Assembly: GCA_001750925.1 (NCBI GenBank)
Contig: MAXH01000141.1
Location: forward strand, 1-33,594
DNA: 33,594 nucleotides
Direction: 5' to 3'
DNA from: Desulfobulbaceae bacterium S3730MH12
GTDB lineage: Bacteria > Desulfobacterota > Desulfobulbia > Desulfobulbales > Desulfocapsaceae
Part shown: positions 1-33,594 of the stretch, piece after piece
How the letters are laid out: the number at the start of each line of letters is the position of its first letter
Numbering within the stretch: the stretch's first letter is position 1
Made by a program: the position numbers and the translations under genes
Notes under the pieces: generated by a model
Databases searched by the model: none
Seen by the model: only the letters and a program-made list of their open reading frames with translations
Told to the model about the DNA's origin: nothing

Positions 1-33
1 GATTGCTTTTACCTCACGATAAACAGGATTCCT

Positions 34-39
34 TATAAT
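34..39 (+). promoter_or_regulatory. candidate -10 box upstream of rimP
   Basis: A perfect TATAAT hexamer lies about 90 bases before the rimP start codon, in a region without an ORF. No good -35 hexamer sits at 16-18 bases upstream, so this is only a candidate sigma70 promoter. The gene that precedes rimP is outside the window, so read-through from it is equally possible. Confidence 0.3.
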
Positions 40-128
40 GCGACATTGAGAATCCAATGAAACAGGAAAAGATTTTCTAAGGTACTGAAGATACTAGGCT
101 GGGTAGAAGAGTAACTGGAATACAGTGC

Positions 129-584
129 ATGAGTGAATATATTATCGACAAAGTAAAGGACTTTCTTCAAGAACTGTTGCCTTCAATGGGATTAGAACTC
201 TTCGATATTCAATTTCGCAGAGAAGGGCATGGCTGGGTTCTGCGAGTTTTTATTGATAATGAAGGCGGTGTGGAGTTGACACATTGCTCTAATGTCAGCC
301 GTGAACTGAGTCATTATCTCGATGTTGAAGATATAATTGATCATGCATATAATCTTGAAGTTTCTTCTCCCGGGCTTGAACGCACTTTGAGATCTGTCGC
401 TGATTTTCATCGCTTTACAGGGGAGAAGGCCAGGGTAAAGTTATCAGAACCCGTAGATGGGAAAAAGATATTTGAAGGCATCATTGAAAAGGTCAGCGGC
501 AATGAAATTTATCTGAGGCTGGAAGATAAAAACCTCATACAGTTTTTTTATGAGGCGATCAATAAAGCCAGATTGGCAATTTGA
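129..584 (+). CDS. rimP: ribosome maturation factor RimP
   Basis: RimP assists late maturation of the 30S subunit in the cytoplasm. The 151-residue length equals the usual family length. Family features visible are the N-terminal alpha/beta domain with GLELFDIQF and LRVFIDNEGGV, the conserved SSPGLERTLR segment near residues 79-88, and a C-terminal SH3-like half ending in a region where the RNA-polymerase operon partner usually follows. The ATG at 129 is preceded by only a weak purine stretch. The gene is first in the classic rimP-nusA-ylxR-infB order and nusA follows after 84 bases, so the two are probably cotranscribed. The call rests on sequence motifs and conserved synteny. Confidence 0.95.
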   Translation: MSEYIIDKVKDFLQELLPSMGLELFDIQFRREGHGWVLRVFIDNEGGVELTHCSNVSRELSHYLDVEDIIDHAYNLEVSSPGLERTLRSVADFHRFTGEKARVKLSEPVDGKKIFEGIIEKVSGNEIYLRLEDKNLIQFFYEAINKARLAI

Positions 585-624
585 GATATATCGGATTGGC
601 AGGTATGTCGAGAGTAGGAGCATC

Positions 625-639
625 CTCCAGAAGCTGGAG
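625..639 (+). other. small hairpin in rimP-nusA spacer
   Basis: CTCCAG and CTGGAG form a perfect 6-bp stem with a 3-base loop, 30 bases before the nusA start. No T-run follows, so it is not a terminator. It could influence nusA translation or transcript processing, but it may also be incidental. Confidence 0.3.
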
Positions 640-668
640 CCGAAAGTCACAATGACGGGGTAAAAAGA

Positions 669-2087
669 ATGCTATCGGATTTGAAACGCATCATCGACCA
701 GATCAGTAGAGATCGAGGGTTCGACAAGGCATTGCTGATAGAAGCAATTGAAGAGGCTGTTCAGTCAGCTGCCAGGAAGAAACTCGGTAGCCGTCGGGAT
801 ATCGAAGTTCGATATAACGAAGAGCACGGTGAAGTCGAAATTTTTCAGTTTAGAGTAGTTGTTGAAGAACCTTTGGATGAGCAGACGGAAGTGGCTTTTA
901 GTGAGGCGATTAAGCTTGATCCGGATGTACGGCTGGGCGATGAACTCGGCGAGAAAATGGTGAATATTACTGATCTTGGCCGGATTGCAGCACAATCTGC
1001 TAAGCAGGTTATTATCCATAAAATGAAGGACGCCGAGCGGGAAGTGATCTATGACATGTTCAAGGATCGTGTCGGAGAGGTTGTCAGTGGTATCGTCCAA
1101 CGATTTGAGCGTGGCAACATGATTGTCAATCTTGGGCGAACCGATGCAATTTTGCCCAAAGATCAGCAGATTCCCAAAAGATCTTTTAAACAGGGGGATC
1201 GAATCCGGGCTTATTTAAAGGAAGTTCGTCAGACTTCACGGGATTCTCAGTTGATTCTTTCCCGCACCTGCGATGAATTTTTGGAGAAACTCTTTCAAAT
1301 GGAAGTTCCGGAAATGTCTGAGGGTATTGTACGTGTAATGGCGGTGAGCAGGGAACCGGGGTTTCGTGCCAAAATTGCAGTCAGTTCCTCTGAAAGTGAT
1401 GTGGATCCAGTAGGTGCATGCGTGGGGATGAAAGGTTCCCGGGTTCAAAATGTTGTGCAAGAACTGCAGGGTGAGCGGATAGATATCGTTACCTGGAGTC
1501 CTGATCCTGCCAAATATGTTTATAATGCCCTGTCACCAGCCCATGTGAGTATGGTCAGAGTTGATGAAGATGCAACGTCACTCCTGGTAGTTGTTCCCAA
1601 CGACCAGCTTTCTCTGGCAATTGGCAGGCAGGGACAGAATGTACGGCTTGCCTCTAGACTCCTTGGGTGGCGTATTGATGTGAAAAGTGAACAGCGTTAT
1701 GCTAATCTCGAAAATAAGGGATACCAGTCGCTTCTTGCATTGAATGGTGTAGATGAGGCCCTGGCGGATCAACTGTTTGCAAAAGGTATATCTTCCACCC
1801 TGGTTCTGGCAGAAAAAGATATTGATGATCTTACAATAATACGTGCCATTGATGATGAGTTTGCTCAGGTCTTGATTGAAGGGGCAAAGGCAAATCCATT
1901 TGAAGAGGAAACTGTCAGTGATAATCAGGCTGTGGCATCAGCGGAAGGTACAGATAATTCGGTATCTGATCAGGATGAAACTGTAATCGAAGATCCGGTG
2001 GATGGACAAAGTGAACCAGAGAAAGATAAGGTTGAAGCAGACAAAGATCTAACTGAAGCTGCCGGGGAAAAAAGAATAGAAGAGTAA
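669..2087 (+). CDS. nusA: transcription termination/antitermination factor NusA
   Basis: NusA binds RNA polymerase and nascent RNA and modulates pausing, termination and antitermination. The order visible in the 472 residues is an N-terminal polymerase-binding domain (about 1-130), an S1 domain (about 137-200, starting VGEVVSGIVQRFERG), KH1 (about 230-300, with the GMKGSRVQNVV loop), KH2 (about 302-360, with AIGRQGQNVRLASRLLGW) and one helix-hairpin-helix-like segment (about 370-430). The last 45 residues are a low-complexity acidic tail rich in Asp and Glu. This is not the pair of ordered AR repeats known from E. coli NusA. The ATG at 669 has GGGG upstream at a suitable distance. ylxR starts 16 bases downstream. 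Confidence 0.97.
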   Translation: MLSDLKRIIDQISRDRGFDKALLIEAIEEAVQSAARKKLGSRRDIEVRYNEEHGEVEIFQFRVVVEEPLDEQTEVAFSEAIKLDPDVRLGDELGEKMVNITDLGRIAAQSAKQVIIHKMKDAEREVIYDMFKDRVGEVVSGIVQRFERGNMIVNLGRTDAILPKDQQIPKRSFKQGDRIRAYLKEVRQTSRDSQLILSRTCDEFLEKLFQMEVPEMSEGIVRVMAVSREPGFRAKIAVSSSESDVDPVGACVGMKGSRVQNVVQELQGERIDIVTWSPDPAKYVYNALSPAHVSMVRVDEDATSLLVVVPNDQLSLAIGRQGQNVRLASRLLGWRIDVKSEQRYANLENKGYQSLLALNGVDEALADQLFAKGISSTLVLAEKDIDDLTIIRAIDDEFAQVLIEGAKANPFEEETVSDNQAVASAEGTDNSVSDQDETVIEDPVDGQSEPEKDKVEADKDLTEAAGEKRIEE

Positions 2088-2103
2088 CAGACAATATTTT
2101 TTG

Positions 2104-2310
2104 ATGACGAAAAAACCCCTTCGTACTTGTTGTTACTGCAGGAAAAAAATGCTAAAAGACGAACTGAACAGGTTCGTTTGGCTGGGCGGGATAGTTCAGC
2201 TTGATCCTGGACAGAAAATGCAGGGTCGTGGAGCATACTGTTGTAAAAAGAAACTATGTATAGAAGGTTTCTTTAGACAGAAGAAATGGGGAAGATTGTT
2301 TCGTCTTTAA
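2104..2310 (+). CDS. ylxR: YlxR (DUF448) family nucleic-acid-binding protein
   Basis: A small basic protein of 68 residues from the ATG at 2104; a TTG immediately before it at 2101 is an alternative start. The family signature is present: PLRTCCYCRKK near the N terminus, a central VQLDPGQK stretch, and the GRGAY motif followed by a second cysteine cluster. Family members lie between nusA and infB in many bacteria. They are thought to bind RNA, and in some species have been linked to RNase P or transcriptional regulation. Here the position between nusA and infB is the standard one. The family assignment is firm; the molecular role in this organism is not visible from sequence. Confidence 0.9.
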   Translation: MTKKPLRTCCYCRKKMLKDELNRFVWLGGIVQLDPGQKMQGRGAYCCKKKLCIEGFFRQKKWGRLFRL

Positions 2311-2405
2311 AAAGAGAATTAAAATAGTTTATCTGAAGATGTAATGCAGGCACCATCGATGTAGATGAGCGAAACAACTGTTGAGATGTAATACGGGAGT
2401 GAAGG

Positions 2406-5081
2406 ATGAGCAGGATTAGGATTTATGAGCTGGCGAAAGAGGCTGGCATGAGCAGTAAGGTCTTGGCCGATAAATTGTTGGAACAGGGATATGATATCAA
2501 GGGCCATAGCTCTACAGTTGACGACGAAACCGCCGAAAAGATCCGGCATACTATTCTAAAATCCACAGATACTGAGCTTGTTGAAAAGAGAATCAGCGCG
2601 AAAGCGGGATCAACAGTTATTCGAAGAAGGGCTAAGGCCATAAAAAAACCAAAGGCTGAGGAAGTTCCCCCTGAGGTTGAAGAAATTGATACCGAAGCTG
2701 ATATAGTTGCAGTTGATGATGCTAAGGTAAAAGCCGGTCAGGAGGAAGAGAGCCCGGAGCTTGTTGAGTCTGTTGTAAAAGAAGAAGACAAGATAGTTGA
2801 AACTGCAGAAGAAGAGATTGCTGCCGTTTCGGAAGAGGTGTCGGAAGAAAATGGTGAAGAGATTACTCCCACTGAATCCGAAGCTATTGATAAAGAGACG
2901 GATCAGGTAGTCGAAAAAGAGAAAAAGCCTGCCGAGAAGGAAAAGGTTGAGAAAAAACCTGCGGTTCGTAAAGGTGTTGCCAGGGTGGTCGGAACTATTG
3001 AATTACCTGAGGAAAAAGTTGTGCCAGCTCGTCCTCGAAAGAAAGGAGGTAAACCGCCACAGAGAAAACCAAGAGCTGCTGCGGTTGCTCAAGATCCTGC
3101 TCCAGCTCGAGAAGAAGCAGGTAAGGGCAAGAAAAAGGGGAAGAAAGGTGCTCAGCCTGATAAGAATAAAGATGATGTTCGTCGCAGAAGTGGAAAAAAG
3201 GGACAAAAGAACGTCAGATTCACCCATTTTGCCAATGACTATCAGGGTGGATATGGTGGAAAGAGAGGGAAGAAGGGTGGTAAACGTAGGCCTAAAGCAG
3301 TATCTCCTCCTTCAGAAATGAAGGCCAGCAAGAAACGATTTAAAGTGTACGATACTATCAGTATTGGTGATCTGGCACAGCGTATGAAGGTTAAGGCCAG
3401 TGATGTGATCGCCAAACTGATGGGGCTTGGAGTTATGGCCACTATCAATCAGACCGTTGATACCGACACCGCGATGATTATTGCTTCTGATTTCGGTTAT
3501 GAGGCGGAACAGGGCATTACTGAAGAATTGGGTGTACAGATGCTCAATGATTCGGAGTCCGGCGGGGAAAAACAGCCGCGTTCGCCAGTTGTTACAGTTA
3601 TGGGCCATGTCGACCACGGTAAAACATCCATTCTTGATGCAATTAGAAAAACTGATGTTGCGGAAGGTGAAGCAGGAGGCATCACTCAACATATTGGTGC
3701 ATATCATGTGCGGTCAAATGCCGGCGATGTGACCTTTGTAGATACACCCGGTCATGCTGCTTTTACTGAAATGCGTTCCCGTGGGGCCCAGGTAACGGAT
3801 ATTGTCATCCTGGTTGTCGCTGCGGATGATGGTGTTATGGATCAGACCCGTGAGGCGATAAGTCATGCTCAGGCTGCAGGGGTGCCTATAATTGTTGCAG
3901 TCAATAAAATTGACAAGGACAACGCTGATATCGATCGGGTTAAACGTGAACTTGCCGAATTAGACCTGTCTCCTGAAGAGTGGGGCGGCGAAACGATGTA
4001 CTGTGAAACTTCAGCAAAACAGAATGTCGGTATAAATGAGCTCATGGAGATGATTCAGCTTCAGGCGGAGATTCTTGAACTTGAAGCGGATACTGACAGA
4101 AAGGCCAGAGGCAGAGTTATCGAAGCCCAGCTGCATAAGGGGCGAGGAGCTGTTGCAACTGTTCTGATTCAGGATGGAACTATCAGGACAGGAGAGCATT
4201 TTGTTGTCGGCCAATACAGTGGAAAGGTCAGGGCTATGCTCGACTTTAAAGGTAAGACTATCCAACAGGCCGGTCCCTCTATTCCTGTTGAAATTCAGGG
4301 CTTGAACGGTGTTCCTAGTGCAGGTGATGAGTTTGTCGTTGTAACCGACGAAAAGATGGCGAAAAGTGTTTCTCAAGTGAGAGCGCTTAAGGTGAGAGAG
4401 TCTGAATTAGGGGCAAATACCAAGATCTCACTGGATAAGCTTTTTGAGCAGATGAGTGAGGGAGAAGTTCGCGAATTGAGGGTTGTGCTCAGAGCCGATG
4501 TGCAGGGAACTCTGGAGGCGTTTGCCAAGGCAGCAGAAGAGCTTTCGACAAAGGCGATTAAGGTAAGGGTGCTTCATGAAGGTACAGGAACGATAACTGA
4601 GTCGGATATTCTGCTGGCCTCGGCCTCAGATGCAATTATTATCGGTTTTAATGTCAGGCCGAACGTTAAGGTCAAGGAACTTGCAGAGAAAGAAAACGTT
4701 GATGTGCGTTCTTATGATGTAATCTATCATGCCCTTGATGATATTCGCAAAGCTATGGTGGGGATGCTTGAACCAACGTTTGAAGAAGATGTGATCGGCC
4801 TTGCCGAGGTGCGCGAGACCTTCCACGTTCCAAAGATTGGAACCATTGCCGGTTGTGCGGTCGTTGATGGTAAAATTCAGCGTAATGCCGGTGTACGGGT
4901 ACTACGTGACGGTGTGGTTATATATACAGGAAAAATTGAGTCTTTAAGAAGATTTAAAGATGATGTCAAAGAGGTGGTTTCCGGCTATGAATGTGGTATC
5001 GGCGTTGAAAAATTCAATGATATCAAAGTTGGAGATAACCTTGAAGCGTATGTGATGATTGAGGTTGAGGCTACTCTCTAG
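2406..5081 (+). CDS. infB: translation initiation factor IF-2
   Basis: IF-2 is the GTPase that positions initiator fMet-tRNA on the 30S subunit and promotes 50S joining. The 891-residue protein has an N-terminal IF2_N module (about 1-52), then a roughly 250-residue linker very rich in Lys, Glu and Arg, a second IF2_N module (about 312-362), and the GTPase domain. G motifs are exact: GHVDHGKT at 400-407, DTPGH at 446-450, NKID at 500-503 and SAK at 536-538. Beta-barrel domain II and the C-terminal fMet-tRNA-binding domains follow and are intact. The ATG at 2406 is supported by GGGAG at 2395-2399. A 95-base spacer separates it from ylxR, and rbfA follows after 38 bases. Confidence 0.98.
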   Translation: MSRIRIYELAKEAGMSSKVLADKLLEQGYDIKGHSSTVDDETAEKIRHTILKSTDTELVEKRISAKAGSTVIRRRAKAIKKPKAEEVPPEVEEIDTEADIVAVDDAKVKAGQEEESPELVESVVKEEDKIVETAEEEIAAVSEEVSEENGEEITPTESEAIDKETDQVVEKEKKPAEKEKVEKKPAVRKGVARVVGTIELPEEKVVPARPRKKGGKPPQRKPRAAAVAQDPAPAREEAGKGKKKGKKGAQPDKNKDDVRRRSGKKGQKNVRFTHFANDYQGGYGGKRGKKGGKRRPKAVSPPSEMKASKKRFKVYDTISIGDLAQRMKVKASDVIAKLMGLGVMATINQTVDTDTAMIIASDFGYEAEQGITEELGVQMLNDSESGGEKQPRSPVVTVMGHVDHGKTSILDAIRKTDVAEGEAGGITQHIGAYHVRSNAGDVTFVDTPGHAAFTEMRSRGAQVTDIVILVVAADDGVMDQTREAISHAQAAGVPIIVAVNKIDKDNADIDRVKRELAELDLSPEEWGGETMYCETSAKQNVGINELMEMIQLQAEILELEADTDRKARGRVIEAQLHKGRGAVATVLIQDGTIRTGEHFVVGQYSGKVRAMLDFKGKTIQQAGPSIPVEIQGLNGVPSAGDEFVVVTDEKMAKSVSQVRALKVRESELGANTKISLDKLFEQMSEGEVRELRVVLRADVQGTLEAFAKAAEELSTKAIKVRVLHEGTGTITESDILLASASDAIIIGFNVRPNVKVKELAEKENVDVRSYDVIYHALDDIRKAMVGMLEPTFEEDVIGLAEVRETFHVPKIGTIAGCAVVDGKIQRNAGVRVLRDGVVIYTGKIESLRRFKDDVKEVVSGYECGIGVEKFNDIKVGDNLEAYVMIEVEATL

Positions 5082-5119
5082 GAGTTAGGGTAACAGGCAC
5101 TATAGAGAAGGAGAAAGCT

Positions 5120-5539
5120 GTGACAATCTGGGATCCTAAACAGACATTAGAGTCCATAGGCCTTGGCGGAAAAAGAGAGAGGAAGAGGTCGGCAAAAGTT
5201 GCAGATGCCATTCGTGTTGAGCTTGCCACTCTGCTGGTCAGTAAGGTGAGGGATCCCAAGTTACAGAGTGTAAATATCTCCAGGGTTGAGGTAACCGACG
5301 ATTTACGTATTGCGCGTATCTTTTTTACTGTCCTGGAAAACCGGAAAGGTGCAAAGTCTGCAGAGAAAGGGTTGCAAAGGGCAAAAGGATTTATGAGAAG
5401 TCATATTGCCAGGACATTGAATTTACGTTTTACGCCGGCTCTTCAGTTTCGATATGATGAGACTTCAGAAAAAGTTGAAGAGCTAGATATTCTATTCCAG
5501 GAAATTGCTAATGATAGAAAAGCCGGGGATGATTCCTGA
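5120..5539 (+). CDS. rbfA: 30S ribosome-binding factor RbfA
   Basis: RbfA is a KH-like cold-shock and 16S rRNA maturation factor that binds the 30S subunit. The 139 residues show the family pattern: an N-terminal RKRSAKVADAIRVELATLL helix, VRDPKLQSVNISRVEVTDDL, the ARIFFTVLE strand, and a C-terminal part containing LRFTPALQFRYDE, which corresponds to the usual RxxPEL-F-D region. Translation starts with GTG at 5120 behind a clear AAGGAG site (5109-5114). The 3' end overlaps the next gene, nrnA, which points to translational coupling within the infB operon. Confidence 0.95.
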   Translation: MTIWDPKQTLESIGLGGKRERKRSAKVADAIRVELATLLVSKVRDPKLQSVNISRVEVTDDLRIARIFFTVLENRKGAKSAEKGLQRAKGFMRSHIARTLNLRFTPALQFRYDETSEKVEELDILFQEIANDRKAGDDS

Positions 5540-6521
5540 AGAGCTGGTTCAGACCATTGCGGGAAAAGGGAATGTTGTATTACTAACCCATGTTCATCCG
5601 GATGGAGATGCTTTAGGCTCTCTGTTTGGGTTCGCCGAGCTTTTGGAAAATTTAGGGAAAAATGTGTTTTGTTTTGTTGAAGAGCCGGTTTCCCACCTTT
5701 ACGATTTCCTGCCTGGCTGTGAACGGGCTAATTGCAGTTTCGAGGAATTAAGAGAGTTTGTTGATGGCGCCGAGCCGGATGTTATGGCGATTGCGCTCGA
5801 TTGCGGCGATGAGTACAGACTGGGAAAATATAAAGAAGATTTTTTGAGAATCTCTCCATTTATAGTGATTGACCATCATCTGTCCCATAGGAATTTTGGC
5901 ACATTGAGGTGGGTTGATCCCCGGGGTTCTTCTACAGGAGAGATGGTGTATGAGCTTGGAATAGCTCTTGGTGCAGAAATAAATTTCAAGACTGCATATA
6001 ACCTCTATGTTGCAATTTGTACTGATACAGGATCATTCAGATATGAGTGTACCGGAGCAAGAACTCTTCATATAGCTGCTGAATTGATAGAAAAGGGGGT
6101 ACGGCCTCAAGAGGTTTGTGGACAGTTATACGATAATTACAGTCGCGAGCGACTTCAGCTTATGGAGTTCGTCCTGGCCACCGTAACACTCCTGGAATCA
6201 GAGCAGGTAGCCTTTATGCATGTAACACAGCAGATGCTCGAAAAGAGTGGGACGACGATGCATGATGTAGAAGGGTTTATCGATTACCCACGTTCGCTTC
6301 GCTCTGTTAAGGTCGCTGCTTTTGTCAAAGAAGGGGCGAATGGGCAGGTATCTGTCAGTCTTCGCGCAAAGGGAGAATTTGATGTTGCCGCTATTGCCAA
6401 ACTGTTTGGCGGTGGCGGTCATAGAAATGCTGCCGGCTTCCGGGCTTTGCAAACGACCATTGAAAAGGTTCATTCACAGCTGAGAGATGAAATAAGTAGA
6501 GTTTTAAACGAAAGGAAGTAA
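5511..6521 (+). CDS. nrnA: DHH/DHHA1 phosphoesterase, NrnA-type (nanoRNase / pAp phosphatase)
   Basis: Members of this family degrade 2-5 nt RNA oligomers and some dephosphorylate pAp. Manganese-ligand motifs of the DHH domain are intact: HPDGDALG (from residue 29), ALDCGDE, and DHH at 121-123. A CTDTGSFRY segment follows, and the DHHA1 substrate-binding domain contains GGGGHRNAAG from residue 300. The start is ambiguous. ATG 5511, chosen here, has AGGA at 5499-5502 and gives 336 residues overlapping rbfA by 29 bases. ATG 5529 and TTG 5505 are alternatives. Placement between rbfA and truB is the common bacterial order, fitting a job in RNA turnover next to pnp. Confidence 0.93.
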   Translation: MIEKPGMIPEELVQTIAGKGNVVLLTHVHPDGDALGSLFGFAELLENLGKNVFCFVEEPVSHLYDFLPGCERANCSFEELREFVDGAEPDVMAIALDCGDEYRLGKYKEDFLRISPFIVIDHHLSHRNFGTLRWVDPRGSSTGEMVYELGIALGAEINFKTAYNLYVAICTDTGSFRYECTGARTLHIAAELIEKGVRPQEVCGQLYDNYSRERLQLMEFVLATVTLLESEQVAFMHVTQQMLEKSGTTMHDVEGFIDYPRSLRSVKVAAFVKEGANGQVSVSLRAKGEFDVAAIAKLFGGGGHRNAAGFRALQTTIEKVHSQLRDEISRVLNERK

Positions 6522-6523
6522 GG

Positions 6524-6565
6524 ATGGAGGTTCAAAAGCTTATTTACTCAAAGAGATGCTTTTGA
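6524..6565 (+). CDS. possible 13-codon leader ORF before truB
   Basis: An ATG three bases after the nrnA stop has GGAA about 7 bases upstream and opens a 13-codon frame (MEVQKLIYSKRCF). It ends at a TGA that overlaps the ATG at 6565 of truB in the pattern TGATG. This stop-start overlap would allow translational coupling. No conservation data are available, and a frame this short can arise by chance. Confidence 0.25.
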   Translation: MEVQKLIYSKRCF

Positions 6566-7317
6566 TGAGTAAAGACCTGGGAATTGAGTCTCAAGCTGGA
6601 GTCCTCCTGGTGGACAAACCTGTTGGTTTAACCTCGTTTTCAATTGTCAGCAGGGTTCGACGTATTTTAGGCATTAAAAAAGTTGGTCATGCAGGCACCC
6701 TTGATCCGTTTGCGACAGGACTGCTTATAGTTTGTGCCGGGAGGCCTGCAACAAAACTTATTTCCCGCTTTATGGAAGGGAAAAAAGAATACATTGCCAC
6801 TCTGTGCCTCGGTATTGCAACGGAGACATTTGATACGGAGGGTGAGATTACTAATAGAAGAAGTGTGGGCAGATTATCTGAAGAAGAGATTGAAGAATGT
6901 CTCGGGCGGTTCAGGGGGTTGCAGTTGCAGGTGCCGCCACAGTATTCAGCTTTAAAGCACAAGGGTAAGCCTCTGTACTATTATGCCCGCAGGGGAATAG
7001 AGGTTAAAAAAGAACCTCGGGAAATTGATATTTCTCTTCTTGAACGCATCGATGGCAAGCATGGTCTTTCAGGAGAACAAGCGGAATTGAAGCTGAGGGT
7101 TGTATGTAGCAAAGGTACGTATATCCGAACACTTGCAGCCGATATAGGAGAAGATTTAGAGTGTGGTGCGCATCTTACAGCGTTGCGCCGGACAAAAAGC
7201 GGATGTTTTTCCGTTGAGAATAGTCTGACTATGGATGATTTTAGTGCAGGTGACGCGAAGGAGAGGTTTCTGAAGAAGATGTTCACTGTGGAAGAAGTAT
7301 GTAAACTATTGCAATAA
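6565..7317 (+). CDS. truB: tRNA pseudouridine(55) synthase TruB
   Basis: TruB converts U55 of the tRNA T-loop to pseudouridine and also acts as a tRNA chaperone. Family motifs are clear: GVLLVDKPVGLTSF at the N terminus, GHAGTLDPFATGLL with the catalytic Asp (residue 47 from this start), PPQYSALKHKGKPLYYYARRG, and VVCSKGTYIRTLAADIG. From ATG 6565 the protein has 250 residues. An in-frame ATG at 6556 would add three. 6565 is preferred because AAAGAG lies about 9 bases upstream and because it overlaps the stop of a short upstream frame. The C-terminal PUA-like part seen in longer TruB proteins is short here. Confidence 0.96.
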   Translation: MSKDLGIESQAGVLLVDKPVGLTSFSIVSRVRRILGIKKVGHAGTLDPFATGLLIVCAGRPATKLISRFMEGKKEYIATLCLGIATETFDTEGEITNRRSVGRLSEEEIEECLGRFRGLQLQVPPQYSALKHKGKPLYYYARRGIEVKKEPREIDISLLERIDGKHGLSGEQAELKLRVVCSKGTYIRTLAADIGEDLECGAHLTALRRTKSGCFSVENSLTMDDFSAGDAKERFLKKMFTVEEVCKLLQ

Positions 7318-7463
7318 TCCAGCGAGTTGGATAGTGTAAAAGAAGAAAGAAGTATAAAAAGTATCTAACCCGGTTTGCAGAGGTACGCCACCTAATCCTG
7401 TAAACTTGCTGTTGTAACGTAGAGTTGTTTTGTAATAAGAATTGAATAAGATTTTAATACTCT

Positions 7464-7496
7464 ATTTGACCTTGACAAACGTTTAAAAGGTCAAAT
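7464..7496 (+). promoter_or_regulatory. inverted repeat in rpsO leader
   Basis: The 265-base truB-rpsO spacer holds a perfect 10-bp inverted repeat, ATTTGACCTT (7464-7473) and AAGGTCAAAT (7487-7496), with a 13-base loop. TTGACA at 7472-7477 and a further GGTCAA at 7505-7510 make four TTGACC-like hexamers within 45 bases. It may be an operator, a promoter element, or an RNA stem taking part in S15 autoregulation, which is known for rpsO leaders in several bacteria. No convincing -10 box is placed 16-18 bases from TTGACA. The rest of the spacer shows nothing further that I can name. Confidence 0.45.
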
Positions 7497-7582
7497 TGTT
7501 GGATGGTCAAGTAAAAAATTTACGACATCATCGGTCTTATACATGTAAATATCTAATAGTATAATGTTTCAGGAGGATTGTC

Positions 7583-7852
7583 GTGGCACAGTCAGCGGTA
7601 AGAAAAAATGAAATAATTGAGAAATTTAAAACTCATGGATCCGATACAGGATCATCAGAGGTGCAGATTGCTCTTCTTACAGATCGCATTATGTACCTTA
7701 CTGAACACTTTAAAGTTCATAAAAAAGATCATCATTCAAGGCAGGGGCTTTTAAAACTAGTAGGTCAGCGTCGCAGTCTGCTTGATTATCTGAAGAAAAA
7801 AGACGTTAATAAGTATCGAACGATACTGAAGGAACTTGATCTCCGTAAATAA
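7583..7852 (+). CDS. rpsO: 30S ribosomal protein S15
   Basis: S15 is a primary binder of the 16S rRNA central domain. The 89-residue length is exactly typical. The diagnostic stretch [16 protein letters not shown] is followed by [34 protein letters not shown], matching the four-helix fold and rRNA contacts. Translation begins at GTG 7583 behind a perfect AGGAGG at 7571-7576. The gene sits between truB and pnp as in many bacteria, but it has its own long leader and an intrinsic terminator directly downstream, so it can be a separate or attenuated transcription unit. Confidence 0.98.
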
Positions 7853-7860
7853 TTGCTATT

Positions 7861-7884
7861 GCCAACCCTGTCGTGTGGGTTGGC
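7861..7884 (+). other. hairpin just after rpsO
   Basis: GCCAACCC and GGGTTGGC form a perfect 8-bp GC-rich stem with an 8-base loop, nine bases after the rpsO stop. No T-run follows, so it is more likely a 3'-end stabilising or processing structure than a terminator. A genuine terminator lies 22 bases further on. Confidence 0.5.
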
Positions 7885-7905
7885 TCAGGTAGAGTGTAAA
7901 CGATT

Positions 7906-7953
7906 ACCTCAAGCAGTCCCGAAGGGGAAAAACTGCTTGAGGTTTTTATTATT
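7906..7953 (+). terminator. rho-independent terminator of rpsO
   Basis: ACCTCAAGCAGT (7906-7917) and ACTGCTTGAGGT (7932-7943) pair perfectly over 12 bp. The 14-base loop contains a nested CCC/GGG pairing. The stem is followed by a T-rich run (TTTTATTATTT). This is a textbook intrinsic terminator placed between rpsO and pnp. Confidence 0.92.
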
Positions 7954-8014
7954 TAAGGAAGGTCAGAAAAAGAGCATGCGGGGCTGGTGGATAATCCGGT
8001 CAGTTAATATGGTG

Positions 8015-8094
8015 CTAGGAGGTTGTCCGGGAATAGTCATTGTTTTCTCAAATCAAGGCATTGAGAAAAAAGACATTCTCGGACAGGCTCCTAG
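8015..8094 (+). repeat. 80-nt near-perfect hairpin in the pnp leader
   Basis: The outer arms 8015-8037 (from CTAGGAG) and 8072-8094 (to CTCCTAG) pair with one mismatch, two G-U wobbles and one bulge. A perfect inner stem TTTTCTCAA (8043-8051) / TTGAGAAAA (8061-8069) closes a 9-base loop. The structure ends 32 bases before the pnp start. In E. coli a long pnp leader hairpin is cleaved by RNase III and mediates PNPase autoregulation; an equivalent role here is inference. Alternatively it is a copy of a dispersed palindromic repeat. The 7853-8134 reading frame running through the terminator and this hairpin is not considered a gene. Confidence 0.75.
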
Positions 8095-8126
8095 GCTTTT
8101 CCCGATGCTAAACATTTGGAGAAAAT

Positions 8127-10205
8127 ATGTTTAATAAAGTTGAAGCTGAAATAGATGGAAAAACGATTTCCATCGAAACCGGTAAAATTGCCAAACAGGC
8201 ATCAGGTTCCGTTGTGATCAGGTGTGGAGACACTGTAGTGCTTGTTACAGCTGTAGGTGCAAAAGAGAGTAAACCTGAACTCGGTTTTTTGCCTCTTACA
8301 ATTGAATATCAAGAAAAACTCGCCTCAGTGGGCAGGATACCAGGGAATTATTTCAGGCGGGAAATAGGTCGGCCCAGTGATAATGAAGTGCTGACCTGCC
8401 GCATCACCGATCGTCCTCTTCGGCCACTATTCCCGGACGGATATTGTTCTGAAACACAGGTTATCGCTACCGTTCTTTCTGCAGATCAGGAAAATTTACC
8501 GGATATTCTTTCCTTGACCGGAGCATCCTGTGCTTTGACTCTATCTGATGTGCCGTTTAACGGTCCGGTAGCCGGTGGACGTGTGGGGTGCATCGATGGA
8601 AAGTACGTTCTGAACCCAACTGTTTCAGAATTGAAGAAGTCCTCAATGGATATTGTTGTTGCCTGTACTCGTCAGGCGGTTGTAATGGTTGAAGGTAAGG
8701 CGGATGAGTTGAGTGAAGACGAAGTGCTTTCCGGTATATTCTTTGCTTTTGAGCAGTTGCAGCCATTGATCGATTTGCAGGAGGAGCTGCAGAGATCAGT
8801 AGGTAAACAAAAACGTGAGGTCGAAGCTCCTGTTGTTGACGAGGAACTTCTGGAAGAGATTCGTAAAGTAGCTGCGTCAGGTATGGAAAAAGTCTTTAAC
8901 ACTTCTGATAAAATTGAACGTGGAAAGGTTTATGATGAGCTGAAAGCTTCTGTCCTTGATGAGTTGGATGAAACCGGCGACCGGACAAGCAGTATCAAAG
9001 ATCTCCTGTCATCATATAAAAAATCATTTATGCGGAATAAAATCGCCGAGAGTGAAATTAGGATTGGCGGGCGTAAATTTGATGAAATTCGTTCCATTTC
9101 CTGTGAAGCTGAGTATCTACCTCGAACCCATGGTTCTGCTCTCTTTACCCGAGGAGAGACACAGGCTCTGGTTACTGCTACCCTGGGAAGTGAACGCGAT
9201 AAGCAGCGTGTAGAAACTTTAAATGGTGAGGAGTTAAGAAGGTTCATGCTTCACTATAACTTTCCTCCTTATTGTGTTGGAGAGGCGCGCTTTCTCAGAG
9301 GTCCATCCCGGCGTGATATTGGTCATGGCACTCTGGCTGCACGTGGGCTGGAAGCTGTGTTGCCAACAGAGGAGGAGTTCCCTTATTCTATCAGGGTGGT
9401 TTCTGAGATCCTTGAATCTAACGGTTCATCCTCCATGGCAACGGTCTGCGGCGGGAGTATGGCTATGATGGATGCCGGTGTACCGATAAAACGGCCTGTT
9501 TCCGGTATTGCCATGGGACTGATCAAAGAAGGTGAGAAGATTGTTATTTTATCAGATATTCTAGGCGATGAAGATCATCTGGGAGATATGGACTTTAAAG
9601 TGGTTGGTACTTGTGATGGAATAACATCACTGCAAATGGACATTAAAATTGATGGTGTTGATCGCGAAATTATGGGTAATGCACTTTCCCAGGCAAGAGA
9701 GGGGCGCAAACATATCCTCTCTGAAATGGAAAAAGGGATCGCCAAAGCTCGTGATGGGGTTGTTGACCACGCTCCGAAGTATATTGTTCACAAGATCAGC
9801 CAGGATAAGATACGCGATATCATAGGACCAGGAGGAAAAATCATCAAAGAATTGTCTGCCGAATTTGATGCTAAAATTGAGGTGGATGATTCCGGACTGG
9901 TAAAAATGTTTGCCTTAAATGGTGATCTTGCTGATGCTCTTGTTGAAAAGGTAAAAGCTATTACCGCAGAGGCTGAAGTTGGTGGAGTCTATAAAGGTAC
10001 TGTAAAGACAATTAAAGATTTTGGTGCCTTTGTGGAAATTCTTCCGGGTACGGATGGCCTCGTTCATATTTCTGAACTTGCCCATGAAAGAGTTGGTAAA
10101 GTCACCGATGTGGTGAGTGAAGGTGATGTCATGGAGGTCAAGGTGCTTGATGTTGACAACCGCGGTCGCATCCGTTTGAGTCGTAAGGCTTTGCTTGAAA
10201 AATAA
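8127..10205 (+). CDS. pnp: polyribonucleotide nucleotidyltransferase (PNPase)
   Basis: PNPase is a trimeric phosphate-dependent 3'-to-5' exoribonuclease and component of RNA degradosomes. The 692 residues comprise two RNase PH domains (about 1-210 and 300-540, with FFRREIGRPSDNEVLTCR in the first and FPPYCVGEARFLRGPSRRD in the second). Between them is an all-helical linker. They are followed by a KH domain with the IIGPGGK loop around residue 566 and a C-terminal S1 domain (about 620-690, containing VGGVYKGTVKTIKDFGAFVEI). All domains are intact. ATG 8127 has GGAG about 6 bases upstream. The gene is preceded by a terminator and a long hairpin, and followed by its own terminator. Confidence 0.98.
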   Translation: MFNKVEAEIDGKTISIETGKIAKQASGSVVIRCGDTVVLVTAVGAKESKPELGFLPLTIEYQEKLASVGRIPGNYFRREIGRPSDNEVLTCRITDRPLRPLFPDGYCSETQVIATVLSADQENLPDILSLTGASCALTLSDVPFNGPVAGGRVGCIDGKYVLNPTVSELKKSSMDIVVACTRQAVVMVEGKADELSEDEVLSGIFFAFEQLQPLIDLQEELQRSVGKQKREVEAPVVDEELLEEIRKVAASGMEKVFNTSDKIERGKVYDELKASVLDELDETGDRTSSIKDLLSSYKKSFMRNKIAESEIRIGGRKFDEIRSISCEAEYLPRTHGSALFTRGETQALVTATLGSERDKQRVETLNGEELRRFMLHYNFPPYCVGEARFLRGPSRRDIGHGTLAARGLEAVLPTEEEFPYSIRVVSEILESNGSSSMATVCGGSMAMMDAGVPIKRPVSGIAMGLIKEGEKIVILSDILGDEDHLGDMDFKVVGTCDGITSLQMDIKIDGVDREIMGNALSQAREGRKHILSEMEKGIAKARDGVVDHAPKYIVHKISQDKIRDIIGPGGKIIKELSAEFDAKIEVDDSGLVKMFALNGDLADALVEKVKAITAEAEVGGVYKGTVKTIKDFGAFVEILPGTDGLVHISELAHERVGKVTDVVSEGDVMEVKVLDVDNRGRIRLSRKALLEK

Positions 10206-10231
10206 TTTTATTCCGGATGTTGTCTGATCAT

Positions 10232-10267
10232 AAAAGCCGGCCCTTTTATAAGGAGTCGGCTTTTTTG
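10232..10267 (+). terminator. rho-independent terminator of pnp
   Basis: AAAAGCCGG (from 10232) pairs with GTCGGCTTTTTT (10255-10266), with an internal CCTT/AAGG pairing in the loop, and the descending arm merges with a run of six Ts. It lies 27 bases after the pnp stop and separates the RNA-metabolism cluster from dut. Confidence 0.9.
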
Positions 10268-10319
10268 TTACTTTTATGATCGTGGTCTTAATTGTTTGAG
10301 AAATAATAATTGTCTCATT

Positions 10320-10775
10320 ATGGCAGAAAAACGCATAAAGTTCTGCTGGCTTTCTACAGCTGATAAACAGGATTTGAATCTTCCGCAATATGAGACTGCC
10401 GGGGCTGCAGGGATGGATGTCGAGGCGGCTGTAGATGGAAATTTGAGTATTGATCCGGGTGAAATAGTATTGCTGCCTACCGGTTTTGCGGTTGCACTTC
10501 CGGAGGGGTATGAATTGCAGGTCCGCCCGCGGAGTGGTCTTGCTGTAAAACATGGAGTTACCATAGTTAACAGTCCGGGTACAATTGACCAGGATTATCG
10601 TGGAGAGATAAAAATAGCTTTGATCAACCTTGGTAAAGCTGCATTTATCGTAAAAAGGGGTGATCGCATTGCCCAGCTTGTACTCGCACCTGTAGTACGA
10701 GCACGATTCGATATTGTGAGTGAGCTGGAGACGACAGGTAGAGGAGCCGGCGGCTTTGGTCATACCGGACTATGA
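10320..10775 (+). CDS. dut: deoxyuridine 5'-triphosphate nucleotidohydrolase (dUTPase)
   Basis: dUTPase hydrolyses dUTP to dUMP and pyrophosphate, limiting uracil in DNA and supplying dUMP for thymidylate. All five motifs of the homotrimeric family are visible from ATG 10320 (151 residues): AGAAGMD (27-33), PRSGLA (70-75), [11 protein letters not shown] with the uracil-stacking Tyr93, GDRIAQLV, and the C-terminal glycine-rich arm [10 protein letters not shown] (141-150). An in-frame TTG at 10296 would add 8 residues, but it has no better ribosome binding site. The stop overlaps the region immediately before the next start at 10780, suggesting cotranscription with the metallo-hydrolase gene. 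Confidence 0.96.
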
Positions 10776-10779
10776 TAAA

Positions 10780-11550
10780 ATGCGATTCTCAGTATTAGGC
10801 AGCGGCAGCCGCGGTAATTCCGTCTATATAGAAAGCGGGAAAACAGGCATTCTGATTGATGGCGGATTTTCCGGCAAAGAACTGGCAAAACGGCTGCATT
10901 CTATCGGGCGCGACCTTTCCGATGTTAAGGCAATCTGTGTTACCCATGAGCACAATGATCATATAAGCGGGGTCGGGGTTGTCTCCAGGCGGTGCTCCAT
11001 TCCAGTCCTTGCAAACCAGGGTACATTCAGGGCGGGGGAAAAGCGTCTCGGGAAATTGAATCAGCGTATTGAGTTTGAGACCGGGGATTGTGTTGAATTT
11101 CAGGATCTCACAATACGATCATTTCGGATATCCCATGATACTGCTGATCCGGTCGGTTTTGTCATTAGTAATGGAAAGCTGACTTTGGGATATTGTACCG
11201 ATACAGGCAAGGTTTCTCATCTTATGGAGAGGAGGCTTACCGGATGTAACGGACTTATCCTTGAATTCAATCACAATCCGGAGATGTTAAAAAATGGACC
11301 TTATCCTTTATCGCTGCAGCAGCGGGTACGTTCCAGCCAGGGCCATCTGTCAAATGAAGATGGGGCAGCCTTCTTAAAGAAAGTTCTATCCGACCAGCTG
11401 CAGATAATTGTTCTTGCACACTTGAGCGATACAAACAATACTCCCGAGCTGGCAACAATTGAGGCGGAAAGAATCCTTTCAAATGGCAGGGTGTCAGAAA
11501 TGATAATTGCCTCTCAAAACAGGTCAACACCGCTTATTACCCTGTCTTGA
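10780..11550 (+). CDS. MBL-fold metallo-hydrolase, WalJ/YycJ-like
   Basis: A 256-residue single-domain metallo-beta-lactamase-fold protein beginning MRFSVLGSGSRGNS, which is characteristic of the YycJ/WalJ branch. The metal motif HEHNDH is at residues 56-61. Downstream ligand regions include SHDTADPVGF and a YCTDTGKVS segment with the bridging Asp, then an LEFNHNPEML region and a late AHLSDTNN. YycJ-type proteins are predicted phosphoesterases/nucleases with a role in DNA repair or cell-wall coordination in Firmicutes; the substrate here is unknown. The start at 10780 lies 4 bases after the dut stop. The 3' end overlaps the convergent yhbY gene by 14 bases. Confidence 0.88.
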   Translation: MRFSVLGSGSRGNSVYIESGKTGILIDGGFSGKELAKRLHSIGRDLSDVKAICVTHEHNDHISGVGVVSRRCSIPVLANQGTFRAGEKRLGKLNQRIEFETGDCVEFQDLTIRSFRISHDTADPVGFVISNGKLTLGYCTDTGKVSHLMERRLTGCNGLILEFNHNPEMLKNGPYPLSLQQRVRSSQGHLSNEDGAAFLKKVLSDQLQIIVLAHLSDTNNTPELATIEAERILSNGRVSEMIIASQNRSTPLITLS

Positions 11551-11872
11551 GTATAATTCTTTTATCCTTTTGTCTTTTTGGGTTGGCTTTGTAGAGGATG
11601 AGGGTTTTGCCGATGAGCTGGACAAGTGCACTTGCTGTTTGATCAGGGATACGTTGTGCTGCCTCTGTTTTTGTTACCTCACTGTTATTTCCGATCTTGA
11701 CTTTAATCAGCTCATGGTGGAGAAGTTCTGTTTCAATGGTCCGAAGTAGTCCTTCGGTTAAACCTTCTTTACCGATTTTGACAACAGGTGAGAGGGGGTG
11801 GGCCAATCCCTTTAAATATTTCTTTTGTTTTATAGTCAGCTCTTGAGCAGGTACCAGTTTTTCATCTGACAT
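11537..11872 (-). CDS. yhbY: YhbY/CRM-domain ribosome assembly RNA-binding protein
   Basis: The 111-residue protein has a single CRM domain, starting LTIKQKKYLKGLAHPLSPVV and carrying the conserved KIGKEGLTEGLL loop (GxxG type), then HHELIKVKIG and a terminal VQLIGKTLILYKANP. YhbY associates with pre-50S particles in E. coli and is thought to help ribosome assembly. An AGGA precedes the ATG at 11872. It lies downstream of the TraB-family gene with a 53-base spacer on the same strand, so the two may be cotranscribed. Its tail overlaps the tail of the opposite-strand metallo-hydrolase gene. Confidence 0.92.
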   Translation of the reverse strand: MSDEKLVPAQELTIKQKKYLKGLAHPLSPVVKIGKEGLTEGLLRTIETELLHHELIKVKIGNNSEVTKTEAAQRIPDQTASALVQLIGKTLILYKANPKRQKDKRIILKTG

Positions 11873-11925
11873 TAATTAGATATCCTTGTGTTGGAGGTTG
11901 TAAAGTTATATTTTTATCAGATTAT

Positions 11926-13122
11926 TTATCTGACAAGATTCTTGAAAATTTCATAACCTCCTACCCACGTTCCTATTGCAGAACCAAGCCCGGTCAACAG
12001 AAAGACTAAAAATACCCTGAGCAGTTTGTTCTTCCACCAGCCCTTCAGGGTGGCAATATCGTCTCCAGCAGATTCAAACTCTTTAACTACAGGGGGGCGG
12101 GTCATCACCTGGATAAAGGCTGTAACATAGCCAGCCCCGATAACCGGGGTCAGGCTGGTAAGCGGTGCTGAGGCAAAGGCACCGATTGTAGTCAGTGGGT
12201 GAGCAAAAGCCAGTAATGCGCCGATGGCTGCCGGGATACCATTTGCCAGTATCCAGAAGAGTACATTGGCTCCGGCATCGGAGACTCCCTTTTGCATTCC
12301 TATAACCACGATTGAGCCGATAATGAGAAGAGGTATAGCCCAGCCTAAAAGCTTGAAGCCTTTCGAAACCGGAGGAATTTTGGAAATTTCACTAATCTGA
12401 TCCTGGTTGTCGCTGTTGAACTGTTTTTTCATCCCTGCAACATGACCGGCTCCGACAACTGCTACAATTCTTTTACCGGGGGATGTTTTGATCTTTTCGA
12501 TCAGGAAGACATCTCTCTCATCAATGAGAACTCTCTTCAAGTCGGGCAGGGTTTCACCCATTTCATCCATAAGCTCTGAGAGAACATCCTTCTGTTTCAG
12601 TTCTGCGAGCTTTTCTTCTGTAATTTCTTCTTTGTCGAAGAGGCTTACGAGTAATGAGGAGAGCAGGTAGCCTTTTTTGAGAAATGATGTTGACTTCCAG
12701 GCCCGGCGCAGGGTGATGCGAACATCTCTATCACACAGTGAAATTGGAATCTGAAATTGGTTTGCGGTCTCAGCTGCAGCAAGGAGCTCTGCCCCGGGTT
12801 TAACTCCCAGCGTCCCCCCCAGCCGTTTTTGATAGGATGCCATCAGAAGACTGACAAGAAGGGTTGAGAGCTGTTTGTTTTTGATAATTTTTTTGAGGTC
12901 AAGAGACTGCCATTTCTTTTTCTGGGAAAGCGCCTGGTATCTCTGGTCATCAAGTTCCAGGCAGACGCAATCGGGCTGCTCCTGCTCTATTACAGTTTTG
13001 ACAAGATCTACAGACTCCTGGGAAATGTGAGCTGTTCCCACAAGGATAATGGTTCTGTCGTCATTCTTTAAGACATGAACATCGTTACTGTATTCGTTGG
13101 CAGGAAGAGGTGAATCTGTCAT
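11926..13122 (-). CDS. TraB/PrgY (GumN/TIKI superfamily) membrane protein
   Basis: The 398 residues divide into a soluble N-terminal TraB domain (about 15-240) and a C-terminal half with several hydrophobic helices (about 255-275, 290-345 and 370-390). Superfamily motifs are present: GTAHIS (GTAH at 29-32), CLELDDQRY with the conserved Glu, and a second GxxH, GAGH, at 224-227. TraB/PrgY proteins are best known from enterococcal pheromone shutdown, and the superfamily includes TIKI proteases. Chromosomal members like this one have no established substrate. The ATG at 13122 has only AT-rich sequence upstream and no clear ribosome binding site. The family call is firm; the function is open. Confidence 0.9.
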   Translation of the reverse strand: MTDSPLPANEYSNDVHVLKNDDRTIILVGTAHISQESVDLVKTVIEQEQPDCVCLELDDQRYQALSQKKKWQSLDLKKIIKNKQLSTLLVSLLMASYQKRLGGTLGVKPGAELLAAAETANQFQIPISLCDRDVRITLRRAWKSTSFLKKGYLLSSLLVSLFDKEEITEEKLAELKQKDVLSELMDEMGETLPDLKRVLIDERDVFLIEKIKTSPGKRIVAVVGAGHVAGMKKQFNSDNQDQISEISKIPPVSKGFKLLGWAIPLLIIGSIVVIGMQKGVSDAGANVLFWILANGIPAAIGALLAFAHPLTTIGAFASAPLTSLTPVIGAGYVTAFIQVMTRPPVVKEFESAGDDIATLKGWWKNKLLRVFLVFLLTGLGSAIGTWVGGYEIFKNLVR

Positions 13123-13301
13123 GTTATATTTTTAATTATCTAACCCGAATAGACCGGAATGTTATAAAATGTTTGTCAGCAGGCGCAGTCTGAACAGAAA
13201 TTTTCTGCAAGATAGGCATCATTAAGGTGGTTGTCATCTTAAAAGTTCGTATAAGGGGAGAGTCTGGAGGGTAGCAGTCCGTTAAAAAGTGTTCTGGGGA
13301 G

Positions 13302-15020
13302 TTAGACTTTTTTCAGTTTTAGTTTTAGTCTGCTTCCAGGATGAATCAAATTGGACTTGAGATTATTCCACTTTTTGATTTCTGCGGTGGATGTTCTGAA
13401 TTTTCTGGAGATTGTCCAGAGGGAGTCTCCATTCTGCACCTGATACCATCTATATGGATTTGAGGAAGCACTGATATGGATCTTTTTCTTATCAGCGCGT
13501 AAAGATGCAATTCTGCTATTCTTGCCTGGTCGTTCTTGACTTGATGCTGCGACTGTAGAATAGGCTGTTTGGGCCACATCAGCACGCTTTCCATTTCGAT
13601 TTATGTAGAGGGATAACTGCTGACCTGCACGAATTCTATGTACACTTGTAAGGCCATTCCATTCGACGATCATTCTTTCAGGGACGTTATACTTTTTTGC
13701 AATTTTGGAGACAGACTCCCCGGGTTTAATGCGATGGAGTACCAGGTTTTCATTAAATGCTGCTGTGGCGTTTTTCGATCCTGCAGGCAATAGCTGGTAG
13801 GTCACTGTAGTGTAGGGGATTCTCAGATTTCGCCCCACAATGAGTTTACTGCTGTGCAGGTTATTGACCTTGAGAATGGTTGTTTTGTTTACGCCGTACT
13901 TTCTACAGATTTTTGAGAGTGTATCACCATTTTTTATCCTGTGGGATTTAAAATCAGTGCTGACCATTGAGTGTAGTCTGGTTAAATTCCTTTTTGCCAG
14001 AGGGGCGGAAGAAGGGGGGATGTTAATTGTGTAAGATGCTCTATTGAGTGGGGTTATACCTTTTCGAAGCTCCTGGTTCAGCTGTTTGATTTCCCTGGTG
14101 GTGCTGTTGCTGATCATTGCAACTGCACCAAGGCTCATGCCGGGGCGAACTTCAAGGCGGTCATACCGTAAAGGTTCCTCGTATTGGATATCATAAAAGC
14201 CGTACTTTTCCGGGTCTTTGGCAATAATAATCGCTGCAATCAATTTTGGTACATATCGTTTTGTTTCCATCTTCAGATATTTGTGGCTGGCTAGATCCCA
14301 GAAATTATCAACCTTATATCGTTTCAGGCCGCCGCGTATTTTTCCGGGTCCGCCATTATAGGCCGCTACTGCCAGATGCCAGTCACCAAAGGCATTGTAG
14401 AGATCAGAAAGGTAGCGTACGGCTGCTTTGGTTGATTTTTCAGCATCTCGCCTCTCGTCAACATATTTATCTATTTTTAAGTGATATTCCTTGCCTGTAG
14501 CTCTCATGAATTGCCAGAGGCCGACAGCACGTGATCTTGAATAAGCGCGGGGATAGAATGCACTTTCAATCATCGAAAGGTAGACTAAATTGAGGGGCAG
14601 TCCGGCCCTGGCTAACTCTGCCTCCATGAGAGTTCGGTATTTTGTGGATCGTTCAAGCCATTGTTTGAATTGTCTTTTCTGTTTGTTCTGGAAAAGATCG
14701 AGGTACATACCAACCTGTTTATTCATCACAACAGGAAAATCGTAGCGCACATCTTCCCTGGGTGAAACAGAGACAGGCGTACTTTCCATATTCCAGAGTC
14801 CGGTTTCTCCCAGGGCGATCAGTTCTTCGTCAAGGCACATTCCGGATTCCGTTTCTACAAGTTGCAGATCAGAATCGTCTTCCTCGTTTGTTTCATCAAT
14901 TATAGGTTCGGGGAGGTCGGGAAGAGTGGTTACAGTGGTTCTGTCGGCGCAGCTGGACAATATGACAGCTGCACAGAAAAAGAGGACAAGTTTGATAAGA
15001 GTATTGAAGGTATAGTTCAT
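13302..15020 (-). CDS. membrane-bound lytic murein transglycosylase with three LysM domains (MltD-like lipoprotein)
   Basis: A 572-residue envelope protein that cleaves glycan strands of peptidoglycan. It starts with a lipoprotein signal peptide, hydrophobic residues 11-21 and lipobox LSSC with Cys24. The SLT domain (about 140-260) has catalytic Glu152 in MIESAFYP, followed by SRAVGLWQFMRATG and VAAYNGGPGK. Three LysM peptidoglycan-binding modules follow at about 360-403, 429-473 and 526-572, each with a GD/GE-S/T-L/V-x-x-I core. The layout matches MltD. The gene is divergent from a class A PBP gene across a 190-base intergenic region, pairing a murein hydrolase with a murein synthase. Confidence 0.93.
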   Translation of the reverse strand: MNYTFNTLIKLVLFFCAAVILSSCADRTTVTTLPDLPEPIIDETNEEDDSDLQLVETESGMCLDEELIALGETGLWNMESTPVSVSPREDVRYDFPVVMNKQVGMYLDLFQNKQKRQFKQWLERSTKYRTLMEAELARAGLPLNLVYLSMIESAFYPRAYSRSRAVGLWQFMRATGKEYHLKIDKYVDERRDAEKSTKAAVRYLSDLYNAFGDWHLAVAAYNGGPGKIRGGLKRYKVDNFWDLASHKYLKMETKRYVPKLIAAIIIAKDPEKYGFYDIQYEEPLRYDRLEVRPGMSLGAVAMISNSTTREIKQLNQELRKGITPLNRASYTINIPPSSAPLAKRNLTRLHSMVSTDFKSHRIKNGDTLSKICRKYGVNKTTILKVNNLHSSKLIVGRNLRIPYTTVTYQLLPAGSKNATAAFNENLVLHRIKPGESVSKIAKKYNVPERMIVEWNGLTSVHRIRAGQQLSLYINRNGKRADVAQTAYSTVAASSQERPGKNSRIASLRADKKKIHISASSNPYRWYQVQNGDSLWTISRKFRTSTAEIKKWNNLKSNLIHPGSRLKLKLKKV

Positions 15021-15210
15021 AATAGGTGCACCCTATTCGAAGCTGCTATAAAAAGCCAGAGGTGACGACAAGCTTTTCTCCATAAAAGTCTGTTGAGATA
15101 TCTCATATAACCTTGTACATTCATGCCAGCCTGAACTGACAATAGAGTCGTAGTCAATTAAAATTGAACGTGCTTCTCAGTCTTAACACTCCATTTAAAC
15201 ATATTTTTCC
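15021..15210. promoter_or_regulatory. divergent intergenic region with three palindromes
   Basis: The region between mltD-like (minus) and PBP (+) genes holds three inverted repeats. AATAGG/CCTATT (15021-15037) directly abuts the transglycosylase start codon and would cover its ribosome binding site in the mRNA. GAGATATCTC (15095-15104) is a perfect 10-bp palindrome. TCAATT-AA-AATTGA (15154-15167) has 6-bp arms. No confident -35/-10 pair could be fixed on either strand. These are candidates for shared operators or mRNA structures only. Confidence 0.35.
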
Positions 15211-18200
15211 ATGTTGAAAAAGTTTTTTCTTTTTTTTATAGCCTTCTTCGTAATTGCCGCCCTTTGGGGGGCAGGGGGGCTGTACTGGGCTGTTGTTCTT
15301 GAGCCGGGGGAGGAAATCAGGCTCGAAAACATACAGAGGATTCTCGGTAAGGAGAGTCATGTTTTCTATAGTGACGGCAGAACCAAACTGGGTGTGTTCT
15401 TTGATAAGGCACATCGTCAATACGTGCACTATTGTGATATCTCAGACGATTTTGTTTATGCTCTGGTGGCCTCTGAAGACGATAGATTTTTTGAACATAT
15501 GGGATTCGATATTGTCAGCATCATGCGGGCAATGATCAAGAACATAGAGGCTGGTCGCGTTGTTCAGGGTGGAAGTACGCTTACCCAGCAGACTGCCAAA
15601 AATCTTTTCAGGAGAAATGCCCGGTCCTATGAAGCCAAACTCAAGGAGTTGCTTTTTGCTCTGAGGCTGGAATACCACTACACTAAAGAGCAGATTTTCG
15701 AATTTTATGCCAACCAGTTTTATGTGTCCGGCAATGGCCACGGTCTTGGGGTTGCTGCCAGGTATTACTTTGACAAAAAGCCATCAGAACTGACTCTTGT
15801 CGAATCAGCGTTTATTGCAGGCAGTGTTAAGCAGCCAAACTATTACAATCCATTTATAAAAAAATCAAAAGAAGCTGCAGATCTAGCGTATACAAGAGCG
15901 AAAATCCGCTTAAAATACGTTCTTGGCAAAATGCGGGATCTGGGAATGATTGATACCTATACGTATAATCAGGCTGTCTCTTCAGAAATCGATTTTAAAC
16001 AGGGGAAGGTCGGTTTCTCTCTTGACTACGTAATGGAGATGGTAAAAGACGCCGTTTCTTCAAAGAAAGTTCTCGACGAGCTTGCTGTTCACGGTATAAC
16101 CAATGTTGCCACTTCAGGAGTACGTGTTATCACCACTGTGGAGAAAGGGCTTCAGGATAAAACTCTTGCAATTCTCCGCAGCGAACTCTCCCGGCTTGAT
16201 GTGCGGATGCGTGGATATGAGAGAGAAGAGGTACAGACAGAACTTGCAGAGATTAAATATAAAGGCGATCGTGTGATTTTAAAGAATGCCTTTTTATTTG
16301 GCAATATAGATAAAATTGAGGGTAAGAATAAAGATATACAACTTACCATCTCCTTTGACAGTAAAATCGGTAAGGGAGTTATCGATCATGCAGGTTTGCA
16401 GCGGATGTTGAAGGCGAGGGTAAAATACCAGAGAGGGTTGTGGAGTAAATTAAAGAAAGGTGATCTGAAGCTGCTTCTCGAGGAGTTGAAGGTTGGGGAC
16501 AGGGTCTGGGTAAGTGTACGGCAGATAGCTGCTGAAGAAACATCCGCTTTATTAAACCTTGAGCGGTACCCGAAAGTACAGGGAGGTGCCCTGGTTTTAA
16601 AAGATGGTGCGATAAAAGCAATGGCAGGCGGGACGGAAAACAGATTTTATAATCGTGCTGTTTATGCCAAAAGAACCATGGGGTCAGCGTTTAAACCGTA
16701 TGTTTATACAGCGGCTTTGCAGCTGGGATGGAATAGTACTGATCTGTTGAAAAATAGTAGAGAGATTTTTGTATATCATGGTCAACCCTATTTTCCCAGG
16801 CCGGATCATAAGAGTCCCCACCAGTGGGTATCAATGAGTTGGGCTGGAGTCCACTCAGAAAATGTTGCCTCTGTCTGGCTTACGGCCCATCTTAGCGACC
16901 ATCTTACGCCTGCTCAGTTTCGTGAAGTTGCAGAGCATCTTGACCTGGCTCCAAAGGTGGTAGACGGTGAAGAGGAGCCGTACAGAGCTTATAGGACAAG
17001 AATCAGAGATAAATATGGCCTTGTTGTCAACCGGGCCGTTCTTTACGCTACTGCTTATGATCAGGCGGTAGAAAACATGGAGACAGATTTTATTTTTGAA
17101 GGCATGGCCGATGAATATAAGGTACTCAAAGAACTCCACTTTGGTCTCCACTTCGATACATACACAGAATCACTGGATCTGGAATTGAGTGAAAATAAAT
17201 CATCTTTGAAAAAGCATGAAATAGCCGAGATAGAACTTCGAAAAGACATTTTGAGCAAATCTTATCTCCTTCTGGCATCGTTGAATAGTGACCTCCGCAA
17301 GTACATAATGGAAGTCGAGAATAGTGAAGAGAACTATGAATACGATCCATTTACAATTCCACTCAGCACACTTTTTCTTAACCGGACGACCGGTGAGATG
17401 TCATTTCACAGAACAGGAGATTCACCTGAAGGCTTGAAAGTGGTTGATCGGGAACAATTGCAGGCATATTTGTTGAGGCTTGATACTCGTAATCGCTATC
17501 AGTTCTGGCAAAAGGTTAAGCTTGGTTCAATCCTCTCTGTTGCTGCCTTCGATATTCTTCAAAAGCAGGTTGAGTATGAATATAAAAAATTGCGAGATGG
17601 TTTACCGTACAGTTTTGAAACTCTGGCCAAAGTCAGGGATTTCCGCACCACGGTCGGCTTGCACTATTTGGTGAAACTGGCAAAGGAACTTGGTATTAAG
17701 AGTGATCTTGAACCGGTTCTTTCCTTTCCTCTCGGTGCAAATGTTGTTACCTTACTCGAAAGCACCAGGATGTATGAGACACTGGTCAGTGGCAGAGTCA
17801 CACAGTACGGAGAAACCGAACATGCAGGACATACTGACCTGGAGGAGGGTTTCGATGAGGAGAGCAACAATTCCCTTGCCATTCTTGATCGTATAGAGTC
17901 GGCAGAGGGTGACATTCTCTATCAGGCCGAAGCACTGAGCAGAAAGCTGCTGGACGAAAAGACACGGTTGACAATCGGTCATATTCTGGAAAATATTGTG
18001 AAGTTCGGAACCGGACGAAAGGCCGATAAGAATGTAAGGTTATCTGCTGATGGACTTGAGGAAAATAAGGAAATTGCAGGTCTTGATCTTCAAATTCCTC
18101 TGCTTGGCAAGACGGGTACGGCAAACAGATATACCAATGCTTCATTTTTCGGATACTTGCCGGGGGTTGCCGATGGTGGCGATGCATTGACTGTAGAAAA

Positions 18201-18588
18201 CGGGTATGCCGTTGGTGTCTATGTCGGCTTTGATGATAATATGGCGATGAAAAGGAAGAACAGTCGTATTACCGGAGCGACCGGGGCCTTACCTGCCTGG
18301 AGTGAAATTGTAAATGAAATCCTTATAGAAGAAGATTATGCCGGTAGCCTTGACCCCGTTGATCTGTCGTTCTATGGTCTGGTACTTAAACGGGATAATC
18401 TTGGACAACTCAATGTTGCTGTTGATCCACAACAGGGAGGAAAAGTCCATGAACCGATGGAACCGGTGTCGGAGCTCTCACGGTACCAACCGTCGATAAT
18501 GACATTTGGTAAAAAAACTGAGGCCGGACGGTTTAAACCGGTACGGAATTTTCAGCCATTCTGGAAAATATCAGCAGAGACTCATTGA
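15211..18588 (+). CDS. bifunctional class A penicillin-binding protein with enlarged transpeptidase domain
   Basis: This 1125-residue protein polymerises and cross-links peptidoglycan. One N-terminal TM anchor spans about 5-27. The GT51 domain has EDDRFFEHMG with catalytic Glu89, GGSTLTQQTAKNLF (from 120) and KLKELLFALRLE, with FYANQFYVSGNGHGLGVAARYYF following. A linker domain spans about 240-480. The transpeptidase motifs are all intact: SAFK with nucleophile Ser492, SEN at 549-551 and KTGT from 967. The distance from SxN to KTG is about 416 residues, far more than in E. coli PBP1a. The extra part, about 555-810, is charged, largely helical in appearance and unrecognised. It is divergent from a lytic transglycosylase gene and followed by a helical-repeat lipoprotein gene. 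Confidence 0.93.
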   Translation: MLKKFFLFFIAFFVIAALWGAGGLYWAVVLEPGEEIRLENIQRILGKESHVFYSDGRTKLGVFFDKAHRQYVHYCDISDDFVYALVASEDDRFFEHMGFDIVSIMRAMIKNIEAGRVVQGGSTLTQQTAKNLFRRNARSYEAKLKELLFALRLEYHYTKEQIFEFYANQFYVSGNGHGLGVAARYYFDKKPSELTLVESAFIAGSVKQPNYYNPFIKKSKEAADLAYTRAKIRLKYVLGKMRDLGMIDTYTYNQAVSSEIDFKQGKVGFSLDYVMEMVKDAVSSKKVLDELAVHGITNVATSGVRVITTVEKGLQDKTLAILRSELSRLDVRMRGYEREEVQTELAEIKYKGDRVILKNAFLFGNIDKIEGKNKDIQLTISFDSKIGKGVIDHAGLQRMLKARVKYQRGLWSKLKKGDLKLLLEELKVGDRVWVSVRQIAAEETSALLNLERYPKVQGGALVLKDGAIKAMAGGTENRFYNRAVYAKRTMGSAFKPYVYTAALQLGWNSTDLLKNSREIFVYHGQPYFPRPDHKSPHQWVSMSWAGVHSENVASVWLTAHLSDHLTPAQFREVAEHLDLAPKVVDGEEEPYRAYRTRIRDKYGLVVNRAVLYATAYDQAVENMETDFIFEGMADEYKVLKELHFGLHFDTYTESLDLELSENKSSLKKHEIAEIELRKDILSKSYLLLASLNSDLRKYIMEVENSEENYEYDPFTIPLSTLFLNRTTGEMSFHRTGDSPEGLKVVDREQLQAYLLRLDTRNRYQFWQKVKLGSILSVAAFDILQKQVEYEYKKLRDGLPYSFETLAKVRDFRTTVGLHYLVKLAKELGIKSDLEPVLSFPLGANVVTLLESTRMYETLVSGRVTQYGETEHAGHTDLEEGFDEESNNSLAILDRIESAEGDILYQAEALSRKLLDEKTRLTIGHILENIVKFGTGRKADKNVRLSADGLEENKEIAGLDLQIPLLGKTGTANRYTNASFFGYLPGVADGGDALTVENGYAVGVYVGFDDNMAMKRKNSRITGATGALPAWSEIVNEILIEEDYAGSLDPVDLSFYGLVLKRDNLGQLNVAVDPQQGGKVHEPMEPVSELSRYQPSIMTFGKKTEAGRFKPVRNFQPFWKISAETH

Positions 18589-18648
18589 GGGGATATTTTT
18601 GTTACGAATTGTTGTAATTTGATTTCAACTGCTAAATAATGATAACCT

Positions 18649-18728
18649 CGTAAAAAGGTTCTTCGAAGTTCCAGATGACTAAGTCCGATAAGCGTAGACT
18701 TCGAGAAGTTCGATATACGACGCCATCA
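18649..18728. repeat. candidate dispersed palindromic repeat, copy 1
   Basis: This 80-bp stretch lies between the PBP and the lipoprotein genes. It starts CGTAAAAA and ends TACGACGCCATCA. The arms are imperfectly complementary (TCGTA... with TCTTCGAAGT near the left and ACTTCGAGAAG... TACGACG near the right). A second element with the same ends and nearly the same length lies at 33493-33574. Orientation is taken from the shared ends. It carries no ORF. The family identity would need a genome-wide search. Confidence 0.5.
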
Positions 18729-18768
18729 AATAACGACTTTCATATAAAATTCCATTTGAGTAATAATT

Positions 18769-20607
18769 ATGAAAAGAACAATATTGTATGCTCTCCTTGC
18801 AGGATTGGCTTTTAACCTGGGAGGTTGTGCTGTGCCTGAGCAACCGCGAGTTGTGCCACCTGCTCCTTCTGTTGCCCCCTCCCAACCGTCCCAGGTTGAA
18901 GCAGGGGACTCCGGGGCAGGAAAATCAGCACATCAACCTCGCTCCCTTGGAATTGAGAACGGCGAAGGGCTTATTTTGGAAGAAGATCTTGAGGATAGTC
19001 TCCCCTCCATGATGTATGTTAACGACAGGATTTTCGAATATGGAAGAAAGCTTGATCGTTGGAAAGAGCTTGACAGACAATCTGTTGATCTTGAACTTGA
19101 TCAGGATGTAGTGGTGGAGATGGTTCAGTGTTTCCGCAGGCTGCAAACCGTAATGAACGGTTATAGCTCGCTGCGGGGGAAAATGCTGCAGTCACAGAAA
19201 ATGGTTGCCACGGAAAAAATAAGCAATGGTGAGATTCTTGATCTTCATGAGAACGATATCGCTTTTCTTGAAAGTGCATGCGGTCGCCTGCTTGAAGACC
19301 CCGAAGGTCGTAGTGTAGGTTGGGATCACAGAGAAGAGGGATCTGACCTCGCTCAAAAGGAAGCATTGATAGACAGACATGCTGAGAATGGCGAGCATGG
19401 AGAGGTAATTCAGGTCTGGATGCAAATTCCGGAGAATCAGGTTGGCCGTGTTCAGTTACGAACCAGAATACTCTACGCAAATGGACTTATCTATCTGCAT
19501 CAGGAAGAGAAAGCGGTTGAGATTTATCGACAGGTTGTTGAACAGATGTCTGCCTCTAAAGAACAGGCTACAGATCTTGTTTCTCTGCGGAAAGTTCTGG
19601 CGGATCTTTATATTGCTTCCGGGAACTACAGAGAGGCTGAAATTCAGTATAAAAAAATCTCAGGAGATTATATAAGGCTCGGACGATTGGAAGATTGGTC
19701 AAAGCTGCAGCTGTCTCTGCTTGCAAAATCTGGGCGTGGCAGCGATGAGCTTACTGAATACTCGTCACTTTTACGTGATTATTTAAGCTTTCTTCCAAAA
19801 GTTGATGGCTATAAGGTGGCTCGGCAGGCGGAAAAATTTCTCTCTGATTATCCCTATTCCCCGGTATCAGCAAATGTTGAATATATTAAATTTGCAGTTA
19901 TGGAAGGGGCTGATTTCTGGTTTAATGGATTCCTTGCCAAAGTTGATAAACTGAAAGCTGAAAAGAAATTTGAAGAGTCGGCAGAACTTTTAGAAGAGGT
20001 GCCACCAGATATTCTTGATACTGAAAAGCAGGTTATAGTAGAAGAAAAGAACCAGGAACTGCTCCTGGCCGAAGCTGTTGATAGAGAAACTGAGAGAATG
20101 GAACAGATTCAGGAGCTTCAACGTCAGTGGAATAACGGTATGCTGCTGGTCACAGGCAGTCGCTATGATGAGGCGTTGGAAGTTTTTACAAATCTTCTTG
20201 ATACAGAGTACTCTGTCAAGGCCGAACAGAAAATTAAGGAGGTCTCGTTACAGGCTGCCAAAGCGGAACGGAGAAAGGCAGCAGATCTATTCATTCGATT
20301 TACAAAAACCACAGATCTGGAAGGGAAAAAGAAACTTCTCATTGAGTCAAGAAAACTACTGACCAATATCCTGGTTAAGTATCCTGATGTTGAAATTGCT
20401 TCCAAGGTCACCGGGAATATTGAGCGGGTAGAGCTGGAGATGATGGCCATTGATCCGAATCTTATCCTTCTGTCGGATCAGGCGGAATCGGCGGTTGATG
20501 ATGATTTTGGTACTGGTCTTGCTCCTGTCAATACTACGGGAAATATGGACTCGGACTCGATCAATGAGGAGGGGCTTGACGTTGTACGACCTGTACGACC
20601 TCAATAA
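18769..20607 (+). CDS. large helical-repeat (TPR-like) lipoprotein, function unknown
   Basis: I do not recognise a named family. The 612 residues begin with a lipoprotein signal (hydrophobic 4-16, lipobox LGGC with Cys20), then a Pro/Ser/Ala-rich linker (about 21-60). A helical region spans about 85-180. TPR-like repeats follow around 205-330 (for example YANGLIYLHQEEKAVEIYRQVV and LADLYIASGNYREAEIQYKKI), with more helical repeats to about 560 (WNNGMLLVTGSRYDEALEVF) and an acidic tail. Position 2 after Cys20 is Ala, not Asp, which suggests outer-membrane sorting by the E. coli rule. It follows the PBP gene by 180 bases. A role as a PBP activator (LpoA/LpoP-like) is an inference from context and architecture only. 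Confidence 0.8.
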   Translation: MKRTILYALLAGLAFNLGGCAVPEQPRVVPPAPSVAPSQPSQVEAGDSGAGKSAHQPRSLGIENGEGLILEEDLEDSLPSMMYVNDRIFEYGRKLDRWKELDRQSVDLELDQDVVVEMVQCFRRLQTVMNGYSSLRGKMLQSQKMVATEKISNGEILDLHENDIAFLESACGRLLEDPEGRSVGWDHREEGSDLAQKEALIDRHAENGEHGEVIQVWMQIPENQVGRVQLRTRILYANGLIYLHQEEKAVEIYRQVVEQMSASKEQATDLVSLRKVLADLYIASGNYREAEIQYKKISGDYIRLGRLEDWSKLQLSLLAKSGRGSDELTEYSSLLRDYLSFLPKVDGYKVARQAEKFLSDYPYSPVSANVEYIKFAVMEGADFWFNGFLAKVDKLKAEKKFEESAELLEEVPPDILDTEKQVIVEEKNQELLLAEAVDRETERMEQIQELQRQWNNGMLLVTGSRYDEALEVFTNLLDTEYSVKAEQKIKEVSLQAAKAERRKAADLFIRFTKTTDLEGKKKLLIESRKLLTNILVKYPDVEIASKVTGNIERVELEMMAIDPNLILLSDQAESAVDDDFGTGLAPVNTTGNMDSDSINEEGLDVVRPVRPQ

Positions 20608-20624
20608 CTGTGAGTGATACCGTC

Positions 20625-21314
20625 TTACTCTTTCAGTTTGATTTTAAGGAATCCATCGGTGACAGCGACGGCATCGATTCCATCGGCAAATGATTTCCAG
20701 AAACCGTCATTACCTCCAAATTCCTGGATAAGGTCAATATTTTTCAAGCCACCAAGCCAACTGTTAGGCATGGGTACTCCCATAAGGCTGACACCTTTCA
20801 GTTTCACCAGGGGACGTCCCTCTCTATAGGCCAGTTCTGCTCCGGCTTTGACTTTTAAGGTCTTGCCTCCCATTAGGGGAAGATCCGGATCAAGTGGAAT
20901 CAGAAGCTTAATTGACACCATATCATCCGCAAGATCTATAGCCAGTTTTTGGGCAAGATCCGTATTTTTGGCCATAATTGCATTGATTTCACGTTCGGAA
21001 AAACTGATTTCCCTTGAAGCACCTTCCTCGCTGTACTGTTCAGGCTTCAGAGTGACATCTCCTGTAGAATCATCAGGAGATTTTTTGGTTTCGACAGTTA
21101 AATTATCGAACTGTTCCAGTTTTGTGCTGAGTTGCTGCTCTTCCTTGGCAGAGAGAACAACAGGTTTAAAAGGGGATGGAAAGAGAAAAACCTTTATAGT
21201 AAAGGCTGTGACAAAAACGGCTATACAAACAGAGGCTATTATCATACCGAAAACCTGCTTCCAGGAAAACCCGCTGCTTGCTTCCTGTGTCGGTGTATCT
21301 CTGTCATCTGTCAT
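20625..21314 (-). CDS. single-pass membrane protein with periplasmic domain, unknown function
   Basis: The start is taken at ATG 21314 (229 residues) because GGAG lies about 6 bases upstream. An upstream in-frame start at 21365 would add 17 residues of poor quality. One TM helix spans about 20-44 with a short charged N terminus, so most of the protein is probably periplasmic. The domain contains ISFSEREINAIMAKN, a region of alternating strands (VSIKLLIPLDPDLPLMGGK, LKVKAGAELAY) and GVSLMGVPMPNSWLGG. The pattern loosely recalls YpmS (DUF2140)-type proteins, but I cannot confirm that. It converges tail to tail with the lipoprotein gene, 17 bases apart. Confidence 0.75.
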   Translation of the reverse strand: MTDDRDTPTQEASSGFSWKQVFGMIIASVCIAVFVTAFTIKVFLFPSPFKPVVLSAKEEQQLSTKLEQFDNLTVETKKSPDDSTGDVTLKPEQYSEEGASREISFSEREINAIMAKNTDLAQKLAIDLADDMVSIKLLIPLDPDLPLMGGKTLKVKAGAELAYREGRPLVKLKGVSLMGVPMPNSWLGGLKNIDLIQEFGGNDGFWKSFADGIDAVAVTDGFLKIKLKE

Positions 21315-21534
21315 CTCTGCTCCAGAATTTATTGTTAATACTAACACCCATGAAATACATTTCACAACGATTACACCGCTTCACTGTTATGAAAGTGATG
21401 TAGTCGGGATTCGAATAGTACAGGACTTTCATATAAATCCCCCTCGTCGGGGTCAGTTGCGAATCATCTCTCCAGGGTACGATTCCATGCTAACATATAA
21501 AAAGTTACCCTTGAAGAATAATTTGATTACATTC

Positions 21535-21912
21535 TCAGGCGAGGCCATTATCCAGTGAATGGGCGAGCAACTCCTCGAGGCTTACAAAGAGGAGTGCGAC
21601 TTCATGTGTCGCCAGAAGATTTACCCGGGGAGCGGCATCATGTTCAAGGGCCTCTTTCCAGCGGGAGGCACAGAGGCACCAGCGGTCGCCTGGCTGTAGG
21701 CCGAGAAAACCGGACATGGGCATCGGTGTCGAGAGATCGTTGCCCTTGTTTTTGGAAAATTCAAGGAATTCTTCGGTTACCTGGATACAAACACCATGTA
21801 CCCCTATATCATCATTGGTGACCTTACAGCTGCCTTCTCGGGTAAAACCGGTCATCGGTTCTACGCTGCAAATTTCGAGTGGTGTACCAAGGACATTTTT
21901 ATGTTCGGGCAT
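21535..21912 (-). CDS. DUF2237 family protein
   Basis: A 125-residue cytosolic protein with the DUF2237 pattern: NVLGTPLEICSVEPMTGFTR at the N terminus, GVHGVCIQVTEEFLEFSK, GNDLSTPMP, FLGLQPGDRWCLCASRW and APRVNLLATHEVAL near the end. The conserved Cys residues in GVCIQ and RWCLC and the conserved His in ATHE could form a site, but no reaction has been assigned to the family that I know of. The ATG at 21912 has GGAGAAAATAG upstream, a good ribosome binding site. It is downstream of the NUDIX gene on the same strand with a 61-base spacer, so the two may form a short operon. Confidence 0.9.
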   Translation of the reverse strand: MPEHKNVLGTPLEICSVEPMTGFTREGSCKVTNDDIGVHGVCIQVTEEFLEFSKNKGNDLSTPMPMSGFLGLQPGDRWCLCASRWKEALEHDAAPRVNLLATHEVALLFVSLEELLAHSLDNGLA

Positions 21913-21973
21913 CTATTTTCTCCAAAACAGTATCTCTCTTTCAATATTTCTGAGAAGAAGATCTGTGCAATTG

Positions 21974-22477
21974 TCACATGTTGAGAATGGATTTCATCAG
22001 TTTATAAGTAAAACCCCACAGGTAGTAGTCTTCAAGGGGGAAAGCAGGGAAGAGCTGGTCGGGGAGAAGTTCAACTTCCCTGTGGTACTTTTTCTTTTGA
22101 AAATTTTCAGAGTTGAGCCAGCATACGCTTTGGACTTCTCTGGGATTGAGTACAACGGGTGGCTGGTTCTGTAAAACGAATATAAACGGCTGCACCCATA
22201 CCGGACTTTTCATATTCCTGCCGGCAGGGGTTACCGGGAGTTTAGTTTCCATCATTTCAGGGGTGAGTATAACACCGACCTCTTCAACAGTTTCCCTGAT
22301 ACACGTCTTGAGCAAGCTGTTGTCTTTTTCCTCTTTTCGTCCCCCCGGGAATGAGAACTGACCGGACCATGGATCTGATGGATGGTTGGCTCTTCGGAGG
22401 ATCAAAAAACTTTCTTCCGGGGTAAGAACTTTGATTATGGCGACGGCGGCAGTAGCTATCTGTGGTGGCATTAGCAT
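21974..22477 (-). CDS. NUDIX hydrolase, possibly CoA pyrophosphatase
   Basis: The 167 residues contain a Nudix box starting at Gly46: GGRKEEKD, then RETVEEVGV (61-69). The REUxEExGU core is intact and Asp52 sits where classical members have Glu, a substitution common in the CoA-pyrophosphatase-like branch. Upstream, LILRRANHPSDPWSGQFSFP resembles the extended motif of that branch. The predicted reaction is hydrolysis of a nucleoside diphosphate linked to another group. CoA or a related dinucleotide is plausible but not shown. ATG 22477 and ATG 22471 are both possible starts. The genes to the right are divergent across a 255-base region in which I see no firm promoter. Confidence 0.87.
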   Translation of the reverse strand: MLMPPQIATAAVAIIKVLTPEESFLILRRANHPSDPWSGQFSFPGGRKEEKDNSLLKTCIRETVEEVGVILTPEMMETKLPVTPAGRNMKSPVWVQPFIFVLQNQPPVVLNPREVQSVCWLNSENFQKKKYHREVELLPDQLFPAFPLEDYYLWGFTYKLMKSILNM

Positions 22478-22732
22478 CTATTAAACAGGTACAACAAAAT
22501 GGTTGAAAATTAATTGGGGAAGATGGGGATAATCAATTGCCCGGATACAAATTACTCACTTTGTGGGTAAAAGCAAGACCGCTGTTTTATAGCTTCAAAA
22601 AGAGATGGAAATCCTCATTGAACATAGAGTACCTTCTTATAAGAGTAATTTGGATTGTCCTCTCATTAATACTCTTTTGAATTATTTCTGCTTTATGTCC
22701 GATAAACAAACTCTTTTCTATGGTGATTGGTT

Positions 22733-22951
22733 ATGACATATGATGTTGCTGCTTTTACTCCTTATTCCTTCCATACAGGTCAGAAAATCCATATTGAAGG
22801 AAGTCGGAGGCATGGAGATTGGGAGGTAGCTGCTGTTGGTGAACATACAGTCACCTTGAGATGCCCCATTTCGAAAAAAGAATTTGAATGGCCGATATTC
22901 TGCTATCTTGTTGAAGAAAAACATGATGAGATATGGCCCCGGGAGACCTGA
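22733..22951 (+). CDS. small conserved-looking protein of unknown function (72 aa)
   Basis: I do not recognise the family with certainty. From ATG 22733, with GGTGATTGG upstream, it encodes 72 residues rich in beta-strand-forming stretches: FHTGQKIHIEG, GDWEVAAVGEHTVTLRCPI and EFEWPIFCYLVEE. The composition looks like a real small globular SH3- or OB-like protein, not a random frame. It has no signal peptide or TM segment. The next frame, an NRDE-family remnant, begins six bases after its stop, so the two were probably once part of a common transcript. Confidence 0.6.
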   Translation: MTYDVAAFTPYSFHTGQKIHIEGSRRHGDWEVAAVGEHTVTLRCPISKKEFEWPIFCYLVEEKHDEIWPRET

Positions 22952-22957
22952 AAATAA

Positions 22958-23068
22958 ATGTGTCTTCTCTTTTTATCCTATAAAACTACTCCAGGGTATA
23001 AACTGGTGGTTGCTGCCAACCGTGATGAGTTTTTTCAAAAGAGTAGTTCCACCAACCTGTGCTTATAA
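22958..23068 (+). pseudogene. truncated N terminus of an NRDE/TANGO2-family protein
   Basis: A 36-codon frame begins MCLLFLSYK and continues through KLVVAANRDEFF, the diagnostic N terminus of NRDE (TANGO2-like, formerly DUF833) proteins, including the Cys2 after Met1 and the NRDE motif at residues 21-24. Intact family members are about 250 residues or longer. Here the similarity stops a few residues after NRDEFF, and the frame ends at TAA 23066-23068. The 3' end of the opposite-strand RND gene begins at 23077, so there is no room for the remainder in any frame. It was too short for routine ORF listing. GGGAG lies 12 bases upstream. Confidence 0.8.
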
Positions 23069-23076
23069 GGGTGAAT

Positions 23077-26000
23077 TTAATACTGGTGCTTTTTCAGGCT
23101 GTAATAGAGCACAGGTACAGCCATTCGACTGACCAGCAAGGAGGCGATCTCACCAAACATAAGTGAGATGGCAAGTCCCTGAAAAATCGGATCTGCCAGA
23201 ATAACAGAGGCTCCGATAACTACCGCAAGAGCAGTAAGCAGCATTGGCCGAAAGCGAATTGCCCCGGCATCCACCACCGCTTTAGACAAAGGATACCCCT
23301 CTTTGATACGCAGTTCGATAAAGTCGATAAGAATAATAGAGTTACGTACGACGATGCCGGCACCTGCCATAAAACCGATCATCGAGGTGGCCGTAAAAAA
23401 GGCACCAAATCCCCAGTGAGCCGGCAGGATACCGATAAGCGAGAAGGGGATGGCTGCCATGACTACCAGCGGCGTAAGGTAGTTTTTGAACCAGCCAACC
23501 ATAAGCATATAGATAAGGATCATCACAACACAGAAGGCCAGGCCGAGATCACGAAAAACCTCCAGGGTTATATGCCATTCTCCATCCCATTTCATTGAAG
23601 GTTCAGCTTCCGAGAAGGGCTGGTTGAGGTTGTATATTTTTACCCGTTCTTCTCTACCGCCAAAGTTGCGACCATCGAGTTCGGCCAGTTTTTTATTCAT
23701 CTCCAGAATGGCATAAACCGGGCTTTCCACCAGATCCGCAACATCTGCAGTGACATAGATAACCGGCTTGAGATTTTTTCTGTAGATAGGTTGTTCTACT
23801 ATCTGTTCTGAAACATGTACAAGTTCTCGTAAGGGGACGAGGGGGGCTCCGGGGGTTGTTTCTGACCGGAGTGAAATGTTGAGAAGTGTTTCAACTCTTG
23901 CCCTATATTGAGGAGGCAGCTGAAGAACGATATTGATACTCTCTTTATCTAGAGGCTGGTGATAGAGATCGAGAGTAAGTCCCTTAACTGCTGTTGTAAT
24001 TGCTCTGGTAACCTGCTGCTCTGAGATACCGTTTAAAGCAGCTTTTTCTTTGTCTACGGTTATAATTTTACGATTCCTTTCTGTCTCCTGGAACCAGTCT
24101 ATGTCAACCACCCCTGTGGTGGAGGCGAGTATTTCTTTCACCTCTCTGGCAAGCTTGACCCTGGCTTCATTGGTAGGGCCATATATTTCGGCAACAATGG
24201 TTTGCAGTACCGGTGGGCCAGGCGGCACTTCGGCTACTGCAACGGTTGCGCCATATTTTTTCGCAACTTCGGCAATTGCGGGCCTGACTCTTTTAGCAAT
24301 ATCATGACTTTGCAGACTACGTTCGGATTTGGGCAGCAGGTTTACCTGGATATCTGCAACAGTTGGTCCCTGACGCATAAAGTAGTGACGGACAAGGCCG
24401 TTGAAGTTATAGGGAGAGGCTGTTCCTGTATAAATCTGGTAATTAACGACTGCTGGATCCTCGCTGATCACATCGGCCATTTCGGAGGCAACATGACTTG
24501 TCTGTTCAAGAGTGGAACCTTCAGGCATATTGAGGATTACCTGGAATTCGCTTTTATTGTCAAAGGGCAGCATTTTCACTTTGACCATCCCCAGGTATAC
24601 CATTGAGCAAGAGGCGAGCAGCATGGCGGTAATGACAATGTAAAACCCGGTTCGCCATACCGCATGAGTCAGCAAAGGATCCATAATCTTGTGATAGATT
24701 CGGGTAAACCAATCGTCCGGGGCTGTCTCTTCACCGTGTGAAGTATCACCGATTTCCACTTTTTTTAGAATATGGGTTGCCGCCCAGGGGGTTATGGTAA
24801 AGGCGATAATAAGAGAAAACACCATAGCAGCGGATGAGCCGATAGGGATAGGGCGCATATAGGGGCCCATCAACCCCCCGACAAAAGCCATGGGTAATAT
24901 TGCGGCTATCACAGCCCAGGTTGCAAGAATGGTTGGGTTGCCCACTTCCTCTACAGCTTCTATGGCCACTTCACTCATAGATCTGCCGCGATTCATCGGT
25001 AATCGAAGATGGCGGACAATGTTTTCAACCACCACGATGGCATCATCGACCAGAATTCCGATAGAGAAAATCAGGGCAAAGAGAGTAATACGGTTGAGGG
25101 TATAGCCATAAAGGTAAAAAACAAGCAGGGTGAGTGCCAAGGTTGACGGGATAGCTAGCATAACGATGATCGACTCACGCCAGCCCAGGAAGAAGAGAAT
25201 GAGTAGGGCAACCCCGAAAACAGCAATACCCATATGGAAAAGGAGTTCATTTGACTTTTCTGCGGCTGTTTCACCATAGTTCCGGGTAATGGTTATTTCC
25301 AGGTCTGCGGGAATCAATGTTCCCTTTAAACTCTCCAGCCGTTCTTCCACATCATGTACAACCGATACTGCATTGGCTCCCGGTCTTTTTGCAATAGAGA
25401 GCGTAACAGCAGCTTCGCGACTCTTGTTTTCAGGTTCGCCGTAAAGCACATAGTTTGAAGGCTCTTCCGGACCATCGGTGATGGTTGCCACATCGTTGAG
25501 ATAGACCGGATTTCCACCATAAACACCGACCACTACTCTGCCGATTTCACCAGAATTTTCAAGAAATGTGCCGGTTTGCAGGAGAATTTCCTGGTTCAGT
25601 GATTTGAGATTTCCTGAATGCACCTGGCTGTTAACTTGTTGAATATGGGGGGCAAGTTCATCCAGGGTCAGGTTGCGTGAGGCAAGAAGCAACGGATCAA
25701 AATTAATGGTGAGTTGTCTCTTCGTCCCACCAATAAGCTTGGTTTCCGCAACGTCACTGATGTTGTTGATGGAGTCATCGACCTGGGCTGCTAATCGTCT
25801 CAGGGTGTAATGGTCGTAATTGTCACCATGGAAGGTGAGTGCCATAATAGGCACATCATCAATGGTGTGGGGCTTTATGAGCGGCTTCTGGACACTCCTG
25901 GGCATTCTGTCAAAATTTGTGGCGAGTTTCTGGTTAAGCCTGACGATGGATGTTTCAAGGCTTTCTCCGACAAAGAACCGTACTACAAGCAGACTCTGAC

Positions 26001-26292
26001 CCTGCATGGAAGTGGAATATATATATTCTACTCCCGGTAGTTCGTAGAGCAGTTTTTCCATAGGGATAGAAAGCCGTTCTTCCACTTCTTTTGGAGAGGC
26101 GCCGGGCATGGAAACCATGACATCGATCATCGGCACTTTGATTTGTGGTTCCTCTTCACGGGGAAGCATTACGATGGCCAGATATCCCAGCAGCAGAGAG
26201 GCGATAATACCGAGAGGTGTTAATTTCGATGCAATAAAGGCGGAGGCTAGGCGTCCTGCAAAACCCATTCTGTTATTACTGTTTGATTTCAT
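23077..26292 (-). CDS. RND efflux pump inner-membrane transporter, HAE1/AcrB-like
   Basis: The 1071-residue protein has the duplicated RND architecture. There is an N-terminal TM helix (about 22-42), a large periplasmic loop with GASPKEVEERLSIPMEKLL and LPGVEYIYSTSMQG, and a TM bundle (about 345-510). A second TM helix (about 560-580) and second periplasmic loop follow, and a final TM bundle from about 900. TM4 carries the proton-relay pair Asp416-Asp417 in GILVDDAIVVVENIV. Substrate is unknown; the HAE1-type loops indicate drug, bile or hydrophobic-compound export and not heavy metals. It is the last gene of the operon, starting 22 bases after the adaptor stop. The C terminus ends next to an NRDE gene remnant. 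Confidence 0.94.
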   Translation of the reverse strand: MKSNSNNRMGFAGRLASAFIASKLTPLGIIASLLLGYLAIVMLPREEEPQIKVPMIDVMVSMPGASPKEVEERLSIPMEKLLYELPGVEYIYSTSMQGQSLLVVRFFVGESLETSIVRLNQKLATNFDRMPRSVQKPLIKPHTIDDVPIMALTFHGDNYDHYTLRRLAAQVDDSINNISDVAETKLIGGTKRQLTINFDPLLLASRNLTLDELAPHIQQVNSQVHSGNLKSLNQEILLQTGTFLENSGEIGRVVVGVYGGNPVYLNDVATITDGPEEPSNYVLYGEPENKSREAAVTLSIAKRPGANAVSVVHDVEERLESLKGTLIPADLEITITRNYGETAAEKSNELLFHMGIAVFGVALLILFFLGWRESIIVMLAIPSTLALTLLVFYLYGYTLNRITLFALIFSIGILVDDAIVVVENIVRHLRLPMNRGRSMSEVAIEAVEEVGNPTILATWAVIAAILPMAFVGGLMGPYMRPIPIGSSAAMVFSLIIAFTITPWAATHILKKVEIGDTSHGEETAPDDWFTRIYHKIMDPLLTHAVWRTGFYIVITAMLLASCSMVYLGMVKVKMLPFDNKSEFQVILNMPEGSTLEQTSHVASEMADVISEDPAVVNYQIYTGTASPYNFNGLVRHYFMRQGPTVADIQVNLLPKSERSLQSHDIAKRVRPAIAEVAKKYGATVAVAEVPPGPPVLQTIVAEIYGPTNEARVKLAREVKEILASTTGVVDIDWFQETERNRKIITVDKEKAALNGISEQQVTRAITTAVKGLTLDLYHQPLDKESINIVLQLPPQYRARVETLLNISLRSETTPGAPLVPLRELVHVSEQIVEQPIYRKNLKPVIYVTADVADLVESPVYAILEMNKKLAELDGRNFGGREERVKIYNLNQPFSEAEPSMKWDGEWHITLEVFRDLGLAFCVVMILIYMLMVGWFKNYLTPLVVMAAIPFSLIGILPAHWGFGAFFTATSMIGFMAGAGIVVRNSIILIDFIELRIKEGYPLSKAVVDAGAIRFRPMLLTALAVVIGASVILADPIFQGLAISLMFGEIASLLVSRMAVPVLYYSLKKHQY

Positions 26293-26314
26293 AGTATATA
26301 TTACAGATTTGTAT

Positions 26315-27355
26315 CTATTTCTGGATGACTATCGGCTGACCGTCGATGAGGGTGGTGTTATTGGAGATAATGACAGTCTCATTCTCCTGTAGACCGCTTA
26401 ATATTTCAACCCTGTCTGGGTTTCTGGTCCCTGTTCGGACGAGGCGCAGCTTGGCCTTACCGTCTGTTTCTACAAAAACTCTCTCCATCTGACCAAAAGT
26501 ACTGAGTGCAGAAGCAGGAACGGTAAGTGTTTCTGCAGGAGTCATAGCTAGTGTTACCCTGGCAAACTGGCCTGATCTGAGTTGCTTGTTTGGAGGAATT
26601 TTAAGTTTTATGGGGGCAGTTCGTGAGGATGGATCAGCGGTGGGGGCAACTTCAGCTACCTTGCCTTGTATGCTCAGGTTGGCAGAAGGGATGAAGATGG
26701 AAAGGGTATCACCTTTATTAATCTGCAGGATCATTGCCTCCGGGATATCTGTTAAAACCTGCAGATTATTCTCTTCTTCCATGTTTAGCAGCGGTTTCCC
26801 GGGGGTTGCCAAGTCACCTATATTAGCAAGTTTGCGGGTAACAATGCCGGTAAAAGGTGCTACAATTCTGGTGTATTCAAGCATTGTTGATGCTTCTCTG
26901 TGGGCAGCCCGGGCAATACGCATCTGGTCTTCCAGAGATTTAACAGTCTCTGGAGTTGCCGCCTTTTTCTTCAGGAGGTTTCTTTCTCTGGTAAGGTTTC
27001 GTTTTGCCTGTTCAAGCTGTGCTTTTGCCTGTTGCAGTTTGGCAGAAATTTCTCCCGCTTTGATTTCGAGTAAAAGGTCGCCTTTTTTGACACGGGAGCC
27101 CAGGTCAACAGGTAGGTTGATAATGTTGCCGCTGATTTTTGCAGCAATTTCAGCGTGCTCAACAGCCTGGACGGTGCCGACAACTTCAACCTGATTTTCT
27201 GCAATACTCTTTTCCACTTTTGCTGCTGTAACAGTGACTGCAGGAAGATTTTCTGCCTGTTGTTTATGATCGGTTGCATCATTTTTGCAACCGCCAAGGA
27301 TGATAGCGGTCAAAATTATAAAAAACGAAAGCCCTGCTAATTTATACCACTTCAT
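26315..27355 (-). CDS. RND efflux periplasmic adaptor (membrane fusion) lipoprotein
   Basis: The 346-residue HlyD/AcrA-type adaptor joins the RND pump to the outer-membrane channel. It has a lipoprotein signal with lipobox LGGC and Cys23, then the first lipoyl half (VEVVGTVQAVEHAEIAAKIS, LGSRVKKGDLLLEI), an alpha-helical hairpin (about 100-155), and the second lipoyl half (RIVAPFTGIVTRKLANIGDL). A beta-barrel (LRSGQFARVTLAM) and membrane-proximal domain follow. Its ATG overlaps the stop of the TolC-like gene by one base (TAATG), indicating translational coupling, and the pump gene follows 22 bases later. Confidence 0.93.
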   Translation of the reverse strand: MKWYKLAGLSFFIILTAIILGGCKNDATDHKQQAENLPAVTVTAAKVEKSIAENQVEVVGTVQAVEHAEIAAKISGNIINLPVDLGSRVKKGDLLLEIKAGEISAKLQQAKAQLEQAKRNLTRERNLLKKKAATPETVKSLEDQMRIARAAHREASTMLEYTRIVAPFTGIVTRKLANIGDLATPGKPLLNMEEENNLQVLTDIPEAMILQINKGDTLSIFIPSANLSIQGKVAEVAPTADPSSRTAPIKLKIPPNKQLRSGQFARVTLAMTPAETLTVPASALSTFGQMERVFVETDGKAKLRLVRTGTRNPDRVEILSGLQENETVIISNNTTLIDGQPIVIQK

Positions 27356-28722
27356 TATTGAAGCTCCTCTCTTGTCTTCTCTGTGTTAGGGAATTGCGGT
27401 AACCCTGCTGCTCTGCGCAGGCTGGCAATCGCTACCTGATATCTAGCTCTGGCTGCAAGCTGTCTTGCGTGTGCATCTGATAATCGCAGCTCAAAGTCTA
27501 TAAGATCTGAAGCCAGAATCACACCTTCCTTGAATCTGACTCTGCTGAGACGTGTCCCTTCCTCGGCAACTGTGACCATCTTCTCTGTTACACTCAATCT
27601 TTTCTCCGCTTGCTGATAGTTAAGCTCTGCCTGTTGGATTTCAAGATTCAGGGCTAGTTCTGTTTTTTGGATGAGGCCTTGTATTCCCTGCAGTTGAGAT
27701 TTAGCCTTTACGATTTCCGATGAGGTTCTCCTGCCATTGAAAAGGTTGTAATCCATCTTTATTCCTGCCATCCATGAGTCTCCAGCTTCCTCTAATACCA
27801 TGCCTGCATCCACCTGATAGCTGGCAAAAGCATCAACCGTTGGACGCCTGCCTCCTTCTGCTTTTTTTAACAGGGCCAGGCTTGCCTGTTCCATTGCCAG
27901 CAGATGTTTTAATTCCTGGCGATTCTGGTAATTGATCGATTCAGGCAACTGTTGTACGGTTTCTTTCGTATCACTCAGGACTACTTCTCCGTCACGAAGG
28001 CCAAGGAGGTTTAAAAAGCTTCGTTTCGTCAATTCCAGGTTATGTTGGCTTTGAATCAGATCTTCACTGGCTCGTGCCTGCTGGAGTTCCAGGTTAAGCA
28101 AATCTCCCCGGAGGAGGTCGCCGGCATCGTATCTGGCTCTGCCAACATCCAGGGCGACAGTGATCGCATCCAGAGAGGCTAGGCGAACCTTGACCATTTC
28201 TTCAGCCTGAACAATTGCCTGGAAGGTTTTTATAACCTCAAATCCAAGGCGCTGATGAACCGCAATAAGATCCGATTTTGACATTTCTGTCGTAGCTAAG
28301 GCGGCCTCGATTCCAGCCTGATCCCGACCGCCATTGTAGAGGCGATATGCGATGAGAGCCTTGAGGTTGAGGTTATCTGTTCTTCCGGGGTCGTTAAAGT
28401 CTATACTGTTATCAAAAGCACCCTGGTTGAGAATATTGCCAAAAGAGTACATCGGTGTGTTGGTCTGTGCATATTCAGCAGAAAGGTTAATCAGGGGATA
28501 GTCAGCTGCTTTTGCCATTTCGGCTGTTGCCTGAGCTTCTTCAATACGTTTTTGAGCGATGAAACTGTCGGGATTACCGGAGATTGCAAATGCAACTGCA
28601 TTTTCGGCAGTCCAAACCTGTGGGATATCAAGCTGCCTTGATTCTATATGGTTTTGAGCGCTGGATGTTCCGGCCAATAAAGAAAAACAGCAAAGGACTG
28701 CAGTAAGTAGAGTCGGTTTCAT
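27355..28722 (-). CDS. TolC-family outer-membrane efflux channel
   Basis: This is the outer-membrane component of the tripartite pump. After a signal peptide (MKPTLLTAVLCCFSLLAGTS, predicted cleavage after SSA), the protein shows the duplicated OEP architecture: AVAFAISGNPDSFIAQKRIEEA, a beta-strand segment with GRTDNLNLKALIAYRLYNGG, long coiled helices, a second half with KMDYNLFNGRR, and the late RVRFKEGVILASDLIDFELRL. ATG 28722 gives 455 residues and is chosen for the clean signal peptide. ATG 28737 and TTG 28749 are in-frame alternatives. It is the first gene of the efflux operon, with the promoter expected in the 306-base region upstream. Confidence 0.9.
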   Translation of the reverse strand: MKPTLLTAVLCCFSLLAGTSSAQNHIESRQLDIPQVWTAENAVAFAISGNPDSFIAQKRIEEAQATAEMAKAADYPLINLSAEYAQTNTPMYSFGNILNQGAFDNSIDFNDPGRTDNLNLKALIAYRLYNGGRDQAGIEAALATTEMSKSDLIAVHQRLGFEVIKTFQAIVQAEEMVKVRLASLDAITVALDVGRARYDAGDLLRGDLLNLELQQARASEDLIQSQHNLELTKRSFLNLLGLRDGEVVLSDTKETVQQLPESINYQNRQELKHLLAMEQASLALLKKAEGGRRPTVDAFASYQVDAGMVLEEAGDSWMAGIKMDYNLFNGRRTSSEIVKAKSQLQGIQGLIQKTELALNLEIQQAELNYQQAEKRLSVTEKMVTVAEEGTRLSRVRFKEGVILASDLIDFELRLSDAHARQLAARARYQVAIASLRRAAGLPQFPNTEKTREELQ

Positions 28723-29028
28723 AGAGTTTTCTACCATTCCTTTTTGCAACGGTTGCGAGTTTGTCTGTATTTAATGGTCTGGTTAAGTAGGTAAAGCTTC
28801 TGCTTTCAGTTGTCAAAGAAAAATGCATGCCACTGTGTGGCAGATCTTTTTTTCGTACTATATAAGAAGCAAATTCAGACTATCTTTGAACTTTTGGCAG
28901 GTCAAGTTAATAATCGGTTTTTTTGACTGGAATTGTGGTTGGTCTATGAATATTATTCGGATGAAACCGGGTGAGTTATAGAAACAGAGATTTGATTAAT
29001 GGGGGGAATTGGTTTTAAGTGGGGCAGG
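28723..29028 (-). promoter_or_regulatory. promoter/operator region of the efflux operon
   Basis: This 306-base non-coding stretch separates the hybrid kinase stop from the TolC-like gene. It holds a perfect 15-base palindrome, TGCCAC-TGT-GTGGCA (28828-28842). On the minus strand there is an exact TTGACA (28816 to 28811), but the base pairs at the usual -10 distance fit poorly. A TATAGT on the minus strand (28862 to 28857) lies just upstream of the palindrome. The palindrome is a candidate repressor or activator site. No regulator gene is next to it. Confidence 0.4.
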
Positions 29029-31113
29029 CTAAATATCCCTGTTCAGGGTTTTGAGAATCTTGACCAGCGCCTTCACGTCTACCGGCTTGGAAAGGTAGTA
29101 ATCCATACCGGCTTCCATACATTTTTCCCTGTCCCCGGCCATGGCATATGCTGTGAGCGCAATTATCGGAATTCTTTTAACTTCTTCATATTTTTTTGAT
29201 GACCGAATTATCCTGGTTGTCTCCAAGCCATCGAGTTCAGGCATTTGTACGTCCATCAAGATAACGTCAAAATCCATGGATTTCATGAGCTCCATAGCAC
29301 TGTAGCCATCAGATGATACCATTGTTTTGTGACCGAGTTTGGTCAGTATTGCCTTCAGAATCTGTTGATTAATTGGTTCATCTTCAACAATGAGGGTTGA
29401 CAACCTTCGCATGGGGCTAGTTAACAAGGGGGTAATTCTTTCCGGTTGCTGTATGAAATCAGTGCTGTCACATTTTTCTGTGAGAATATCGAAAGTGAAG
29501 GTGGTACCCTGAGGTTCATTTTGTCTCAGTGAAACATTTCCTCCCATCTGGTTGACAAGCTGTTTCACGATACTCAAACCCAACCCGGTTCCTTTACGTT
29601 TGCGGCGACTTTTGTCTTCTACCTGGGTGAATGGCTCGAACAGTTCGTTAATGGCATTCTCAGGAATACCTATGCCGGTATCTGAAACAGTCCAGCTTAT
29701 TCTCAAATACTTTCCGTTAATTTCTTCCAGCACATGGATAGAGATGGAAATTTCTCCATAATCAGTAAATTTAACTGCGTTTCCTATCAGGTTGAAAAGA
29801 ATTTGTTTGAGTCTTGCCTGGTCTGCAACAAAAATATCCGGTACCTCGGGGCTTATTGAGTAATTGAGTTTAACCTTTTGAGGATCCAGACTATTTTTAA
29901 AAGAGGTTATCAGGGGATCCATAACGGCGGTTATTTCAAAAGGTTCTGGGTTTATCTGTACCTTGCCGGACTCTATTTTAGCGTTGTCGAGGATGTCGTT
30001 TATTATGGTCAGAAGACTTTCTCCTGAAGCTGAAGCTGTCTTGACGTATTCTTCCTGTTCATCATTGAGCTGGGTCATCTGCAGTAGCTGAAGCATCCCG
30101 ATAACTCCGTTCATCGGTGTCCGTACCTCATGACTCATATTGGCGAGAAACTTCGACTTTGCCTTACTGGCAGCAAAAGCTTTCTCTTTTGCTGCCTCAA
30201 GTTCAGTCATCATCTGTTTTCTTGTTGTGATATTCCTTGTAACACCAATAATACCAGTACAATGGTCGGAGTTTTCAATAAGACGGGAGGCAACACTTTC
30301 GACCCAGATGATCTCATTATCAGAGGTTGCGATTGGTGTTTCCCAGTAGTGAGATTTGTCTTCCGGTAGAGAAAACACCTCTTTGGAGTCTTTAATGAAT
30401 GGTGAGGAGAGAATGACTTCTCTGTGGAGAACATCAGTGGCATTTTCCTGGGGAAAACCTGTGAGATTCGTAAAGGAAGGACTAATAAAGAGTGGTTGAA
30501 AATTACTGTCAGTTGTCCAGATAACATCGTGTACATTGTCAGCCAGCAACCGATAAAGATGTTCACTTTCTTTTAGTGCCTCCTCCACTGTTTTTCTTTC
30601 AGATATATCCCTGGCAATGAACGTAAAGAGATCTTCGTTGGAAATAGTCAAACGAAGAGCGCTTATTTCAACTGGGAATCTTGAGCCGTCTTTTCGCCTG
30701 TACACTGTTTCATATGTAAAGTTGCCTTCTGCTTTAAGGTGAATAAGCATATCCTTGATATAGCCAAAGTCATCGTCATCACATAAGTCAAAAGGTGTCA
30801 TACGAAGAAGCTCATCACGGGAGTAGCCAAATTGTTTACAGGCGACATTGTTTACATCAGAAAAGTAACCATAGTATGGATTTTCTGTATCGAGAGTGAT
30901 GACAAACATGGCATCATTTGCATAATTGACAAGTTTCCTGTATTTATTCCTGCTCTGTTCAAGTTCGACATTTTCCATCCCGCATTTTGAGAGATCCTGA
31001 ACAGAAGAAAATACTGTTCCCGACTGGCGGATGACGAATTGTTCAAGTTCCGCTATACGTTCCCGTGCCAGTTTCAGCTGCGATTGGAGTTCTGTTATTT
31101 CTTCTGCGGTCAT
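29029..31113 (-). CDS. PAS-PAS hybrid sensor histidine kinase with C-terminal receiver
   Basis: The 694-residue protein from ATG 31113 (a TTG at 31122 is an alternative) has no predicted TM segment, so it should sense in the cytoplasm. Domains in order are a short N-terminal coiled coil (about 1-40) and PAS1 (about 55-170, with VFVITL-like core and RRKDGSRFPVEIS). PAS2 (about 183-295) follows, then HisKA with His328 in MSHEVRTPMNG. Next is HATPase_c with N-box LFNLIGNAVKFTD, DTGIGIP and GTGLGLSIVKQL, and then a receiver with IVEDEP, phospho-acceptor Asp621 in LMDVQMPELDG and the SKPVD loop. There is no HPt or output domain in the protein. A partner protein must complete the relay and is not adjacent. 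Confidence 0.93.
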   Translation of the reverse strand: MTAEEITELQSQLKLARERIAELEQFVIRQSGTVFSSVQDLSKCGMENVELEQSRNKYRKLVNYANDAMFVITLDTENPYYGYFSDVNNVACKQFGYSRDELLRMTPFDLCDDDDFGYIKDMLIHLKAEGNFTYETVYRRKDGSRFPVEISALRLTISNEDLFTFIARDISERKTVEEALKESEHLYRLLADNVHDVIWTTDSNFQPLFISPSFTNLTGFPQENATDVLHREVILSSPFIKDSKEVFSLPEDKSHYWETPIATSDNEIIWVESVASRLIENSDHCTGIIGVTRNITTRKQMMTELEAAKEKAFAASKAKSKFLANMSHEVRTPMNGVIGMLQLLQMTQLNDEQEEYVKTASASGESLLTIINDILDNAKIESGKVQINPEPFEITAVMDPLITSFKNSLDPQKVKLNYSISPEVPDIFVADQARLKQILFNLIGNAVKFTDYGEISISIHVLEEINGKYLRISWTVSDTGIGIPENAINELFEPFTQVEDKSRRKRKGTGLGLSIVKQLVNQMGGNVSLRQNEPQGTTFTFDILTEKCDSTDFIQQPERITPLLTSPMRRLSTLIVEDEPINQQILKAILTKLGHKTMVSSDGYSAMELMKSMDFDVILMDVQMPELDGLETTRIIRSSKKYEEVKRIPIIALTAYAMAGDREKCMEAGMDYYLSKPVDVKALVKILKTLNRDI

Positions 31114-31277
31114 AAATGACAATTTCTTTAAAACTTTATATGTTTATATAAAAGTCATGTACACCAGGAGACTTTGTATCAACCTTTCATATTGATGTTA
31201 CTGTATTTGGTAAGATAGAGTCAAATTTGGCAGAAAAAGATTACCTTTATGATCAACAAATATCAGGAAACGACTTA

Positions 31278-32099
31278 ATGAGTGTATACGCCATAGGTGA
31301 TATTCAGGGATGTTATGATGATCTCATGGTACTCCTGGATCATATTGATTTTAACGAACAACATGACCAGCTCTGGTTTGCAGGAGATTTGGTTAATAGA
31401 GGCCTGAAAAATCTGCAGACGGTCAGGTTTATTAAAGGCCTGGGCGAAAAAGCTGTTGTTGTCCTTGGTAACCATGATCTTCATCTTCTTGCCATGGCGG
31501 CAGGTTGCCGAACTCCCAAAAAAACTGATACTTTTCAGGATATACTGGATGCCGAAGATGCAGATGAACTTCTGACGTGGTTGAGGTATAGACCAGTACT
31601 TCACCATGATGAAACTCTCGGTTATACCCTCATCCACGCAGGTCTGGCACCCCAATGGAACCTGGATCTGGCATTATCGTGTGCAGGGGAACTTGAGACT
31701 GCACTTAGAAGTCCCCGTTACAACGACTTTTTTAAAGAAATGTATGGTAATAAACCCACCGTCTGGTCAGACTCTCTTTCAGGCTATAGGCGGCTTCGTT
31801 TTATTGTAAACTGTCTTACCAGAATGCGGTTCTGTGATGAAAATGGCCGTATGAATTTGAAAGAGACAGGCCCTCCAGGCAGTCAGTCGGCTCCCTATCT
31901 TCCCTGGTTCAGTATTTCAAAACGAGCAAATATCGATATGAAAATTATCTGCGGACACTGGTCAACACTTTCTTATTACGCAGCCAACGGTGTCTTTGCT
32001 CTTGATACCGGTTGTGTTTGGGGCAGGGGGTTGACAGCTTTGAAGCTTGATGCAATTCCTAAGCGGATAACAATTCCCTGTTCTGGTCGAAAAAAATAA
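31278..32099 (+). CDS. apaH: symmetrical bis(5'-nucleosyl)-tetraphosphatase ApaH
   Basis: ApaH hydrolyses Ap4A and related dinucleotides and can act as an RNA decapping enzyme for Np4-capped transcripts. The 273 residues carry the phosphoprotein-phosphatase metal motifs GDIQGCYDD (7-15), GDLVNRG (36-42) and GNHD (64-67). Later come LIHAGLAPQW and CGHWSTL, and DTGCVWGRGLTALKLD at the C terminus. ATG 31278 is preferred because AGGA lies 9 bases upstream and MSVYAIGDIQGC matches known ApaH N termini. A TTG at 31227 would add 17 unsupported residues. It is divergent from the hybrid kinase and converges with the sigma54 activator gene 26 bases away. Confidence 0.94.
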   Translation: MSVYAIGDIQGCYDDLMVLLDHIDFNEQHDQLWFAGDLVNRGLKNLQTVRFIKGLGEKAVVVLGNHDLHLLAMAAGCRTPKKTDTFQDILDAEDADELLTWLRYRPVLHHDETLGYTLIHAGLAPQWNLDLALSCAGELETALRSPRYNDFFKEMYGNKPTVWSDSLSGYRRLRFIVNCLTRMRFCDENGRMNLKETGPPGSQSAPYLPWFSISKRANIDMKIICGHWSTLSYYAANGVFALDTGCVWGRGLTALKLDAIPKRITIPCSGRKK

Positions 32100-32125
32100 G
32101 AGCTGACTCTACCTTTCTTTTCCAG

Positions 32126-33484
32126 TTATCTCTCTGATATAATTCTCCGTTTGGACTGAAGGTTATACCGTTTCATCCTGTTCCATACCGTGACCCTGGA
32201 AACACCCAGTATTTTAGCAGCCTGTGATTGATTGCCTCCTGACTTTTCCAGGGCTTCCAGAAGTTCCAGCCGTTCGATCTCCTGCATATTGAATGTTGTC
32301 TGTTTCCCTCCGGACTGCACCTTTTTCTGGCGAAAAATGGTTTCCGGAAGATGGCTGGGGTGTATCATATTGGTGTGGCAGGTCACGAATGAGTATTCCA
32401 GAGCACCTTTCAACTCCCTGACGTTCCCGGGCCAGCTGTGACGCATCAGGATGTCCATGGTATCTTCTCTGATACCATCTATTGCCTTCTCATTTTTCAG
32501 TCGCATTTTGCGAAAAAATGATTCCACCAGTAATGGAATATCTTCGGCCCTGTCCCGTAGTGACGGCAGAAAGATTGGGATGACATTAATGCGAAAATAA
32601 AAATCTTTTCGGAATTTTCCCTTTTCAACAAGGGTGAGAAGATCTTGATTTGTGGCTGATATAATACGAACGTCTGTAGATATTGGAGCACTGGATCCAA
32701 CCCTTTCGATGACCTTTTCTTCAAGGACCCTCAATAGTTTAATCTGGGTCGCCAGCGGCAGGTCACCAATTTCATCAAGAAAGAGATCCCCCTTATCCGC
32801 TTTTTCAAACCGACCTGCCCGATCTTTATAAGCCCCGGTGTAGGCACCCCGCACATGGCCGAACAGCTCGCTCTCGAGGAGTGACTCAGTAAGGCTGGCA
32901 CAATTGACTTTGATAAAGGGTTTATCTTTTCTGGTACCAATTTCATGGATTGCCCTGCTTACCAGTTCCTTACCTGTGCCACTTTCCCCATAAATAATTA
33001 CAGGGGCGTCGGAATGAGCTGCATTTTCAATCATGTCGAAAACTCGCCGCATGGGAGCCGAGGAACCAACAATGCCATGGAAATCATTCTCATTGTGCAG
33101 CTGCTCACGATATGCCTTCAGCTGGTTTTCCTTTTCAATTATCTCTGTTAAGTCGGTTATTGTACCAACTGTGCCAATGATATTTCCAGCTGTATCTTTC
33201 AGTGTTGCTGAATTTTTCAAAGCGTGAATGTGAGAGCCATCTTTTCTACGGATCTGGCATTTCCGCTGCTCTGACTCATCGCAGGGAGAAGCGTCTTGCT
33301 GGTGGAAATCGGAAGCAAATATTTTGCAGGTCCGGCCTATCAATTCCTCCCGGGAGTAGCCGGTTATCTTTTCAAAGGCCTGGTTAACAGAGACAATGGC
33401 TCCGCTGGTGTTGATGATCACGATTCCGTCACGAATAGTGTTGACCACCGTTTTCCAAAAACTATCTAATTCCCGACCGATCAT
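32126..33484 (-). CDS. sigma54-dependent transcriptional activator with PAS sensor domain
   Basis: The 452-residue protein activates RNA polymerase holding sigma54. It has a PAS domain at about 8-118 in place of a receiver, then a short coiled linker. The AAA+ domain (about 140-375) has Walker A GESGTGKE (166-173), the sigma54-contact loop GAYTGA (213-218, a variant of GAFTGA), Walker B DLFLDEIGD and R-finger segments around VRIISATNQ. A C-terminal Fis-type HTH (about 410-445) contains SGGNQSQAAKILGVSRVTVWNRMKRY. The PAS domain has cysteines at 53, 68 and 76. The target genes are not identifiable here. A candidate repeat lies immediately upstream. Confidence 0.93.
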   Translation of the reverse strand: MIGRELDSFWKTVVNTIRDGIVIINTSGAIVSVNQAFEKITGYSREELIGRTCKIFASDFHQQDASPCDESEQRKCQIRRKDGSHIHALKNSATLKDTAGNIIGTVGTITDLTEIIEKENQLKAYREQLHNENDFHGIVGSSAPMRRVFDMIENAAHSDAPVIIYGESGTGKELVSRAIHEIGTRKDKPFIKVNCASLTESLLESELFGHVRGAYTGAYKDRAGRFEKADKGDLFLDEIGDLPLATQIKLLRVLEEKVIERVGSSAPISTDVRIISATNQDLLTLVEKGKFRKDFYFRINVIPIFLPSLRDRAEDIPLLVESFFRKMRLKNEKAIDGIREDTMDILMRHSWPGNVRELKGALEYSFVTCHTNMIHPSHLPETIFRQKKVQSGGKQTTFNMQEIERLELLEALEKSGGNQSQAAKILGVSRVTVWNRMKRYNLQSKRRIISER

Positions 33485-33492
33485 TAACGTCC

Positions 33493-33574
33493 CGTAAAAA
33501 CTTGAATTTTAAGGTTGCTAAGTAAAAACTCTTCATCCGGAGTCTCGCATGTAAAGCTTTTTACGACGCCATCA
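33493..33574. repeat. candidate dispersed palindromic repeat, copy 2
   Basis: An 82-bp stretch immediately upstream of the sigma54 activator gene begins CGTAAAAA and ends TTTTTACGACGCCATCA, so the ends are inverted complements (CGTAAAAA / TTTTTACG). CTAAGTAAAAA occurs inside, giving a second possible left arm. It shares the ends and the size with 18649-18728. No ORF is present. The window ends 20 bases after it, so its full context cannot be seen. Confidence 0.5.
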
Positions 33575-33594
33575 TCATTAACATACCCTGTTAA

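What the first reader, a model, noticed from the sequence alone, without database searches (positions are those of the whole stretch)
22958..23076. NRDE/TANGO2-family gene truncated at the end of the RND efflux operon
A 36-codon frame preserves the diagnostic N terminus (Cys2 and NRDE at 21-24) of a family normally about 250 residues long, then stops. The similarity ends within roughly 40 bases of the RND stop codon. This marks a likely recombination junction at which the efflux operon arrived, or at which the intervening DNA was deleted. The other end of the operon (28723-29028) shows no NRDE C-terminal sequence that I can detect.
Basis: partly seen in the sequence, partly recalled or inferred. 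Interest (0 to 1): 0.6.

Follow-up and report, generated by a model that had tools for sequence, protein, structure and literature searches.

The report
Deletion remnant of a TANGO2-family gene
A bacterium from the Desulfobulbaceae group has lost about nine tenths of one ordinary, probably dispensable gene (NRDE/TANGO2 family) through a single small deletion, leaving only its first 27 codons, while the neighbouring efflux-pump genes are exactly where its relatives have them.

Summary
Window 22958-23047 encodes the first 30 positions of Pfam TANGO2/NRDE (PF05742; E = 1.6e-8, over the cut-off), and the frame stops after 36 codons. No other part of the gene is found in this incomplete (82%) genome. 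Four of the six other genomes of the genus carry an intact 254-267-aa NRDE gene in the same place, just after the same 72-aa gene and convergent with the same RND pump gene. Nine genomes of a second genus show the same order. So the operon was there before the truncation. Against the closest relative (G005) the change is a clean ~680-bp deletion: codons 28-254 and the first base of the stop codon are gone, and the sequence rejoins at window ~23040/23041, ~40 bp before the RND stop. The breakpoints share no useful repeat, so illegitimate recombination or replication slippage is the likeliest cause and a k-mer misassembly is unlikely. Reads were not available. In two sister genomes both the 72-aa and NRDE genes are absent here, so the locus is probably lost repeatedly. 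This is an ordinary pseudogene.

The parts
22958..23040 (+). 5' remnant of the NRDE/TANGO2-family gene (codons 1-27 and two bases of codon 28)
   Evidence: PF05742 positions 1-30; colinear with intact genes of G005 and G002
23041..23068 (+). read-through tail of the 36-codon frame: last two bases of the old stop codon and former 3' spacer of the NRDE gene
   Evidence: blastn of the right half aligns GAGTAGTTCC... to the G005 sequence that starts inside the NRDE stop codon
23040..23041 (.). deletion junction (uncertain by about 3 bases); about 680 bp present in G005 are missing here
   Evidence: blastn blocks end at 23039 and restart at 23041, opposite G005 contig positions 8599 and 7917; base-level comparison
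22733..22951 (+). intact 72-aa small protein gene (p72), upstream partner of NRDE in relatives
   Evidence: 69 of 93 family genomes have it; directly upstream of NRDE in genera g1, g6 and g10
23077..26292 (-). RND pump gene, intact, at its ancestral position
   Evidence: same place in all seven congeners and nine genomes of genus g10
26315..28749 (-). membrane fusion protein and TolC-like genes of the same operon, intact
   Evidence: Pfam hits HlyD_D23 and OEP; colinear in relatives
21974..22477 (-). Nudix gene, the conserved neighbour on the other side
   Evidence: PF00293; same place in all congeners

Best explanation
The 36-codon frame is a pseudogene: the 5' stump of a normal NRDE/TANGO2-family gene that stood between p72 and the convergent RND operon. 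One deletion of about 680 bp, between codon 28 and the stop codon, removed 227 of about 254 codons in this lineage after it split from its nearest relatives (shown by comparison). The flanking genes were not touched (shown). The breakpoints show little or no microhomology (0-2 bp), so illegitimate end joining or slippage is the likely route (inferred). The loss was tolerated because the gene is dispensable: sister genomes lack it, and p72 as well (inferred). If a peptide is still made it lacks nearly the whole fold and is expected to do nothing (inferred).
For: PF05742 match to positions 1-30 only, over the cut-off. Intact NRDE genes of 254-267 aa at the same place in four congeners. Colinear blastn blocks on both sides of a single ~680-bp gap against G005, 93-94% identity. 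RND operon at the same place in all congeners and in nine genomes of genus g10. No second or displaced NRDE piece in the genome. No shared word over 6 bp around the two breakpoints in G005. G004 and G006 have neither p72 nor NRDE between Nudix and RND, and group together with 100/99 support in the RND tree. Deletion of the homolog htpA in Shewanella oneidensis is viable, with about 15% less cytochrome c (PMC10470608).
Against: The genome is an incomplete assembly (81.7% complete, 319 contigs), so an assembly error or strain mixture cannot be fully excluded without reads, and a second intact copy could lie in the missing part. The first 26 codons have diverged no faster than in intact relatives (one lineage-specific base change of 78), which fits a recent deletion but would also fit a retained peptide; the stretch is too short to tell.
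Confidence: 0.93

Rival explanations
1. The RND efflux operon was inserted into an NRDE gene and carried away its 3' part.
For: The truncation lies within 40 bp of the operon's last stop codon.
Against: The same operon stands next to an intact NRDE gene in four congeners and in nine genomes of another genus; the sequence from 23041 through the operon and into the kinase gene, to 30237, is colinear with G005; no NRDE 3' part is found in the genome.
Confidence: 0.01
2. Assembly artefact: the organism has an intact gene and the assembler skipped 680 bp, for instance because of mixed strains.
For: It is a fragmented assembly in 319 contigs; two related strains, one with and one without the deletion, could be mixed.
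Against: The junction is inside a 33.6-kb contig and not at a contig end; in the relative the two breakpoints share no word longer than 6 bp, whereas a k-mer assembler needs a long shared word to make a false join; the flanks carry lineage-specific substitutions right up to the junction.
Confidence: 0.05
3. The 36-codon frame is a functional small protein (for example a regulator, or a binding peptide that keeps the Cys2/NRDE motif).
For: Start codon, Cys2 and NRDE are intact and only one of 78 bases changed in this lineage.
Against: No relative has such a short frame; the others in the genus are full length or lack the gene. The nine C-terminal residues are read-through of old spacer. Nearly the whole fold is gone, including the region of the Tyr needed for haem binding in the Shewanella homolog (Tyr108, PMC10470608).
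Confidence: 0.02

Closest known systems
NRDE/TANGO2 family, PF05742; studied bacterial member HtpA (SO0126) of Shewanella oneidensis
   Same: First 30 profile positions with Cys2 and NRDE; intact orthologues in congeners match positions 1-255/256 of 257.
   Different: Here about 90% of the gene is deleted, so this copy is a pseudogene and not a working member. Haem trafficking is reported for HtpA (PMC10470608); a haem-transport role for TANGO2 homologs in worm, yeast and zebrafish is disputed (PMC12782551), and acyl-CoA binding through NRDE is reported for human TANGO2 (PMC11867700).
Bacterial pseudogene formed by internal deletion
   Same: Single deletion with colinear flanks, apparently recent; the same locus is also missing in sister lineages.
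   Different: Nothing unusual, apart from the deletion ending almost exactly at the stop codon and sparing the convergent neighbour.

Membership tests
NRDE/TANGO2 family (PF05742) | Profile match above the curated cut-off | tested here: met
   35.5 bits against 22.6, but only positions 1-30 of 257
NRDE/TANGO2 family (PF05742) | Cys2 and the NRDE motif near residues 21-24 | tested here: met
   Translation
NRDE/TANGO2 family (PF05742) | Full-length domain of about 250 residues | tested here: not met
   36-codon frame; about 680 bp missing against G005. It is a remnant, not a functional member.
NRDE/TANGO2 family (PF05742) | Haem or acyl-CoA binding | not testable with these tools
   Needs protein work; nearly all of the fold is deleted
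Insertion junction of an arriving operon | Relatives have the site without the operon | tested here: not met
   All seven congeners and nine genomes of genus g10 have the pump gene at this place
Pseudogene formed by internal deletion | Intact orthologue at the same place in close relatives, colinear flanks, single gap | tested here: met

The most novel reading that the evidence does not exclude
The stump with Cys2 and NRDE is still expressed and has been kept as a new micro-peptide next to p72.
Probability: 0.02. Interest if true: 0.45.

Novelty: new member of a known kind. Interest (0 to 1): 0.1.

Why it matters
It matters little by itself: it is one recent gene loss. Its use is as a natural case of loss of a TANGO2-family gene in a group (Desulfobulbaceae in the records' names) in which several genera keep it beside a conserved 72-aa partner. 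The family's function is disputed, and the locus offers a genus with both intact and lost copies for comparing, for example, cytochrome c content or lipids.

Tried and rejected
(1) Operon arrival: rejected by gene order in relatives. (2) A displaced 3' part elsewhere in the genome: none. (3) Deletion between direct repeats: the longest shared word near the breakpoints in G005 is TATAAA, not at the breakpoints. (4) Relaxed constraint on p72 after the loss of NRDE: with three genomes, unpolarised, the G000 branch has 9 nonsynonymous against 2 synonymous changes, versus 5 against 13 in the two relatives (Fisher p = 0.008). Set against the wider family, the commonest residues at positions 39 and 59, and a common one at 35, are those of G000, so those changes belong to the relatives; the idea is not supported. 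Also, 36 genomes of the family keep p72 without a full-length NRDE gene (counted). (6) A promoter and terminator scan gave nothing clearly above shuffles that bears on the case.

Full report
What is there. A frame of 36 codons starts with ATG at 22958, six bases after the stop codon of a 72-aa gene (22733-22951), and ends with TAA at 23066-23068. It matches Pfam TANGO2 (PF05742), positions 1-30 of 257, with E = 1.6e-8 and 35.5 bits, above the curated cut-off of 22.6. The same place is the only match to that family in the whole assembly of 319 contigs, 81.7% complete. A search of the assembly with the missing part of the protein, taken from a close relative, finds nothing.

Relatives. Of the six other genomes of the genus, four (G001, G002, G003, G005) carry a full-length NRDE gene matching profile positions 1-255/256, 254-267 aa long. 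In all four it starts just after the 72-aa gene, faces the RND gene, and has the Nudix gene on the other side. The RND protein of G005 is 97% identical to that of the window, that of G002 96%.

The deletion. Against G005, the window is colinear up to 23039, then resumes at 23041 and runs on to 30237 at 94% identity (the script's positions are offset by 21499). In between, G005 has about 680 more bases. At base level the left side follows the relative's NRDE gene to codon 27-28 (...GATGAGTTTTTTCAAAAG in the window...GATGAGTTTTTGCAAAGACC in G005), and the right side picks up GAGTAGTTCC, opposite GAGTGGTTCC, which begins inside the NRDE stop codon of G005. The exact base is uncertain by about 3 because the two sequences differ near the join. 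The gap thus removes codons 28-254 and the first base of the stop codon. In the window the former 3' spacer is read for a further nine codons. Around the two breakpoints in G005 the longest shared word within 45 bases either side is TATAAA, and it does not sit at the breakpoints. I infer illegitimate recombination or slippage; this step is not shown.

Arrival of the operon. The pump gene is at this place in all seven genomes of the genus. In two genomes of genus g6 the Nudix-p72-NRDE order exists without RND in the stretch taken. So the operon's junction with this locus, whenever it formed, predates the truncation.

How often is the locus lost? G004 and G006 have Nudix and RND adjacent with about 120-300 bp between them and neither p72 nor NRDE. 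They form a supported pair in the RND tree (100/99), apart from the trio G000, G002, G005 (96/99). So there were at least two separate losses among seven genomes, unless the pair never had the genes. Across the family, 34 of 93 genomes have a strong NRDE match (E below 1e-30) and 69 have p72; p72 and full-length NRDE are direct neighbours in 20 (counted).

Age. In the first 26 codons the window lineage has one private base change of 78, so the deletion is recent or the sample is too short to show decay. A hint that p72 had relaxed after the loss disappeared when the changes were set against the wider family.

Function of what was lost. The bacterial homolog HtpA of Shewanella oneidensis binds haem and helps cytochrome c maturation; its deletion lowers cytochrome c by about 15% and is viable, and Tyr108 is needed for haem binding (PMC10470608). 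A haem-transport role for worm, yeast and zebrafish homologs is disputed (PMC12782551), and human TANGO2 is reported to bind acyl-CoA through NRDE (PMC11867700). Whichever is right, the stump lacks nearly all of the fold.

Limits. The assembly is a draft. No reads were available, and the collections that could show a second strain with the same junction could not be scanned. The absence of a k-mer repeat at the breakpoints makes a false join unlikely. Verdict: observation confirmed; deletion, not operon arrival; an ordinary pseudogene.

Noticed in passing
29029-31122: The hybrid histidine kinase upstream of the efflux operon has two PAS domains here. In relatives G005 and G001 the stretch equivalent to residues ~178-297 (the second PAS) is missing, while G002, G003, G004 and G006 have it, which suggests repeated loss or gain of one PAS domain.
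   Followed up: partly
L072 (G001), RND gene: In the single-contig genome G001 the orthologous RND gene is split into two overlapping frames (residues 1-967 and 957-1071), so it seems frameshifted.
   Followed up: no
22733-22951: The 72-aa protein has no Pfam family above cut-off yet is present in 69 of 93 genomes of the family, with a conserved core (GQKIRIE..RR.GDWE....V.LRCP.S..EFEW..FCY). It is a conserved small protein of unknown function, often upstream of NRDE.
   Followed up: partly
L039 (G004), between Nudix and RND: The 302-bp gap holds a long inverted repeat (CACCACAGAGAGCACAGAGGACACAGAG / CTCTGTGCTCTCTGTGTCCTCTGTGGT), visible by eye; it may be a small repeat element at the place where p72 and NRDE are absent.
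   Followed up: no
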